Source of the DNA: Leptothermofonsia sichuanensis E412
GTDB lineage: Bacteria > Cyanobacteriota > Cyanobacteriia > Leptolyngbyales > Leptolyngbyaceae
Assembly (NCBI RefSeq): GCF_019891175.1
Contig: NZ_CP072600.1
Coordinates: forward strand, 5,766,001-5,830,000
Length of the DNA: 64,000 bases
Direction: 5' to 3'
A model generated the notes under the pieces. It had not been told where the DNA came from, ran no database searches, and was given only the letters and a program-made list of their open reading frames with translations. The position numbers and the translations under genes are program-made. Below, piece by piece: positions 1-64,000 of this stretch (the stretch's first letter is position 1; every line of letters begins with the position of its first letter).

Positions 1-840
1 GCTGCCAGCAACGATTTCACCGTCAAACTCTGGAACCGGGACGGTCGGCTGATCAATACCTTAACCGGGCATCAAAGTGGAATCTGGTCTGTTGCCTTCA
101 GTCCCGATAGCCAGCTCATTGCCACTGCCAGCGCCGACAAAACAGCCAAACTCTGGAAGGCCGATGGAACCTTTCTGAAAACGCTGAACGGGCACCAGGA
201 TAACGTCAATAGTGTCAGCTTTAGCCCCGATGGCAACACCCTGGTCACCGCCAGTTCAGACAGTACCGTGAGACTCTGGAACCGGGATGGTCAGTTGCTC
301 AAAACGATTAAGGGCCATGATGGAGGCATTTGGGATGTCAGTTTCAGCCCCGATGGCAACACCCTGGTCACCGCCAGTTCCGATAAAACCGTCAAGCTCT
401 GGAGTCGAGACGGTAAACTGCTGCGCACCTTAAAAGGGCATCTCCAGGATGCCAGAAGTGTTCGCTTTAGCCCCAATGGTCAAACCCTGGCTTCTGCCAG
501 TTTTGACAAAACTATCCGGCTGTGGAGCCTGGATGGCAGGTTGCTTAAAATTCTGCAAGGGCACACGGATTCGCTGGCCAATATTGCCTTCAGCCCCGAT
601 GGAAAAACACTGGCATCGACGGGCACAGACAACACAGGGGTTCTCTGGAATCTGGAGTATCTGGGTAATCTGGACAGCCTGATTACCTATAGCTGTCACT
701 GGTTGCAGAATTACCTGACCTACAATCCCAATGTGCAGGAAAGCGATCGCGCCATGTGCAGCGGGGTTGCCCACGACAGAGAGCCATCCAAATTGGGCGC
801 GATCGCCCCAATATCCACTTTTATGAATTCTATAAATTAA
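1..840 (+). CDS. WD40 repeat protein, C-terminal part (5' end outside window)
   Basis: The frame is open from the first base, so the gene begins upstream. About six WD40 blades are visible, each of about 41 residues with the pattern GH...V.FSPDG..L.TAS.D.T..LW. They alternate with DGxLLKTLxGH linkers, and neighbouring blades are almost identical at the DNA level (around 220-270 and 345-390). After the last blade comes a short tail with LITYSCHWLQNYL and NPNVQESDRAMC, a closing segment I associate with large cyanobacterial WD40 proteins whose N-terminus carries an NTPase or other effector. That N-terminal part is not visible, so the role is left open. Beta-propellers normally act as protein-interaction scaffolds. 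The stop is TAA at 838-840 and overlaps the 3' end of the opposite-strand gene by a few bases. Confidence 0.93.
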   Translation, partial: AASNDFTVKLWNRDGRLINTLTGHQSGIWSVAFSPDSQLIATASADKTAKLWKADGTFLKTLNGHQDNVNSVSFSPDGNTLVTASSDSTVRLWNRDGQLLKTIKGHDGGIWDVSFSPDGNTLVTASSDKTVKLWSRDGKLLRTLKGHLQDARSVRFSPNGQTLASASFDKTIRLWSLDGRLLKILQGHTDSLANIAFSPDGKTLASTGTDNTGVLWNLEYLGNLDSLITYSCHWLQNYLTYNPNVQESDRAMCSGVAHDREPSKLGAIAPISTFMNSIN

Positions 841-1235
841 CGTCCTTCTTCCGCCTGATTCGTTGCCAGAAATTGCTTTAAGCGCAGCAAACTTAAAGTC
901 TGACTCAAGTTCAGGGGCAATAAGGAAACCCCTTCCAACCTGGACTGAACCCAACCTTCACCCCACGACCATTCGTGATAGCCATCGATTCCCCCACTTA
1001 ACAGCAGGCGCAGGCAATTTTCCTCCAGCCGCTCGACATAATGCTGAATGGAAACAGGACCCACCCAACTGGTATAAGTCAATCCCGTTTTCAACAGCTC
1101 TGGCAAACCAGAATCGATCCGGGCGGGAGCTAACCACCGCTGAAGTTTAGTGGGCTGAGTCAGGCTTTCCCGCAAAGCCGCTTCAGACGCAGGGATTTCA
1201 ATTCGGAGGCTACTCTGCTGAAAAGTACCGAGCAT
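837..1235 (-). CDS. Small SRPBCC-like conserved protein
   Basis: A 132-residue protein if translation starts at the ATG at 1235; the frame extends 20 codons further, but that extension looks non-conserved. The pattern (N-terminal beta strand, a TQPTKLQRWLAPARI segment, then SWVGPVSIQHYVE, GGIDGYHEWSWGEGW and a C-terminal LSQTLSLLRLKQFL helix) resembles START/SRPBCC-type folds, which bind hydrophobic ligands. This assignment rests on pattern only and no catalytic residue is evident. It is convergent with the WD40 gene, with 4 bases of overlap, and diverges from hslO. Function unknown. Confidence 0.7.
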   Translation of the reverse strand: MLGTFQQSSLRIEIPASEAALRESLTQPTKLQRWLAPARIDSGLPELLKTGLTYTSWVGPVSIQHYVERLEENCLRLLLSGGIDGYHEWSWGEGWVQSRLEGVSLLPLNLSQTLSLLRLKQFLATNQAEEGR

Positions 1236-1359
1236 ACAGAATATTGCGAAATGACGTTCTCTCAGTATGGCAGAGCCGATCCGAATGCTCAACACTCAAC
1301 GCTCAGTTCCTTCCTCCCTCTACAATAGAGGTAGACTGTAAAGAAACGTAAGGCTTTTC

Positions 1360-2259
1360 ATGACTGACCAACTTGTTCGAGCAACGGCAGCCAGGGGTGG
1401 AATCCGGGCTGTAGGGGCGATTACAACTCAGTTGACTGAGGAAGCCAAGCAGCGTCACAGGCTTTCTTATGTCGCTACAGCCGCGCTGAGTCGAACAATG
1501 ACGGCGGGGCTACTGCTTGCTTCTGGAATGAAGCGCAGAGGCTCAAAGGTCACTATTCGGATTCAGGGTGATGGTCCCCTGGGTCGGGTGGTTGCGGATG
1601 CGGGACTGGATGGCACTGTACGTGGCTTTGTGGACTACCCGGAAGCAGAACTGCCCCCAACCGAGAGCGGAAAATTTGATGTGGGTACAGCCGTTGGGCG
1701 GTTGGGCTACGTTTACGTCCTGCGGGATGAAGGGCTGGATTATCCCTACACCAGTACCGTAGAACTGGTTTCTGGTGAGGTTGGGGAAGATGTGGCGAAC
1801 TACCTGGCGTACTCAGAACAGACGCCTTCAGCCCTGGTGCTGGGAGAGTCCTTTGATACCCAGGGAGTGCGAGCATCGGGAGGGCTGCTGATTCAGGTAT
1901 TGCCTAAAGCCGCCAATGATGAGGCACTGGTGGCAGAACTGGAGTCCAGGGTGACATCCCTGGCAGGCTTCACGCCACTGCTAAAAGAAGGGAAGACGCT
2001 CCCAGAAATTTTTGAGCAAATCCTGGGAGGGCTGGATTTACAGATTTTTCCAGAAACGCAGCCTTTACGCTTCCATTGTGGCTGCTCCTACGATCGCGCC
2101 TTAGGAGCACTGAAGCTATTTAGTGTTGCTGAGTTGCAGGATATGATCACCGAGGATCAGGGCGCAGAAGCCGTTTGCGACTTCTGTGGCAATGTTTACA
2201 GGGCAGATGCCCATCAGTTAGAAAAGCTGATTGGGGATATGCAGGGAAAACCGATCTAA
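1360..2259 (+). CDS. hslO: Redox-regulated chaperone Hsp33
   Basis: Hsp33 is a cytoplasmic holdase activated by oxidative unfolding. The 299-residue product has the normal family length. The N-terminal core begins DQLVRATAARGGIRA and contains the SRTMTAGLLLASGMK helix. The C-terminal redox switch has the four zinc-binding cysteines: CxC at residues 240/242 (FHCGCSYDRA) and CxxC at 273/276 (VCDFCGNVY). Oxidation of these to disulfides with zinc release triggers chaperone activity in the family. The ATG lies about 30 bases after a CTACAATAGAGG stretch that may include a -10 element. No operon partner is seen. Downstream are two repeat copies and an IS630 element. Confidence 0.97.
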   Translation: MTDQLVRATAARGGIRAVGAITTQLTEEAKQRHRLSYVATAALSRTMTAGLLLASGMKRRGSKVTIRIQGDGPLGRVVADAGLDGTVRGFVDYPEAELPPTESGKFDVGTAVGRLGYVYVLRDEGLDYPYTSTVELVSGEVGEDVANYLAYSEQTPSALVLGESFDTQGVRASGGLLIQVLPKAANDEALVAELESRVTSLAGFTPLLKEGKTLPEIFEQILGGLDLQIFPETQPLRFHCGCSYDRALGALKLFSVAELQDMITEDQGAEAVCDFCGNVYRADAHQLEKLIGDMQGKPI

Positions 2260-2331
2260 ACTCCTATCTGAATACCTCCTCAGTTCGGGTTCAGGCTCTG
2301 ACAGCCGGGCTTTTCGGAAGGTTTTATAGCT
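2260..2331. repeat. Degenerate copy of the small TA-flanked repeat
   Basis: Immediately after the hslO stop, the order CTCCTATCTGAA - CCTCAGTTCGGGTTCAGGCT - GGGCTTTTCGGAAGG matches the better copies at 2411-2482 and 27973-28045 with many substitutions. It is probably an old copy. Confidence 0.5.
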
Positions 2332-2410
2332 TTTACCCATTGGGTTTGCCACACCCGATACCCGACACCCAATACCCGGAATTGTGGTTAACCCACTTGA
2401 AAATCGCTGT

Positions 2411-2482
2411 AAAAGCCTATCCGAAAACTTCCTCAGTCTGGATTTGAGCGTTGTCCATTGGGGCTTTTCGGATAGGCTTTAA
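2411..2482. repeat. TA-flanked inverted-terminal repeat element, about 68 bp
   Basis: Ends are AAAGCCTATCCGAAAA and its exact reverse complement TTTTCGGATAGGCTTT, flanked by TA on each side. The core is CTTCCTCAGTCTGG...TTGTCCATTGGGG. Other copies lie at 27973-28045 and 36662-36733, plus a degenerate one at 2260-2331. A transcript could fold into a long hairpin and might act as a terminator. Confidence 0.8.
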
Positions 2483-2533
2483 GTGGGCCGTACTCAGAGC
2501 CTGGATCAGACTGTCATACCTGTTGGACGGAGT

Positions 2534-3754
2534 CTAGTAGTCTGTCAACTTTGTTTTGATGGATAGATTAGGGGAGAATGGAGAGGCAGATACCTCTTAC
2601 CAACCATGCCCCAAAAGAGATACATCGTAGCCCTTAGCTGTGAAGAGCGGGAGACTTTAGAAAGTCTGACAACAACCGGAAAAACATCCGTTTATAAACT
2701 CAATCATGCTCGAATTTTGCTGAAAGCTGACATCAACCAGGAAGGCGGCGGTTGGCGGGATCAAGATATCAGTGATGCACTCGATATTAGGGTATCTACG
2801 ATTGAACGAGTCCGGCAACGCTTTGTTGCACAGAGTTTAGAGGCTGCCTTAGGGCGTCAAACTCCAAGTCGAACCAAGCCCCGCTTACTCGATGGCGAAC
2901 AAGAAGCGCATTTGATTGCGCTGGCGTGTGCCGAGACTCCTGAAGGACAAGGGAAATGGAGCGTTCGCCTGTTAGCAGACCAACTGGTTAAGTTGGGATA
3001 TGTAGAGAGCATTTCGCATGAAACCGTGCGGCAAACGCTGAAAAAAACGAACTCAAACCCTGGTTGCAGGAATGCTGGGTAATTCCGCCGAAGTCCAATG
3101 GCGAGTTTGTTTACTACATGGAAGATGTTTTGAGCGTTTATACACGCCCTTATGACCCGCGCTACCCGGTCGTTTGTTTCGATGAAACCAGCAAACAATT
3201 AGTCCTCGAAACGCAAGTTCCCCTCCCCCCCAACCCGGTCAACCGAAGCGCTATGACTATGAATATGAACGCAATGGGGTCTGTAATCTCTTCATGATTT
3301 CTGAACCCTTAGCTGGATGGCGGCATGTAGAAGTCACTGAACGGCGCACCAAACAAGACTATGCCAAACAAATGAAATATCTGGTGGATGTGCGTTACCC
3401 CGATGCCGAATGGATTACCATCGTGCATGACCAACTCAATATTCATGACCCATCTGCCTTGTATGAGACGTTTGCACCTCAAGAAGCCAAGCGGATTCTA
3501 GACAAATTAGAGATTCATTACACACCAAAACATGGCAGTTGGCTTAACATGGCAGAAATTGAACTCAGTGTTTTAGCCCGTCAGTGCTTGGATCGTCGCA
3601 TCCCAGATCAAGATACGTTGAAACGGGAAATTGCTGCTTGGGAAGAACGCAGAAATGATCAATCTCGCACCATTGATTGGCAATTTACGACTGAAGATGC
3701 TCGCATCAAACTTAAGCGACTCTATCCCTCAATTCTTTCTTGACAAGCTACTAG
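2534..3754 (+). mobile_element. IS630-family insertion sequence, copy A (defective)
   Basis: About 1.22 kb. The left end CTAGTAGTCTGTCAACTTTG and the reverse complement of the right end CTAGTAGCTTGTCAAGAAAG share CTAGTAG..TGTCAA, giving imperfect terminal inverted repeats. The TA inside CTAG fits the TA target duplication of the IS630/Tc1 group. It encloses a transposase that needs one -1 shift at A7 and carries a further disruptive shift at a C7 run. The tips match miniature elements elsewhere in the window (6861-6969, 27811-27919, 26805-26912, 16405-16497). Confidence 0.85.
2606..3743 (+). pseudogene. IS630-family transposase, two frame changes
   Basis: The N-terminal part (2606-3047) has a homeodomain-like helix-turn-helix region (QDISDALDIRVSTIERVRQRF, residues about 50-70). 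At A7 (3041-3047) a -1 shift joins ...TVRQTLKK to NELKPWLQECWVIPP, the start of the catalytic part. The first catalytic Asp is in VCFDETSK. A second change at the C7 run 3225-3231 breaks the frame; one extra C would restore PLPPQPGQPKRYDYEYERNG. The last part contains VHDQLNIH, where the family usually has D-N, and SWLNMAEIELSVL with the catalytic Glu. The first shift may be programmed because the second IS630 has the same A7 at the same place. The C7 shift is probably inactivating, or a sequencing error in a homopolymer. Confidence 0.85.
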
Positions 3755-3792
3755 TGCATATTCAAGAAACCTTTTTTGGAAGATCCACCCAG

Positions 3793-3891
3793 CCCTCATC
3801 CCCCAACCCCTTCTCCCAAACCTGGGAGAAGGGGAGTGAAAAAGGGTTGAAGTCCCTCTTCCAGTTTTGGGAGAGGGATTCAGGGTGAGGG
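3793..3891. repeat. Cyanobacterial intergenic palindromic repeat (CCCTCATCCCC type)
   Basis: Begins CCCTCATCCCCCAACCCCTT and ends GATTCAGGGTGAGGG. It contains CTCCCAAACCTGGGAG and CCCTCTTCCAGTTTTGGGAG hairpins. Sequences of this kind are common between cyanobacterial genes. Lies 40 bp beyond IS630 copy A. Confidence 0.7.
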
Positions 3892-4015
3892 CGCATGGAT
3901 GCTCGCACAGCAGGTTAATTGAGACGGCACTAGGTTTGATCAGCCCTTGAAGACTGAAGATTGAGCACAGTTGAAACCTGGTTTGCTGGTCTATGGTTCA
4001 GGGGCTGACAGGACC

Positions 4016-4207
4016 CTAACCGATGAGTACACTGTTAGGATTGCAGATCTGACTTCTCACAGCACTCGCAGCAATTTGATGTGCTCTTGCTTCTTCACCG
4101 TACCATTGAAGGGCGGAATTAAAGGCGACTCGATAAAAACTTTGGGCAGCTTCTGAGAGGCGATCGCGAATGTTGGCGGGTAATTCCCGATTCGTCTTGT
4201 ATGGCAT
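4016..4207 (-). CDS. ChaB family protein
   Basis: About 63 residues from the ATG at 4207 (MPYKTNRELPANIRDRLSEA). The body, with AAQSFYRVAFNSALQWYGEE and ARAHQIAASAVR, matches the ChaB family, once called a cation transport regulator; the biochemical role is unclear. The usual ending of ChaB (..AWxAVKxxYEK) is replaced by SQICNPNSVLIG, so the tail is divergent or slightly rearranged. It is divergent from hemL with a gap of about 120 bases. A start 3 codons upstream is possible but less like the family. Confidence 0.72.
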   Translation of the reverse strand: MPYKTNRELPANIRDRLSEAAQSFYRVAFNSALQWYGEEARAHQIAASAVRSQICNPNSVLIG

Positions 4208-4328
4208 GAATGTCACCTCCGGCAGATGGGATAATCAATAGTAATTCGCTTCAGCAAAAGATGTTCATCGCACAAGGCTGATCTTTTACCTGCAAACCTT
4301 TTCAGTCACAAAACTTAAGGAGATAACA

Positions 4329-5627
4329 TTGATCACTGGTAGCTTAAAAACAACCAAATCGGAAGAAATTTTTGCCGCCGCTCAAAAATTGATGCCTGGA
4401 GGGGTGAGTTCTCCGGTTCGCGCCTTCAAGTCAGTTGGGGGACAGCCCATTGTGTTTGATCGGGTTAAGGGTGCCTATGTCTGGGATGTGGATGGCAACC
4501 AGTACATTGACTACGTTGGTACCTGGGGACCCGCTATTTGTGGCCATGCGCACCCGGATGTACTGAAAGCCCTGCATGAAGCACTGGAAAAAGGCACCAG
4601 TTTTGGTGCCCCCTGCGTTCTGGAGAACACCCTGGCAGAAATGGTCATTGATGCTGTCCCCAGTATTGAGATGGTACGGTTTGTGAATTCTGGGACAGAA
4701 GCCTGTATGTCTGTACTGCGGCTGATGCGGGCATTTACCGGGCGAGAAAAAATTATCAAGTTTGAAGGCTGCTATCACGGTCACGCCGATATGTTTCTGG
4801 TGAAGGCCGGTTCAGGGGTTGCCACGCTGGGACTGCCCGACTCTCCGGGAGTGCCTAAGTCCACCACAGGCAATACGCTGACTGCCCCCTTTAACAACCT
4901 GGAAGCCGTAAAAAACCTGTTTGAGGAAAATCCAGGCGAAATTGCGGGGGTGATTTTGGAGCCAGTGGTGGGTAACGCCGGGTTTATTCCGCCAGATGGG
5001 GGGTTCCTGGCGGGACTGCGGGAACTCACACGTGAGCACGAGGCACTGTTGATGTTTGACGAGGTCATGACGGGTTTCCGAATTGCTTACGGGGGTGCCC
5101 AGGAGAAGTTTGGGATTACCCCGGATTTGACGACGCTGGGCAAAGTCATCGGTGGGGGGTTGCCGGTGGGTGCCTACGGTGGACGCAAAGACATTATGCA
5201 GATGGTGGCTCCTGCCGGACCGATGTATCAGGCCGGTACCCTGTCGGGAAATCCGCTGGCAATGACCGCCGGGATCAAAACCCTGGAAATTTTGCGGCAA
5301 CCGGGTTCCTATGAGTATCTGGAGAACGTAACCAAACGGTTAGCCGACGGATTGCTCCAGATTGCAAAGGAAACGGGCCATGCTGCCTGTGGTGGCAATA
5401 TCAGTGGCATGTTTGGTTTATTCTTTACCGAAGGTCCAGTCCATAATTACGAGGACGCGAAAAAGTCTGACCTGCAAAAATTCAGTCGCTTTCACCGGGG
5501 AATGCTGGAGCGGGGAGTCTACCTGGCTCCCTCCCAGTTCGAGGCAGGATTCACTTCACTTGCCCATACGGATGAGGATATCGATCGCACACTCCAGGCG
5601 GCGCGTGAAGTCATGGCAGCGCTATAG
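4329..5627 (+). CDS. hemL: Glutamate-1-semialdehyde 2,1-aminomutase
   Basis: Converts glutamate-1-semialdehyde to 5-aminolevulinate, the last step of the C5 route that feeds heme, chlorophyll, bilins and cobalamin. The 432 residues have normal length. The PLP-binding lysine is Lys272 in [18 protein letters not shown]. Other class-III aminotransferase marks are [30 protein letters not shown] and [12 protein letters not shown]. The start is TTG at 4329, supported by AAGGAG at 4317-4322 seven bases upstream and by the conserved [20 protein letters not shown] beginning; no better ATG exists. It is monocistronic here. A GAGG-type repeat follows directly. Confidence 0.98.
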
Positions 5628-5629
5628 GG

Positions 5630-5707
5630 CCACAAAGGCACAGAGGGGGCCACAGAGCCATTCCTCTGTGCTCTCTGTGGTGAAGTTTCAGGGGATAAAA
5701 TCCTCCT
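5630..5707. repeat. Partial GAGGAT-ended palindromic repeat
   Basis: Contains CCACAAAGGCACAGAGG...CTCTCTGTGGTGAAGTTTC and ends in GGATAAAATCCTCC, matching the right part of the full copies at 13678-13792, 36491-36611 and 49443-49547. Begins 3 bases after the hemL stop. Confidence 0.65.
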
Positions 5708-5805
5708 CCCTTAGTAACCCATCAGTCCCCTGAAGCAGTTCTCTATCTGATTGAAGACGATAGGATGGTAACCGTCAGGTATTGCTGAAACGTCAGCCGT
5801 TTTTG

Positions 5806-6693
5806 ATGATGATTCCTTTCCATCTATCAGCGACGAAATGGGGCGCGATCGCATCCCTGCTTCTGCTGGGTGCCTGTAGCAGTCAGACCAGTCGTTCCCC
5901 CTACCCGACCCCACCCCCACCGTTGCCGGTTGAGACAGCCAGGCCATCTCCCAGACCAGTTGCTCCTGCCCGTTCCCCGGAATCAACGGTGCCAGCAACC
6001 GGTAACTCAACGAAGGCAGGAGAAGCACAACCCTCCAGTCCAGTTGACACCCTGCCCAGAGGCATCGATATTGCAACCAGTGCGGCATCGCTGGCTCGCG
6101 ATGCCCAAACCCCGGAAGACTGGAAGCTGGTTATCACCCAATGGCAACGGGCGATCGCTGCGCTCAAAGCGGTTCCCAAAACCAGTTCTGATTACACCAC
6201 AGCCCAAAAACTGCTACCGACCTATCAGCAACAACTGGCTAGGGCTCAACAGCGGGCAAAAAATAGCCCTCATCTCTCCCCCACGGTTGCTAAAGGACAG
6301 CCCCAGGAAGGTGGCATTCCCCTGTTCGCCTCTGGGAATGGTGCCGCTGCCGTGGAGAGTGCCATGGCTGCCCTCAACCAGCAGCAAATTGACTTTTTTA
6401 ATCAGCAGAAGCGGTTTGCTGCCAGTTTGGCGGAACTGGGAAAGGTGACAACCGCCACTCCAGGTTATACCCTCTCTACCAATGGGAATGAAAATCGAGC
6501 TGTATCAACCGCGATCGCCCAACGAGAGGGACTACCCAGCTACACTGGAGCCGTCTACATGGTCAAACAGGGTGACCAGAACCTGCCTGTATCGATCATT
6601 TGTGTCAGCCAGCAAAACTCAAAGACTGCACCTGAAATCCCAAGCCTGAATGGTCAGGAACTGACCTGTCCTGGCGGCTCTAGGTCTTTATAA
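5806..6693 (+). CDS. Putative lipoprotein with pilin-like C-terminal domain
   Basis: Starts MMIPFHLSATKWGAIASLLL followed by the lipobox LLGACSS, so it is predicted to be exported and lipid-modified at Cys. A proline-rich linker (residues about 30-80) leads to a helical region (EDWKLVITQWQRAIAALKAVP) and a C-terminal part starting near QQIDFFNQQKRFAASLAELG and ending ELTCPGGSRSL. That pattern recalls the globular part of cyanobacterial type IV pilin-like or minor-pilin proteins. The frame is open to a TTG at 5782; I choose the ATG pair at 5806/5809 because it gives a compact signal peptide. Function unknown. Confidence 0.75.
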   Translation: MMIPFHLSATKWGAIASLLLLGACSSQTSRSPYPTPPPPLPVETARPSPRPVAPARSPESTVPATGNSTKAGEAQPSSPVDTLPRGIDIATSAASLARDAQTPEDWKLVITQWQRAIAALKAVPKTSSDYTTAQKLLPTYQQQLARAQQRAKNSPHLSPTVAKGQPQEGGIPLFASGNGAAAVESAMAALNQQQIDFFNQQKRFAASLAELGKVTTATPGYTLSTNGNENRAVSTAIAQREGLPSYTGAVYMVKQGDQNLPVSIICVSQQNSKTAPEIPSLNGQELTCPGGSRSL

Positions 6694-6732
6694 TTCCGGG
6701 TTAAGGGGTGGGATTGTATAATCTGAGAATTC

Positions 6733-6787
6733 ACCACAGAGACACAGAGGGCACAGAGGAATGGCGCTGTATTCTCTGTAGTAAACA
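6733..6787. repeat. Palindromic repeat core (CCACAGAGACACAGAGG type)
   Basis: Left arm ACCACAGAGACACAGAGGGC and right arm ending TATTCTCTGTAGTAAAC. This is the core of the GAGGAT-ended family without its outer ends. Confidence 0.6.
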
Positions 6788-6860
6788 TTAAAACTTTCGC
6801 CTTCTGCCTTTTCTCGATTTGCGGTTTTGGCTTCTGGCTTCTGCTTCCTGCCTTCTTGCC

Positions 6861-6969
6861 CTAGTGGTCTGTCAATTATTAATTGACGGGTAACTGAATG
6901 CTGAAAGGCTGATTGAAGTTAAATTTTGAGGGTCTGCGACCCGTCAAAATTTTCCTGACGGAACACTAG
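6861..6969. repeat. Miniature inverted-repeat element with CTAG ends, 109 bp
   Basis: Left end CTAGTGGTCTGTCAATTATT; right end GACGGAACACTAG. The same 109-bp unit is at 27811-27919, with a shared internal stretch AGTTAAATTTTGAGGGTCTG. The first bases resemble the left tip of IS630 copy A. The terminal CTAG at 6966-6969 contains the stop codon (TAG, minus strand) of the sensor kinase gene. Confidence 0.85.
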
Positions 6970-9854
6970 CTCACTACTACACGGACAGGTAATTCAACCG
7001 TAAAGCAGGTCTGGTTGGCACTACTTTCTACATAAATTTTGCCGCCCAGATGTTCGGTCATTTTCTGCACAAGTGTCAACCCCAGCCCGGTGCCACCCTG
7101 TTTCCAGCGATCGATACCTGGAACCCGGTAGAACTTTTCAAAAATATGAGCCAGTTCACTGGCTGGAATTTCGACCCCCGAATTACAGACATCCAGAATA
7201 ATAAAGGATGAGGGATAGGGAATGAAGGATAAATCAGGGGCTTCTGTGAGAGGGGACATACTGTTTACCGTTCTGGCAGATACCTTGATGCGTTCACCAG
7301 GGGGGGTGTACTTGCAGGCATTGTTCAATAACTCATTCAGAATCCGATCCAGGCAAGCCGGGTCAGACATGATTACTGGAACTTCGGGCGCAACTTCGAT
7401 CTGCAAAACCTGCTGACGGCTGCGGGTACGTTCTTGAAAAGATTCTGTGATTTGGGCAACCCATTCTTGCAGATGAATTGGTTCCAGATTTAATGCCTGA
7501 GTGCCTGCGGTCAGCCGTTGCAAATCTAGCAGGTCATTGATTAAATCAGCTTCTCGATCGCACTCTGTCTGTAGAATCTTGAGATAGCGATCGCGGCGTT
7601 CCTCACCCGCCGTTAATTTCAACATTTCAATCGCCATTTTCATATTGGAGATTGGCGTCCGTAGCTCATGGGAAACCGTACTCAAAAAGTCATCTTTGAG
7701 GTTATTGAGTTCTTCCAGAGCTTTTAATTGAATTTGAGCGGTCTGATAAAGTCGCGCCTGACGAATGGCGATCGCGCATTGGTTTGCCACCTGTTGTACC
7801 AGACGAATTTCCTGATCGTAAAACACCTCCTCCCGATTCTTAAACACCCACAGATCGCCCAATGCTCCCTGATCATCAAGAATGGGACAGGCTAGAATTG
7901 CCGTCGGCTTACAGTGGGGTCGGGCCGGGTTGGGAATTGTCATACAAAACTGAAAGCTCAGCCCCTGAATCAGTTGATGATAGACCTCTGGCAGGCTGGA
8001 GATGGGAATCACCAGTCCCTGAATGGGGGGCAGGGTGTTGGTATGCTCACAGCGAATCAGACAGGTTTGCTGCTCCAGGTTATACACATCGGTATTGCAA
8101 CACTCTACATCCAGCACCGTTGCCAGTTCCTGCACAGCCGTCTGCAAGATTTGCCCCTCATCCAGGCTATCGCGCACTTTCTCAGTAATTCGCTTGAGTA
8201 AAGCGTTATAGTCTAAAGCCTGTTGAACTTCTGTAAATTTCTGGGATAGCGTTGCTGTCATCATTTTGAAGTTACGGACCAGGAATGCCACCTCAGTCAC
8301 CAGGCTCTCTGGCCAGTCAATGGGTTCCCCCGATAGCAGCTTATTGGGGACATTCGTTGTTGCCAGTGCCAGTTGGGATAAAGGACGTACAAGCTGACGG
8401 CTGAGCAGGACAGAAAAAATGAGCGCCAGCCCTGCGATCGCCAGCACAATTGCCAGATTGCGCATAAAGATGCTTTGAATGTGGCGCACGCTCGGTGCGG
8501 CAGAGTCCTCCACAATTAAGGTCCAGGGCAGGCCCGGTACAACAGGCGTCTCCTGCACAAAGAAAGAATTCATCCATCGCACCATCATCAGGCGACTGCC
8601 CTTCGTTGGAAACCACTGGTAAGCCTGGCGGGACAGGGGATAGAGTTCTCCTTCCTGCGGAAGATTAAGCGATTGACCGGGCGTGCGATCGGCTTGAGTG
8701 CTGAAAATGACCGAATGATCGCGACCCACCAGAGTCATCACTACATTCTGGTCTTCGGCATTGGTAGTGAGCAAACCGTGGATAAGATCTAATTCCAGCT
8801 CACAGACAACAAAGCCCAGAAAGTTTTCATTCTGGGCAATGGGCACATTCAAGAAGATGCTCGGAGATTTCTTCCCGTCCCGGTTAATCAGATTGGATAC
8901 CGTCGGGTTCAGAGTATGTCTGGCAGTTTCCAGATAGGGTTGATTGGCAGGATGGGCGATCGCTCCCTTCCCTCCCCCTGGGCTACTGACTATTGATCTA
9001 CCATTAGCATTGAGGATGGCCAGACCAACCACATCTGGCAGCATTTCCTGCGCCAGGGTTATGTGTTGTTGCCAGTGATCAATTTGCTCTAAACTCCCAT
9101 TCGCCACCAGATGAGCCATTTCATTAGCCACATGAAATCGCTGCTGATACCAGGAACGGACTTCCACCAGGACATAGGCAGTTGATCGACTGAGTTCTAT
9201 CTGGGCGGTCGTTCTGATACCCTCCACAACCCCTCGACTTGCCAGGATAATCAATAGAAGGGAAGGTAAAAAAACAAAGGCAACCAGTAAGTTGAATAAC
9301 GTTTGTTGAAAAGACAGGGTGGTAATTGCCCTGGGACGATCCAGCCAGCGGTGAACTGGCAAGTAAGTAATTAACAGAATGGCGATCAGGGCATTAAAAA
9401 TTCCATTCACCGGCTGCTTCAGCAGAATAATTTGCGCCTGTACCGGATCTATCTTCAAAATCTGGGCATAAAACAGCCAGATCAACGGCATCCCAATCAA
9501 TAGCCAGAAGATCCCATTCAACAGGACGAGGTTCTGACGATAACGGTGAAAACACCATCCCACAAATAATGTTTCACAGGTAAATGTAATGATTGTGTAA
9601 GGATGCTTCCAGAGGAAATAGGTGCAACTTGCTGCAATGAACCCGGCTAAAGTCCCCCACCGGACCCCATACAGACACACCACAATCCATACCGCGATCG
9701 AGCCAAAAATAAAATCAATATCAAAAAACAAGGTCCAGCGAGTCAGGTTACCCACATAACCAGCAACCAGCAGCAACAGTAACCCCACGGCAGATCGGTG
9801 CTGAAGGAACAATCTCCGTAATTTTATCCACTGCTGCTTCAGTGCCATAGCCAT
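6966..9854 (-). CDS. Membrane-bound hybrid-domain sensor histidine kinase (Cache-HAMP-GAF-HisKA-HATPase)
   Basis: A 962-residue kinase. Residues 1-190 hold about six hydrophobic helices, an integral membrane sensor domain. After a further helix near 185-205 comes an extracytoplasmic region to about residue 450 resembling a double Cache domain. It is followed by a helix at about 465-485, HAMP, and a GAF domain (about 560-705, YDQEIRLVQQVANQCAIAIR). HisKA has the phospho-acceptor His729 in VSHELRTPISNMKMA. The ATPase domain shows NELLNNACKYTPPGE, the N box, and GGTGLGLTLVQKMTEHLGG, the G2 box. No response regulator gene is adjacent, so the partner is unknown. The stop codon lies in the terminal CTAG of a miniature repeat. 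Confidence 0.95.
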   Translation of the reverse strand: MAMALKQQWIKLRRLFLQHRSAVGLLLLLVAGYVGNLTRWTLFFDIDFIFGSIAVWIVVCLYGVRWGTLAGFIAASCTYFLWKHPYTIITFTCETLFVGWCFHRYRQNLVLLNGIFWLLIGMPLIWLFYAQILKIDPVQAQIILLKQPVNGIFNALIAILLITYLPVHRWLDRPRAITTLSFQQTLFNLLVAFVFLPSLLLIILASRGVVEGIRTTAQIELSRSTAYVLVEVRSWYQQRFHVANEMAHLVANGSLEQIDHWQQHITLAQEMLPDVVGLAILNANGRSIVSSPGGGKGAIAHPANQPYLETARHTLNPTVSNLINRDGKKSPSIFLNVPIAQNENFLGFVVCELELDLIHGLLTTNAEDQNVVMTLVGRDHSVIFSTQADRTPGQSLNLPQEGELYPLSRQAYQWFPTKGSRLMMVRWMNSFFVQETPVVPGLPWTLIVEDSAAPSVRHIQSIFMRNLAIVLAIAGLALIFSVLLSRQLVRPLSQLALATTNVPNKLLSGEPIDWPESLVTEVAFLVRNFKMMTATLSQKFTEVQQALDYNALLKRITEKVRDSLDEGQILQTAVQELATVLDVECCNTDVYNLEQQTCLIRCEHTNTLPPIQGLVIPISSLPEVYHQLIQGLSFQFCMTIPNPARPHCKPTAILACPILDDQGALGDLWVFKNREEVFYDQEIRLVQQVANQCAIAIRQARLYQTAQIQLKALEELNNLKDDFLSTVSHELRTPISNMKMAIEMLKLTAGEERRDRYLKILQTECDREADLINDLLDLQRLTAGTQALNLEPIHLQEWVAQITESFQERTRSRQQVLQIEVAPEVPVIMSDPACLDRILNELLNNACKYTPPGERIKVSARTVNSMSPLTEAPDLSFIPYPSSFIILDVCNSGVEIPASELAHIFEKFYRVPGIDRWKQGGTGLGLTLVQKMTEHLGGKIYVESSANQTCFTVELPVRVVVS

Positions 9855-10254
9855 GATTTGTGGTGCTTGAACTCACTCACAGCCAGTTCTAATTAACCAA
9901 TCTGATTAAAATAAACCATGCCTGAATGAACCATGCCTGAATCCCCCATTGTTGCGCCCAAACCTCATGGTTGATTGATTTTTTGCCCATCCTACCTGGG
10001 AATCTTGTTTTCGAGAAATCACCTGACCGTAGGAAGTGAATTGCAAAACCTGCCCTCACATTCATTCTGACAGGTATTTTGTTTGATAGAAATCTCCTGA
10101 GTTTTTAAGGATAGGCTTTCATCGATAATCATGAGTATGCCCAATTAACAACTTGCTCCTATCGACGCGGTGAGCATTGCTCACAAATCTATAAATTGTG
10201 ATTGACTCACTATCCCAACACAAAGCAAGTTTTGGGTATCCCTGGTGTCTTTAA
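9855..10254. other. Intergenic region, no gene seen
   Basis: Low-complexity, AT-rich DNA between the divergent kinase gene and the gene at 10556. It contains a short direct repeat (AATGAACCATGCCTGAATG) near 9915-9945. It presumably holds both promoters, but I cannot place one with confidence. Confidence 0.4.
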
Positions 10255-10343
10255 GGATCGAGGATTTAATCACCTGTAGAAGTAACCACGAAGGCACAAA
10301 GAACACAAAGCAAGTTCCTGGTGCTCTTTGTGTCTTTGTGGTT
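10255..10343. repeat. Partial GAGGAT-ended palindromic repeat
   Basis: Starts GGATCGAGGATTTAATCACC and carries the arms AACCACGAAGGCACAAAGAA and CTTTGTGTCTTTGTGGTTCT. A related fragment is at 38420-38498. Confidence 0.6.
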
Positions 10344-10376
10344 CTGTTCGGTACGGTACCTCAATTAATCCACATT

Positions 10377-10418
10377 GCTTAGGAGTTCCATTTCAATGCT
10401 TAGGAGTTCCATTTCAAT
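10377..10418. repeat. Two tandem copies of a 21-bp unit
   Basis: GCTTAGGAGTTCCATTTCAA plus T occurs twice in direct succession (10377-10397, 10398-10418), 138 bases before the next gene. Confidence 0.85.
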
Positions 10419-10555
10419 ACGATGTCCTGTACTCAAATCTTTACAGTTCAGTAACCTCCCTATCAGGGTTAGACAAAATTAAGATTAATGCCTGCTCTGG
10501 AGACTCTCAGTGTCGATAAAATCGTATTACAAACTACAGAATTAAAAAATATTTT

Positions 10556-11119
10556 ATGTATATCACCAATCAAAAACCGAACATTGGACAGCAACATGGG
10601 ATTATTGGCGTTTTCCCGTGCCTGGAGACGGCAGGGCAGGCCCTTGACCAATTAGTTTTTTCAGGATTTCCTTTAGCTCAACTCTTTCTGATCGGAAATC
10701 GCCATCTGCCCGTCGATCAATTCCCTGGAATGCCACAGGTTAGAGACGTGTTACACCAGGTTCCCCTGTGTGACCTGATTAAGCACAGAGGGCGCTTTGG
10801 TCAATTAGTGAAAGGGTGGATTGCTGGCAGCATAGCAGGGGGCTTATTGAGCTTGGGGTTAGCGCTACTCCCTGGGGTGGGAGTCGCTGTTTTAGGCGCG
10901 GAGCTTGCCAGTTTCTTATTGAGTGGAGTGGTCTTTGCGGCGGCTGGTGGGTTGCTGGGTTCATTCGTCAGCCTGGGTATTACTGAAAACCAGGCAAAGC
11001 AGTATACCGCTCAAATTGCCAGGGGAAACTATCTGCTAATTGTGGTTGGCACCCGAACAGATATTTTTCGGGCGCAACACATCCTCCATGCAAGGGGGAT
11101 TCATCAGCAGAGCCACTAA
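10556..11119 (+). CDS. Glycine-zipper membrane protein of unknown function
   Basis: 187 residues. The N-terminal ~75 residues (HGIIGVFPCLETAGQALDQL) and the C-terminal ~40 (ITENQAKQYTAQIARGNYLL, then IVVGTRTDIFRAQHIL) look like two halves of a small alpha/beta domain, as in general-stress proteins of the YflT/GSP17M type. They are separated by two Gly/Ala-rich hydrophobic helices (IAGSIAGGLLSLGLALLPGV and SGVVFAAAGGLLGSFVSLGI). Such proteins often respond to stress and can associate with the membrane, but no specific function can be claimed. It starts at the ATG at 10556, with a weak ribosome site. A hairpin terminator follows at 11280-11311. Confidence 0.8.
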   Translation: MYITNQKPNIGQQHGIIGVFPCLETAGQALDQLVFSGFPLAQLFLIGNRHLPVDQFPGMPQVRDVLHQVPLCDLIKHRGRFGQLVKGWIAGSIAGGLLSLGLALLPGVGVAVLGAELASFLLSGVVFAAAGGLLGSFVSLGITENQAKQYTAQIARGNYLLIVVGTRTDIFRAQHILHARGIHQQSH

Positions 11120-11279
11120 CACGATGGGCTGGAAGTGGTTTCACACCAGATAAGTATGCAGAGGATAGGAAATAAGAATATCTCGTCTCTACGGCTCTGC
11201 CTGGAAATGACCAACGGGAAGTGCAACCTCTTTTAACTCAATCAGGAACAGGATTTTTGCCTGGATTTCTTAAAAAATA

Positions 11280-11311
11280 AGCCCCCAGGAGGTCATTGGG
11301 GGCTTTGCTTT
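11280..11311 (+). terminator. Rho-independent-type terminator
   Basis: Stem AGCCCCCA / TGGGGGCT with an 8-base loop, followed by TTGCTTT. It lies 160 bases after the stop at 11119 and separates that gene from amt. Confidence 0.7.
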
Positions 11312-11494
11312 CGCTTAAGGAGTGATGAAGCGGATAGTATTAATGTACTATCATGACGAATTGCTGTCAATCTCCCCTTCAAATTTTTAGGGTCAAGTCA
11401 AAATTCTTCATAAATAGAGTAAAGTTTTTTTGCTACGCCTACCAGGTTCGTTAACCTGCTACACAGGCATGGTATAAGGGTAGGGAATTTTTGT

Positions 11495-11508
11495 GTATCC
11501 TTCGATAC
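11495..11508 (+). promoter_or_regulatory. NtcA-type binding site upstream of amt
   Basis: GTATCCTTCGATAC fits the NtcA consensus GTA-N8-TAC exactly, with a GTATC/GATAC palindrome. It is about 235 bases upstream of the ammonium transporter start. NtcA activates nitrogen-assimilation genes, including amt1, in cyanobacteria. I do not see a convincing -10 box at the expected 20-24 base spacing, so the site is plausible but unproven. Confidence 0.6.
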
Positions 11509-11741
11509 AGAAGTGTATTCGCCAGAATTGATGGAATCTTTAGATACTCACTCTCTGTATTCTCCCTGGTGCCTGAGGTTTAAATTTGCTGAGGTTGATT
11601 GAGTCCACGTTTTCTCAGTCGTTCTCAGAGCCTGAATTCCCAGGGCTGGCTTGAGTACTTTGTTGGGTTCACGTTCTGCTCGTTGATCGTGGAATGCCCC
11701 CATCGCCAATTGAAACATTCGTTCACTGAGGAATGTCCGGA

Positions 11742-13376
11742 ATGATGTCTAAACTGATGCTTAAGAAGGCGTCAAAACGCAGGAAGCGGAAATCTTCTTT
11801 GCGGCTAGACGGCTTAAACCTGAAGCTTGATGGCTTGAAGTGGAATAGCCAATGGCTCAACCCCGATTGGTATGCCAAAAAACTCTCTCCCACCTGGCAA
11901 GCCTGTATCCCTCTGGCTTTCTTAATTGCTTTGGGGTGGGGGTTTGCAGCAACCGCTCAAAGTCCGCCAACTCTTGAAAGCCTTGCGGCTGAATCTCAAA
12001 CCCTACGGGTCGGTCTCGACACCATGTGGGTTCTGGTGGCTGGCATGTTGGTTTTCTTCATGAATGCTGGTTTCGGCATGTTGGAAACTGGCTTTTGCCG
12101 TCAGAAGAACGCGGTTAACGTTCTCTCCAAGAACCTGATTGTATTTGCGCTCTCTACGATCGCCTTTTGGTCAATCGGGTTTGGGCTGATGTTCAGTGAC
12201 GGTAATGCTTTTGTGGGCACCGGTGGTTTCTTCCTAGCAGGTCCAGACAATAGCCCTGCAACAGGAACTGCCTACCAGGGAGTTTTTAGTTCCCTTGACT
12301 GGACAGGGGTGCCGTTACTGGCCAAGTTCTTCTTCCAACTGGTGTTTGCCGGAACGGCGGCAACCATTGTATCCGGAGCTGTCGCTGAACGGGTCAAGTT
12401 CATTGACTTCCTGATTTTCAGCTTGCTGCTGGTCGGCATCTCTTACCCCATTACAGGTCACTGGGTCTGGGGCGGCGGCTGGCTGTCTGACTTTGGCTTT
12501 TGGGATTTTGCCGGCTCCACGGTAGTTCACTCGGTTGGCGGGTGGGCAGCCTTGATGGGGGCGGCTTTCCTGGGTCCCCGGCTTGGCAAATATAATGTGG
12601 ATGGTTCTCCCAATGCCCTGCCCGCTCACAACATGAGTATTGCGACGCTGGGCTGTCTGATCCTGTGGTTAGGCTGGTTTGGGTTCAACCCTGGCTCTAC
12701 AATGGGTGTGGGTGATGGTTCGTTGATTGCCCACACTGCCATTACAACCAATATTGCCGCTGCTTTTGGTGGAGTTGCTGCTACGATTACTGCCTGGTTG
12801 GTACTGGGTAAACCAGACCTGTCTATGATTATTAACGGGGTTCTGGCAGGTTTAGTGGCAATCACAGCACCGACTGCCTTTGTCACGGTTGGGGCATCTG
12901 CCATCATCGGGATTGTGGCGGGTGTTTTGATTGTCTTCTCCGTAGGGTTCTTCGACCGGATCAAAATTGATGACCCCGTTGGGGCCACTTCTGTCCACCT
13001 GGTTTGTGGAATTTGGGGAACTCTGGCAGTGGGTCTATTTGCGGTTGGTGGTAGTGACGCTCCTGGTGCTCTCTATGCCCCCGATGCTGGTCCGACTGCT
13101 GGCCTGTTCATGGGTGGCGGCTTCAACCAGCTTTGGATTCAGTTTGTCGGTGTGATGGCAGTGGGCGGTATGACTGTGCTGCTGTCCAGCATCTTCTGGC
13201 TGGCACTGAAGGCGATTCTGGGTATTCGGGTTTCTGAAGAAGAGGAAATCCTGGGTCTGGATATTGGCGAACATGGCATGGAGGCCTATGCCGGGTTTGT
13301 CAAGGAAGCGACGGGTCTACCTGCCGGGACCACGAGCATTGAAAGCTCTAGCGGAATAGCCGGTAGCCATTACTAG
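11742..13376 (+). CDS. amt: Ammonium transporter
   Basis: An Amt/Rh-family channel of the cytoplasmic membrane. Typical segments are [55 protein letters not shown] and [20 protein letters not shown], with eleven predicted helices in the region from about residue 85 to 500. The N-terminus is unusual: about 55 Lys/Arg-rich residues precede a signal-like helix ([21 protein letters not shown]). Of two candidate starts I prefer the ATG at 11742 (GAGGA nine bases upstream) over 11733. The upstream GTA-N8-TAC suggests nitrogen control by NtcA. A good terminator follows. No glnB/glnK gene is adjacent. Confidence 0.95.
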
Positions 13377-13447
13377 TGGTTCAGGCATTGCTGGAAAGCG
13401 GGATAACCTGAGCCAGAATCTCAAGTATTCAGCTTTCTGATGATCAG

Positions 13448-13488
13448 CAGCATGGGAATGGGCGTTTCCGTTCTCATGCTGTTTTTTT
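13448..13488 (+). terminator. Rho-independent terminator of amt
   Basis: CAGCATGGGAA and TTCTCATGCTG form an 11-base stem with one mismatch around GTGGCGTTTCC-like loop sequence, followed by seven T residues. It lies 72 bases after the amt stop. Confidence 0.85.
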
Positions 13489-13565
13489 ATCCCTGTCCCC
13501 GATCCCCCAATCCCTGTCCCCTGCTATAAAATCTGCTCCATCGCTTCCAGAAAGCCTACAGTCTA

Positions 13566-13665
13566 ATGACACGGATATAAGGGGTGAGAGATCTCCAATT
13601 TCTTCGAGAAGTTGGAGATCTGAGCGATCGTAATTTGGCTCAATTCAGTACCATTCCGCTATAGT
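13566..13665. repeat. Dispersed repeat with AGATCTCCAA hairpin, copy 1
   Basis: Contains the arms AGATCTCCAATTTCT and AGAAGTTGGAGATCT, then GCGATCGTAATTTGGCT and CAATTCAGTACCATTC. A similar ~95-bp sequence in the same orientation is at 14985-15078, so the two copies flank the AbrB-family gene. Confidence 0.8.
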
Positions 13666-13677
13666 CTCCTTAGGAGG

Positions 13678-13792
13678 GAGGATTTTATAGCCTGAAACTT
13701 TACCACAGAGGCACAGAGAACACAGAGCAACTCCTCTGGTATCTCTGTAGTAAAACTCTAAGTTTTTCGGTTGATTTAATCCATGATCCTTA
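13678..13792 (-). repeat. GAGGAT-ended palindromic repeat, reverse orientation
   Basis: Begins GAGGATTTTATAGCCTGAAA and ends TTGATTTAATCCATGATCCT, with CCACAGAGGCACAGAGAACA in the middle. It is the reverse complement of the units at 36491-36611 and 49443-49547. Confidence 0.8.
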
Positions 13793-13825
13793 AAATTGGG
13801 CATTTTCACTCAGGAGAAGCCAATA

Positions 13826-14974
13826 GTGATTGATGTGTTCCGTTTTGGGGTAGGTATCAGTACCGGCTTCCCTGCCAGATGCTGGCTGGTTTTAACAGAG
13901 TTACTGCTGGCGATGGTTGTGGGGCTGGGGCTGACGACCGCAGGCATGGGGGGGGCAGCCTGGATATTAGGGGGCATTGTAGCGGGAGCACTGGTGTTTT
14001 CTGTTTGTTATTGGGTGTATGACACACCAATGCAACCCAACCGGAGCGCAAGAAAAATTGGGCAAACAATTATTGGCTTGACCATTGGTCTGGCATTACA
14101 GCAGGGCAATCTGGACATCTTTTCCTCTACCTGGATGTTCTTTTTAGGGCTACCGCTGTTCTTGTTAATTTGTGGTGCTTTGATTGGTCTGATTTACGCC
14201 CGGATTGAGCAGACGGATTTGCTGACAGCGATGCTGGCAACGACTCCTGGCAATATTGGTGTGATGGCAAGTATGGCAGCCGACTACAGCAAAAACACGC
14301 CGCTGGTGTCTCTGATTCAACTCATGCGGTTCACATCTGTGATTTTTGTGGTGCCAATGATTGCCAATACGACGATCGCCCCTGCCACCCATTCGTCGGT
14401 TTCAGAGTTGATCAGCCATTTTTTGACGATTCAGGTAGAGCGGTTGCCCATTGCCGTACTGGTGCTGGCAACTGCCTGGCTGGCCGTCTATGGTGGCAGC
14501 AAATTGAAAATCCCAGTAGCGGGGTTTTTCTGTGCGATCGCAACTGGCTTAGGCTTTACCCTACTGCCTGCATTACTTCCATCCCTCTCTGTTCTGGACT
14601 TTCGCCTTCCACCCTTGATTATCGTGGTTGGTCAGATTTTACTGGGCATCACGATTGGTGAATTCTGGGGGGTGAACCCCAAGCTGAAACGGTCTACGGT
14701 TCTGTATGCACTGGCACCTGTCGGGTTAATGTTTGGGGCAGGCTTCCTTGCCGCTGCCGTTGCTCGGCTGCTCACCTCCTGGGACTGGCTCACCTGTTTG
14801 TTAGTCACAGCACCGGGTGGTTCGCCAGAAATGATCTGGATTGCTCTTACTCTGGATCACAACACTGAGATTGTCACCGCCGGTCATCTGATTCGACTTT
14901 TGATAATTAATCTCTCTTTACCGTTGCTCATCTCGCTGGCCTGCTATCTCGACCAGCGATTTGCTCGACTCTAG
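13826..14974 (+). CDS. AbrB-family integral membrane protein (AbrB duplication family)
   Basis: About 382 residues with around ten hydrophobic helices arranged as two similar halves. Each half has the signature seen in TAMLATTPGNIGVMASMAAD and LVTAPGGSPEMIWIALTLDH. This is the membrane family called AbrB/AmoA-like (putative ammonia monooxygenase regulator); substrate and role are not established. I choose GTG at 13826 because AGGAG at 13812-13816 is correctly spaced; the frame extends 10 codons further to a TTG. It follows amt by 450 bases with a terminator between, so it is a separate transcript. It is flanked by two copies of one repeat. Confidence 0.88.
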   Translation: MIDVFRFGVGISTGFPARCWLVLTELLLAMVVGLGLTTAGMGGAAWILGGIVAGALVFSVCYWVYDTPMQPNRSARKIGQTIIGLTIGLALQQGNLDIFSSTWMFFLGLPLFLLICGALIGLIYARIEQTDLLTAMLATTPGNIGVMASMAADYSKNTPLVSLIQLMRFTSVIFVVPMIANTTIAPATHSSVSELISHFLTIQVERLPIAVLVLATAWLAVYGGSKLKIPVAGFFCAIATGLGFTLLPALLPSLSVLDFRLPPLIIVVGQILLGITIGEFWGVNPKLKRSTVLYALAPVGLMFGAGFLAAAVARLLTSWDWLTCLLVTAPGGSPEMIWIALTLDHNTEIVTAGHLIRLLIINLSLPLLISLACYLDQRFARL

Positions 14975-14984
14975 CTGAATAGCA

Positions 14985-15078
14985 GTGACATAAGGGATAA
15001 AAGATCTGCAAATTCTTGAAGAAGTTGGAGATCCTGGCGATCGTATCTGGCTTAATTCAGCGCCATTCGACTTTAGCT
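14985..15078. repeat. Dispersed repeat with AGATCT hairpin, copy 2
   Basis: AGATCTGCAAATTCT...AGAAGTTGGAGATCC followed by GCGATCGTATCTGGCT and AATTCAGCGCCATTC. Same orientation as 13566-13665; starts 10 bases after the AbrB-family gene. Confidence 0.8.
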
Positions 15079-15150
15079 CGGCTTTCTTTTGGACTTCATA
15101 GAGTTTGTGTATACAAAGAACATTCAAACAGCAGTTTTCAATACAATAGT

Positions 15151-15274
15151 CTAGTGCAGGTTGCCGAAAATAACCCGCCAGTTTCAGGTTGAACCACAAA
15201 GACACAAAGCGCACGAAGAAACTTTGTGTCCCTTCGTGCCTTTGTGGTGAAAAACCTCTGCCACAATGCACTAG
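15151..15274. repeat. CTAGTGCA...TGCACTAG element, 124 bp
   Basis: Ends CTAGTGCA and TGCACTAG are exact inverted repeats. The inside reads GGTTGCCGAAAATAACCCGC, then a CCACAAAGACACAAAGCGCA / TTCGTGCCTTTGTGG hairpin, then AAAACCTCTGCCACAA. Other copies are at 31625-31779, 27916-28109 (reverse, interrupted) and 16285-16406 (degenerate). Confidence 0.88.
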
Positions 15275-15378
15275 TTATCGCACTAGTTATCTGGTAAAAC
15301 TCTTTTGCATCTCTAAACCTATATCTCTAAACCTTTTGCCAGTGTCCATTCTCCAGGAAAAACCTGACCTGATGATTT

Positions 15379-16089
15379 ATGGTTCGTGAGCCGCAAACCG
15401 CTCAATCCAAGTCAAAACCGACAGAAGAAGTTATCTATACCGAGCTTTACAATGCCATTTTGGAACGTCGTCTGCCGCCAGAAACCAAACTGGGTGAAAA
15501 TCTGCTGGCTGAGCACTATGGCATCAGTCGCACCATCATTCGCCAGGTGTTGCAGCGGCTTGCCCACGATCGGCTGGTAAAACTAGAGCCGAATCGGGGA
15601 GCGTTTGTTGCCAGCTTATCTCTGGAGGAAGCAAAACAGATTTACGAAGCCTGGCGCTTAATCGAGGTGGCGATCGTGCGTGACGTTACTCAATCCATCA
15701 CCCCAAAGCAGGTAAAGATGCTACGGCTGCTGGTTTCAGAGGAACGAAAAGCCTGTGATGCTCAGGATATTCCCCGGTTAACGCGGCTATCGGCTGAGTT
15801 TCACATGCAACTTGCCGATCTGTGCCACAACAAATTTCTCGGCAGATTTCTCAAAGAACTGGTTCCACAAACATCGCTGGCATTCTTCTATGAAATTCGG
15901 AATATGCCAGTCTGTACGAAAGATGAACACAGTGAGATTTTGGATTACATCGCAAGTGGAGATGTGGATGGTGCTGTAGCGGCTGTGATGCGCCATTTGG
16001 ATGGAATCGAAGCCGGACTTAATGCGCGGGCATCCCTGAACCAGACAGCCAGTCTGGTAGATATTCTCAAGTCGAGAGCTTCATTTTAA
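15379..16089 (+). CDS. GntR-family transcriptional regulator, FCD (FadR) subfamily
   Basis: 236 residues. A winged helix-turn-helix covers residues about 15-80 (GENLLAEHYGISRTIIRQVL, RLAHDRLVKLEPNRGAFVAS). The FCD ligand-binding domain covers about 85-215, with its metal/ligand histidines plausibly in EFHMQLADLCHN, DEHSEILDYI and MRHLDGIEAG. FCD regulators sense small carboxylates or amino acids and usually control adjacent catabolic genes. None is next to it: repeats and a tRNA-like sequence follow downstream and an AbrB-type membrane protein lies upstream, so the target is unknown. Confidence 0.92.
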   Translation: MVREPQTAQSKSKPTEEVIYTELYNAILERRLPPETKLGENLLAEHYGISRTIIRQVLQRLAHDRLVKLEPNRGAFVASLSLEEAKQIYEAWRLIEVAIVRDVTQSITPKQVKMLRLLVSEERKACDAQDIPRLTRLSAEFHMQLADLCHNKFLGRFLKELVPQTSLAFFYEIRNMPVCTKDEHSEILDYIASGDVDGAVAAVMRHLDGIEAGLNARASLNQTASLVDILKSRASF

Positions 16090-16126
16090 CGGCTCAGATC
16101 AGCGGTGGCAGATAGCTTCAAACAGT

Positions 16127-16223
16127 GCTATGGCCCTTTTCAAGGGGTTGAGGTACAGTGAGGGGGCGGAGCATCCCACTGTACCTCACACTCCAGTACC
16201 TTACTCAATTGAGAAACGCTATA
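16127..16223 (-). repeat. TATAGC...GCTATA element, reverse copy
   Basis: Reverse complement of the family at 28160-28254: GCCCTTTTCAAGGGG at one end, GGCGGAGCATCCC in the core and CTCAATTGAGAAACGCTATA at the other end. Confidence 0.85.
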
Positions 16224-16284
16224 GCAGACAAGCTACTCAGTAAACAATCTCTGATACAGACAGCATCAGCAAGCTTCTGAGTTG

Positions 16285-16406
16285 GCAAACTGGCATCGAA
16301 ATAACCCACCAGGGTTGGCTTGAACCACAAAGACACCAAGGGCACTAAGAAACTTCATGTCTCTTTGTGCCTTTGTGATGAAAAGCGTCTGTCACAATGC
16401 ATTGGT
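16285..16406. repeat. Degenerate CTAGTGCA-type element
   Basis: GGCATCGAAATAACCCACCA, CCACAAAGACACCAAGG, TTTGTGCCTTTGTGATGAAA and TCACAATGCATTGGT follow the order of the 124-bp element at 15151-15274, with substitutions at both ends. Confidence 0.7.
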
Positions 16407-16497
16407 GCTCTGTCAAGAATTATTTTGTAGGTTGAAAACCCCAAAATAATAATCTTTTCCTGACCCCAGACTCACAAATACAAAGTTGACAATCCGC
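16405..16497. repeat. IS630-tipped miniature element, type 2
   Basis: Left TCTGTCAAGAATTATTTTG, inner GTTGAAAACCCCAAAATAAT, right ACAAAGTTGACAATC. The same layout is at 26805-26912. TGTCAAGAA and AAAGTTGACA match the right and left tips of IS630 copy A. Confidence 0.75.
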
Positions 16498-16505
16498 CAG
16501 CAGTA

Positions 16506-16579
16506 TGCAATGAACCGGACTTGAACCGGTGACACGAGGATTTCTCAGTCCTCTGCTCTACCAACTGAGCTATCCCGGC
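16506..16579 (-). pseudogene. Degenerate tRNA-Phe-like sequence
   Basis: Almost identical to the intact tRNA-Phe at 18110-18182 from base 1 to the T arm. It has one extra base in the anticodon loop (CTGAGAAA, eight bases, instead of CTGAAAA). The 3' acceptor strand TCATTGC pairs poorly with GCCGGGA (two mismatches and one wobble). It is unlikely to be a working tRNA. Same strand as the intact copy, so the two form direct repeats around 1.5 kb. Confidence 0.75.
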
Positions 16580-16627
16580 TTGCAAGGGTTTAGCTACCCA
16601 CAGTTATCATTCATAGTCAATTTATAG

Positions 16628-16774
16628 TCAATAGTCCTGATTTACCTCGTTAGAAAACTCTGGAGGATAAGGCAAAGTTGCCCCATCATAAAAGACTGCT
16701 GGCTTGCCTTCCTTTCTAGCTATGTTAATCGCTTCTCTGGCTTCTTCCCAGGTATCGAAGATAAAATACTGCCA
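16628..16774 (-). pseudogene. Remnant of a small conserved protein
   Basis: The minus-strand frame reads ...QYFIFDTWEEAREAINIARK then EGKPAVFYDGATLPYPPEF and ends EVNQDY-stop. It looks like a real short protein, but an in-frame TGA precedes the Gln and no start codon is available. A one-base shift would bring in an ATG (MFSDG) just upstream. I read it as a frameshifted relic of a small hypothetical gene. Confidence 0.45.
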
Positions 16775-17078
16775 TCACTGAACATTTGTATCAAAAATAG
16801 CGATTCTTGCTTCTTTATTCTTCCATTCTGAATTATCTACATTTAATAAGTAAGAATGCTAAGTGTATTGACTCAAATAGTCTCAGTGAATATAAATTCT
16901 CTTCTAAAGGCAAAGATGGAGCTAGTCCATATACAGCCAGAGATACCCTAAAAACAGCGTTAGAAAATCGTCAACCATCCAGTAAACAGAGTACACAGTC
17001 AGTACACATTGACCACACAGCCTATTCATCCTACTGAAGTTCCCATTACAGTAAGGCTAACGCTCTGGAAATACCACT

Positions 17079-17339
17079 ATGAAGACCATTGAAACCATTG
17101 CAACCATTACACCCACCAAGGAACTCAAAATTCAGTTACCTGAAGACCTGCCAGCAGGCACCTTTAAGGTTGTCGTGGTGATTGATGAAACTTCAGTAGT
17201 CAGTTCTGAACAACCGGAAACGGTAGAAACCCCTGTCTCCTTTCTTGAACTGGCTGGAGATTTAATCGGTTCTCTGGAAGGATTACCGCCTGACCTATCC
17301 ACTAATAAGAACTATATGGCAGGTTTTGGCGAGTCATGA
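17079..17339 (+). CDS. Antitoxin-like protein of a PIN toxin pair
   Basis: 86 residues. The N-terminus (MKTIETIATITPTKELKIQL, PEDLPAGTFKVVVVIDE) has the beta-rich look of small AbrB/MazE-like or DUF2281-like antitoxins. The C-terminal part (FLELAGDLIGSLEGLPPDLS, TNKNYMAGFGES) is a helix and extended tail of the type that wraps a PIN toxin. It overlaps the toxin start by four bases (ATGA), the classic toxin-antitoxin arrangement. It lies between two tRNA-Phe-like sequences. The partner is truncated, so the antitoxin may now be unnecessary. Confidence 0.8.
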   Translation: MKTIETIATITPTKELKIQLPEDLPAGTFKVVVVIDETSVVSSEQPETVETPVSFLELAGDLIGSLEGLPPDLSTNKNYMAGFGES

Positions 17340-17769
17340 GACGACAGTTTTTACTTGATACGGGTGTACTGGTTGCTTTGCTAAGTAAAGCTGACGATTT
17401 TCATCAATGGGCTACAACCACTGTCACAATGGTTAATCAACCACTCCTGACCTGTGAAGCCGTCATTACAGAAGCCTGTTTTTTGTTACAGCGTGATTCC
17501 CGTAGTCAACAGGCTGTTCTATCCCTGGTGAACAAAGGAGCGTTACAGATAGATTTTTGCCTCTCAGATGAAGTACAGGCAATTGAGGAACTGATAACTC
17601 GCTACGAAAATGTATCGATGTCGCTTGCTGATGCCTGCCTGGTCAGGATGACAGAGCTACACCTCGAAAGCACTATCCTTACAAAAGCACTATCCTTACA
17701 CTAGATAGCGACTTCAGAATCTATCGAAAGCACCGCAGTCAGGCGATTCCCGTCATCATGCCAGCATAG
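17336..17769 (+). pseudogene. PIN-domain toxin, frameshifted near its end by a 17-bp tandem duplication
   Basis: The readable part (122 residues) starts MRRQFLLDTGVLVALLSKAD with the first PIN Asp, then Glu in CEAVITEACFLL and Asp in SLADACLVRM. At 17667-17700 the 17-mer AAAGCACTATCCTTACA is present twice in tandem and moves the frame to an early TAG at 17702. Removing one copy gives STILTLDSDFRIYRKHRSQA and IPVIMPA-stop at 17769, a normal 138-residue VapC-like protein. The lost part contains the fourth acidic residue of the active site (LDSDF), so ribonuclease activity should be lost. Confidence 0.85.
17667..17700. repeat. 17-bp tandem duplication inside the toxin gene
   Basis: AAAGCACTATCCTTACA at 17667-17683 and again at 17684-17700. 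The two copies are identical, so the event is probably recent. Confidence 0.95.
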
Positions 17770-17937
17770 AAACCATCTGTTCGCTGTTCAAACTTCAGAA
17801 AATTTTAACTTTTCAAGATTGAAGGTATTAGTTCGATTAACCTCTTGGGAACTACTAAATTAGTCACCTGTAATCCCTTCTAATGAGGAACATAGGGACT
17901 CATGGCCAAGTGCCTTTGTGAAGAGGACCCTTAGGTA

Positions 17938-17985
17938 GTACATTCGAACCTATGGGTATCCTCTGCTCTACCTCATCATAGTCAC
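17938..17985 (-). other. Possible tRNA remnant
   Basis: The minus strand contains GGTAGAGCAGAGGA (17959-17972), identical to the D-arm/anticodon region of the tRNA-Phe copies, followed within a few bases by AGGTTCGAAT, which resembles a T loop. The rest cannot fold as a tRNA. A chance match is possible. Confidence 0.35.
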
Positions 17986-18109
17986 TCCATAGTCAAACTC
18001 AGGTTAAATAGTCAGAATTTCCTGCTTTTCCTGAAGCTTGAAAGAGCCTAAAGACAAGAGTAAGAGTGTAAAACCCTTGCCCTGACTGAATCTTAGAGAT
18101 TCTGTTGAA

Positions 18110-18182
<73 letters not shown>

Positions 18183-18332
18183 AGGGATATTAGCGTTAAG
18201 CGCTTTATCAGCCTAGCAAATCGACGTAACAATTTGCAAGTGGGATCGAAGAGTTTGTACAGCAATCCCTACTTGCCCCCAGGCGGCTATTAACTGCTAC
18301 AAGAAATGAAGAACCCTTACGAGTAGAAATGA

Positions 18333-19097
18333 ATGGACTGGTGGGAAATTTCCGGTAACTGGGTACTGATACCACAGAGACCGACGGCCATTGTACATTT
18401 TCTGGGCGGGGCGTTTGTCGCCACTGCCCCACAGTTAACTTACCGTCGGTTGCTAGAACGGTTGGCTTTGCAGGGTTATGTAATCATCGCAACGCCATTT
18501 GTGAACACATTTGACCATGCCGCGATCGCCCAAACCGTACTGCAAAGCTTTGACCGCACGCTGGATGCACTGTATGCCAGTCACCTGCGTCGGCGATCGC
18601 TGCCGATCTACGGAATTGGTCACAGTATGGGCTGCAAGCTCCATTTACTGATTGGCAGTCTGTTTTCGACTGAACGGGCAGGGAATATTCTAATTTCCTT
18701 TAACAACTTCTCCGCCCGCAATGCTGTTCCCCTGATTGAGCAGTTTTCCCCGGTCTTCTCTGTAGAATTTACACCTTCCCCACTTGAAACCAACCAGATC
18801 ATTGCTCAGAACTATCGAGTGCGCCGAAATTTGCTGGTTAAATTTAGCAATGACACAATCGATCAAACGACTATCCTCACCGACTTGCTTCAGACCCGGT
18901 TTCCAGGGATGGTGGTGGCTCAACATCTTCCGGGCAATCATTTAACCCCACTGGGACCGGATGCTAACTGGCAGGCAGGCAATGTTTTTACTCCCTTCGA
19001 TGCGATCGCCCAGTGGATGCGCCAGGAAGTTTATCGCGAACTGCATCAGCTTGAACATACTATTCTGCGATGGCTTAACCCCCTTGCAAGATTCTAG
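18333..19097 (+). CDS. DUF1350 family protein (alpha/beta-hydrolase-like)
   Basis: 254 residues. The start MDWWEISGNWVLIPQRPTAI, then VHFLGGAFVATAPQLTYRRL and the nucleophile-elbow-like YGIGHSMGCKLHLLIGS, match the DUF1350 family, conserved in cyanobacteria and chloroplasts and folded like an alpha/beta hydrolase. The Ser in GHSMG and His in LPGNHLTPLGPD could be part of a catalytic triad. The substrate is unknown. Its 3' end overlaps by four bases the end of the decayed TPR gene on the other strand. Confidence 0.88.
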   Translation: MDWWEISGNWVLIPQRPTAIVHFLGGAFVATAPQLTYRRLLERLALQGYVIIATPFVNTFDHAAIAQTVLQSFDRTLDALYASHLRRRSLPIYGIGHSMGCKLHLLIGSLFSTERAGNILISFNNFSARNAVPLIEQFSPVFSVEFTPSPLETNQIIAQNYRVRRNLLVKFSNDTIDQTTILTDLLQTRFPGMVVAQHLPGNHLTPLGPDANWQAGNVFTPFDAIAQWMRQEVYRELHQLEHTILRWLNPLARF

Positions 19098-21029
19098 AAT
19101 TGCACCTGAAGGGATTGAAGCAAAGCCGTGCTGATTGGATGGTTGGGTTCCAGTTGTTGGGCCTTTTTCCAGGCAGCGATCGCCCGTTGAAACTCTCCCT
19201 GCAATGCCCAGAGTTGACCGGCAAAGGCATGGAAATCAGCCCGGCTGGCGTAGAGGGCGATCGCCTGTAAGGTAGGTACCTGCTCTTTGGGTGATAAGGA
19301 TTGCAGTAATTGATCCCATGCCTGAACTGCCTGCGTTTGATTCAGGGAAACTTTGCCGCTACTGGTGGGTTCCCCCTGTACGGCATCATCAAAAATCTGG
19401 CAGGCTCGGATTGCCGGGTCGCGATCGCTGCCTTCCTGTACCAGATGGCTGAACAGGGAATAGTCCTTTGTAGAAAGCGCATCCACCCAGGGCAGTACCT
19501 GTACATCTAATTCGGGGTTGAGATCACCAAATTTCTTACCAAACCGACGACGGGTTTCCTGGACGGCTTCTGAGTTGCCCAGTTCTTTCCAGGTTTTAAC
19601 CAGGACGGTATAAACTTCCCGGTAACGACAACCTTCCTCCAGGGCCTCAGTCAGTAATTGGATGCCATCCTCATAGCGTTCTTCCAGCACAGCAATCAGT
19701 CCATGCCGCCCCTTAACTTCAGGGGATTTAGGATCAATTCGCTCTGCCGTCCTCAGTTCACCCATGGCAGTGCGCTCCCGCCCAATGGACATCCAGGTCT
19801 GCCAGACGACAGTGGGCATAAACAAGGGCTTCTTTACGACGAGCTTCTGGCCAGTTTTGGGGATTCTGCCTGAAGTCCTGCTCCAGCCATTTAATGATTC
19901 GGGTGAGCAACCGTTGTAGCTCCTGGTAATCCTGATTCAGATCCAGAGCCTTCATTAGATTGACAGACAGTTGAGGATCAAAAGGTTGCTCTTTCTGCAA
20001 TTGCTGCCAGAAGCCAACAGCACAGTCCATTTCGCTTTCTGCCACTGATTGCTGCCCCGCCAGTGCTAAGAGGGCTGGACGAATCGGCCAGTTCCGGGAA
20101 TTTTGCGGGGCGACGATCCAGCTTCAGCAGAACATGGACAGCCTCATGGGGGTTGTTTTCAGCAATAAATTCGAGAATTGATAGGACATCGATTAGATCG
20201 GAGGAAACCTGACTATCTAGGCTAAACTGCATCTGTTCCAGAGGAGGTTGCCCGGTTTCCATATGTTGGAGCAGTGCCAGTCGCTGTAAGAGCGGATGTT
20301 GAGTATAGGTTGGTTTTCCCAGGGGAAATCCCCACATATTGGTGGTCTGAAGTCCCAGTCCCAGCTTGAGTGCTGCCCCATCCCATTGCTGGAGTGCCTG
20401 TTGCGTATAAATTTGCCAGAGGTCGGGGCGATCGCCCGGTGTCACAGGACGCTTTACCTTTTGAAAAAATTCCAGAGCTGTTTCGGGTTGCTCCGCTTTC
20501 AGGGCCAGAACTCCACGCAACCAATGCTGATGGGCGGCTGGGAATCGTTTCGACGGTTATTCAGCAGATGTTCAACGGTTGCTGTATTCCCCTTCAGCAG
20601 TAACAGTTTGGCATAGCAAATACTGTAATCTTTCGGCAAACTACCGTCTTCAAACACAGGCTGAATCAGAGCGATTGCATTATCCAGTTGCTCCCTCGCC
20701 AGTAAGGTTCTTGCCAGCCAGTAGTGGACTTCCCCCGTTAATCCCAATTGCAGCGCACGCCGGAAGGAACTGTCGGCTTGCTTATAATCTCGCTTCTGGA
20801 ATTCCTGTTGTCCTCGAAGTAGCCAGATTTCAGCTTCGGAAGGTGTAATCTTAAGGTCAGGCTGCGATCGCTAAGCCTTATGAATTTCATCCAGAGCCTG
20901 ACGATATTTTTTCTGCTTCAACAGGGATTGCAGGTTGGTCTGAAACTGAGTCTGAGGCGACGCAGTCTGATTGGGGCTGGTTTCCCGTTTTGAAATCCGT
21001 TTTGCCACAGAAGCCCCTCCAGAGAACAT
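19094..21029 (-). pseudogene. TPR-repeat protein gene, decayed (one stop, three frameshifts)
   Basis: The reading frame starts MFSGGASVAKRISKRETSPN at 21029 and runs to a TAG at 20871-20873 (EIHKA-stop-RSQPDLKITPSEAE), then continues in the same frame through GEVHYWLARTLLAREQLDNA. Frame changes near 20550, 20095 and 19790 are needed to follow the homologous-looking TPR sequence. The final frame (19825-19094) reads TAMGELRTAERIDPKSPEVK ... QLWALQGEFQRAIAAWKKAQ. TPR helices (A..L..G....A...F..AL) recur throughout. It was probably a ~640-residue TPR scaffold. Neighbouring genes are intact, so decay is likelier than poor sequence. Confidence 0.8.
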
Positions 21030-21171
21030 CACCCCCGATAAATCCCTAAGATACCTCTTAATACCACAGATAAATGGTTGGAATGATTAAGACAATTACA
21101 AATTACAGGGACGAGAACTCAATAAACCCTCATCCACAGAACTGACTCTGCCAACCCCATCGCTAATCGGG

Positions 21172-21744
21172 TCAGAACTCTCCCAAAACCTGAGCGACAG
21201 TTATACTCAGTTCCCCCAACTGGGATGAACGCAACCGATCGGTTCCTTGCAGGAGATCGGCTTCTGTATAGACAGTTTCGGCAAGTTCTAAAACCAGAAT
21301 TATGCGCTGCTGGGGGTCAACAATCCAGTATTCAGGAATGCCTCGATCCTGATATTGCATCCGTTTTGCCACATAATCCCTGTCCCGTTGCAACTCTCCG
21401 GGACTCACTATTTCAACCACCAGCAGGGGAGGATTCATACTCAACCGGATGGTGTTCCGTTGTTTGAGAAGTTGAACATGCTCTTCCAGCAGCACCGTCA
21501 AATCAGGGTAACGGTTTCTGGGTTCTCCTCTCACTTCAAGTTCTAAGCCGTGTCCCCGAACCCGGTCCGTACCGATCAGCAATGCCAGAGAAAGAAAAAG
21601 ACGATTGGCAATTTGAACATTCTCCCCCGATTCGGGTGGCATCTCGATCAGCTCTCCATTAAACAGTTCGTACAGGTTATCTGTCCCGTCATCGTAGGAT
21701 AGATACTCTTCAAAACTGAGAAATCTGGGTTTTGTCTGTACCAT
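21172..21744 (-). CDS. Uma2 family endonuclease-like protein (DUF820)
   Basis: 190 residues, the normal size. PD-(D/E)XK features are visible: RYPDLTVLLEE (Asp), PPLLVVEIVSPGELQRDRDY (Glu) and KRMQYQDRGIPEYWIVDPQQ. Such genes occur in dozens of copies in cyanobacteria; the biological role is unsettled. The N-terminus FLSFEEYLSYDDGTDNLYEL is typical. It is monocistronic here. Confidence 0.92.
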   Translation of the reverse strand: MVQTKPRFLSFEEYLSYDDGTDNLYELFNGELIEMPPESGENVQIANRLFLSLALLIGTDRVRGHGLELEVRGEPRNRYPDLTVLLEEHVQLLKQRNTIRLSMNPPLLVVEIVSPGELQRDRDYVAKRMQYQDRGIPEYWIVDPQQRIILVLELAETVYTEADLLQGTDRLRSSQLGELSITVAQVLGEF

Positions 21745-21816
21745 GAGATTAAAGAGGCGATCGCAGCCAGATTATTTTCATTCTACGACTTCCCTTTGGC
21801 GGTCCTCTCTCGTAAT

Positions 21817-22008
21817 ATGTTTGCGCTTATCTCTCCCGAAAAAATTCAACTTCCCCCTGGTTCTGTCGTGCGTAAAAAGCAGGCAGAATGGTTTGAGAAG
21901 GTCAAGTATGTGATTAGGGATCTGCACGAAAATAAAATGCCTGCGATGGGTTTTGGAATGGTCTGGTTTCGCTATCGCTCTACCCAACCTACGTCGCAGA
22001 ACTTTTAA
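21817..22008 (+). pseudogene. Possible 5' fragment of another Uma2-type gene
   Basis: MFALISPEKIQLPPGSVVR resembles the beginning of Uma2 proteins, but the next residues (KKQAEWFEKVKYVIRDLHEN) do not continue as expected and the frame ends after 63 codons. Divergent from the intact Uma2 gene. It may be a fusion relic or a chance frame. Confidence 0.3.
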
Positions 22009-22046
22009 TTTGCTCTACTAGCCTGTGCTAATAGCCTTGTTCATAG

Positions 22047-22078
22047 CCTCGTTGCCAGGCGGGAGCCTGGCAACGAGG
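22047..22078. repeat. Perfect 14-bp inverted repeat
   Basis: CCTCGTTGCCAGGC, loop GGGA, GCCTGGCAACGAGG. It lies just beyond the 3' end of the SPFH gene and could be a hairpin ending transcripts from that side, though no T run follows. Confidence 0.85.
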
Positions 22079-22109
22079 GTAAAAGCTCTTGATTCTGGCG
22101 CGCTTGATT

Positions 22110-23057
22110 TCAGCCCTGGTTATTCTCTACCATCGACAACATTCCCTGGAGAGCCGCCGGGACACTGTTGGGATCCATAAACAAGACCTTGCTGCTATTA
22201 CTTTCTCCAATGGTCTTACCCATATCCAGATAGCCCAGTGCCAGCAGAAGTTTGCCCGCCTCAGCCGCGGTAGGGCTGCTATTAAGTACCTGCTCTACAA
22301 TTTTGATAGCTTCCGCCGTTGCCTGTGCTTTAAGCACTTGACTCTGCCGCTGTGCCTGGGCATTCAGGATAGTCGCTTTATTCTCTGCTTCTGCCTGTAG
22401 CACCACTGCTTTTTGCCGCGCTTCCGCATCCAGGATCTGGGCATCTGCCTTTCCTCTAGCCGTGTTGACAGCAGATTCCCGTTCCCCTTCAGAAGTCAAA
22501 ATGGCTGCCCGCTTACGCCTTTCAGCCGACATTTGCAGTTCCATTGACTCCAGAACTGCCTTGGAAGGAACAATATCCCGCAGTTCCACCCGGGTCACCT
22601 TCACACCCCAGGGGTCAGTGGCAATGTCCAGATCCCGCAGCAAAATCTCATTGATCTGAGAGCGCGCAGTAAAGGTTTCATCCAGTTCCAGTTTTCCCAT
22701 CTCGGAACGGATCTGAGTCAGGACCAGATTCACCATGGCCATTTGCAAATCCTGGACTTTGTAGTATGCCTTTTCCATATCCACAATTCGCCAGTAGACC
22801 ACGGCATCGACTGTGATCGAGACGTTGTCACGGGTAATGCAGGGCTGGGGAGGGATGTCTAAGACTTTTTCCCGAATGGTTTCCCGGAAAGAAACGCGGT
22901 CCAGCACAGGAATGACAAATCTCAGTCCAGGTTGTAGTTTGCGGTCATAGACTCCCAACCGTTCAACGAGAGCTTCGTCGCCTTGCTGAATTACTTTGGT
23001 GCTTGACAGGGCAAGCCCCCCGCCCCCGACTAACAGCGCTAATAGCCAACCCCACAT
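22110..23057 (-). CDS. SPFH/Band 7 membrane protein (stomatin/paraslipin-like)
   Basis: 315 residues. One N-terminal hydrophobic anchor ([17 protein letters not shown]) is followed by the SPFH domain with [45 protein letters not shown] and [20 protein letters not shown]. An Ala/Glu/Gln-rich coiled coil (about 185-250) precedes the end. These proteins oligomerise in membranes and organise protein quality control or microdomains. The NfeD-family gene just upstream on the same strand is the usual partner. The 170-bp gap between them contains short tandem repeats. Confidence 0.95.
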
Positions 23058-23080
23058 GGGTAATCCTCCTAGAGTTTTTG

Positions 23081-23119
23081 AATGCGTTTAATGCGTTTAT
23101 GCGTTTAATGCGTTTAATT
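23081..23119. repeat. Short tandem repeats of AATGCGTTT type
   Basis: GCGTTTA(AT) recurs four times with 9-10 bp spacing in the gap between the NfeD and SPFH genes. Slippage-prone. Confidence 0.8.
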
Positions 23120-23226
23120 CAGTGTTTGGTGTTTGGTGGTCAGTATTCAGTGTCGGTTATCAATCTACAGACGACATCTGCATGACCACTGACTCCTGAC
23201 CACTGACTTCTGACTCCTGGTAACGA

Positions 23227-23652
23227 TCAAGATCGCACACTGTTTTCCGGAATCACAATTAGCGTCGTGCCTTTTCGTCCAACAATGTAGACTTTCTGGT
23301 TGGGGGCGATCGCCAGGTTGTCGTCCTCACACCGGGCAGCCCAGGAATTGCCTTCATACAGTACCCGCCCTGTTTTACCCGCCGGAATTTCGGTCAGCGT
23401 TTCGCCATCTGTTGCATCCAGCTTCTTTGCGGCTTTCTGGCGGACAAACCGGCGAGAAAACAACACCAGGGTCAGGGATAAAATCATCCAAAGCAAAATC
23501 TGGAGGCTGAAGGGAATGAGGTGGGCGATCGCCGCAACCATCAGGGCGCTAATGCCCATGACGAACTCCACAAAAGCAGTTGGTGTTACCACCTCTGCCA
23601 GACACAAAACCACACCAATCAACAGCCATAGCAGAGTGGGAGTTAGTGCCAT
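23227..23652 (-). CDS. NfeD-family membrane protein
   Basis: About 141 residues from the ATG at 23652, chosen because GGAG lies eight bases upstream and MALTPTLLWLLIGVVLCLAE is a proper start; the frame runs 32 codons further. Three hydrophobic helices (to about residue 70) precede a soluble beta-barrel with AGKTGRVLYEGNSWAARCED, typical of the OB-like NfeD C-terminus. Short NfeD proteins of this type lack the protease domain and pair with SPFH proteins, as here with the gene at 22110-23057. Confidence 0.9.
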   Translation of the reverse strand: MALTPTLLWLLIGVVLCLAEVVTPTAFVEFVMGISALMVAAIAHLIPFSLQILLWMILSLTLVLFSRRFVRQKAAKKLDATDGETLTEIPAGKTGRVLYEGNSWAARCEDDNLAIAPNQKVYIVGRKGTTLIVIPENSVRS

Positions 23653-24031
23653 ATCAATCGCTCCATACATTGATTGGATGAAAAGAAATTCATCACCTGA
23701 GATTAAATTCAGTTTGTAAAACGCTGGTTTCGGATAAAACAATCCCAATTCATAAAAATTACAGTGATCCTGGCTTCCAGGTTGGACATGGCGTTACTAG
23801 CCAAACTTTGACCCGGATTTCTTGATAGAATTCCCCGAAAACTGTGAAAAATCTATGCGGCTATTCTTAACATGTGGATCCGGGCAATGACAGGATCTGG
23901 TCAATGACAGAAGATTGACTGACATTTTGTGGAGACTCCCTCCTATGACCAGTCTAGTCTGGAGATAGTTGATTCGTTGGAACAATCAACTTAACTTTAG
24001 GTGAGCCAGTTAAAAGCGCTATTATTCGCCC
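23653..24031. other. Intergenic region between divergent genes
   Basis: No gene seen. It contains a direct repeat (CAATGACAGGATCTGG, then TCAATGACAGAAGA) near 23885-23915. It presumably carries the promoters of the NfeD and PP2C genes. Confidence 0.35.
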
Positions 24032-26071
24032 ATGAGTCAACTCAAACCACAGATTTGCTGCCCCAACGCCAACTGCACGGCTCCCCTCAATCCCCTCGGA
24101 AGTTCAGTGTGTGGGGCGTGCGGCACTCCGCTGCTGTATCGCTACCTGTGGGCAGTAGGCAAGACTGTGGAGCAAATTCCTGCAACCAGCCAGGTGGGCG
24201 GCAGATATTATGTCACTGCCCGTCGCATCTGGCTGGATACTCAACCCAGCTTGCCGCCTGACGTTCCCACCGACTGGTCCGATGCCGTCCTGCCCTATTT
24301 ATATCTTTACCCCTATCGTCTGCATATCCCGGAGGTCTACGGATTCTGCATCCAGAATGAAGACCCCGCCATTGAGGAGATATTTCTATTAGACAATGTG
24401 CCGCTGGATGCATCCGGCATCCTTTACCCTGCGATCGCCGAAGCCTGGACAAAAACTACAGCGGTACGGCAGGTCTACTGGCTCTGGCAAATACTCCAGC
24501 TCTGGCAACCCCTGGCCGAATTGGGAGTTGCTACCAGTCTGTTAGCTGCTGACAATCTTCGAGTAGAGGGCTGGCGGGTGCGCCTCTGCCAGCTTTACCA
24601 CGATACCGACGTGCTGGCTGCCTCCACCGACTCAGATCTCGCTCTCCAATTGGCAGATTTGTCAAACCTGTGGCTGACCTGGATAGACAGTGCCAGACCA
24701 GAGATTATTGAGCCGCTACGCTCAATTTGCCAGCAGATGCAGGCAGGAGCAGAACCAGGGGCGATCGCCACCCAACTCAACCAGTTACTGCTGGAGCAGG
24801 CAGCCCGGCTTCCCCTGAACCTGAAAATAGCCGGTGGCACTGATACTGGCCCTGAACGGGAGCACAATGAAGATGCCTGCTATCCGCTCACGCTGAACCA
24901 GCCGTCCCAGGCGGATGGGCTGATGCCACGGGTTGCGATCGTCTGCGATGGGATTGGCGGGCACGAAGGGGGAGAGGTTGCCAGTCAAATTGCAGTGCAG
25001 TCTCTTAAACTCCAGGTGCAGGCCCTTTTATCTGAAGTCGCGGCGGCGGAAGAACCCGTGCCACCAGACCTGGTGATGCAACAACTGGAAAGTGCTGTGC
25101 GGGTCGTCAACAATCTCATTGCCAGTCAAAATGACGCCCAAAGTCGTGAGGATCGCCGCCGTATGGGCACCACCCTGGTGATGGCAATCCAGTTACCCCA
25201 GCGGGTCAAAATCGATGGCGGTAAGCTGGCTGAAAATGGCCATGAACTCTACCTGGTCCATATCGGTGATAGCCGTGCCTACTGGTTGACCCAACGACAC
25301 TGCTATCTGCTAACCGTTGATGATAACGTGGTGACGCGGGAAGTTCGGACAGGGCGGGCACTCTATCATGAAAGCATTCACCGCCCCGATGCCGGTGCCC
25401 TGACCCAGGCACTGGGTACGCGAGATGCCGACTTTATCCACCCCACGATCCAGCGCTTCATTCTGGAAGAAAATGGCTTACTGCTGCTTTGCTCAGACGG
25501 CGTGAGCGATAATGGATTGATCGAGCGCACCTGGGCGGAACCGGCAAGAGCCGTGCTGAATAGCAAGATGTCCCTGGATACAGCCGTCAAAACCTGGTTA
25601 GATCTGGCAAATCAACACAACGGGTATGACAATGCCACCCTTGTCCTGCTTCACTGTCATGTCTCTTCTCCCACGCCAGAAGTGCTTCTACCCCAAACTT
25701 CTGACGGTTATGGTAAGGGTGTTGGGCGATCAGATGGGTCCCATCCCCTGAGACAGGAAGGGCAGGAAGTTCCGGGTAATTCAACCCAAACCAGTTCTTC
25801 TACTACCCAAAATCAATCAAAACGGGGTTTATTGATAGGAGTGGGTACAATTCTGTTGCTTGCGTTAGTGGGCGGAGTTGGGGTTGTTGCCTGGTCGCAA
25901 TTAGATCCTGAGGGCTTCCAGCGATTTCGTGAACGGGTTATCCCGCTTCAAAGGATTGGAAGGGTCAATTTGAGCGATCGCTTGAATTCCCCCCCTGATT
26001 GTGGAGAAGATGGGTGGGGGGCGATCGCTCCTGGAGCACCCGATCCAGGTGTTATAGCGTTTCTTAATTGA
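24032..26071 (+). CDS. PP2C-type Ser/Thr phosphatase with N-terminal zinc ribbon and C-terminal membrane anchor
   Basis: 679 residues. A zinc ribbon (CCPNANCTAPLNP...CGACGTPL) opens the protein, followed by about 200 residues that resemble a degenerate kinase-like module found with cyanobacterial phosphatases. The PP2C domain covers about 265-545, with metal-binding and catalytic motifs GPEREHNEDA, VCDGIGGHEGGE, MGTTLVMA, VHIGDSRAYW, CSDGVSDNG and DNATLVLL all intact. A hydrophobic helix (LLIGVGTILLLALVGGVGVV, about 605-630) would anchor it. The last codons IAFLN-stop lie inside a dispersed repeat (26053-26146), so the insertion has probably replaced the original end. Confidence 0.94.
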   Translation: MSQLKPQICCPNANCTAPLNPLGSSVCGACGTPLLYRYLWAVGKTVEQIPATSQVGGRYYVTARRIWLDTQPSLPPDVPTDWSDAVLPYLYLYPYRLHIPEVYGFCIQNEDPAIEEIFLLDNVPLDASGILYPAIAEAWTKTTAVRQVYWLWQILQLWQPLAELGVATSLLAADNLRVEGWRVRLCQLYHDTDVLAASTDSDLALQLADLSNLWLTWIDSARPEIIEPLRSICQQMQAGAEPGAIATQLNQLLLEQAARLPLNLKIAGGTDTGPEREHNEDACYPLTLNQPSQADGLMPRVAIVCDGIGGHEGGEVASQIAVQSLKLQVQALLSEVAAAEEPVPPDLVMQQLESAVRVVNNLIASQNDAQSREDRRRMGTTLVMAIQLPQRVKIDGGKLAENGHELYLVHIGDSRAYWLTQRHCYLLTVDDNVVTREVRTGRALYHESIHRPDAGALTQALGTRDADFIHPTIQRFILEENGLLLLCSDGVSDNGLIERTWAEPARAVLNSKMSLDTAVKTWLDLANQHNGYDNATLVLLHCHVSSPTPEVLLPQTSDGYGKGVGRSDGSHPLRQEGQEVPGNSTQTSSSTTQNQSKRGLLIGVGTILLLALVGGVGVVAWSQLDPEGFQRFRERVIPLQRIGRVNLSDRLNSPPDCGEDGWGAIAPGAPDPGVIAFLN

Positions 26072-26146
26072 TTGAAGTCCGGGAATATTTGGTACAGTAG
26101 GGTGCTCTCGCCCGCACTATATCTCACACCCTTGAAAAGGGCTATA
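26053..26146 (+). repeat. TATAGC...GCTATA element forming the 3' end of the PP2C gene
   Basis: TATAGCGTTTCTTAATTGAT at the left and CCCTTGAAAAGGGCTATA at the right. The first 19 bases encode the last residues and TGA stop of the phosphatase. Confidence 0.85.
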
Positions 26147-26178
26147 GAAACCCTCCAACCTTTCAGAAAGGGGTAGTC

Positions 26179-26808
26179 ATGGAATGGCATGCAACCGATG
26201 CTCAGAGCCTGGCAATTATTGACCGGGAAATGGGTGATCATGTTTTTTCTCCTGCCGAGTATGAAATTGTCCGTCGGGTGATCTACGCTACGGCAGACTT
26301 TGAGTACAAGTCGTTAATTCGCTTCTCGGAACTGGCACTTCAGTCTGGAGCAGCGGCTTTAGCTGCCCGCAGCACCATTGTGGTGGATGTGCCTATGGTT
26401 CAGGTGGGAATTACGACCAATATTCAAAACACCTTTGCCAATCCGGTTTATTGCAGCATGGATGCCCTGACCCGTCCTCAGAAAGAAAAAACTCAGGCAG
26501 CCTGGGGAATTGAGACTCTGGCACGGAGATATCCGGAGGGAATTTTTGTCGTGGGTCAGGCTCAGACCGCTTTAATCTCCCTGGTGGAATTGATCGAATC
26601 TGAAGAAATTCGACCGGCACTGGTGATTGGCACGCCTTCTGGATTTGTTGATGTTGAAGTGGCAAAAGAACGCCTGGCAGATTCTCTGATTCCCCACATT
26701 CGGATTGAAGGGCGAAAAGGAAGTGCCGTGGTTGCAGCCGCGATTGTGAACGGGCTGGTTGACCTTGCCTGGCAGGCATACGGTCGGGAGCGGAATGGGC
26801 TGATCTAG
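26179..26808 (+). CDS. CobH/CbiC-like protein lacking the catalytic histidine
   Basis: 209 residues, the length of precorrin-8X methylmutases, with conserved parts VVDVPMVQVGI, FVVGQAQTALISLVELIES, RPALVIGTPSGFVDVEVAKE and IEGRKGSAVVAAAIVNGL. The catalytic His of the family, in RLIHACGMTD of the second copy here (cobH, His40), is Tyr36 in RRVIYATADFEY. Methyl migration from C11 to C12 depends on that His, so this paralogue probably has another role, such as binding a tetrapyrrole or a different isomerisation. It stands alone, away from the cob cluster. Its stop TAG is in the terminal CTAG of a miniature element. Confidence 0.88.
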   Translation: MEWHATDAQSLAIIDREMGDHVFSPAEYEIVRRVIYATADFEYKSLIRFSELALQSGAAALAARSTIVVDVPMVQVGITTNIQNTFANPVYCSMDALTRPQKEKTQAAWGIETLARRYPEGIFVVGQAQTALISLVELIESEEIRPALVIGTPSGFVDVEVAKERLADSLIPHIRIEGRKGSAVVAAAIVNGLVDLAWQAYGRERNGLI

Positions 26809-26912
26809 GGGTCTGTCAAGAATTAGTTTGGGGGTTGAAAACCCCAAACAATACCCCCTTCTCTTACCCAAACTCACAACTACCCAGACTCACAACTACA
26901 AAGTTGACAAAC
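26805..26912. repeat. IS630-tipped miniature element, type 2
   Basis: CTAGGGGTCTGTCAAGAATT at the left, GGGGGTTGAAAACCCC inside, CTACAAAGTTGACAAACC at the right. Second copy at 16405-16497. The left CTAG includes the stop codon of the preceding gene. Confidence 0.75.
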
Positions 26913-26923
26913 CATCAGGTTGC

Positions 26924-27751
26924 TCACCAGTCCATTGTGGCTTTCCGGCGGGAAGAGCGGCGACGGGGAGATTTCCGCTTCATGGGAACACGTTCTATGG
27001 AACCACCCTTAGCCCTGTTCTGATAGGGTTCCTGAGGTTGAGGAGGGCGTCCTGGAGGATCACCCCAATCCTGTTGTTCATCATTTTCCCATTGTTCATA
27101 CCGGGCGCGAGAACGCAGCCGCCGACTGACCTCAATAAACTCCTCTCGCTGTAGACAGGGGTAGTCACTCACCCAGATGTTGTGATCGGGAATGTAAACA
27201 TCAGAGGTTTGATTGATGCGGCTGAGGTCACCCCGATTGGACATCACAATCATCTGGGCGGTATCACCGGGCGCGATCGCCTGATGGTTCCGCTTCAGAG
27301 GCGCACGCACCCGGGCCGAAAACCCCGATTCATCCCCTACTTCAATATTGATGCAGCGCTCCCGATTTTCAACGATAACCAGATCACCTCTTTCATTAAC
27401 GGTCTCTTCTTGCCCAATCAATTCTTCCGTCACATAAACATCCAGCACTTTGCCCTGCCAGAAACCGCTGTAGGAAAACTTGCGATACTCCAGATTGCGT
27501 AAGCTTGCCCACAATACAGGACCCCACAGCCAGTAAAGCCCGATGATAATCCCCAACAGGAACCGGAAGAACCCAATTTCTGGACCAATGATTAACCCCA
27601 GCCCCAGAATGAGAACTGTCACTCCCACCACTGAGATAAGCAGTCGCCGTAGAAAATCAGACAGCTTTCCCCAACAGTAAACATATTGGGCACCAGTAGC
27701 GACCTTAGGAATCAGGGATTCAAAGGTTTGACGTGTTAGCGGGATGAGCAT
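26924..27751 (-). CDS. Conserved membrane protein of unknown function
   Basis: 275 residues. Two hydrophobic helices near the N-terminus (about 37-60, LLISVVGVTVLILGLGLIIG; and 62-85, FFRFLLGIIIGLYWLWGPVL) precede a soluble domain of about 130 residues containing KVLDVYVTEELIGQEETVNE and CINIEVGDESGFSARVRAPL. The C-terminal tail is very basic and rich in Arg, Lys, Pro and Gln (VPMKRKSPRRRSSRRKATM). The family appears cyanobacterial, but I cannot assign a function. The tail could bind nucleic acid or acidic lipid. Repeats lie at both ends of the gene. Confidence 0.85.
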   Translation of the reverse strand: MLIPLTRQTFESLIPKVATGAQYVYCWGKLSDFLRRLLISVVGVTVLILGLGLIIGPEIGFFRFLLGIIIGLYWLWGPVLWASLRNLEYRKFSYSGFWQGKVLDVYVTEELIGQEETVNERGDLVIVENRERCINIEVGDESGFSARVRAPLKRNHQAIAPGDTAQMIVMSNRGDLSRINQTSDVYIPDHNIWVSDYPCLQREEFIEVSRRLRSRARYEQWENDEQQDWGDPPGRPPQPQEPYQNRAKGGSIERVPMKRKSPRRRSSRRKATMDW

Positions 27752-27810
27752 GAAGGCACCGACTTACCGTTACGACGGAATAAAGAACGTGTTCAAGATC
27801 TGTTACGAGC

Positions 27811-27919
27811 CTAGTAGTCTGTCAAATTAAATTTGACAGGTAACTGAATCCTGAAAGGCTGATTAGAGTTAAATTTTGAGGGTCTGCGACCCGTCAAAAT
27901 TTTCCTGGCGGAACACTAG
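27811..27919. repeat. Miniature CTAG-ended element, 109 bp, second copy
   Basis: CTAGTAGTCTGTCAAATTAA at the left, whose first 15 bases are identical to the left tip of IS630 copy A, and CTGGCGGAACACTAG at the right. Same length as 6861-6969. Its last CTAG is also the first CTAG of the next repeat. Confidence 0.88.
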
Positions 27920-28109
27920 TGCATTGCGGCAGACGTTTTCCACCCCAAAGGCACGAAGGGACACAACGTTTCTTAAAGCTTATCCAAAAACTTCCTCAGT
28001 CTGGGTCTGAGCTTTGTCCATTGGGGTTTTTCGGATAGGCTTTTAGTGTGCTTTGTGTCTTTGTGGTTCAAGCTAAAACTGGCGGGTTATTTTCGGCAAC
28101 ATGCATTAG
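27916..28109 (-). repeat. CTAGTGCA-type element, reverse, split by another repeat
   Basis: CTAGTGCATTGCGGCAGACG at one end and GTTATTTTCGGCAACATGCA plus TTAG at the other. Removing 27973-28045 joins ...CACAACGTTTCTTA to GTGTGCTTTGTGTC and restores the order seen at 15151-15274. Confidence 0.85.
27973..28045. repeat. Small TA-flanked element nested in another repeat
   Basis: AAAGCTTATCCAAAAACTTC ... GGTTTTTCGGATAGGCTTT with TA on both sides, inserted inside the CTAGTGCA-type element. Same family as 2411-2482 and 36662-36733. Confidence 0.88.
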
Positions 28110-28159
28110 CATTGGGGTCTCGTTGACTCCAGTCAACCTGACCGAATCATCCTCCCAGA

Positions 28160-28254
28160 TATAGCGTTTCTCAATTGAATGAGGTACGGGGACGTAAGGC
28201 ACAGTGGGGTGCGGAGCACCCTCACTGTACCTCACACCCTTGAAAAGGGCTATA
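28160..28254 (+). repeat. TATAGC...GCTATA element
   Basis: TATAGCGTTTCTCAATTGAA at the left, GGGGTGCGGAGCACCC hairpin in the core, CCCTTGAAAAGGGCTATA at the right; the ends form imperfect inverted repeats. Confidence 0.9.
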
Positions 28255-28499
28255 CAGAGAGCTGGGAATTGTCCCACATCCCATAAATAGGAATTTCTAC
28301 GAAATGGAAGAAACAACTTTATGAAGAAATGAGAGTGGATTCCTTACATTCAGGAGCTAATATGCGAACATAATAAGTTTATCTATCTATTCAGAAAAAC
28401 GAATGAGGTAGATTTACGGAAAAAATGTCCTCATGTTCAATCCATTTTTGAACAAAATTTAGTACTATGTCGGATGGTTTTGCGACTGAAAAGTAGCAA

Positions 28500-28645
28500 A
28501 ATCTAAATATATCTGAGGAACGCACTCGAAAGAGCCGAGCAACTATAGGGGGCAACTATGTTGATTTGGCTTTTTCGGCTAAAAGGCGTCCTTACAGGTA
28601 GACTGCCTGATCCTGGGGGCTTATTAAGGGTCAGGCAATTTTTTT
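28500..28645 (+). ncRNA. Candidate small RNA ending at a strong terminator
   Basis: No reading frame of note lies in 28260-28640, yet a good plus-strand terminator closes it at 28604-28645. The stretch CGGCTAAAAGGCGTCCTTAC could pair internally. The RNA end is supported by the terminator only; the 5' end is arbitrary and I do not recognise a known family. Confidence 0.3.
28604..28645 (+). terminator. Rho-independent terminator
   Basis: TGCCTGATCC and GGGTCAGGCA form the stem and a run of seven T follows. The T run is on the plus strand, so it does not serve dapB, which ends here from the other side. Confidence 0.75.
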
Positions 28646-29471
28646 AAAGAATTTTCTCCAGCCCATAGACCAGGGTTTTGAGTTGGGTCACCTTGCGAAT
28701 TGCCAGCAAGACTCCCGGCATATAGCAGGCGCGATCGCTCGTATCGTGCCGCAGGGTGTAAACCTGGCCGGGTGCCCCAAAGATGACTTCCTGATGGGCA
28801 ATCAGGCCGGGCAGCCGGACGCTATGGATGCGGATATCGGCTTCAGCCCTGCTGCCCCTGGCTCCGGGAAGTTTTTCCGTTTCCTGCACAGTAGGCGGAT
28901 TGAAGGATTTACCAAACTCTGCCAGCAGTTGGGCAGTCTGAAGGGCAGTGCCGCTGGGGGCATCTGCTTTCTGGTTGTGGTGTAACTCGATAATCTCAAC
29001 GTGGTCAAAATACTGTGAAGCCTGAACAGCCGCCTGCTGAAGCAGAACCATGCCGATTGAAAAATTAGGGATAATCAGGCAGCCGGTACTGGCTTTGTCA
29101 GCAAACTCTGCCAGATCTTGAAGTTGCTCCGGACTCAGGCCTGTTGTTCCGACAACGGGACGCACACCGTAGGCGATCGCCGACCGAATATTGTCATAAA
29201 TAGAGTCGGGGTGGGTAAAGTCCACCATAACCGCTGGCTGCTTTTCCTGGGAAACAAACGCCAGCATTGGCTGAAAATCATTGGTAATGGGCACCTCCAG
29301 TGCTCCACACCCGGCCAGTTCGCCGGCATCCTGCCCGACGTAGTTTGGGTTAAGATCGACCGCCCCCATTAAGGTCATATCGTCTGCCTGGGCGATCGCC
29401 TTCACGACTTCACGCCCCATCTTACCGGCTGCACCATTGACCAGGACTGGGATGGGAAGCTGAACAGACAT
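28644..29471 (-). CDS. dapB: 4-hydroxy-tetrahydrodipicolinate reductase
   Basis: Reduces HTPA to tetrahydrodipicolinate with NAD(P)H in lysine and diaminopimelate synthesis. The 275 residues match the family. The Rossmann motif is [15 protein letters not shown] near the N-terminus. The catalytic His pair and Lys lie in [20 protein letters not shown], and [20 protein letters not shown] and [18 protein letters not shown] follow. The start is the ATG at 29471. No operon partner is visible. Confidence 0.97.
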
Positions 29472-29737
29472 AGCTTGACCTGTAAAAGTGGATGGACTTC
29501 AGGTATTCTAACCGGGAAACGCCATCCCTTTCCTGGCAAAGCGCCCTGGAGGGCAGGAGCAGACTTCAGAAAACCAAACTCAGACGCCAGAATTCAACCC
29601 TCCTCCTGGCTCCTGGCTTCCGGTACCATTCTGGATTTTGGAGGATTTTGGATTTGTGATTTTAGATTGTATAGCGGTAACTATCCAGGTCAAGACACGT
29701 TGGCAAGCTCAACATCTGCTTCCTGCCCTGTACCCTA

Positions 29738-29790
29738 TATAGCGTTTTTCAATTGAGTAAAGTACGGGAGTGTGAAGTACACGCCCGGTT
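29738..29790 (+). repeat. TATAGC element, truncated copy
   Basis: TATAGCGTTTTTCAATTGAG then AAAGTACGGGAGTGTGAAGT; the right half is missing. It abuts the small gene that ends at 29794. Confidence 0.7.
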
Positions 29791-29793
29791 TTA

Positions 29794-29985
29794 CTAATAA
29801 CTGGACTCACCCGGAACGTGATCGCCCTCTATTTCTGAGCCATTCTGCGCCAGGGAAGCATCCCGAATTGCCAGCCACTGGCAAAACAGATCAACGCCCT
29901 TCAAGTTACTCATCCGGTAGCGCTGAATTGCCTGCTCCAGCTCTTTTGAAGTTTTGGGAACAGAAATATTGCAAAGATCTGCCAT
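29794..29985 (-). CDS. Small hypothetical protein
   Basis: 63 residues, MADLCNISVPKTSKELEQAI then QRYRMSNLKGVDLFCQWLAI. The composition is protein-like, with a clear amphipathic helix in the first half, and GAGGTCAGGT precedes the ATG. The truncated repeat abutting the stop may have cut or altered its C-terminus. No family recognised. Confidence 0.5.
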   Translation of the reverse strand: MADLCNISVPKTSKELEQAIQRYRMSNLKGVDLFCQWLAIRDASLAQNGSEIEGDHVPGESSY

Positions 29986-30090
29986 TACCTGACCTCATAC
30001 TCGTAGCCTGTATTATTCTCTATTATCCCAAAACTGACCCGACAAATTAAAAAATGTAGCAAAAGTTACAGTTTTCAGGGCGATTAAGTA

Positions 30091-30861
30091 TTATGCCCAT
30101 TGGGGCTGGCGCTGGCTGGGAATCAGAATGAGTGACCAGTAGGGAACTTCGGCAGGATTGACTTCAGGCACTGCCATAATTCGCTGGTCAGGTTGGGTTG
30201 CCCGTTCGATGTAGAAGGCGCGATGCAGCAACCCCAGTTCATCCAGAACAGTCCGAACTTTTGTAAAGTGTCTACCCAGTTTAATGATCACCGCAGCATC
30301 AGCCAGCACCAGGCGATCGCGCAACTGGTTGGCATCCAGGGTGGCAGGCAGAATACTGAACACATCATCGCGGAAGGTGATGGGTGCTCCCACCATAGCA
30401 GCACTGGCGAGTGTTGAAGAGATTCCCGGTACGACTTCAGTGGGAAATCGTCTGGCTAGACGCTGAAACAAGTACATGAACGTCCCGTACAGCATTGGTT
30501 CTCCTTCGCATAGCACCGCGACATCGCGCCCAGCCGTCAGGTGTTCCGCAATTTTCTCCGCAGCCCTGTCGTAGTAGGGATGAGCCGATCGCTCAACGCT
30601 GAATGGCATCGGCAGGGGAACTTCTATCTGGTCAGGACGGATAAAACCAGCCATGATCGCCCGTGCCAGCCCCTTGCCATTTTCCAGCGTCGGGTAAGCA
30701 ATCACCGGAACCGAAGTCAAGATTCGGTGTGCCTTCAGTGTGAGCAACTCTGGATCGCCAGGACCAATCCCCAAGCCGTAGAGTTTACCTGGAGAAGGGA
30801 GTTCGTCCGTGGTCTGACTTCTGGCTTCCTCCTGTCCCCCATTCCCCTCCCCTGTAGTCAT
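30091..30861 (-). CDS. cobI: Precorrin-2 C20-methyltransferase
   Basis: SAM-dependent methylation of (cobalt-)precorrin-2 at C20 in cobalamin synthesis. It belongs to the tetrapyrrole methylase family, with LYGLGIGPGDPELLTLKAHR near the start, DVAVLCEGEPMLYGTFMYLF (the second SAM-site loop) and EVVPGISSTLASAAMVGAPI. About 256 residues. The ATG at 30861 overlaps the cobH stop by one base (TGATG), which indicates translational coupling; a GTG one codon earlier is the alternative. It is downstream of cobH in a two-gene operon. Confidence 0.95.
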   Translation of the reverse strand: MTTGEGNGGQEEARSQTTDELPSPGKLYGLGIGPGDPELLTLKAHRILTSVPVIAYPTLENGKGLARAIMAGFIRPDQIEVPLPMPFSVERSAHPYYDRAAEKIAEHLTAGRDVAVLCEGEPMLYGTFMYLFQRLARRFPTEVVPGISSTLASAAMVGAPITFRDDVFSILPATLDANQLRDRLVLADAAVIIKLGRHFTKVRTVLDELGLLHRAFYIERATQPDQRIMAVPEVNPAEVPYWSLILIPSQRQPQWA

Positions 30862-31484
30862 CACTCAGTTTCCTTTGCCAGGGCATTCACGGCGGCGGCG
30901 GCGATCGCACTGCCACCCCGTCGTCCGCGCAGGGTGATGAAAGGAACTCCGCGGCTGTTGGCAATAAGCTCCGCTTTAGAGTCAGCCGCTCCCACGAATC
31001 CCACGGGAAAGCCCAGAATCAGGGCAGGTTTCGGTGCTCCCTCATCCAGCAGTTCCAGGAGCCGAAATAAAGCCGTTGGGGCATTACCGATCGCAATGAC
31101 AGCACTTTCCATCCGGGGTCGCCATAGTTCTAAGGCTGCCGCCGATCGAGTATTGGCAATGCGCTGTGCCATCTTTTCCACATCAGGATGATTGAGGGTG
31201 CAAATAATTTCATTACTGGTGGGAAGTCGGTTACGAATAATCCCATTTGCCACCATCTGCGAATCACAGAAAACTGGCGCACCTGCTGCCAGAGCCACCC
31301 GTCCTGCCCGGACAGCATCCGGGGATGCCGCTAAATCCTGCACAATGTCTGTCATGCCGCAGGCATGGATCAGGCGTACCGTCACCTGTGCTAAATCAGC
31401 CGGTAAGCCCGTTAAATTGGCTTCCTGGCGGATAATTGCAAAAGATTGGCGGTAAATGTCGTCACCATTGCGGATGTAGTTCAT
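30861..31484 (-). CDS. cobH: Precorrin-8X methylmutase
   Basis: Moves the C11 methyl group to C12 to give hydrogenobyrinic (or cobyrinic) acid. 207 residues from the ATG at 31484 (MNYIRNGDDIYRQSFAIIRQ); the open frame extends upstream through the tRNA-Lys gene, so the longer version is wrong. The catalytic His40 is present in VRLIHACGMTDIV. Other signatures are VFCDSQMVANGI, AVIAIGNAPTALFRLLELLD, ALILGFPVGFVGAADSKAEL and LRGRRGGSAIAAAAVNAL. First gene of a cobH-cobI unit. A related protein without the His is at 26179-26808. Confidence 0.96.
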   Translation of the reverse strand: MNYIRNGDDIYRQSFAIIRQEANLTGLPADLAQVTVRLIHACGMTDIVQDLAASPDAVRAGRVALAAGAPVFCDSQMVANGIIRNRLPTSNEIICTLNHPDVEKMAQRIANTRSAAALELWRPRMESAVIAIGNAPTALFRLLELLDEGAPKPALILGFPVGFVGAADSKAELIANSRGVPFITLRGRRGGSAIAAAAVNALAKETE

Positions 31485-31543
31485 CATGGGGAGCGGGGTA
31501 GGCAATTCTCCCTTAAGGGGAGGAGCTGAATAACTAAATAGAA

Positions 31544-31615
31544 TGGGTGACCTGGGATTCGAACCCAGAACCAGCGGATTAAGAGTCCGATGCGCTACCG
31601 TTGCGCTAGTCACCC
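31544..31615 (-). tRNA. tRNA-Lys (CTT)
   Basis: 72 bases. Acceptor GGGTGAC pairs with GTCACCC, discriminator A; D arm AGCGCAACGGTAGCGC; anticodon loop CTCTTAA, anticodon CTT; T arm CTGGG-TTCGAAT-CCCAG. Sixty bases upstream of cobH on the same strand. Confidence 0.95.
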
Positions 31616-31624
31616 GCTCAAATT

Positions 31625-31779
31625 CCTGGTGCAGGTTGCCGAAAATAACTCGCCAGTTTTAGGCTGAACCACAAAGACACTAAGCGCACTAAGAAACCTT
31701 GTGTCCCTTTGTGTCCCTTTGTGTCCCTTTGTGTCCCTTCGTGCCTTTGTGGTGAAAAACCTCTGCCGCAATGCACTAG
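31625..31779. repeat. CTAGTGCA-type element with internal expansion
   Basis: Same order as 15151-15274, but GTGTCCCTTT/C is repeated four times in tandem at 31701-31740, enlarging one arm of the hairpin. Confidence 0.88.
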
Positions 31780-31819
31780 CTTTCTCTTCATTAAGATCAT
31801 ACCCTACTAGGCTTTTAAG

Positions 31820-31911
31820 AGCGTGGATTAAATAAACTGAAGAATTTAGCGCTCTTTTACAGAGGTCCCACAGGAATTACTCTGCGTGCCCTCTGTGTCT
31901 CTGTGGTGAAA
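31820..31911. repeat. Partial GAGGAT-ended palindromic repeat
   Basis: GTGGATTAAATAAACTGAAG, a diverged middle, then CCCTCTGTGTCTCTGTGGTG. It abuts the cobL ribosome site. Confidence 0.6.
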
Positions 31912-31922
31912 GGAGTAATGCA

Positions 31923-33179
31923 ATGCCAAAGTGGCTCTCTATTGTCGGGATTGGCGAGGAGGGGCTGGAGGGGGTCAGTCCAGTGGGACGTTCGCTTCTC
32001 TGCCAGGCAACTGTCATAGCCGGAGGAAAGCGTCATCTGGCGCTGTTGCCCTCAGATGACAGGCGCGAAAAAATCCTCTGGACTTCTCCGATCGCAGACT
32101 CCGTGAATCAACTTATTCGTCGTCGTGGGGAGGCAATTTGTGTGCTGGCAAGTGGGGATCCCATGTGCTATGGCATTGGAGTTACCCTGACTCGCCACAT
32201 TGGGATCGCAGAAATGACGATTGTTCCAGCGCCTTCTGCCTTCAGTCTTGCCTGCGCCCGCCTGGGCTGGTCACTGACCGATGTGGAAACCCTCAGCCTG
32301 TGTGGTCGTCATCCCTCACTCTTAAATGCCGTGCTTTACCCCAATGCGAGATTACTGGTACTCAGTGCAGACCGATCAACGCCAGCGATGGTTGCCCAAC
32401 TCCTGACTCAACAGGGCTATGGCGAGAGCCAAATCATTGTTTTAGAACGGATGGGTGGCAACTCGGAACGCATCTTCCAGGGCATGGCTGCTACCTGGAA
32501 TACCGCAGATCACGATGATTTAAACACAATTGCCATCCATGCCCGCCTGGCAAATACCGTCCCCGATCGTATTAGAGCATGGGGCATGGGAGCAGGTTCC
32601 CCTCCTCCGGCCTCCCATCGTCTTCCTGGACTCCCTGATAGCGCCTACCACCACGATGGCCAGTTGACCAAACGAGAAGTGCGGGCGGTGACTCTCTCTG
32701 CCCTTGCCCCTTTACCGGGACAACTGCTGTGGGATGTGGGGGCAGGTTGTGGTTCGATCGCTATTGAGTGGATGCGGAGCGATCGCCGGTGTCGAGCGAT
32801 TGCCATTGAACAGGATTCCACCCGGTTAAAATCGATGGCTGACAATGCCATTGCCCTGGGTGTCCCCGATCTTAAAATTATTGCCGGAGAAGCTCCCGGT
32901 GCCCTCAATGGGCTGCCCGCACCGGATGCTATTTTTGTTGGCGGTGGGTTAACCACACCAGCTTTGTTGGAAACCTGCTGGCAGGCGCTCCGTCCGGGAG
33001 GTCGCCTGGTTGCCAATGCGGTCACCGTTGAGAGCGAGCAAATACTATACCAATGGCAGCGTCAACTGGGAGGCGACCTGAGCCGTATTGCCATTCAGCG
33101 AGCAGAACCCGTTGGTAAATTTCTGGGCTGGAAAGCAATGGCACCCGTCACACAATGGATTGTGGTGAAAGGGGCATAG
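31923..33179 (+). CDS. cobL: Precorrin-6Y C5,15-methyltransferase (decarboxylating), CbiE-CbiT fusion
   Basis: 418 residues with two domains. The N-terminal CbiE part (about 1-210) is a tetrapyrrole methylase: WLSIVGIGEEGLEGVSPVGR, ICVLASGDPMCYGIGVTLTR and VPAPSAFSLACARLGWSLTD. The C-terminal CbiT part (about 230-418) is a Rossmann methyltransferase with LLWDVGAGCGSIAIEWMRSD and AIFVGGGLTTPALLETCWQA. Together they methylate C5 and C15 and remove the C12 acetate carboxyl group. Its 3' end overlaps cobK, on the opposite strand, by 32 bases. Confidence 0.96.
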   Translation: MPKWLSIVGIGEEGLEGVSPVGRSLLCQATVIAGGKRHLALLPSDDRREKILWTSPIADSVNQLIRRRGEAICVLASGDPMCYGIGVTLTRHIGIAEMTIVPAPSAFSLACARLGWSLTDVETLSLCGRHPSLLNAVLYPNARLLVLSADRSTPAMVAQLLTQQGYGESQIIVLERMGGNSERIFQGMAATWNTADHDDLNTIAIHARLANTVPDRIRAWGMGAGSPPPASHRLPGLPDSAYHHDGQLTKREVRAVTLSALAPLPGQLLWDVGAGCGSIAIEWMRSDRRCRAIAIEQDSTRLKSMADNAIALGVPDLKIIAGEAPGALNGLPAPDAIFVGGGLTTPALLETCWQALRPGGRLVANAVTVESEQILYQWQRQLGGDLSRIAIQRAEPVGKFLGWKAMAPVTQWIVVKGA

Positions 33180-33969
33180 ACATCAGCCATTCAAGAGCAC
33201 TCTCAACATCTGCAACCTGTTCTCCGACTGGGAGAGATGGACGCTGAATCATAACCACTGGAATCTTGAGTTCTCGTGCCGCAATGATTTTGGCGTAGGT
33301 AGCTGCACCGCCACTGTTTTTACTGACCATTGCCCCAATCCTGTATTGTTGCAACCGCGATCGCTCCTGTTCGAGGGAAAACGGTCCACGTTCCAGGAGA
33401 ATCTTACCCGCTGGTATGACCGCATCCGGCGAAGGGGGATCGATCATTCGCATCAGAAACCAGAGATCAGTGCCATTGGATGCTGACGAAGACCTGTCTC
33501 CTGCTGCCAGAGAGGTTGCCTGGGGGTAAGCAAAGGCAGCCAGTTCTTGCCGACCGATTGTGAGAAAGATCCGCCGGGCAAGAGACGGCAGTACGGCGGC
33601 AGCTGCTTCATGACTGTCCACTTCAATCCAGCGATCGCCCTCAGTCGGCTCCCATGCCGGACGCACCAGCCTCACATGGGGAATGCCAACCTCAATGGCT
33701 GCGGCTGCGGCATGGCAGGAAATTTGAGCCGCAAATGGATGCGTCGCATCAATCACCCCATCAATCTTTTGTTGCCGCAAATAGGTTGCCAGCCCTGTTA
33801 CCCCGCCGAACCCCCCCACTCTGGTGTTCGGAGAGAACACATCCGGTTGACGAGTTCGACCCGCCAGAGAACTGATCACGTCCAGCCCCGGTATCCGAGC
33901 GGCTCTGGCCGCCAATGCGATTGCATCACCTGTGCCACCCAGAATGAGTACTCGTTTTTGCCTGGTCAT
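33148..33969 (-). CDS. cobK: Precorrin-6A reductase
   Basis: NADPH-dependent reduction of (cobalt-)precorrin-6A. 273 residues; the nucleotide-binding start is KRVLILGGTGDAIALAARAA, followed by DVISSLAGRTRQP, GGFGGVTGLATYLRQQKIDG and VIDATHPFAAQISCHAAAAA, all CobK/CbiJ hallmarks, then AMVSKNSGGAATYAKIIAA. ATG at 33969. It converges on cobL with 32 bases of overlap at the 3' ends and diverges from cbiD with about 90 bases between starts, so cobK and cbiD may share a control region. Confidence 0.95.
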   Translation of the reverse strand: MTRQKRVLILGGTGDAIALAARAARIPGLDVISSLAGRTRQPDVFSPNTRVGGFGGVTGLATYLRQQKIDGVIDATHPFAAQISCHAAAAAIEVGIPHVRLVRPAWEPTEGDRWIEVDSHEAAAAVLPSLARRIFLTIGRQELAAFAYPQATSLAAGDRSSSASNGTDLWFLMRMIDPPSPDAVIPAGKILLERGPFSLEQERSRLQQYRIGAMVSKNSGGAATYAKIIAARELKIPVVMIQRPSLPVGEQVADVESALEWLMSMPLSPQSIV

Positions 33970-34057
33970 ATTCGGATGCAGGGGTGTTACCCCTGTGGGA
34001 GGATGGGGAATGGACAGGTTGGCTTACTTTCTGCGCCCCACTTTCTAATTTCTGCCA

Positions 34058-35149
34058 ATGGCTCGTTCTGGTTACACCCTTCCTGTTTTCGCTGTGGCTG
34101 CCGCTAAAGCTGCATTATCTCATCTTCAATGCCATACCCTTGAGCTTCTGCCAGCCGTCACTCTGGATTTATTGCCAGGTGAAGCAATCATCCCCATTCA
34201 GCAGGTTGCTCGTCTGGAAGTCAACAGTGCGCTGGCAATTACCTTGAGTGACCCTGGGGATAATTTAGACCTGACCCGCGACACACCGCTCTGGGCATGG
34301 GTCAGACTTCAGTCACGCCAATCAGAACCCCTGATTCTTGAAGCTGGCGAAGGTGTGGGCAAAACCATCGCTGGCGAACCAGCCATCTATCGTTATGCCC
34401 GCCGTTTGTTTGCAGCAAACTTGCTGTCTCTGATTCCCCCCAATCAAACCGCCACCGTGTCGATTGTCATGCCAGCCGGTCGGCAACTGGCCCAGCGCAC
34501 CTCCAACGCAGCCTTTGGTGTACTGGAAGGACTGGCGCTCCTGGGAACCAGCAGTATTTCCCAACCCCTCTCTGCTGAAGAGCATCTGACAGAACTGCGT
34601 CAAATGCTTCAAACAAAGGTGCAGCAACATTCCCATTTAGTCTTTTGTATTGGCAGTCATGGCATACAGATTGCGCAGCAACTTGGCATTTCAGAATCTG
34701 CTGTGGTGCAGACAGGCAATTGGATTGGGGCATTGTTAGTGGAGGCAGGCTTGCGCGGGGCAGAATCAGTATTGCTGCTGGGATATCAGGGGAAATTGAT
34801 CAAGCTGGCCGGAGGCATTTTCAATACCTCCAGTCACCTCGCAGATGCCCGATTAGAAATTATCAGTGCCGCGGTCGTCAGGGCAGGGGGCACTCTGTCA
34901 GCCGTGGAGGCTGTTTTAGCGGCTAAAACCGCAGATGCAGCGTATAAAAGCTTAGTCGAATTGAATCTGGCTGAGCCAGTGTTTCAGATATTAGCCACCA
35001 CGATTTCCCAGAAGGCGCAGTCCTACGTCCAAAAGTATGGGAATGTTGAGCTTCAGATTGGCACCGTTTTATTTGATCGCCAGGGACAGATCATTACCCA
35101 GGATGCGATCGCCACTCAATTACTAGACCTGTTGGGAAATAGAGAATAA
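34058..35149 (+). CDS. cbiD: Cobalt-precorrin-5B C1-methyltransferase
   Basis: 363 residues. CbiD belongs to the early-cobalt-insertion route and methylates C1. Signatures: RSGYTLPVFAVAAAKAAL at the start, LEAGEGVGKTIAGEPAIYRY, GSHGIQIAQQLGI, VQTGNWIGALLVEAGLRGAE and LLLGYQGKLIKLAGGIFNTS. CbiD together with fused CobL points to the cobalt-early route usual in cyanobacteria. A non-coding repeat fragment (about 35240-35275) separates it from the next gene. Confidence 0.95.
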   Translation: MARSGYTLPVFAVAAAKAALSHLQCHTLELLPAVTLDLLPGEAIIPIQQVARLEVNSALAITLSDPGDNLDLTRDTPLWAWVRLQSRQSEPLILEAGEGVGKTIAGEPAIYRYARRLFAANLLSLIPPNQTATVSIVMPAGRQLAQRTSNAAFGVLEGLALLGTSSISQPLSAEEHLTELRQMLQTKVQQHSHLVFCIGSHGIQIAQQLGISESAVVQTGNWIGALLVEAGLRGAESVLLLGYQGKLIKLAGGIFNTSSHLADARLEIISAAVVRAGGTLSAVEAVLAAKTADAAYKSLVELNLAEPVFQILATTISQKAQSYVQKYGNVELQIGTVLFDRQGQIITQDAIATQLLDLLGNRE

Positions 35150-35304
35150 TACAGCAGTCGCCATCCAGGTCAGGACAAATAAGAACACTTAAGACCTGAT
35201 CCCAGCGTCCTTTGGGTTGAACCTGCTATCAGGGAGCAATTTCTCTGTGCCCTCTGTGTATCTGTGGTAAAAGATCCCAGCATCCTTTGGATTGAAACCT
35301 GCTA

Positions 35305-36414
35305 TCAGGGGCCGGAAAATGACACCCGTGGATCTACCGGGCGGGCAACTAAGATACCCAGGCGATGATCAACCCGGTTGATGTAGGTCTGGAGGTCGGG
35401 GGAAACTCTCACCCCGTCACCTGGAGTGGCATGAATTAAGCCCTTGCTGCCATCAGCGTTGCGGTAAACCAGTCCTGTATGGGTGACATCTAAACCGGGA
35501 ATGTCCGTTGCGATCGCCACAATATCCCCTGGTTTTAGTTGGGCATAGTGATAACGGATCTGACTGTGCGGAATGTAGCTGATGGTCGTTGGGTTAAGGT
35601 TTGCTTCCATCTGCCGTACACAGCGGTAGGCATCCTCGTCATTGACCAGGCGGGGGTAGCTGTGTCGATGCGAACTCATAAAATTCAGCAGTTTTGAAAA
35701 GGAAATTCCACCGATCGCGCGGGCGATATCGGATACATTTCCCCGCTTCTGATTGTCGGTAATCCACTCCGAAAAGTAGTGTAACCGGCTACAGTAACCG
35801 TTCAGTTTGCCATCCCGATACCGCTGATTTTGCAATTGATGGACAAAGGACTGGTAAGAATAGTCCTGGAGGGCAACCCCCCGTGCCATTGCCAGGACGG
35901 TTTCGACAAACAAAACACAGTCAAACTGAGTCAGCGAAATAACCAGCGTTTCCTCAGCGGAGTGATCTAAAAGGTTGGGTTGATAGGTACTGCCTGAAAG
36001 GCGATCGGCGATCGCCTGCACAATCTCCCCCATAGGACGCTGGTACAGCGATCTGGTCCTGGCATCCCGCATAATCTGCTCAAACCGGATGGCATTGCTA
36101 CCCGTCAAAGGAGCAACGTCTCCAGACGAGGCGATTCTAGCAGAGGCAGCCCAGAATGAGAAGTCTACACGCTTCTGTTGTGCGCTCAACCGTTGAGGGA
36201 CAGAATACTCCTGTACTAACCGGGAGGACTGGTTTAAGAACCGGCGCGGTTCTGTAGCGCTGGCAGAACTGAAGCGGGCATTTCTCAACGCGGCTTGCTC
36301 GGAGGAGTCTGATACGAGGGTTGATTGCTGAAGAATGGCAGCATTGGGTAGCGAACAGACTACAAATCCAGCCGTTGCCAGTAGTCCTACAGATAGTTTC
36401 AGAATGCCTGCCAT
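35305..36414 (-). CDS. DUF1460 family protein (NlpC/P60-like amidase)
   Basis: About 369 residues. The N-terminus MAGILKLSVGLLATAGFVVC is a signal peptide, so it is exported. The DUF1460 domain, a papain-like fold related to N-acetylmuramoyl-L-alanine amidases, has the likely nucleophile Cys in LTQFDCVLFVETVLAMARGV and the His in LDVTHTGLVYRNADGSKG. LKPGDIVAIATDIPG is also characteristic. A role in cell-wall peptide cleavage is inferred from the family. I choose the ATG at 36414 over the TTG at 36429. No linked cell-wall gene. Confidence 0.88.
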   Translation of the reverse strand: MAGILKLSVGLLATAGFVVCSLPNAAILQQSTLVSDSSEQAALRNARFSSASATEPRRFLNQSSRLVQEYSVPQRLSAQQKRVDFSFWAASARIASSGDVAPLTGSNAIRFEQIMRDARTRSLYQRPMGEIVQAIADRLSGSTYQPNLLDHSAEETLVISLTQFDCVLFVETVLAMARGVALQDYSYQSFVHQLQNQRYRDGKLNGYCSRLHYFSEWITDNQKRGNVSDIARAIGGISFSKLLNFMSSHRHSYPRLVNDEDAYRCVRQMEANLNPTTISYIPHSQIRYHYAQLKPGDIVAIATDIPGLDVTHTGLVYRNADGSKGLIHATPGDGVRVSPDLQTYINRVDHRLGILVARPVDPRVSFSGP

Positions 36415-36490
36415 TTCCAACCAGCCCAATCACCCGCGGATTTCCATTGCATCTTACCCAAGACCAATCCAGTTGTAACCTGGATTATTC

Positions 36491-36611
36491 AGGATCGTGA
36501 ATTAAATAAACCGAAAAACTTAGAGTTCTACCACAGAGGCACCGAGGGTATCGAGGAATGGCTCTGTGTTCTCTGTGTCTCTGTGGTGAAATTTCAGGTT
36601 ATAAAATCCTC
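36491..36611 (+). repeat. GAGGAT-ended palindromic repeat, full copy
   Basis: AGGATCGTGAATTAAATAAA ... CCACAGAGGCACCGAGGGTA ... CTCTGTGTCTCTGTGGTGAA ... TTATAAAATCCTC. Direct relative of 49443-49547 and reverse of 13678-13792. Confidence 0.85.
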
Positions 36612-36661
36612 ATTCCTCAGGAAGAATCAAAAAGAAACGTCAAACCGCCATTCGGTATGGC

Positions 36662-36733
36662 TTAAAGCCTGTCCGAAAACTTTCTCAGTCTGGTATCCGC
36701 TCTGGTAGTTTTCGGCTTTTTGGATAGCCCTTT
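36662..36733. repeat. Small TA-flanked element, diverged copy
   Basis: TTAAAGCCTGTCCGAAAACT, CTCAGTCTGG, then TTTTTGGATAGCCCTTTAA. It lies 30 bases beyond the FHA gene stop and could serve as its terminator hairpin. Confidence 0.75.
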
Positions 36734-36763
36734 AAAGGGATTGGCTCATCAACCAGTGAGACG

Positions 36764-37474
36764 TTACTGATGAGTCAACCGCCGATCGCCAGTTTTCCTG
36801 CCAAACAAGATTTCCGGGTCTTCCAGGGCTGAATAATCAATGAAATCAGCCGGGTGGGTTTCTGTGTTATTGAAGCGGGCAAGCACTTCCGGGTGAATGG
36901 CATCGAGGGTACGGTAGTGCTGACTGGCAAAGAACATAAAGTTGATACTGCCCAGACGGATGCGATCGCCATCTTTCAACAGATGCCGTTGCTGGATCCG
37001 GGTTCCATTGGCAAATGAACCGTTCATGCTGTTCAGGTCAATCAACTGAAAGCCAATATTCGGCACATAGAGCAGAACAGCATGGCGGCGAGACATGGCA
37101 CGGTCTCTTAAGGGTAAAGCGGCTTCCCGGTTACGCCCAATGGTCCACACCATTTGGGGCTGGAACAAAATTTCTGACTCGCCCAACAAGTTGGTAACAA
37201 TATAAGCCCGTTGCCCCTGGACAATCCCCTGAATATATTTGAAGCCATCTACCGGGGAATCTATATCCGTACTCTCTGAATCCGCAGAGGGCAGGTCAAT
37301 CATCAATGTTTGCACTTTGGCAAACGACAGGTCATCCCCATCCGCGGTTGTCATATTAGACGGTTGAGGGCTGGTTGAGCTGTGTAAAGATGGGACAACC
37401 GCAGGATCACCTGCGACATCAGGCTCATTCGCGCTTTCTCTCAGTAGTTCGGTGGGGTCTAGTTCTGAGTTCAT
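36764..37474 (-). CDS. FHA-domain protein
   Basis: About 236 residues from the ATG at 37474, chosen because GGAG lies eight bases upstream. An acidic, disordered N-terminal half (SANEPDVAGDPAVVPSLHSS) precedes one FHA domain with MVWTIGRNREAALPLRDRAM, SRRHAVLLYVPNIGFQLIDL and NSMNGSFANGTRIQQRHLL, containing the conserved Gly-Arg, Ser-x-x-His and Asn-Gly that bind phosphothreonine. It probably reads Ser/Thr phosphorylation; partners are unknown. A PP2C phosphatase is in the window but 11 kb away. Confidence 0.92.
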   Translation of the reverse strand: MNSELDPTELLRESANEPDVAGDPAVVPSLHSSTSPQPSNMTTADGDDLSFAKVQTLMIDLPSADSESTDIDSPVDGFKYIQGIVQGQRAYIVTNLLGESEILFQPQMVWTIGRNREAALPLRDRAMSRRHAVLLYVPNIGFQLIDLNSMNGSFANGTRIQQRHLLKDGDRIRLGSINFMFFASQHYRTLDAIHPEVLARFNNTETHPADFIDYSALEDPEILFGRKTGDRRLTHQ

Positions 37475-37796
37475 GCTGGATCTCCAGGACCGCAGCCGGT
37501 CACTAAACAACCTAAATCAATCTCGTTCGACTTAGAGTTCCCCTGAGAAAGCTTTACTAACAGGTATTTCTTCCTGTGTTGAGCTTTCTATTCTGTCCTG
37601 ACCTGGATAGCACCCGATATATGGGCGGAAGCACCCGCAAAAGTTAACAAAAAATTAAGCAGCCGAAAGAAATGATTAAGAAAGGTCTCGATTTATTCAC
37701 AATGCTTTACATTTCTAAAGGGTATAAATACCTAGCATTTATTTTGCCGCAGCTATAGTCTGACGGCTTAATTTGTTTCGCTTAAGCAAAACAACG

Positions 37797-38333
37797 ATGG
37801 AAAGGTTGAGTGCAGAAAAACTTTTGATGCAATACGCCGCGGGAAACCGAAATTTCAAAAACCTGGATTTAAGTGGGGAATATCTGTTTGAGGCTAGTCT
37901 ACCAGGGGTTGACTTTTCAGCCAGCAATTTGAGTCGGAGCCATTTACCCTATGCAAATTTAAGTCAAGCAAACTTTTGCCAATCCCAATTGCAAGAAGCT
38001 GAAATGGGGGATGCCCAACTATATCAGGCGAACCTATATCAGGCAAATCTGCAAAAAGCCAGCCTGCCCAGGGTAAATCTGCGATTTGCCAACCTTCAGG
38101 ATGCGGATCTGACTGGAGCCAATTTGCAGGGAGCAGACCTTTATGGTGCCAACCTCAGTCGCTGCAACCTTCAGGACGCGGACCTGCGCCGGGCTAACCT
38201 GGAGAACACAATATTGACGGAGGCTCAGTTAAATGGTGCAAACTTGTTTCGCGCCCAGAGAGGTGATTTTTCTGGTGCCTATACCGACCAGAGGACGATT
38301 TATCCCGATGGACATCAAAACAGTCCAACTTAG
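37797..38333 (+). CDS. Pentapeptide-repeat protein
   Basis: About 178 residues. From about residue 25 almost every fifth position is Leu or Phe in A(D/N)Lxx repeats (ANLSQANFCQSQLQEAEMGD, ADLTGANLQGADLYGANLSR), about 23 repeats in all, which fold as a right-handed quadrilateral beta-helix. Such proteins are abundant in cyanobacteria and mostly lack known function. The frame opens at a TTG at 37773; I prefer the ATG at 37797 (MERLSAEKLLMQYAAGNRNF). The end (FSGAYTDQRTIYPDGHQ) is typical of the group. Confidence 0.92.
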   Translation: MERLSAEKLLMQYAAGNRNFKNLDLSGEYLFEASLPGVDFSASNLSRSHLPYANLSQANFCQSQLQEAEMGDAQLYQANLYQANLQKASLPRVNLRFANLQDADLTGANLQGADLYGANLSRCNLQDADLRRANLENTILTEAQLNGANLFRAQRGDFSGAYTDQRTIYPDGHQNSPT

Positions 38334-38419
38334 TACTGCAAGGCAGAAGGATATAGGGCTATGCCCGCGCGCAGCAGGCAGAAGGATGAAAGGAGATTCC
38401 AGGACGCACAAGGATTATG

Positions 38420-38498
38420 CCCTAGGAGCGAGAATTTAATAACCTGTAGAAATAACCACGAAGGCACAAAGGACACAAATATCAAAGGACACAAATAT
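38420..38498. repeat. Repeat fragment with a duplicated 16-mer
   Basis: GAATTTAATAACCTGTAGAA and ACCACGAAGGCACAAAGGAC resemble the fragment at 10255-10343. CAAAGGACACAAATAT is then duplicated in tandem (38467-38482, 38483-38498). Confidence 0.7.
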
Positions 38499-38570
38499 AA
38501 CGTAGCCATTCCCGCAGGGCTATAGGGCACCCTACGCCGGGTGGACTGTTTTGTAGAAATCTCCTGAGGA

Positions 38571-40046
38571 CTAACCGGGCATGCCCAGGTCCTGACTGAG
38601 TTCCTGCCGCAGCCGGTAAATGATGGTTTTGGAGTCTATCTGGTTCAGGATATCTTGAATCACGGTACTTGCTCCCTGAGGTCCCCAGCTACAGCCCTGC
38701 TCCAGATAAACCTGGGCCGCACGACCAACCGCATAGGAGCCGTAGCCTGCGACCGCCCCCTGAAGCAGGGCAACTCCAGCATAGGCAGAAAAGCCGGGTG
38801 AGCTGTCGAGTCCGGCGGTGGCACTTTTGCCCATACCCAGCAAAATACCACTCCCGAATTCGCTCAGGAGCAAACTACCAGAACTCAGCAGGATCGTTTT
38901 CCAGATTTTGCTGGCTTCATGGCGGGTTATGGGCAGCCCATAGAGTTCTGCCAGGGCACGGATCATGGCCAGATCTGTCAGTGCCCCACCAATGAGGTCA
39001 AGAAAAGCGATGGGATTGAGCGCGATCGCGATCGCTTTATAGCGGGTGTATTTCCAGATCAGGGCTTCCGCTTCGGGCTGACGTAACGCCAGAATATGAC
39101 TGGCGAAAGTGGTTTCTGCGTCCCTTGCCTGCACCAGCGCATTCAAGGCGAGCAGGGTTTTCCCCTCCTGTTTCAGGATCTCCAGGATTTTTTCCTTAAG
39201 CGCATCGATCTGGACGGGTGGTGTTTCCCACTCATAGGAAATTCGTCCATCCGGCTGCTCTACCCGCACCTGAAGTGGAGTAGGATCCGCTGCAACCAGG
39301 ACAATTTCATTGGCGGATAACAGATTTTGTAAAGAGTCGGTGCCTCTGCCCTTTGCTGCCAGCCGTTGCAGGCTCTGATAAATCATGTGGCGAGTCTGTT
39401 CCGGGTAGAGATCAATTTTGTTGAACACCAGTAGCAGGGGCTTCTGGGACTGACGCAAATCGCAGAGTGCCTGATACTCGGTGCGCGTAATATCGCCAGC
39501 CACTACGAACAGGATCAGATCGGACTGACGGGCAATTTCGGCTGCCATCTGTGCCCGGGTCTGCCCATCAATTTCATCCAGTCCTGGTGTGTCAATTAAC
39601 TCAATCTGGAGCCGGGTATTGCCAGGGGAAAACAGGTCTATTTGGGTGTTATTTCTTTCCAGAGTCTTCCCGCTTTGGGCTTCAGGCAGCCAGGGAATGA
39701 CCTGGGGGGCGAGGGTGACCCCATTGATGGGACCTGTAGGCAGAATTTTCTGACCAACCAGGGCATTCAAGACGGCTGATTTTCCCCGGCTGACCAGACC
39801 AAACACTGCGATCCGAATCGTGTGGTTCTCCAGCTTGTTTAAGGTGGTTGCCAGCCGCTCCATATCAAGCCGTAGAGTGTCCTCCATCCTGGGGTCAGGC
39901 GGATATTTCCTGGATAATCGAAAATAAGCGCTGTAACGATTTAACGCCTGTCGCAGACTGGCACGGGCACGGGTTACCTGGGTTTCCTGAATGTCAGGTC
40001 TGGAGCCAGGTCTGGAGTCAGATAGAGGGGAGTTGGGTCTTGTCAA
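38571..40046 (-). CDS. DUF697-type GTPase, second gene of the pair
   Basis: 491 residues. The GTPase domain (about 75-235) has all key motifs: G1 FGLVSRGKSAVLNALVG, G3 ELIDTPGLDEIDGQ and G4 LLVFNKIDLYPEQ. It is followed by a regulatory stretch and a C-terminal membrane-associated region (about 330-470) with ALNPIAFLDLIGGALTDLAM and GVALLQGAVAGYGSYAVGRA, typical of DUF697 proteins. These are thought to act at the inner membrane or thylakoid. The start is a TTG at 40046 inside the end of the upstream gene (29-base overlap), which suggests translational coupling. Confidence 0.92.
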   Translation of the reverse strand: MTRPNSPLSDSRPGSRPDIQETQVTRARASLRQALNRYSAYFRLSRKYPPDPRMEDTLRLDMERLATTLNKLENHTIRIAVFGLVSRGKSAVLNALVGQKILPTGPINGVTLAPQVIPWLPEAQSGKTLERNNTQIDLFSPGNTRLQIELIDTPGLDEIDGQTRAQMAAEIARQSDLILFVVAGDITRTEYQALCDLRQSQKPLLLVFNKIDLYPEQTRHMIYQSLQRLAAKGRGTDSLQNLLSANEIVLVAADPTPLQVRVEQPDGRISYEWETPPVQIDALKEKILEILKQEGKTLLALNALVQARDAETTFASHILALRQPEAEALIWKYTRYKAIAIALNPIAFLDLIGGALTDLAMIRALAELYGLPITRHEASKIWKTILLSSGSLLLSEFGSGILLGMGKSATAGLDSSPGFSAYAGVALLQGAVAGYGSYAVGRAAQVYLEQGCSWGPQGASTVIQDILNQIDSKTIIYRLRQELSQDLGMPG

Positions 40047-41691
40047 GGGCAGGAACCTTCAAACAGATACCAGTTCCATTGTGATTGGAAACAGCCGTTT
40101 CTGGAGTGACAAGGGGATCGAATTCAGAAGTCAGACAGGAGGACCCAGAGGGCAAGGTTGCTGAGGTAGATGGAGTCAAGAGAGAAGAGGCCGATACCCC
40201 TGCAAGCTGGGGTTGGGGGAATGCCGCAGAAACTCGATCCATGGCCTGATTCACAAATAGTTGCAGGAAGGCTAACTGCTGGTTTTGCTGGAAGACTCGG
40301 TGCAAGATTTGGGTCAGGCGTTCGATCGCCAGGGGGCTGGCTTCACTCAAGGTCAGGTTGGGTTCCTGGCTATGGAAGTACTCAATTAAACTCAACCCGG
40401 CAACTCGCGTCAGGTAAGCTGCACTGATCCCCTGGATGCACCCCCCTGCCAGGTAAGTGATGGCGTTGCTCTTCAGCAGACCGGCGATCGCCTGGGTCGA
40501 AAGCTCCACCAGACCCAGCTTCAACATAACGCTACCCAGGGTCGCCGCGACCTTCTGTGCTTGTGGCAGGGAAAACTTCTGGCGGTAAATGGCACCCAGG
40601 TCATGGATCATCTGGGCGTTAATGGCCACCGTTGCTACCAGATCCATCGCGGGCAGAGGGCTGGCAAAGGCCGTTCCGGCAGCGACCCACTGAAATTGCT
40701 CAACCACGGGCAACGCACGGGTACGACGTACATCGTTCAATACAGTTTTGACCTCTACCCCCAAAGCCATTGCACGGGTGAAAGAACTTGCCAGCACCAA
40801 CTGCTGACTCTCTTGCTGCAAAATTTGTTCCAGCCGTCCAGTCAGGGCAGAAATGTCTGGTTTTTGTGGCTCCAGCCATTCCTGGATGGAGCTATCTGAC
40901 TGGTGTTGCCGGACTTTGATCGGATTGGGAGCCGCAGCGATCGCCACCACATCGGCGGCTGTCCTTAAGCTGCCCTGTACCCGTCGCTGGAGCTGGTTTA
41001 ACACAAGCTGGCGCTGGTCGGGCAGGTAGTGGTCCTGCTTGTTGAAAACCAGCAGCGTTCGTTTGGTGGTTGCCAGCCGCTTCAGGGTCTGGAATTCTGG
41101 TTCCGTCATGTCGCCCGTGACCAGGAACAGCACGATGTCAGCGGCGATCGCCTGTTGCCGGGCCAGTGCCTCCACCGATAACCCATGGTCGGTGGCTGTG
41201 AACAGACCGGGCGCTTCCTGAAAACTTAGCTGCCTGGATGAAGTAGCCGCCCAGTCAGACTGCATGAGCTGGATCAGGGTAGTTTTGCCAGACCCGCTGG
41301 CTCCCATCACCACCAGGCGAATTTCCTCCCGGTTCATATCCGTCGCAATCTGGCTTACCTGGGACTGGAATACATTGACCTGGGGTTTGATCGGCTCAAG
41401 GTTGAGATCCTGGGGATCTTCAACTTCGGCCCCCAACTGGGTGATGAATTTCTCGGCGTCTGCCAGTGCCCGCCGGATGATTCCTGGATCGACGGTTTGG
41501 GGAAGCTGGAAAGCCCGCTTTCTCGGTGCTGGTTCCTGCCGTAACCAGAGGAATGTCCCCCCGGCGATCGCAAGCAACAGGGCATAGATTCCCCATTCTC
41601 CCAGGGTATGGCTGAGAATGTCCATCAGCCCGATCAACCCCGCCAGAACCACACCACCTACCAGGAAAGGATAATCTCGTTTCTCAGTCAT
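40018..41691 (-). CDS. DUF697-type GTPase with two N-terminal membrane helices and an altered G3 motif
   Basis: About 557 residues from the ATG at 41691 (MTEKRDYPFLVGGVVLAGLI); the frame extends up to 41769, with another ATG at 41724. Two helices lie within the first 60 residues. The GTPase part has G1 VMGASGSGKTTLIQLM and G4 LLVFNKQDHYLPDQ, but in place of the G3 DxPG it has FQEAPGLF, lacking the Asp that coordinates magnesium. It may bind GTP without efficient hydrolysis and act with the intact GTPase encoded next to it. The C-terminal DUF697-like region contains PLPAMDLVATVAINAQMIHD. The last 60 residues are Ser/Thr/Pro-rich. Confidence 0.9.
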   Translation of the reverse strand: MTEKRDYPFLVGGVVLAGLIGLMDILSHTLGEWGIYALLLAIAGGTFLWLRQEPAPRKRAFQLPQTVDPGIIRRALADAEKFITQLGAEVEDPQDLNLEPIKPQVNVFQSQVSQIATDMNREEIRLVVMGASGSGKTTLIQLMQSDWAATSSRQLSFQEAPGLFTATDHGLSVEALARQQAIAADIVLFLVTGDMTEPEFQTLKRLATTKRTLLVFNKQDHYLPDQRQLVLNQLQRRVQGSLRTAADVVAIAAAPNPIKVRQHQSDSSIQEWLEPQKPDISALTGRLEQILQQESQQLVLASSFTRAMALGVEVKTVLNDVRRTRALPVVEQFQWVAAGTAFASPLPAMDLVATVAINAQMIHDLGAIYRQKFSLPQAQKVAATLGSVMLKLGLVELSTQAIAGLLKSNAITYLAGGCIQGISAAYLTRVAGLSLIEYFHSQEPNLTLSEASPLAIERLTQILHRVFQQNQQLAFLQLFVNQAMDRVSAAFPQPQLAGVSASSLLTPSTSATLPSGSSCLTSEFDPLVTPETAVSNHNGTGICLKVPALDKTQLPSI

Positions 41692-41761
41692 TGCAGGCAC
41701 CGAAATTTGCAGAAGCACCCCCATTCTACAGGGGTTCGGATGTTTGTGAAGGGAATCTAGA

Positions 41762-41797
41762 TAAAGCAAAGCCTCGCCGGGTGAACGACGAGACTTT
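41762..41797 (-). terminator. Terminator-like hairpin behind tRNA-fMet
   Basis: On the minus strand AAAGTCTCG and CGAGGCTTT form a stem, followed by GCTTTAT. It sits just past the tRNA 3' end. Confidence 0.6.
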
Positions 41798-41813
41798 ACC
41801 AGACTGAATTAAG

Positions 41814-41887
<74 letters not shown>

Positions 41888-42478
41888 ACAGCCTATCCAG
41901 TATAACTATAAATCTGAAAAAAAGACGCTGATCTGGAAAATAAAAATTCTTGCGATGGGCAACTTTTTTATAGGGACAAGTCTCTCCTGTCTCTTGTTCC
42001 CCGGCTTAGCCTGGGAATGCCCATCGTGAGGCGATGCCTCCTGTTTTGCCAGTTTTTCCGGAGATATCATCCCAGAAGATGAATTCTTGTTTTAAGTACT
42101 GTTAGCCTTTATACGGCTGATAGCTGGCTCTGGGTAACGATTTTGATAGTTGTTTGATAACGCGATCGCTGGAGAAAACTCACACTTTAAACATAAAGTT
42201 CCTGTGTCTTCTCCGTAATCTTCGCTACCTGGCAACGGGTAAATGCTAGTTTAAACTCTGCATCTACTTAAATTTAATAAGAGCGCAGAACAACGATTAT
42301 TCGGTTCATTCTCTCTTTAGAAAAGCCTATGCGGTGTGTGGCAACTTTTCAGATCCTCAGTTTCCACAACCATGATTCGGTAAGCGGAACCTAATTCAAC
42401 CAGAAATCGAGAATCTGAGCGACCGGACTGCCCATCGCTTAATCCTCTTAAATATTCATATTCAAGGAGAACCCTGCA
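41888..42478. other. Upstream region of the adhesin gene, no gene seen
   Basis: 590 bases without a supported gene. It includes TTCCCCGGCTTAGCCTGGGA, a small palindrome of the kind at 22047-22078. AAGGAGA at 42463-42469 is the ribosome site of the adhesin. No promoter can be placed safely. Confidence 0.45.
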
Positions 42479-45400
42479 ATGGCACACCAATGGGGTCGAT
42501 CGGTTTGCAACTTGGGACTGGCGGGAACGCTGACGGTGGGTGGAGTGCTGGCGATGGGCGATCCCACTCCTGCCCAACTGATTCCTGATGCCACCCTGGG
42601 GGCTGAAAGCTCCACCATTTCTCCAGATGAGGTGATTGGGGGGGTGTTGAGCGATCGCGTCAATGGCGGTGCCGTGCGGGGGATCAACCTGTTTCACTCC
42701 TTTCTCCAGTTCAACGTAGAGGCGGGACGGGGGGTGTATTTCACGAACCCTGTGGGCATCCAGAACATTTTGACGCGGGTGACCGGCGACAGTCCTTCCC
42801 AAATTCTAGGACGACTGGGGGTGGATGGGGCAGCGAATTTATATCTGTTAAACCCCAACGGAATCCTCTTTGGACCCGATGCCAGCCTGGATGTGCAGGG
42901 TTCTTTTATTGCCTCTACTGCGGATGCCATTCAAATTGGAGACGGGTTCTTCAGTACCACTGTGCCAGAGGTCAGTCCGTTGTTGACCGTTGAACCAGGG
43001 GCACTGTTTCTCAATTCCCTGACCAGTCAACAATCAGGAATCACAAACCAGGCAAATCTGGTGGCAGGGCAAGGTCTGACGCTGGTGGCAGGCAACATCG
43101 GTAGCAGCGGTCAGCTTCAGGCGGCAGGTCTGGTTAGTGTGGAGGCAAGAGCAGGCAATGCCAGTATTGCCAGTGTTACGGCTCCGACAGTCAACCTGTT
43201 CGCCAGTGTCGATCTGGGTGTGCAGAATGTCGCCGCAGGCACTGCTACCCTGACTGCTGGTGATAACGTGGCACTCAACGGTAGCCAGTTACAAATTACC
43301 GGAGATTTAACCGTACAGGCATCGAATGGGCTTTTTATTGGCGATAGTGGGACTAATCCATTTAATGCCCAGGTCGGCGGTAATCTTCGGTTAGAGGGTG
43401 GTCAGGGGATCGATATCCAGGCATTGAATAACCCGGCTTCTCTAATCCAGAGCGGAGGTAGCCTGGATTTAATTAGTAACGGTGGAAGCATTACGGCTGC
43501 TGCCCTGTTTAACAGCGGTAGTAACTTCTCTGGCGACGCTGCCACTAACTTAAACCTGACAGAGAGCCGGGTTAATGCAACAGGGAACCTGACCCTGACA
43601 GCCAATACAATTCAACTTCAGGACAGTATACTCAATCCCCTGATTCTCAATGCAGGTGGAACGCTGGGCATTAATGGGACGCAGGAAATCACAATAGATG
43701 CCCTGAGCAATGCGGCTTCTCGCTTGCAAAGTGGTACTGACCTGACCCTGAATAGCAATGGTGGAAATATTGCTGCCCGTGCCCTCTTTACCAGTGGTGG
43801 AAATTTCACTGCCACGGCTACTGCTGGTGATCTGAACCTGAACGAGAGCCAAGTTAATACAGTGGGTAACCTGACCCTGACAGCCAATACGATTCAACTT
43901 CAGGACAGCATCCTGAATCCCCTGATTCTCAATGCAGGTGGGAGCCTGTCAATCAATGGAGCGCAGGAAGTCACGATTGAGACATTGAGTAATGCAGTTT
44001 CTCTCCTGCAAAGTGGCACAGATTTGAACCTGGACAGCAGTGGAATTATTACTGTCAGTGCCCTCTTGACCAGTGGCGGGAATTTCGCTGCCACTGCTAC
44101 TGGACTGAATCTGATTCAGAGCCAACTTACTGCTACTGAAAACCTGAACCTGTCTGCTATTAATCTGATCTTGACTGAGAGTCAGCTTGACACCCAGGGC
44201 AACATGACTCTGTCAGCCAGTACAGTGCAACTTCAAGATACTGCCCTCAATCCCCTGATTCTCAGTGCCGTTGGAAGTTTGGAGATCAGGGGAGATCAGG
44301 GTATTAATATGCAGGCATTGATGAACAATCCTGCTTCACGAATTCAAAGTGGTAGTGACCTGAATCTGGTTAGCACTGGTGGGGCGATTGAGGGTAGAGG
44401 AAGCTTTAGCAGCGGAGCAAATCTTCTGTTTGAAGCGGCAACCAATTTGAACCTTACGGAAAGCCAACTGGTTGCCACCGCAGGTAACGTGACCCTGCGG
44501 AGCCAGACCGTGGCACTTTCGGACACGGGGACTACTCCCTTTACCGTTAATGCAGGCGGGGATTTACTGATTCAGGGTTCACAAGGAATCAATATTTTCA
44601 CAGTGAACCCAGGCAGCCTGTTTCAAAGTGTGGGTGATCTGAGTTTATTTACTGATTTGTCTGGCAATGGCTCCGTTACCGCTCTTACCCAGTTTGATGC
44701 AGGGGGGGCATTTAAGATTAATGCGGGTGGGAATATCTTTCTACCAGGCGGCTATACCGGGCCCTCCCTTAATTTTCTGAGTTCCAACGGTAGTATTAAC
44801 ATCGGAGCAATTGATACATCTTCTACGATAGGGGACGGTGGTGATGTAGCCTTGCAAGCAGGCGGGGGAATTACCACTGGGGCGATCGCCACCTTCTCAG
44901 TCAATGGCAATGCTGGCAACATTTTTGCCAGTGCTGGCGGAAATATCTTCACAGGTGGTTCAGTCAATGCCAGCTCTCAGTCTGGGACGGGTGGAAATAT
45001 TACCTTTACCAGTACAAATGGGGCGATCGACACCCGTGCTGGAAGCCTGGACACTTCATCAGTCAACGAACCAGGTGGAGCAGTATCTTTAGCATCTAAT
45101 GGAACGCTCATTACGGGAGCAATTAACACTTTCTCTACCAATGCCAACGCTGGCAACATTACGCTCTCCAGTCAAACAGGAGCCATTGACACCACCGCAG
45201 GTGGATTGAATTCCTCGTCCGTTTTTGGCAATGGTGGCGAGATTACTTTCAATGCCGGAAGCAATGTGACAGCGGGTGGAATGAATTCCTCTTCTACCAA
45301 TGCCAATGCTGGTGACATTCGCCTGACTAGTACGGGTGGATTTGTTGATACTACCGCAGGCAACGTCTTTTCCAATTCCACTTCAGGCAGTGGGGGCAAT

Positions 45401-48400
45401 GTTTCGGTTACGGCCAATGGCACCATTACAACTGCAACCATCGGTTCTTTTTCAATCAATGGGAACGCTGGAGCCATTGATTTAAGCAGCACAAATGGTG
45501 GAGTGAATACCACCGGGGGAACACTCGATGCCTCCTCAGAGTTTGGAAATGGCGGCAACACTTCCATCTTTGCCAGTAGCGATATTTTCACTGCAACCAT
45601 CAATACCTCCTCTGGGAATGCCAATGGAGGGAATATTCGCTTAACGAGTGCCAATAGTTCGATTGACACGATTGCCGGGATACTTAATTCCTCCGCCAAT
45701 CCCAGCGGCGGCAGTGGAGGGAATATCTTCTTAGAGGCTGCGAATGATATCCGGGCTGGCGCTATTCAGGCAGATGGGGGTGCTGGAGGCAGCATTTCAC
45801 TGGTCAGTAGGGGGAACGGCAACCTTGTGATCGCCGATCGCACCATCACCAGCAACACCTCTGGAGCAGGCAAAGGCGGGGACATTACCATTGCAACCAA
45901 CGGCACGCTCTCCTTCTTTCGCAGCCTCATCCAATCTCAAGTGGAGTCAGGGGCAACTGGAGAAGGAGGCAGTATTTTCATCAGCGGTGGTTCAGTCCTG
46001 TTTGACCAGACGACGCTGGATACCACTACTTCAGGGGCAGGGAACGGCGGCAGCATTTTTGTCACAGCATTGAATAATGGCACTGTCTCCCTTGTCAATA
46101 GTACTTTTCAAACCACAGTAGACACAGGAGCAACCGGAACAGGTGGTGATGTCGAGATTAAGGGAGGTGCAGTTTCCCTAAATGGCTCATTTGTAAGAAC
46201 AGGCACCAGAGGGATTGGTAGGAGTGGCAATATCAGCTTCTTGGGAGATTCCTTTTTCCTAAGTGGATCTCGTCTGGATGCCACAACTGAAGGGGTGGGA
46301 GATGCCGGAAATATTGACATGATCGCCACTGGAACAATCGCCTTCACCAACAGCAGTTCTGCCAATACGGAAGTGAGTGATACGGCTGCGATTGGAAAAG
46401 GCGGCAATATTAACTTCTCGGCACAAAATGTTTTTCTGACCGGGGGTTCCCTGCTCAGGGCACTGACCAGAGGCACGGGAGCTGCCGGAAACATTCAACT
46501 GACTGTTCCTGGATTGATTGAAATTTCTGGAGCGGATGGCGCAGGCTTCTATAGTGGAATACTGACTTCTTCCGAAGAACCGGGTGGGGTAGGGTTTCCT
46601 GGCAGTGGTCCGGGCGGCAACATTACCATTAACTCGCCAGATCAACCCCAGGGAACCCTGCGTGTTTCAGATGGTGCGGTTTTAAGTGCATTGACCCGGA
46701 GTGATGCTCCAGGTGGCAACATTGAGGTCTACGTCAGCAATCTGGAGCTATTAGGGGGTGGGCAATTCACGGCTTCTGCTACAGAAACCAGTGGAGGTGC
46801 GGCAGGTAGCATTGATGTAAAGGCTGTTCAGGGAATTTTGATCTCCGGGACAAATCCTGGCTTTACTCCAGGTGGGCTAAATCCCAATGAAAATGGAAAC
46901 AGTGGCATCTTTACCCAATCCCGTGGGTCTGGATCGGCTGGAAAGGTAACCATCAACACTCCCTGGATGCTCGTTAGAGACAATGCCGAGGTCTCGGTTG
47001 CCACCAATGGCAGTGGTGCAGGTGGCGGATTAGACATTAACGCAACTCAATTCAGAGTTGACACCAGTGCCAGGATTTCTGCCTCCACAAGCAGCATCGG
47101 TGAAGGTGGTCGGATCGACATTAAGTCCGATCAGGTAGAGATTGGTGGCAATGGTGCGATCGCTGCCTCTACAACGGGATCCGGTAGAGGGGGAGCGTTA
47201 ACTATTTCGACTAAGCAACTCAAGGTATTAACGGGTGGAGAAATTTCTGCCGCCACTACCGGTACAGGTGCAGGTGGGCAGTTGACCATCAACGCTAATC
47301 AGATAGAGGTGCAAACGAATGGTCAAATGTCTGCTTCCACCTCTGGGCTGGGAAAAGGGGGACAGATGATCATCAATGCTGACCAGTTGCGGGTACAGGC
47401 AGACGGGGGAATCTCTGTCTCTACCTCCGGTCCAGGCGATGGTGGGCAACTTATCATCAGGGTCAAGCAACTGGTGGTTGACGGCGGAGAGATTGCAGCT
47501 TCTACCTTTGCTGATGGAGAGGGGGGGCAGCTCATCATCAACACGAGCCAGTTGGAGGTTCAGAACAATGGCAAGATTGCTGTCTCTGCCTTCAGTAGTG
47601 GCAATGGTGGGCAACTTATTATTGTTGCCGACCAGATCAGGGTCAGGTCAGGGGGTGAAATTGCGGCATCTACTTTTGCGGGTGGAAATGGAGGGCAATT
47701 AGCTGTTTCGGCTGGTGAAGTAAGTGTTGACAACGGTAAGATTTCAGCCTCAACCGGGGGGAGTGGTTCCGGTGGGCAGTTGGTTATCAATGCCAGACAG
47801 GTCAGGGTAAACAACGATGGTGAGATCGCTGCTTCTACCAGCGGTTCCGGCACAGGTGGAACTCTATCCATATTTGCCCCTGAATCTGTGGAATTGGATA
47901 GTCGTGGAAAGCTATCTACTCAGTCCAGTGCAGGCGGAGATGCCGGTAGCCTGTCCATCTTTACCCGCAATCTGCTGGTGCAGAATGGAGCTGAAGCAAC
48001 CGTCAGCAGCACAGATACAGGCAATGCGGGGAATTTGACCGTCGATGCCCGATTTGTGATCCTCAACAATGGTGGCAAACTGTCAGCAGAAACCGCATCT
48101 GGCAGCGGTGGCAATATTCAGTTATCCATCCTGGAAACCCTGCAACTCAACAATTTCAGCGAAATTTCTGCCTCGACCAAAACTGGACAGGGCGGCACCT
48201 TGAGCATTAGTGCTAACCGTGCCATTAACCTGAACAACCGCAGCAGTTTGTCTGCCCGTGCTACAGGAACAGAAAATGGGTCTGCGGGCAATCTGTTTTT
48301 ATCAACCCGGCAACTCACACTCCAGAATGACTCTGAGATCAACACCTCTGCCACAGGTCAGGGCAATGCCGGACTGATTTTTGCCCAGGCAGAAAATCTG

Positions 48401-49318
48401 TTTCTCTGGAGTGGCAGCAGCATCACCACCCGCAGTGCGGGGGCAGGCAATGCCGGATCAATTAACCTCCAGATTAGCGATCGCATACGTCTGAATCGGG
48501 GGGAAATTTCCGCTTCTTCCGAGCAGGGTGGCGGCGGTAATATCGGTATTGCTGGCAGAGATATTGAGTTAAAAAATAGCAGCCTGATCAGTACTTCTGT
48601 ATTCAGAGGCGATGGTGGCGGGGGCAATATCTCTATCAGTGCCAGCCGAATCTTTACCGCCTTTGAGGACAGCGATATCCTGGCAAATGCTGTGGATGGT
48701 AGAGGCGGCAGAATTGAGATTCGATCGCCCCTGTTCATTGCCGATCTGTTTGCCAATGTGGGAGCAAACCCCGGTCGAGACTTTTCCCGCTTCCGGGGCA
48801 ACGGTCAGGTGGATATTTCCTCTGCCTCCCGATTTGGGGTCAGTGGTGTGGTGAGTATTCCTGACATCAGCTTTCTGCAATACTCCCTCGACCAGTTGCC
48901 TGACAACTTTGTGCCCTCGGAGCAGATTGTTGCGGGCAGTTGTCTGGCACGACGCAATGTGAACCAGGGCAGTTTTGTGGTAGCAGGCACTGGTGGACTA
49001 CCCGACAATCCCTATAATCCAAGGAAGGGCTATTATCCAGGGATTGAACCTCGTTCCATTGGTGGTGGTTCCAGCAGCACCCCAGCCAGCCAGCCAGCCC
49101 CAACCAGCCAGTTCCTGCCTCTGCCCACTCCAAAAACCTGGCAACCGGGCGATCCGATTCAAGAGGCGCAGGGATTTTTGAAAACGGTGGATGGACGCAT
49201 CATTTTGGGAACCGATGCCCAACTGGCGGTGATTGCCAGAGCACAGGATATTATTTGTGACGAAGCGGAAACTAAAGTCTCCCTATCCCGGGTTGAGGGG
49301 GCAGGTGGCCAGTGGTAA
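42479..49318 (+). CDS. Giant filamentous-haemagglutinin-type adhesin (two-partner secretion)
   Basis: 2279 residues. A signal-like N-terminus (NLGLAGTLTVGGVLAMGDPT) leads into the TPS domain (about 30-160) with RGINLFHSFLQFNVEAGRGV, IQNILTRVTGDSPSQILGRL and ANLYLLNPNGILFGPDASLD, the features recognised by a TpsB/FhaC pore. Then come long beta-helical repeats: about 100-residue units near 365-560 (NLTLTANTIQLQDSILNPLI twice), Gly/Asn/Ser-rich units, and about nine units of roughly 34 residues near 1540-1860 (GGQLIINxxQLxVxxxGxIA). The tail has SFLQYSLDQLPDNFVPSEQI, SCLARRN and GSFVVAGTGGLPDNP, usual for cyanobacterial members. No TpsB gene is nearby. AAGGAGA precedes the ATG. Confidence 0.95.
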   Translation: MAHQWGRSVCNLGLAGTLTVGGVLAMGDPTPAQLIPDATLGAESSTISPDEVIGGVLSDRVNGGAVRGINLFHSFLQFNVEAGRGVYFTNPVGIQNILTRVTGDSPSQILGRLGVDGAANLYLLNPNGILFGPDASLDVQGSFIASTADAIQIGDGFFSTTVPEVSPLLTVEPGALFLNSLTSQQSGITNQANLVAGQGLTLVAGNIGSSGQLQAAGLVSVEARAGNASIASVTAPTVNLFASVDLGVQNVAAGTATLTAGDNVALNGSQLQITGDLTVQASNGLFIGDSGTNPFNAQVGGNLRLEGGQGIDIQALNNPASLIQSGGSLDLISNGGSITAAALFNSGSNFSGDAATNLNLTESRVNATGNLTLTANTIQLQDSILNPLILNAGGTLGINGTQEITIDALSNAASRLQSGTDLTLNSNGGNIAARALFTSGGNFTATATAGDLNLNESQVNTVGNLTLTANTIQLQDSILNPLILNAGGSLSINGAQEVTIETLSNAVSLLQSGTDLNLDSSGIITVSALLTSGGNFAATATGLNLIQSQLTATENLNLSAINLILTESQLDTQGNMTLSASTVQLQDTALNPLILSAVGSLEIRGDQGINMQALMNNPASRIQSGSDLNLVSTGGAIEGRGSFSSGANLLFEAATNLNLTESQLVATAGNVTLRSQTVALSDTGTTPFTVNAGGDLLIQGSQGINIFTVNPGSLFQSVGDLSLFTDLSGNGSVTALTQFDAGGAFKINAGGNIFLPGGYTGPSLNFLSSNGSINIGAIDTSSTIGDGGDVALQAGGGITTGAIATFSVNGNAGNIFASAGGNIFTGGSVNASSQSGTGGNITFTSTNGAIDTRAGSLDTSSVNEPGGAVSLASNGTLITGAINTFSTNANAGNITLSSQTGAIDTTAGGLNSSSVFGNGGEITFNAGSNVTAGGMNSSSTNANAGDIRLTSTGGFVDTTAGNVFSNSTSGSGGNVSVTANGTITTATIGSFSINGNAGAIDLSSTNGGVNTTGGTLDASSEFGNGGNTSIFASSDIFTATINTSSGNANGGNIRLTSANSSIDTIAGILNSSANPSGGSGGNIFLEAANDIRAGAIQADGGAGGSISLVSRGNGNLVIADRTITSNTSGAGKGGDITIATNGTLSFFRSLIQSQVESGATGEGGSIFISGGSVLFDQTTLDTTTSGAGNGGSIFVTALNNGTVSLVNSTFQTTVDTGATGTGGDVEIKGGAVSLNGSFVRTGTRGIGRSGNISFLGDSFFLSGSRLDATTEGVGDAGNIDMIATGTIAFTNSSSANTEVSDTAAIGKGGNINFSAQNVFLTGGSLLRALTRGTGAAGNIQLTVPGLIEISGADGAGFYSGILTSSEEPGGVGFPGSGPGGNITINSPDQPQGTLRVSDGAVLSALTRSDAPGGNIEVYVSNLELLGGGQFTASATETSGGAAGSIDVKAVQGILISGTNPGFTPGGLNPNENGNSGIFTQSRGSGSAGKVTINTPWMLVRDNAEVSVATNGSGAGGGLDINATQFRVDTSARISASTSSIGEGGRIDIKSDQVEIGGNGAIAASTTGSGRGGALTISTKQLKVLTGGEISAATTGTGAGGQLTINANQIEVQTNGQMSASTSGLGKGGQMIINADQLRVQADGGISVSTSGPGDGGQLIIRVKQLVVDGGEIAASTFADGEGGQLIINTSQLEVQNNGKIAVSAFSSGNGGQLIIVADQIRVRSGGEIAASTFAGGNGGQLAVSAGEVSVDNGKISASTGGSGSGGQLVINARQVRVNNDGEIAASTSGSGTGGTLSIFAPESVELDSRGKLSTQSSAGGDAGSLSIFTRNLLVQNGAEATVSSTDTGNAGNLTVDARFVILNNGGKLSAETASGSGGNIQLSILETLQLNNFSEISASTKTGQGGTLSISANRAINLNNRSSLSARATGTENGSAGNLFLSTRQLTLQNDSEINTSATGQGNAGLIFAQAENLFLWSGSSITTRSAGAGNAGSINLQISDRIRLNRGEISASSEQGGGGNIGIAGRDIELKNSSLISTSVFRGDGGGGNISISASRIFTAFEDSDILANAVDGRGGRIEIRSPLFIADLFANVGANPGRDFSRFRGNGQVDISSASRFGVSGVVSIPDISFLQYSLDQLPDNFVPSEQIVAGSCLARRNVNQGSFVVAGTGGLPDNPYNPRKGYYPGIEPRSIGGGSSSTPASQPAPTSQFLPLPTPKTWQPGDPIQEAQGFLKTVDGRIILGTDAQLAVIARAQDIICDEAETKVSLSRVEGAGGQW
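47140..48060. repeat. Coding tandem repeats in the adhesin, about 100-bp period
   Basis: About nine successive units encode variants of GGEIAASTxxxGxGGQLxIN. DNA similarity between units is moderate (GGTGGGCAACTTATCATCA and close variants recur), so expansion is old but recombination between units is possible. Confidence 0.75.
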
Positions 49319-49348
49319 AAAGTTAGGGTCTTGCGGCAGTCGGTTCTT

Positions 49349-49402
49349 ACCACAAAGGCACAAAGGATACAAGGCAGGCTCCTGGTGTCTTTAGTGGTTC
49401 TG
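49349..49402. repeat. Palindromic repeat core after the adhesin gene
   Basis: ACCACAAAGGCACAAAGGAT / CCTGGTGTCTTTAGTGGTTC. Core type of the GAGGAT-ended family. Confidence 0.6.
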
Positions 49403-49442
49403 TTTCGGGACGACATCAGATTATCGATTAATTCCCATCCCT

Positions 49443-49547
49443 GAGGATCGTGGATTAAATAAACCGAAGAATTTAGAATCATACCACGGAGACACAGAGG
49501 TCACAGAGAAATGGCTCTGTGGTGAAGTTTCGGGTTATCAAATCCTC
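49443..49547 (+). repeat. GAGGAT-ended palindromic repeat
   Basis: GAGGATCGTGGATTAAATAA ... CCACGGAGACACAGAGGTCA ... GGCTCTGTGGTGAAGTTTCG ... TCAAATCCTC. Outer ends are inverted (GAGGAT / ATCCTC). Confidence 0.85.
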
Positions 49548-49576
49548 GTTTTTGACGTTACTGAGGCAGCGGCAAC

Positions 49577-52015
49577 ATGCCTGTTCTGGAACCTATTCTG
49601 GAGCCTGTTCTGACCTGGTTTGCAAAGCAGGGCTGGCAACCCCTGCCGTTTCAACTGGAAACCTGGCAGGCATACCTGGCGGGCAGGAGTGGCTTGATCC
49701 AGGTGCCAACGGGTTCGGGTAAGACCTATGCGGCGGTCGTGGGAGCGATCGCCGATTTGCTGCAAGCGCCTGCCCGGGGTCTGCAACTGCTCTACATCAC
49801 GCCCCTGCGGGCATTGTCCAGGGATATTGAACAGTCGATTCAGCGTCCGATTCTGGAAATGGGTTGGAACTTGCGGGTCGAGTCTCGCACAGGGGATACC
49901 ACGTCCGCCCGCAAAACCCGGCAGCTTAAAAACATGCCGGATATTTTAATCACCACTCCAGAGTCCCTGGCGGTGATGCTGGCCTATCCCGGTGCGCGGG
50001 ACCTGTTCCAGTCTCTGCGGGGAGTGATTCTGGACGAGTGGCATGAGTTAATGAGTTCCAAGCGGGGCACCCAGACGGAGTTGAGCCTGTCTCACCTGCG
50101 CGGTATTTGCCCGCGTTTGCAAACCTGGGCGGTGTCAGCCACGCTGGGGAATGCTCAGGAAGCGGCTCAGGTTGCTGTGGGGCGGGGTGTTGAGCCAGTG
50201 GTGATCACAACGGACCTGAAGCGAAAGACGGTGATTAAAAGTATTCTGCCGGAGTCGGTGGATACGTTTCCCTGGGCGGGACACCTGGGTTTGCACATGC
50301 TGGAAGAGCTGGTGAGTGCGCTGGATATTGAGAAATCCACGCTGATTTTTACCAATACCCGGTTTCAGTCGGAGCGATGGTTCCAGGCGTTGACGTTTGC
50401 GATGCCAGAACAGGTCGATCGCATTGCTTTACACCATAGCTCCATTGATGTGAAAGAGCGGGAGGCGATCGAAGCGGGACTCAAATCCGGTGCGATCAAA
50501 TGGGTGGTGTGTACTTCATCCCTGGACTTAGGGGTGGATTTTCAGCCCGTTGAACGGGTGGTGCAGATTGGCAGCGCCAAAAACCTGGCGCGATTATTGC
50601 AGCGGGCGGGGCGATCGGCTCATGTGCCTCAGGGTACCTCTGAAGTCTTGTTTCTACCCACCCATGCCCTAGAACTGCTGGAAATCTCTGGCGTGAGAAA
50701 GGGGCTGGCGGCAGGCGACGTGGAAGTTCGCCGTCCCCTGAACAAGCCCTACGATGTCTTGATTCAACATTTAGTCACCCTTGCCTGTGGAGATGGTTTC
50801 CGGGCAGAGGAAACCCTGAACCACCTGAGAACCACCGTTGCCTATGGCAATCTGACTGATGCCGAATTTGCCTGGATTCTGGAATTTATTACCCAGGGTG
50901 GTCAGTGTCTGAGTTCCTATCCCCGCTACCGGAAGGTGGTTGCAGACAATGGACTGTATCGAATTTCGGATGTGCAAATTGCCCGCATGCACCGGATGGG
51001 CATTGGCACCATCACCTCAAACCAGACCGTTCAGATTCGCTATCTCAAGAGCCAGAGCAAGATTGGCACTGTGGAAGAAAGCTTTATTTCCAGGCTGAAG
51101 AAAGGGGATGTCTTCTTTTTTGCCGGGAAACCACTGGAGTTTTTCATGCTCAAGGACATGGTGGCTTACGTGAAGGCTGCCCACAAAAAATCCACCGTAA
51201 CCCCCACCTGGGCGGGAGGCAACCTGGCAATTTCAGACTCCCTCAGTCGTCACCTGCGGCGCGAACTTGAGGCAAGTCGTGCGGCTTCCGGGCTGAATCA
51301 GGAGTTGAGTTGTGTTTTGCCGATTCTGTCTGCCCAGGCCAGAATTTCCCACCTGCCAGCTACCAGCGAATTGCTGATTGAGGTGTGCAAAACCCGTGAA
51401 GGCCAGCATTTATATGTCTTCCCCTTCGAGGGCCGGTTCGTCCATGAAGGGCTGGGGTTCCTGTGGGGATACCGCTTTGCCAGCCAGAAAAATGCTACGT
51501 TTACTATCTCGGTGAATGACTACGGGTTTGAAATCCTGGCCCCCAAGGATTACCCTTTTAAGGATCTGTTTTCGGAACGGTTTTTTGAGCGCGATCGCCT
51601 CCACGAAGACCTCAAGGCCAGCCTCAATCTCTCCGAGTTAACCAGCCGCAAGTTTCGTGGCATTGCCCAAATTGCGGGACTGGTGTTCAAAGGCTATCCC
51701 TCGGCGAAGAAAACGGCCAACCAGCTCCAGGTCAGTGCTTCCCTCATCTACGAAGTGTTTTCCAAATACGAACCAGACAACCTGTTGCTGAAGCAGGCAG
51801 AAACAGAAGCACTCGATGAGCAGTTAGAAGTGCACCGCCTTGCCAGGACCCTGGATCGCATACAGCAACTCACCCTGGTCTGGAAAGAAACCAGACGCCC
51901 TTCCCCTTTTGCCTTTCCACTGCTGGTGGAGCGCTTGAATTCACGGATGTCCAACGAAAGCCTGCTGGAGCGCATTGAACGGATGAAACAGCAATGGGAA
52001 AAAAAGGACAGATGA
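49577..52015 (+). CDS. Lhr-like DEXH helicase (ligase-associated helicase type)
   Basis: 812 residues, a superfamily 2 DNA helicase. Motif I IQVPTGSGKTYAAVVGAIAD, Ia YITPLRALSRDIEQ, II VILDEWHELMSSKRG, III AVSATLGNAQEA, V TSSLDLGVDFQPVERVVQIG and VI LARLLQRAGRSAHVPQGTSE are all present. After the core come a winged-helix region and an Lhr-type C-terminal domain with LPATSELLIEVCKTREGQHL and FPFEGRFVHEGLGFLWGYR. DEWHE and the length fit the helicases that elsewhere sit beside an ATP-dependent DNA ligase, a nuclease and a phosphoesterase in DNA repair; none of those is adjacent here. ATG at 49577. Confidence 0.92.
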   Translation: MPVLEPILEPVLTWFAKQGWQPLPFQLETWQAYLAGRSGLIQVPTGSGKTYAAVVGAIADLLQAPARGLQLLYITPLRALSRDIEQSIQRPILEMGWNLRVESRTGDTTSARKTRQLKNMPDILITTPESLAVMLAYPGARDLFQSLRGVILDEWHELMSSKRGTQTELSLSHLRGICPRLQTWAVSATLGNAQEAAQVAVGRGVEPVVITTDLKRKTVIKSILPESVDTFPWAGHLGLHMLEELVSALDIEKSTLIFTNTRFQSERWFQALTFAMPEQVDRIALHHSSIDVKEREAIEAGLKSGAIKWVVCTSSLDLGVDFQPVERVVQIGSAKNLARLLQRAGRSAHVPQGTSEVLFLPTHALELLEISGVRKGLAAGDVEVRRPLNKPYDVLIQHLVTLACGDGFRAEETLNHLRTTVAYGNLTDAEFAWILEFITQGGQCLSSYPRYRKVVADNGLYRISDVQIARMHRMGIGTITSNQTVQIRYLKSQSKIGTVEESFISRLKKGDVFFFAGKPLEFFMLKDMVAYVKAAHKKSTVTPTWAGGNLAISDSLSRHLRRELEASRAASGLNQELSCVLPILSAQARISHLPATSELLIEVCKTREGQHLYVFPFEGRFVHEGLGFLWGYRFASQKNATFTISVNDYGFEILAPKDYPFKDLFSERFFERDRLHEDLKASLNLSELTSRKFRGIAQIAGLVFKGYPSAKKTANQLQVSASLIYEVFSKYEPDNLLLKQAETEALDEQLEVHRLARTLDRIQQLTLVWKETRRPSPFAFPLLVERLNSRMSNESLLERIERMKQQWEKKDR

Positions 52016-52167
52016 CGGACCAGACTTAATCGGAAACAAGAAAAGCTATAAATTCTTGACGTAAATCCGTCAATTCTGGCGGTCTTTTCATCAATTCAGA
52101 GCATGGACAATTTATCACCGATTAAGTCTACTGTTGTGATAGGTGATTGTAATTATCAGCCTGCCTG

Positions 52168-52887
52168 TCAACGGCCCTGAATTGCCTGTTTCATTTCCCG
52201 GACCGCACGCTCTAAGCCAACCAGAACCGCACGACTGACAATGGTGTGTCCGATATTAAGTTCTTCCATCCCAGGAAGACTGGCAACCGGATAAACATTC
52301 CAGTAAGTCAACCCGTGGCCTGCATTCACCCGCAACCCCGCTGCGATCGCCAGCCGACAGCCTTCTGCCAGAACACTTAATTCCCTGTTCCGACTGGTTT
52401 CATTGTCGGCTTCCGCGTATTGCCCGGTGTGCAATTCAATAAACCGGGCGTTCACCTTAGCCGCCGTTTCAATCTGGCGAGGGTCAGCATCAATAAACAA
52501 ACTCACGGGAATTCCAGCCGACTGAAGTGTACTGACCACCTCTGCCATTCGGTCTGCCTGATCCGCAATATTTAACCCCCCTTCCGTGGTGACCTCCTCC
52601 CGCCGTTCGGGAACCAGGGTGACATAGTCGGGTTTGATGTCCAGGGCGATCGCCACCATTTCATCGGTTGCTGCCATTTCTAAATTCAGATGGGTGCGGA
52701 CCGTTTGCCTCAACACCCGCACATCCCGGTCTTGAATGTGTCGGCGGTCTTCCCGCAGGTGGACGGTAATCCCGTCTGCCCCACCCAGTTCTGCCAGAAC
52801 AGCCGCCGCGACCGGATCAGGTTCAACCGTCCGTCTTGCCTGTCGAATGGTAGCAACGTGGTCAATATTGACACCCAGAGTAGGCAA
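52168..52887 (-). CDS. pdxJ: Pyridoxine 5'-phosphate synthase
   Basis: Condenses 1-deoxyxylulose-5-phosphate with 3-amino-1-hydroxyacetone phosphate in the DXP-dependent route to vitamin B6. TIM barrel with [70 protein letters not shown] and [17 protein letters not shown] choose the TTG start at 52887: GGAG lies seven bases upstream and the resulting 239 residues match the family length. The frame continues 23 codons further to 52956, but that extension has no family similarity. Confidence 0.96.
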
Positions 52888-52967
52888 GGTCTTTCTCCAT
52901 AAAGTAGATGGTGGTGTTGAATAGCCGGATGCATTGAACCTCTTCAATTCATTCAACGCTCAATTCA

Positions 52968-53062
52968 TATAGCGTTTCTCAATTGAGTGAGGTACGGAGG
53001 TGTGAGGCACAGTGGGGTGCTCCGCACCCTCACTGTACCTCACACCCTTGAAAAGGGCGATA
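52968..53062 (+). repeat. TATAGC...GCGATA element
   Basis: TATAGCGTTTCTCAATTGAG, core GGGGTGCTCCGCACCC, CCCTTGAAAAGGGCGATA; one base differs from the usual right tip. Confidence 0.9.
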
Positions 53063-53123
53063 CCCAAAATCAGCAACATCCTGTGAGTAGACTGTGAGTA
53101 GATAGAGCGATCCTATCTGGTTT

Positions 53124-53156
53124 GTGAGTAAGGATTCCTGAGGAATCCTTGCTCAC
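53124..53156. repeat. Long inverted repeat
   Basis: GTGAGTAAGGATTCC / GGAATCCTTGCTCAC with a 3-base loop and one mismatch. Near it, TGTGAGTAGAC is duplicated (about 53082-53102). Lies between pdxJ and the gene at 53341, which are divergent. Confidence 0.8.
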
Positions 53157-53340
53157 CAAGCCTCTCACTCTCACAACTGATTCAGGACGGCTATAGATTG
53201 ATTTTAGAGGAGGAGGGAAACGTTGAGAATTGAGCGTTGGCCACTGAGGTGCCGGGTAATCGGTAATGGGAAGTCAGCAAGTCTGCCATCTGCCACCTGC
53301 GACCTGATAAAATTCCCTTGACGCAAGGAGGTTGATAATT

Positions 53341-53640
53341 ATGACGCTGGAGACAAATTTACCCGCCACAACAGGTGCGGATGCAGTGGATGAGGCGATC
53401 GCCCGTGGGATTGATTTTGACGGTTCCCCCATTCCGGCTGCCAAATTGGAACTTTACCAGAAAGTCATGGGACTGGAAGCTGGACGGCAACGGAGTGGAG
53501 TATCGAACACCATGCGATCGCGGATTGTTCGGATTGGCGCAAAGCATATCCCTCAAGCTGACCTGAATCAGATGCTGATCGAAGCTGACTTTGCTCCGTT
53601 GAAGGAGAAGGAAATTGCCTTTTACTACGGCGGCAAGTAG
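53341..53640 (+). CDS. Small conserved cyanobacterial protein of unknown function
   Basis: 99 residues from the ATG at 53341, with a strong AAGGAGG ten bases upstream. The first part (NLPATTGADAVDEAIARGID, FDGSPIPAAKLELYQKVM) and the second (RQRSGVSNTMRSRIVRIGAK, HIPQADLNQMLIEADFAPLK, EKEIAFYYGGK) have the dense, ordered composition of a conserved protein. The basic middle (NTMRSRIVRIG) could contact nucleic acid or a protein partner; this is speculative. The strong ribosome site suggests high expression. The TAG stop is followed directly by TGGTCTGTCAA, the tip of a CTAG-type element. Confidence 0.8.
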   Translation: MTLETNLPATTGADAVDEAIARGIDFDGSPIPAAKLELYQKVMGLEAGRQRSGVSNTMRSRIVRIGAKHIPQADLNQMLIEADFAPLKEKEIAFYYGGK

Positions 53641-53759
53641 TGGTCTGTCAACCACTCTGAACTCATCGCCAAGGATTTGTGCCCGTCCGCTACAAAGGGG
53701 GGGTAAGGGCAGCACCGATCTTACAGGTTACTTATACCGTGTCAGCCAACAATCTTTAG

Positions 53760-53805
53760 TTTGTAGTGCCAACTTCAGTTGGCTTGCTGAAGCAAGCGCT
53801 ACAAA
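53760..53805. repeat. Three-way-junction-like nested palindrome
   Basis: TTTGTAG and CTACAAA enclose two hairpins, GCCAACTTCAGTTGGC and CTTGCTGAAGCAAG. A small repeat of a type found widely in cyanobacterial spacers. Confidence 0.8.
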
Positions 53806-54034
53806 AATTGTCTGACAAAGTATAATTTCTGTCCCTGAGAAACTGTTTGCAAATGAGTATAAACGTCCTGACAAGTAAGGAATTCAGGGTTCTATAAAAC
53901 GAATGACCTGTTCTTGAACCCTTTGAACCGCAAGCACCTGGATGGATTTAACCCTGGCTTACAAACAGTTTCTTAAGCCCCTATCCTGACAGATGGGGCC
54001 AAGGGTATAGAATAAGATTCATTCTCATCATAGA

Positions 54035-54051
54035 ATGAGAACTGTTATCAT
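54035..54051 (+). promoter_or_regulatory. Zur/Fur-type operator upstream of znuA
   Basis: ATGAGAAC-T-GTTATCAT is a near-perfect inverted repeat (one mismatch in eight) of the Fur-family type, 40 bases upstream of the znuA start. An overlapping palindrome CATTCT/AGAATG lies just before it. With the genes downstream, zinc-dependent repression by Zur is the best reading. Confidence 0.75.
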
Positions 54052-54090
54052 TATATTCATGTCCTTTCGCCCTGGATGGAGGAGCGGAGT

Positions 54091-55131
54091 ATGGTGGGTT
54101 TGAATCTCCGCCAGTTTGTAATTGCGTCTCTGTTGTTGCCGTTGATGGCCGGAACGGGATGTGATCCAACCAGTATCACAGCAACCCCGGAACAATCCTC
54201 TGGTTCCCAGACCACAGCTTCAAATCAGCAGATCAGGGTGGTTGCCACCTTTTTGCCGGTTTACCTGTTTACCAAAGCTGTGGCAGGGGACACCGCAGAA
54301 GTTGATATTCTGATTAAACCCGGAACCGAAGTGCATGAGTATCAATCTACTCCGGCAGATGTGCAGGCGATCGCCCGGGCAGATGTATTGGTCAAAAACG
54401 GATTGGGCATCGAAGAGTTTTTGGAGGGCACCCTTAAGAGTGCTGAAAATCCAAAACTGAAAGTAATTGATGCCAGTGCCGGGATCGAGCCACTGAAGGA
54501 AATTTCACCCGTTGTCGTAACGAGTGGTGGAAAAGCGAGCAACCATGACCATGACCATCATGATCATCATGAGCATGATCATGGGGAGGCAGCCGGTGAA
54601 CCCAAAGGTGCCCATGTTCATGCCGACGGCAACCCCCATGTCTGGCTTGACCCGCTGCTGGCAAAGAAACAGGTGGAAAACATTCGAGATGGTCTGGTTG
54701 CAGCGGACCCAGCCAACGAACCTGTCTATCGAGCAAATGCTGCTGCCTACATTCAAAGACTCTCAAAGCTGGACAGCCAGTTTGAGCAAACGTTGAAACC
54801 CTACCAGAACCGCACTTTCATCACCTTTCATGACGCTTTTCCCTATCTAGCCAGACGCTACCAGCTTAAACAAGAAGCGGTTGTCGCCATTCCAGAGGAT
54901 CAGCTTTCTCCCAGGGATGTCCAGGAAACGATTGAGGCCGTCAAGCGGTTTAATGTCAAAGCTTTATTTAGCGAGCCTGGCGTTGATAACAAACTGCTGG
55001 TGGGCATTGCTAAAGATATGAACCTGAAGATTTACCCCCTGGACTCGTTAGAGTCTGGTCCGCTGGACCCCGACTACTATTTCACTGCTATGGAGTCGAA
55101 TTTGAAAACCCTGGAAACTGCATTTAGATAG
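54091..55131 (+). CDS. znuA: Zinc ABC transporter substrate-binding protein
   Basis: 346 residues. Periplasmic cluster-9 binding protein with VVATFLPVYLFTKAVAGDTA, KPGTEVHEYQSTPADVQAIA (zinc-binding His), a His/Asp-rich loop (about 155-185, HDHDHHDHHEHDHG), GNPHVWLDPLLAKKQVENIR, FITFHDAFPYLARRYQLKQE and LFSEPGVDNKLLVGIAKDMN. The N-terminus is a signal peptide ending LMAGTGC, possibly a lipobox with an unusual -3 residue. I choose the ATG at 54091, because the upstream ATG at 54076 overlaps the GGAGGAG ribosome site that serves 54091. First gene of znuA-znuC-znuB. Confidence 0.96.
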   Translation: MVGLNLRQFVIASLLLPLMAGTGCDPTSITATPEQSSGSQTTASNQQIRVVATFLPVYLFTKAVAGDTAEVDILIKPGTEVHEYQSTPADVQAIARADVLVKNGLGIEEFLEGTLKSAENPKLKVIDASAGIEPLKEISPVVVTSGGKASNHDHDHHDHHEHDHGEAAGEPKGAHVHADGNPHVWLDPLLAKKQVENIRDGLVAADPANEPVYRANAAAYIQRLSKLDSQFEQTLKPYQNRTFITFHDAFPYLARRYQLKQEAVVAIPEDQLSPRDVQETIEAVKRFNVKALFSEPGVDNKLLVGIAKDMNLKIYPLDSLESGPLDPDYYFTAMESNLKTLETAFR

Positions 55132-55169
55132 TCCTTCTCTGACGTGGATGGATAAGGAGAGAAGGAAGG

Positions 55170-55979
55170 ATGAGTGCCCATTCAATTCATGCAAATTCAT
55201 CTGAATTTCCGGTTGTTCGAGTCCAAAATTTGACCGTTTACCGGGGACAGTATGCGGCTGTGCAGAATGTTTCATTTGAATTGCATCCCGGCACTTCAAC
55301 GGCGATCGTGGGTCCCAATGGTTCTGGCAAAAGCACCCTGGTCCAGGCCATGTTGGGGTTGCTTCCCTGTTCAGCAAAAACCGTTGAAATCTTCGGTTGT
55401 CCGCTCGCCCATTTGGGCAAGTGGCGTCAACAAATTGGCTATATGCCTCAAAACTTCATCTTTGACCGCAACTTTCCCATCTCAGTGAGTGAACTTGTGG
55501 GGCTGGGGTGGGTTAAGGACAGAGGACAGAGAGCCAGCGGGCGATACCCGATCCCTCTGCCCTGGAAACCTGACCCGGAAAAAGGGGAAGCGGTTGCCCG
55601 GGCACTCCGTCGGGTGAATGCTTACCATTTGCGGCAGCAGGCGATCGGCACATTAAGCGGCGGTGAACTAAAGCGGGTTCTGCTGGCCTATTGCCTGGTT
55701 GTACCCCGTCGCCTGCTGGTGCTGGATGAAGCCTTTGCTGGGGTAGACGTGCAGGGTGAGGTGGCATTTTATGAATTATTGAAGGACTTGATGAAGTCAG
55801 AGGGCTGGACGCTGCTGCAAGTTTCCCACGACCTGGAGATGGTCAGTCACACCTGTGATTATGTGCTCTGCCTGAATCGATCGCTCATCTGCTCTGGTCG
55901 TCCAGAATCTACCCTTTCTCCCGAAAACCTGCTGGCAACCTATGGTCCAGCATTTGGACGCTATCATCATCAGCATTAA
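55170..55979 (+). CDS. znuC: Zinc ABC transporter ATP-binding protein
   Basis: 269 residues. Walker A VGPNGSGKSTLVQAMLG, Q-loop YMPQNFIFDRNFP, ABC signature GTLSGGELKRVLLAYCL, Walker B LLVLDEAFAGVDVQGE and the switch His in LLQVSHDLEMVSHTCDYVLC are intact. An insertion of about 25 residues (KDRGQRASGRYPIPLPWKPD) lies between the Q-loop and the signature, as in some cyanobacterial homologues. GGAGAGAAGGAAGG precedes the ATG. It is 38 bases after znuA, so probably co-transcribed. Confidence 0.95.
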   Translation: MSAHSIHANSSEFPVVRVQNLTVYRGQYAAVQNVSFELHPGTSTAIVGPNGSGKSTLVQAMLGLLPCSAKTVEIFGCPLAHLGKWRQQIGYMPQNFIFDRNFPISVSELVGLGWVKDRGQRASGRYPIPLPWKPDPEKGEAVARALRRVNAYHLRQQAIGTLSGGELKRVLLAYCLVVPRRLLVLDEAFAGVDVQGEVAFYELLKDLMKSEGWTLLQVSHDLEMVSHTCDYVLCLNRSLICSGRPESTLSPENLLATYGPAFGRYHHQH

Positions 55980-56293
55980 AGGGAGCAGGGGTTGCTGATT
56001 CTGGACATAAAAAAGGCGCTATATCCTCGAAACTGCGTTTCGAGCCATATTGCTTTTCAGCAATGCCAGGGAGCAGGGGATGGATTTGCTATAGGATGTT
56101 ACAGCAATTTTGAGCGGGGTCAACCACAATATCAGGGATTGGCAACCCGCTTCTCTATCCTCTGTTCCCTCCCCGGCGTTGCTGATTCTGGGTATGAATC
56201 AGAGGTTGTATGAATTGAAGACTTTCAATTCATGCGGCGATTCAGTCATGCGGCGATTCAGCCCCCCCTCCTCTATGTTTTCTGCATTTCCCT
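55980..56293. other. Gap between znuC and znuB
   Basis: 314 bases, long for an operon. It contains a perfect hairpin CTCGAAAC-TGC-GTTTCGAG at 56026-56044 and two similar segments, GTTGCTGATTCTGGACAT (about 55991) and GTTGCTGATTCTGGGTAT (about 56178). Some of it may be inserted repeat DNA. No gene seen. Confidence 0.6.
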
Positions 56294-57154
56294 ATGGCCG
56301 TCACTCACTTCCTTTCCCTCCTCCAGTTCCCCTTCATGCAGCGGGCGATCGCAGCGGGCGTTCTCATGGGACTGCTCTGCGGGTTACTGGGGAGTTTTGT
56401 AACGCTGCGGCAGTTGTCGTTTTTCAGCCATGCAGTCGGCCATGCAGCCCTGGTTGGGATTGCGATGGGGGTGCTGTTGCAGCTTGAACCGACCTGGATG
56501 TTGCTGCCGTTCACCCTCCTGTTTGGGGTGGCGGTGCTATACCTGATTGACCACACGGATCTGTGGAGTGATAGTGTGCTCAATATTGTGCTATCGGGGG
56601 CACTGGCGATCGGTGTTATTCTCACCAGCTTTATTCAGAGCTACCGGGGAAACCTGATGGGGGTGCTGTTTGGAGATATTCTGGCAGTGAATCTGACTGA
56701 TTTATTATTGACTTCTGGTCTGCTGCTGGCCAGTGGCAGCATTTTGTTTGCAACCCTGCGGCAGCAAATTTTGTTAACGCTGAACCAGGCAGTGGCAAAG
56801 GTGCAGGGAATTTCCGTGGAATTTCACCGCTATCTGTTTGTTGTGCTATTGTCTTTGACTGTAGCAGTCTCAATCAAAGCCGTTGGTATCTTACTGGTGA
56901 ATGCCTTTCTGGTGATTCCGGCAGCCACTACAAAGCTATTGTGTCATCAGTTTTCTCCCTATCTGGCGGTTTCTATGCTGTTGGGTGCGCTCAGCAGTAT
57001 TGCTGGCATGATTGTCTCAGGTGTCTTTAACTTTCCTTCAGGTCCCAGTATTGTGCTGGTGCAGTTTAGTCTGTTCTTGCTGGTGGTTGGCTGGGTCAGT
57101 TACCAGCGATCGCCCCTGAACAACGCTATCATCCATCCAAATCAGCCCCGGTAA
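56294..57154 (+). CDS. znuB: Zinc ABC transporter permease
   Basis: 286 residues with about eight hydrophobic helices, ABC-3 family. AAGVLMGLLCGLLGSFVTLR, LSFFSHAVGHAALVGIAMGV, GDILAVNLTDLLLTSGLLLA and ILLVNAFLVIPAATTKLLCH are typical. Third component of the ZnuABC importer. Separated from znuC by 314 bases, so it may have its own promoter or be read through. Confidence 0.94.
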   Translation: MAVTHFLSLLQFPFMQRAIAAGVLMGLLCGLLGSFVTLRQLSFFSHAVGHAALVGIAMGVLLQLEPTWMLLPFTLLFGVAVLYLIDHTDLWSDSVLNIVLSGALAIGVILTSFIQSYRGNLMGVLFGDILAVNLTDLLLTSGLLLASGSILFATLRQQILLTLNQAVAKVQGISVEFHRYLFVVLLSLTVAVSIKAVGILLVNAFLVIPAATTKLLCHQFSPYLAVSMLLGALSSIAGMIVSGVFNFPSGPSIVLVQFSLFLLVVGWVSYQRSPLNNAIIHPNQPR

Positions 57155-57308
57155 CGCCGTATCCAGTCAGGTTCCTTAGACGACAGAATGCTATGACTGC
57201 TTTCTCCGGAGATGCCCATCCGTCAAAAGTAGACTCTAGTAACAGTTTAAATCTGTGCGCATCTATGCATCCACCCAGGCACCCATCAAATCCAACGGAA
57301 TTTTTTTA

Positions 57309-58457
57309 TACCGATTTAAATTGGATATAGGGCAAATAGAGTAGACTGAGAGGGTAGTTTAGATTCCCTCTGCAATGGCTGGAGTCACCTCGGTTAAAGT
57401 CAAAGAAAGTCTCGATGAGCTAGTCCAACAATTGCAACAAGTGGAAACACCAAAGGACAAGGAACGCCTGCAAGTGCTGTACTGGCTCAAACAGGAAAAG
57501 CCACCCAGCATTGGTGCGATTGCCAAGGCGATCGGGAAACATCGCAATACAGTAGGGAGATGGTTATTGCAGTATCGGGAAGGTGGGGTGAGTGCCATGC
57601 TGGAACGTAAAGTGTCGTCTGGCGGTGTCCGCAAGATTCCACAATGGGCGGAAGAGGCACTGGCTAAGCGATTAAAGAACTCGGAACATGGATTTGCCAG
57701 TTATGGAGCTGTGCAACAGTGGTTAGCGGAGGAGTTGGGTGTCGAAGCGGAGTATCATGCGGTATACCAAATGACGCGCTATCGCCTCCAAGCGAAGCTG
57801 AAAGTGGCTCGTCCGCAAAATATCAAGCAGGATTGTGAACGGCGCGAATCATTTAAAAAAACCTTGCAGATGACCTGGAGTTGTTGAGCCAGTATGCTCG
57901 GCAAGTCATCCAGGAGGAGCGTCCTATCCGTTATTTTGCTCAGGATGAAAGTCGCTTTGGACTCAAAACCCTGATTGGGCGCTTGATTACTGCTTGTGGT
58001 ATCAAACCGATTGGGCAATGGCTATGGTTGTTCAAAGCGTTTTGGCTCTATGGGGCCGTCGAACCAGCAACCGGAGAGTCGTTTTTCTTGCAATTCTCCC
58101 ATGTGGATACTGCTTGCTATCAAGCGTTCCTCGAGGAGTTCTCCAAAGCCTACCCCGATAGTCTCAACATTCTACAAGTGGATAACGGGCGTTTTCACAG
58201 CAGTAAAGATTTAGTGGTGCCAGAGAATGTGATTTTATTGTTTCAACCTGCTTACTGCCCAGAGTTAAATCCGATTGAAAGGTTGTGGGAATACCTCAAG
58301 GCAGATTTGAAGTGGGCTTCGTTCAAAACGCTAGAGCAACTCCAAGCGAAGGTCGATCAACTCCTGGCTCAATTGACTCCAGAAGTTATTGCTTCGATCA
58401 CAGGATATTCCTTCATCCTGAATGCCCTATCTGCCCTGAACCCCATTTAAATTGGTA
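57309..58457 (+). mobile_element. IS630-family insertion sequence, copy B (complete)
   Basis: 1149 bp including the TA duplications. Left end TACCGATTTAAATTGGATAT then AGGGCAAATAG; the reverse complement of the right end is TACCAATTTAAATGGGGTTC then AGGGCAGATAG, giving imperfect inverted repeats of about 30 bp. It encodes one transposase read through a -1 shift. It differs in sequence from copy A. It sits inside the 5' end of a gamma-glutamylcyclotransferase gene. Confidence 0.92.
57375..58450 (+). CDS. IS630-family transposase with probable -1 programmed frameshift
   Basis: The first frame (57375-57887) has a coiled N-terminus and helix-turn-helix (KPPSIGAIAKAIGKHRNTVG, RWLLQYREGGVSAMLERK). 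At A7 (57855-57861, ...TTTAAAAAAACC) slipping back one base gives FKKNLADDLELLSQYARQVI instead of FKKTLQMTWSC-stop. The second frame then carries the DDE residues: Asp in YFAQDESRFGLKT, Asp in ILQVDNGRFHSSKD and Glu in ELNPIERLWEYLKADLKW. The fused product is about 358 residues, the normal length. All other features are intact, so the element may be active. Confidence 0.9.
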
Positions 58458-58968
58458 TTACTACTTTGCCTATGGATCTTGCATGTGCCCGGTTGACCTG
58501 AAGCGGACCCTGGGAGAGATTACCAGTGCCTATGTGCTGGGTCCCGCCATGCTCAAGGGGTACCGGCTGGGTTTTTACCGGCGATCGCAACGACGCAACT
58601 GTGGTGTGCTGGACGTGGTCAAGGACCCCCATTCCATTGTCGAGGGCGTCCTGTATCACCTGCCCTGGCGATTGAGCGATCGCCTCGACGAACGCGAAGA
58701 AGTTCCCAATGGAGGCTATCGCCATGAAACCGTTGAGGTCTATTGCAATAACCGGCGTTACTCGAATGTGCGAACCTATGTCGTGGTCGATAAATTACCG
58801 GAAGAACTGGCTCCCAACGACTGGTATTTCAACGTGGTACTCCGGGGTGCGGTGACCTGCGGGCTATCAGAACAGTACTGCTGGAACTTGTTTCATCACA
58901 TGAACCAGCTTCAGCAACGTCAACGGGAGCAGGACAGACTTCGTTCCGGGACGATTTTCAGGGTATAA
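58458..58968 (+). pseudogene. Gamma-glutamylcyclotransferase-like gene, 5' end cut off by IS630
   Basis: Begins YYFAYGSCMCPVDLKRTLGE, the N-terminal motif of the GGCT-like (AIG2/BtrG) fold; the YGS loop binds substrate and Glu in LDEREEVPNGGYRHETVEV is the likely catalytic acid. The sequence continues to RLRSGTIFRV with no break. The normal start is missing: the frame runs back into the IS. Removing the IS and one TA joins it in frame to a GTG at 57255, giving MRIYASTQAPIKSNGIFLYY and so on. Translation from a start inside the IS (GTG at 58285) could still give a hybrid protein. Confidence 0.8.
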
Positions 58969-59014
58969 AATTTTCGTTCTCATAGCCCCCTGTCTCCTCT
59001 CGCCGGTCCCCTGC

Positions 59015-59851
59015 TTACCCGGCAGAGTTCTGTTGGGAAACCACTTGCTGGCTGAAAGTTTGTAATGCCTGGAAGTACTGTTCTTCCGCAACCAGCATGA
59101 CATCGTTGTGGTCTGCTCCTTCCACGGCCAACAATTGCTTGGGTTCGTTGGCATGTCGGAACAATTCCTGGCTGTGCCAGAAGGGAATGACCCGATCGCG
59201 GGTGCCGTGAATAAACAGCACAGGACAGTGGATCTTTCCAATGCGATCGCGGTTGGGAAATCGGTCAAACGGGTAGAGGGGAATTCGGGTCACGACCCGA
59301 AAAACGCTGGTAAACGTACTTTCCAGGATTAGTCCCGCCACAGGCTGACGGCTTGCCAGGTAAATACTGGGACCACCTCCCACCGATCGCCCATAGACAA
59401 TGATCTCGCCGGGTGATTTCTTCAGTTGGGTGGTCAGGTATTCATAGGCCGCATCAATGTCGCGGTAGGTATTCTGTTCGGTAGGGGTACCCTGGCTGGT
59501 GCCGTAGCCCCGGTAATCGTAGGCAAAAATAGCAAACCCGGCCCGTCGGATTTGTTCCAGAATCGGGCGAGTATCGCCCAGGTCTTCGGCATTGCCGTGG
59601 CTGTAGAGGAGGGTATGAATTGCCTGGGGATTGGGCAGGTAAAGGGCAGAAATCTGTGCCCCGTCACGGGTAGTCAGCTTCAGAATTTCCTGGCTATCCT
59701 GGTAACTGGCAGGGAATGGGTGAAAGATCAGCCGGTCTGCGCAGAAGAAGCCATAGGCACCGATCGCCAGATAAATGAAAAGGAGCGATCGCACCAGCCG
59801 CCCAACGGATAGCTTGCCAACCAATTGCTCTAGTAATTTCCGGCGGTTCAT
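59015..59851 (-). CDS. Alpha/beta hydrolase (ABHD17/BEM46-like)
   Basis: 278 residues. One N-terminal hydrophobic helix (LVRSLLFIYLAIGAYGFFCA) anchors a serine hydrolase domain. The oxyanion region is LLYSHGNAEDLGDTR, the nucleophile Ser lies in IVYGRSVGGGPSIYLAS, and the triad Asp (LFIHGTRDRVIPFWHS) and His (VEGADHNDVMLV) are clear. Members include esterases and depalmitoylases; the substrate is unknown here. Its ATG overlaps the recJ stop by four bases (ATGA), so the two genes are translationally coupled. Confidence 0.94.
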   Translation of the reverse strand: MNRRKLLEQLVGKLSVGRLVRSLLFIYLAIGAYGFFCADRLIFHPFPASYQDSQEILKLTTRDGAQISALYLPNPQAIHTLLYSHGNAEDLGDTRPILEQIRRAGFAIFAYDYRGYGTSQGTPTEQNTYRDIDAAYEYLTTQLKKSPGEIIVYGRSVGGGPSIYLASRQPVAGLILESTFTSVFRVVTRIPLYPFDRFPNRDRIGKIHCPVLFIHGTRDRVIPFWHSQELFRHANEPKQLLAVEGADHNDVMLVAEEQYFQALQTFSQQVVSQQNSAG

Positions 59852-61872
59852 GGGGAATGACCCAGGGCGCTGAGTGCCGCCTTTATAATATCGAAGTAGG
59901 GCGCTCTGGAAACATCGACCGGGAGTGGCTCTTGCCGGTCTTTGCAGAGGGTGCCCATCCGTTGCCCCTGGCGCACAATCAGCACCTTGCCATTACCATT
60001 GTGAATTCGGAGTTCCTGCCCACTGTCGTTTTGGGACAGATTGCAGATGTAGGAGCGATCCTGATGGGTAAACGCTGTACCGGGATTGGCGGCAGGCACT
60101 CGCACACCCACCAGTTCCAGTTCAACAGAAACTTCGCCCTCCCAATCATTGGTTCGCAGGCGGTAGGCAATATCCAGATACGCAGGAAGGGGATAGTAAT
60201 CACCCCAGCGCCAGGCGATCGCCTTAAACTTGCGGTTGCCTCCCAATGCCTCGTCCTGCACAGCCAGCTTCAGGTGTCCCTTACCAATCGTCTTTTGCTC
60301 ACAGATCCGCACATTCGCTGACCAGAATACTGGCTCCGGGTTGGCAATGCCGCAGGGATGGAGAGCGTCAATCTGAGCATAGAGGGGGTAATCGATCTGA
60401 TCTAGGGACGCCTGGACATCGATTTCAACCAGGGGTTTGAGCTGACCGGGTTGCAGGCACTGGTGGGCAAAGGTGCGCAGGCGATCGCCAAAAGCCTCCA
60501 GGTTTTCGGCTTGCAGGCTAAAGCCCCCCGCCGCCCGGTGCCCCCCATGTTTGACCAGCAGATCTTTGCAGAACTCCAGTGCCTCAAATACATGGAATTC
60601 GGGGATGCCCCTGGCGGAACCACGAATCCTGGCAGCCTCTTTGCCATCCTGCTCCGTTGCCTCCTCTTCGTAAGTGCCGATGAAGACGGGAACCCCATAA
60701 CGTTCCACCAGACGGGAGGCCACAATCCCAATCACGCCATGATGCCAGTCAGGTTGCACCAGCAGCAGGACGCGATCAGACTGGATCGCCGTTCCCCGGT
60801 CTTCGCAGAGGGCGATCGCCCTCTGTTCAATCTGCTCACACAGGTGTTGCCGCTGCTGGTTAATTTGCTCACACTGCATGGCACGTTCCAGTGCCACACC
60901 CATGTCATCCGTCGTCAGTAGCTCAATCACAATTTGCGGATCTGCCAGCCGCCCAACCGCATTAATCCGGGGACCAAGGCGAAAGCCGATCGCCTCTGGT
61001 TTCAGATCCTTTGCCCCACTCAAGCCGGAAACCTGGATCAACGCCTGTACCCCAGTGAGTCTGGATTTGGGCAGCAATTGTAGCCCCCGCCTGACCCAGC
61101 GGCGATTCACACCCGTTAAAGGGGCCAGGTCCGCAATTGTGCCCAGGGTGAAGAGTTCCAGCAGGGGATTAGACAACCCCTGTGCCCTGCCCAAACTTTG
61201 CGCCAGAGACATGGCCAGCACATAGGCAACCCCCACTCCTGCCAACCCATAGTAAGGCGATGTTTGAGCAATCAGTTTGGGATTGAGGATAGCATTGGCG
61301 GGGGGCAGTTCCGGTGGCAGGTCATGGTGGTCCGTAACGATCACGGTTAACCCCAGTTCACGGGCATGGGCGATAGGTTGATAGGCAGCAATTCCGTTAT
61401 CCACCGTCAGGATTACCCCTACCCCCTCCGCGTAAAACTCATCCACAATCCGCTGGTTAATGCCGTAACCCTCCTTCATGCGGCTGGGAATGGCGTAATC
61501 AACCTGTGCCCCCAGGAATCGCAGTGCCCGGATTAACAGGGCAGTACTGGTCATGCCATCCGCGTCATAATCCCCACAAATGGCAATCCGCTGGCGCTGG
61601 TTAATAGCATTAATCAACAGTTCCAGACTGAGGGGCAGGTCAGGGAAATCTTCCAGGGGGGAAGGTAAAGACAGGGACTCCGGGTTAAGAAAAGCGATCG
61701 CCGCCTCTGGATCATCAATCCCCCGATTCACCAGAACCTGCGCCAGTAAGGGCGACAAATCAGTTGCCTGCACAATCGAGTTGATCTGTTCTGGCGCTGC
61801 TGGCGCAATTTGCCACCGCTGGTCGGGCAGCTTACAGGAAGAAACGGGTTGAGATTGGAGTTGATTCACCAC
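59848..61872 (-). CDS. recJ: Single-stranded-DNA-specific exonuclease RecJ
   Basis: 5'-3' ssDNA exonuclease of recombination and repair. About 674 residues. DHH-phosphoesterase motifs: AICGDYDADGMTSTALLIRA, GVILTVDNGIAAY, VIVTDHHDLPPELPPANAIL and FTLGTIADLAPLTGVNRRWV; the DHHA1 domain has KHGGHRAAGGFSLQAENLEA, and an OB-like C-terminus follows. I place the start at GTG 61872 (VVNQLQSQPVSSCKLPDQRW). The frame runs to 61968, but that part is a tandem repeat (GACTTGAAACAATGA/C) and looks non-coding. Coupled to the hydrolase gene downstream. Confidence 0.94.
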   Translation of the reverse strand: MVNQLQSQPVSSCKLPDQRWQIAPAAPEQINSIVQATDLSPLLAQVLVNRGIDDPEAAIAFLNPESLSLPSPLEDFPDLPLSLELLINAINQRQRIAICGDYDADGMTSTALLIRALRFLGAQVDYAIPSRMKEGYGINQRIVDEFYAEGVGVILTVDNGIAAYQPIAHARELGLTVIVTDHHDLPPELPPANAILNPKLIAQTSPYYGLAGVGVAYVLAMSLAQSLGRAQGLSNPLLELFTLGTIADLAPLTGVNRRWVRRGLQLLPKSRLTGVQALIQVSGLSGAKDLKPEAIGFRLGPRINAVGRLADPQIVIELLTTDDMGVALERAMQCEQINQQRQHLCEQIEQRAIALCEDRGTAIQSDRVLLLVQPDWHHGVIGIVASRLVERYGVPVFIGTYEEEATEQDGKEAARIRGSARGIPEFHVFEALEFCKDLLVKHGGHRAAGGFSLQAENLEAFGDRLRTFAHQCLQPGQLKPLVEIDVQASLDQIDYPLYAQIDALHPCGIANPEPVFWSANVRICEQKTIGKGHLKLAVQDEALGGNRKFKAIAWRWGDYYPLPAYLDIAYRLRTNDWEGEVSVELELVGVRVPAANPGTAFTHQDRSYICNLSQNDSGQELRIHNGNGKVLIVRQGQRMGTLCKDRQEPLPVDVSRAPYFDIIKAALSALGHSP

Positions 61873-62169
61873 GGGGTTTGAGCGGATAGACTTGAAACAA
61901 TGAGACTTGAAACAATCGGGCAGGTTCCTCGATTTTGCCGCTTTCAGTATGCACCAAAAGTCTGGCAACCCTTCATCTGTATCTGGTCAATACCAGTACA
62001 AATGAATTGACCACAACTGTCTTGCTAAATCTACCGCAAGTTGGCGGAAATGGAGCCATTTTGTTATGTTCTATAGCCTTAGCCCAGAAGAGAAATGAAA
62101 AAGGACGTTCTCTGGCTATCGAACTCTGTTATCCCTCTTCTGTCACTTCTGCTGGAAAAATTTATAACC

Positions 62170-62288
62170 AACCCTCGTTCCAGGCTTCCAGCCTGGACTG
62201 GAGGGTCAGAGGCTCTGCCTCAAGTAAACCTGAAAGAAGGCAGAGCCTCGGATTTGCCATTTCCAGGCAGAGCCGTGGAAACGAGGTA
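62170..62288. repeat. Composite GC-rich inverted repeats
   Basis: CCTCGTTCCAGGCTTCCAGC, GGCTCTGCCTCAAGT / AGGCAGAGCCTCGG and GCCGTGGAAACGAGG. A nested palindromic spacer repeat resembling the 22047-22078 motif. Confidence 0.65.
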
Positions 62289-62330
62289 TTTTCCAGAACT
62301 TATCTGCTTCAAGCGTGATTAAAGAGGGGT

Positions 62331-62425
62331 TATAGCGTTTCTCAATTGAATGAGGTACAGGGATGTGAGGCGCAGTGGGGTGCTCCGCAGCCTGACTGTA
62401 CTTCACACCCTTGAAAAGGGCTATA
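62331..62425 (+). repeat. TATAGC...GCTATA element
   Basis: TATAGCGTTTCTCAATTGAA, core GGGGTGCTCCGCAGCC, CCCTTGAAAAGGGCTATA. With 62170-62288 it fills most of the 650-base spacer upstream of 62527. Confidence 0.9.
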
Positions 62426-62526
62426 TGGACAAAAGAAGCTTTGGTGAAAAATTAGCGGATTGTGGTATCAGGGCGGTGCAGGTTGTCAATAATTAGGAAG
62501 ACACAAATTCTATATGGAGACTGGAA

Positions 62527-63129
62527 ATGTCTGCCTCTGAATCACCGTCTGCGCAAACGACTGCCCGGTTCCGCTCGGCAACAGAATTCCCCAGAACAGT
62601 GGTCCATCTGAGTGCTTCTGAAGCCAACCAGCTATACGTTGAAATGCGGGATTGTCTGATTTTTACCAATCGTAGTCGATCGCAGTTAATTCGCCGCAAT
62701 CAGGAACACAAGCAGACCGCCCTTGCCCTGAAAGCAGATGTGGCTCGTCTGCAACAACTTATTAACCAGACGCAGGCAGATAAACAGGTGCTGGTACAAA
62801 ATCAGCAACAGGTTATTGCCGAATTAGAGCGTGAGTTGAGGACAATGACCACTCATCTGGATCAATTGTCCAGAGCATTTGAGGATGTAGAAGAAGTACA
62901 TAATGCTATGGGGGTGATGGCAATCCCCGGACGGTTTGCCAATTTCTGGCGGGCCTTGAGAGCACTGATTCTCTGGTGGCGAGACGAATACAGTGAAGTA
63001 ACAACGATTCCTCCTGAGACTTTACCTGCCTCCTCCCAGATTTCCCCTGGGGAAGAAACAGACCGTCAGGAAAACCCCCAGATGTATACCGATCCAGCTT
63101 CTATCCAGCGATCGCTGCGAGATCAATAA
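62527..63129 (+). CDS. Coiled-coil protein of unknown function
   Basis: 200 residues. After a disordered start, VVHLSASEANQLYVEMRDCL and IFTNRSRSQLIRRNQEHKQT begin a long coiled coil (about 55-125; ALKADVARLQQLINQTQADK, VLVQNQQQVIAELERELRTM). A hydrophobic patch (ANFWRALRALILWWRDEY, about 140-160) may touch a membrane, and the tail is acidic and disordered. GGAGACTGGAA precedes the ATG. It ends six bases before the next gene, so the two are probably one operon. I do not recognise a family beyond cyanobacterial conservation. Confidence 0.82.
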   Translation: MSASESPSAQTTARFRSATEFPRTVVHLSASEANQLYVEMRDCLIFTNRSRSQLIRRNQEHKQTALALKADVARLQQLINQTQADKQVLVQNQQQVIAELERELRTMTTHLDQLSRAFEDVEEVHNAMGVMAIPGRFANFWRALRALILWWRDEYSEVTTIPPETLPASSQISPGEETDRQENPQMYTDPASIQRSLRDQ

Positions 63130-63134
63130 ACGTC

Positions 63135-63551
63135 ATGGGTAAAAAACGCATCTCCCAATTACTGGATCAGCTTCAGGCCAACCATCAAGCTGATATTGAA
63201 AATGCCGCCACCATTTTTACCGTGGCACAAGTTGCTGTTAACCAGCTAGAGCAACAGGTCGCCGATGCTTCTCCTGCATCACCCCCAGCCCTGCCCCCTG
63301 CCCTCATTGCCCTTGACAAAGCAGAACTGGACAAAGCAGAACTGATGCGGCGGTATGGCTCATTTAATGCTTGTCGGAAGGCAGCCGGGCAGGTCGGAAT
63401 TCGGTTTCATGGCACCCCCACCTGGGCACAACTGATTGCAGCGTTTAGCTATTTTGAATCCTTGCAAAGCCTGGTTCAAGACTATATGCTTTCTCACCCC
63501 AACCCGCACCTTAACAACGTTTCTATGGAATTTAAGCTCGACCAGCGTTGA
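63135..63551 (+). CDS. Conserved hypothetical protein
   Basis: 138 residues. An N-terminal helix (ISQLLDQLQANHQADIENAA) is followed by a Pro/Ala-rich linker and a short internal repeat, LDKAELDKAEL. The C-terminal part (MRRYGSFNACRKAAGQVGIR, TPTWAQLIAAFSYFESLQSL) resembles a small helical DNA- or protein-binding fold. Starts six bases after the previous stop, so the two products may work together. Function unknown. Confidence 0.78.
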   Translation: MGKKRISQLLDQLQANHQADIENAATIFTVAQVAVNQLEQQVADASPASPPALPPALIALDKAELDKAELMRRYGSFNACRKAAGQVGIRFHGTPTWAQLIAAFSYFESLQSLVQDYMLSHPNPHLNNVSMEFKLDQR

Positions 63552-63795
63552 ATAGATCTGATTTGGGAGCCAGCTTTTACCCCAATCTCCAAAATTGCCG
63601 AGGCTTTAAACATTCAACACAGAGCTACCAAGACATAACGATCGCCAAGAACTTGCTTTATAGCCTTTGTGTCCTAGGGGCAAATCTTACAGGTTATTGC
63701 ACCCTCGATTCTAAACGCTTAAAACCCAGATTCTTTCCCAGGGTTTCCCATTTTCCGCTACGATCAGGAGCTATTCGATCCATTTACAACACATT

Positions 63796-64000
63796 ATGGG
63801 CAATACCTTTGGTCATCTGTTTCGCGTCACCACCTTTGGCGAATCTCACGGGGGGGGTGTTGGCGTTGTAATTGATGGTTGCCCACCCCGACTTGAAATC
63901 ACTCCAGAAGAAATTCAATTTGAGCTGGACCGGCGGCGCCCTGGGCAGAGCAAGATTACCACTCCGCGCAAGGAAGCGGATCAGTGTGAAATTCTGTCGG
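63796..64000 (+). CDS. aroC: Chorismate synthase, N-terminal part (3' end outside window)
   Basis: Converts EPSP to chorismate with reduced FMN, the last step of the shikimate pathway. The visible 68 codons read [20 protein letters not shown], then [20 protein letters not shown], then [20 protein letters not shown], all family signatures (GESHG and RRRPGQS bind FMN and substrate). ATG at 63796. A G8 run at about 63850-63857 lies in the GESHGGG codons, a potential slippage site. The gene continues beyond the window. Confidence 0.97.

Follow-up and report, generated by a model that had tools for sequence, protein, structure and literature searches.

Our analysis showed that the window, a 64,000-nucleotide stretch of the Leptothermofonsia sichuanensis E412 genome, encodes a CbiC-fold protein with Tyr where the catalytic His would be, and that this protein belongs to a real, conserved and selected clade of paralogues, which has probably been misnamed. 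The members of this clade are stand-alone, His-less CbiC-fold proteins that B12 synthesis does not require. They are already catalogued in NCBIfam as PRK05953 (NF004619), whose equivalog name, "precorrin-8X methylmutase", is probably wrong for the whole clade. Among the papers listed by literature searches on the CobH/CbiC histidine, the CoaR domain, cyanobacterial paralogues and the PCC 7002 gene, none studies it.

The tyrosine protein and its clade

The open reading frame is intact, starts with ATG, and has the coordinates that were originally given for it (Table 1). Its product scored 236.9 bits against Pfam CbiC (PF02570; cut-off 22.5) and 385.3 bits against PRK05953 (cut-off 278), so the CbiC/CobH paralogue of the original prediction is real. 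The predicted replacement of a conserved His by Tyr was likewise borne out by codon 36 and by the alignment, in which RVIYATAD lies opposite the His-bearing segment of PDB 1v9c. In the CobH of the window, RLIHACGM lines up with the segment of PDB 1f2v that carries the His, which we take to be the catalytic residue, His43; Tyr36 sits at that place. A precorrin-8X methylmutase is expected to have the catalytic His together with GNAPT and GRxGGS, and all three are replaced here. The N-terminal MerR fusion of CoaR is also missing, the 209 aa making up a CbiC domain alone. The predicted model of the protein (pLDDT 95.5) gave Foldseek TM scores of 0.84 to 1v9c, 0.83 to 1f2v, and 0.71–0.75 to the CoaR chains 9ika and 9ikt; the CbiC fold is therefore confidently predicted to be retained.

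Table 1. Features of the window discussed in the text
Feature	Position	Strand	Remark
PP2C-type phosphatase gene, upstream	24032..26071	+	neighbourhood not conserved
CbiC-fold paralogue, PRK05953 clade	26179..26808	+	209 aa, Tyr at catalytic-His position
Tyr36 codon TAC	26284..26286	+	His there in CobH, CbiC-H, family-f2 CbiC and outgroup
GQAQT, residues 126-130	26554..26568	+	enzymes have GNAPT
GRKGSA, residues 178-183	26710..26727	+	enzymes have GRxGGS
Convergent neighbour, 275 aa, membrane-protein-like	26924..27751	-	no Pfam family over cut-off
Genuine CobH with His (PRK08285 equivalog)	30861..31487	-	comparison only; start set at Met43 of longer ORF

It had also been proposed that the genome carries a genuine CobH, with the variant elsewhere. 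The CobH is present, but the two genes lie about 4 kb apart in the same window, on opposite strands. The ORF listed for CobH (30861-31613) is over-long. A tRNA (31544-31615, minus strand) overlaps its 5′ end, and only from Met43 onwards does it match PRK08285; the shorter gene of Table 1 was adopted for these two reasons. The third CbiC-fold gene of this genome, at G000:C1:311063, is a CoaR-like MerR-CbiC fusion (Pfam MerR and CbiC) with Leu at the residue-36 place.

For comparison, 220 loci were collected, 80 via peptide patterns and 140 via a profile search of cyanobacterial genomes. ORFs were matched to all 220, and 217 domains of at least 130 residues were aligned, three shorter ones being dropped. 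The residue-36 place was occupied by Tyr in 118 of the aligned domains, His in 84, Leu in 13, and Ser and Asp in one each. Removal of duplicates reduced 119 Tyr-clade rows to 110 distinct sequences, 33 rows of His-bearing cyanobacterial CbiC (CbiC-H) to 32, and seven rows of family-f2 CbiC to six. Tyr was found in 108 of the 110 distinct clade sequences, Ser in one and Asp in one. Members from the profile search comprised 38 with Tyr and one with Asp (n = 39, three of them identical to pattern-found ones); those from the peptide patterns, one of which included the Tyr and thereby biased the set, comprised 79 with Tyr and one with Ser (n = 80).

For the tree, domains shorter than 150 residues were dropped, the remainder was thinned at 90% identity and three outgroup proteins were added, giving 166 rows; a second thinning at 80%, from which chosen rows were exempt, left 112 rows, and the trait column was excluded. 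The 32 Tyr rows, the Asp row and the Ser row formed a single clade with support of 100/100 and a stem of 0.95. Tyr36 thus defines a conserved clade and is no isolated mutation. The clade and the His-bearing cyanobacterial CbiC (PRK05954) formed a joint group (99/98), in a tree whose bootstrap was unsettled, in which two rows, L161 and one from the outgroup, are long, and in which the long branches of CobH and CoaR meet; only weak branches (84/82, 82/67) bear on whether the clade is nested within the cyanobacterial CbiC group or stands beside it. In either position, the presence of His in the outgroup proteins, CobH and family-f2 CbiC makes it the likelier ancestral residue.

A further Tyr (TAC) arose independently within the His group, in a CbiC with intact GNAPT and GGS (L180; G006:C59:9096-9665). 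The genome of L180 encodes CbiD and CobM but has no copy with His, so that, if L180 is real, the change to Tyr by itself may leave the reaction intact. Alternatively, this Tyr reflects a single mutation or sequencing error; no other genome represents its family.

We then compared 44 CobH, 32 distinct CbiC-H and three outgroup sequences with 110 distinct ones from the Tyr clade, of which the peptide patterns had supplied about two thirds. Nine positions that hold one residue in more than 90% of CobH and CbiC-H alike were mostly different in the Tyr clade: I6→T/S, F11→L, H36→Y, N127→Q/E, P129→Q, V154→A/S, G182→S/N, S183→A and A192→G. At residue 36, His was found in 85 of 85 distinct sequences (44 CobH, 32 CbiC-H, six family-f2 CbiC and three outgroup, with L180 set apart), a count that is circular since CbiC-H and the Tyr clade were sorted partly by this residue; the other eight positions are not affected. 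The six family-f2 CbiC, which retain His, likewise depart from the common residue at three of the positions (F11, N127, S183), with Ser for the Asn of GNAPT and Ala for the last Ser of GRxGGS. These three changes are therefore compatible with a working enzyme. Rare variants aside, the Tyr clade was the only group of stand-alone proteins sampled in which I6, P129, V154, G182 and A192 were replaced. The enzyme residue was retained by a minority of the clade at G182 (10/110), V154 (7/110), S183 (6/110) and A192 (3/110). Clade-specific residues were strongly kept at Leu11 (110/110) and Gln129 (104/110), and D70, P146, G126, F156 and G181 were unchanged.

Occurrence, the B12 pathway and selection

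Our survey covered 387 genomes of the class, each at least 98% complete. The Tyr family exceeded its curated cut-off in 211 of them, a threshold that divergent members, L161 and L213 among them, do not reach. CbiD exceeded its cut-off in 375 genomes, and one more (G286) had a match of only E 2.9e-4. Nine of the 12 genomes without CbiD over cut-off were also without CobM over cut-off: G149, G213, G322, G211, G312, G044, G067, G142 and G286, in the last of which cobM is broken. The first five of these keep the Tyr gene. Two genomes of about 95% completeness without CbiD and CobM, G009 and G057, were added, and G009 keeps it as well. A methylmutase should occur together with the corrin-ring pathway, yet the Tyr gene was kept in six of the 11 sampled genomes without it.

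Three of the six carriers come from one genus, Picosynechococcus. G149 is PCC 7117 and G213 is PCC 7003 (100% plasmid matches; six and three contigs, respectively), and the tool's grouping puts G322 (90 contigs) with them in that genus. The gaps in CbiD and CobM are less sure in G211 (660 contigs), G312 (230) and G009 (720), because these assemblies are fragmented. In the four carriers that the Pfam profile search covered, G149, G213, G211 and G009, the Tyr gene was the sole CbiC-fold gene.

Among the pathway-less genomes without the Tyr gene, G044 and G057 belong to family f13, of which two members with CbiD, G012 and G031, have only the His form. The profile search found no CbiC-fold gene in G057 and G142 and only a 66-position match below cut-off in G067, and G286 matched the Tyr-family model only at E 3.9e-22. 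In the 2.8 Mb genome of G286, cobM lies in three pieces with stop codons (G286:C1:2347533-2348250), a B12 pathway in decay. G167 has the Tyr gene and no CbiD, and was not counted as a pathway loss because CobM is present and the assembly has 1,200 contigs. G128 and G378 have CobM, without CbiD or the Tyr gene. The Tyr gene is dispensable, as five of the 11 pathway-less genomes are without it and little more than half of the survey exceeded the cut-off; being absent from many cyanobacteria, it is also unneeded for photosynthesis in general.

A His copy was present in 61 of the 67 genomes whose CbiC-fold matches were read; the other six were the four Tyr-only genomes, the genome of L180, and G067 with its fragment. 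Each of the 61 has either CobH or CbiC (the family-f2 type included) and no genome was seen to hold both, fragments shorter than 130 aa being ignored, so CobH and CbiC apparently replace one another. In another genome (G232; two contigs, 99% complete), CbiD and CobM are present and nothing matched the CbiC fold, which is either a missing methylmutase step or a gap. A CobH joined to the C-terminus of a protein resembling nitrite/sulfite reductases, perhaps CobG, was met at L089 (genome G079, genus g62; 1489-3327, minus strand; Pfam NIR_SIR and CbiC), and the CbiC hits of G094 and G114, from the same genus, lie in open frames of 719 and 727 aa.

The dN/dS of the Tyr gene between PCC 7117 and PCC 7003 was 0.052–0.061 (dN 0.023–0.025, dS 0.38–0.47); pairs with G322 were saturated (0.084 at dS 2.8) or gave no value. 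Across all Tyr-gene pairs that were not saturated, the range was 0.009–0.061. Between-genome identity averaged 67.0% for the Tyr protein against 71.3% for CobH (78 pairs, the Tyr protein higher in 27), and 62.2% against 56.8% for CbiC-H (171 pairs, higher in 107). Among the matches listed, two family members, G324 and G247, had an in-frame stop. The low dN/dS and the retention in pathway-less genomes together indicate that the function cannot depend on B12 synthesis. For the same reasons, purifying selection being seen between two of the six carriers, regulation of corrin flux, which had been suggested originally, is not supported as a general role.

PCC 7002, a congener of PCC 7117 and PCC 7003, is described as a strict cobalamin auxotroph in an excerpt of PMC7205611; judging from their gene loss, PCC 7117 and PCC 7003 would be auxotrophs too. 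An excerpt of PMC3788122 gives a 2.03-fold transcript change for PCC 7002 A0582, "precorrin isomerase", according to which A0582 is transcribed. A0582 is presumably the Tyr gene of PCC 7002. As the curated equivalog name is probably wrong, it can mislead predictions of the B12 pathway in cyanobacteria, and PCC 7002, as far as these excerpts go, is an example of such a label.

Genomic neighbourhood

The neighbouring phosphatase had been offered as context for the Tyr gene. We rejected this link, since PP2C was found in 0/80 related loci and 0/78 further loci. The 78 loci came from 28 family groups (20 + 58), with the CbiC-H loci L307 and L308 excluded and contig-end losses counted as misses; most were picked from among the matches listed and are hence typical members. 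The convergent 275-aa gene occurred on the opposite strand around the Tyr gene in 58/80 and 33/78 loci, mostly adjoining. It often adjoins both the Tyr gene and DapB, the latter being present in 24/78 loci.

A gene for a TPM-domain membrane protein was found upstream of the Tyr gene, on the same strand, in 45/78 loci (13 families), with a median gap of 136 bp and one outlier at 3.5 kb. In the genome of the window, it lies more than 1.2 Mb from the Tyr gene. The TPM protein was matched in 78 of 80 chosen genomes with and without the Tyr gene (weakly in G306; absent from G286 and G346). An obligate partnership was thus rejected, as adjacency is conserved but co-loss was not seen, and the link is suggestive only, because the TPM protein is nearly universal. 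Neither the window nor 25 related loci contained an Rfam riboswitch that reached the gathering threshold, and no CobI was found in the 4-kb flanks of the 80 loci (59 with full flanks). Apart from DapB, our neighbour searches brought out no conserved neighbouring gene with a known function in a tetrapyrrole or other pathway.

Possible functions and closest known systems

We give an even chance to the reading that the Tyr clade is a neofunctionalised CbiC, which binds a tetrapyrrole without a methyl shift. A gene of the cyanobacterial CbiC group would have been duplicated; in the stem lineage of one copy, Tyr would have taken the place of the catalytic His and GNAPT and GRxGGS would have been remodelled, changes that the sequences show, with the fold kept. 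In several genomes the copy plays no part in B12 synthesis, as shown by their loss of ring-pathway genes, and in the rest it presumably plays none either. Most likely its former substrate cleft would still hold a tetrapyrrole, much as the CbiC-like domain of the cobalt sensor CoaR presumably does, and it may act as a carrier, sensor or protector of the bound molecule. The Tyr clade would then be a clear case of a cofactor-pathway enzyme taken into a new role.

The main rival, which is rather unlikely but carries real weight, is an enzyme acting on another substrate, with Tyr36 as a general acid/base that isomerises a different tetrapyrrole or an unrelated molecule. Tyr can serve as a proton donor, and the near-invariance of Tyr36, Leu11 and Gln129, as in an active site under selection, and the low dN/dS of unsaturated pairs suit such an enzyme; the Asp and Ser members at the Tyr place, and the want of a conserved pathway gene beyond DapB, speak against it. 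The original idea of another substrate or ligand fits the data. That the protein is a second working precorrin-8X methylmutase, using Tyr for His, is improbable. The equivalog of that name, the Tyr of L180 in an otherwise intact CbiC, and the variation of three replaced positions in His-bearing family-f2 CbiC would agree with it, but genomes that lack CbiD and CobM keep the gene under purifying selection, five positions are replaced in the Tyr clade alone, and nearly all genomes read have a His copy.

There is only a small chance that the Tyr protein serves the corrin pathway as a regulator or helper of CobH, or that it deals with corrinoids, whether these are synthesised or imported. Its fold is common to that of CoaR, whose CbiC-like domain is called a putative tetrapyrrole-binding domain in an excerpt of PMC7689651, and the B12-requiring Picosynechococcus would have to import B12. 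Against this role stand the four Tyr-only genomes, which are without CobH, CbiC, CbiD and CobM, and the absence of a riboswitch nearby in the loci searched; a part in handling imported B12 would be compatible with both findings. A decaying pseudoenzyme is highly improbable: the loss of the catalytic His, the absence of the gene from many genomes and the two in-frame stops point that way, but it is contradicted by the dN/dS of 0.05–0.06 between two genomes without the B12 pathway and by a between-genome identity near that of CobH and above that of CbiC-H.

A bolder proposal, which we consider a long shot, is that PRK05953 is an unrecognised cyanobacterial tetrapyrrole protein, perhaps of the photosynthetic membrane, recruited from B12 synthesis to isomerise, carry or sense some chlorophyll, haem or bilin intermediate and working with the TPM-domain protein. 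An isomerase for the chlorophyll epimer (a′) was dropped by reasoning: no family-f2 genome came near the family cut-off among the matches listed, the small genomes of family f2 are presumably picocyanobacteria, and picocyanobacteria have photosystem I.

Of the known systems, the His-bearing cyanobacterial CbiC (PRK05954/NF004620) is like the Tyr clade in fold, length, the RVI-x-(A/S)TADF motif and their joint grouping, but has His, GNAPT and GGS where the Tyr protein has Tyr, GQAQT and GSA. CobH (PRK08285; PDB 1f2v, 1i1h, 4au1) shares the fold, the conserved Asp70 and the xGF region, whereas identity is only about 30% and the catalytic His and motifs differ. The CbiC-like domain of CoaR (PDB 8x33, 9ika, 9ikt, 9ipl), which PDB titles call a tetrapyrrole-binding domain and the same excerpt of PMC7689651 a putative one, also has the CbiC fold without the catalytic His, Leu being at its place in 13/13 sampled CoaR-type sequences. 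However, CoaR differs from the Tyr protein in its fused MerR DNA-binding domain, in forming a separate clade (100/100), and in having Tyr for the Asn of the GNAPT motif. Of PRK05953/NF004619, the Tyr protein of the window is a full member without any difference in sequence, and the part in doubt is the name "precorrin-8X methylmutase".
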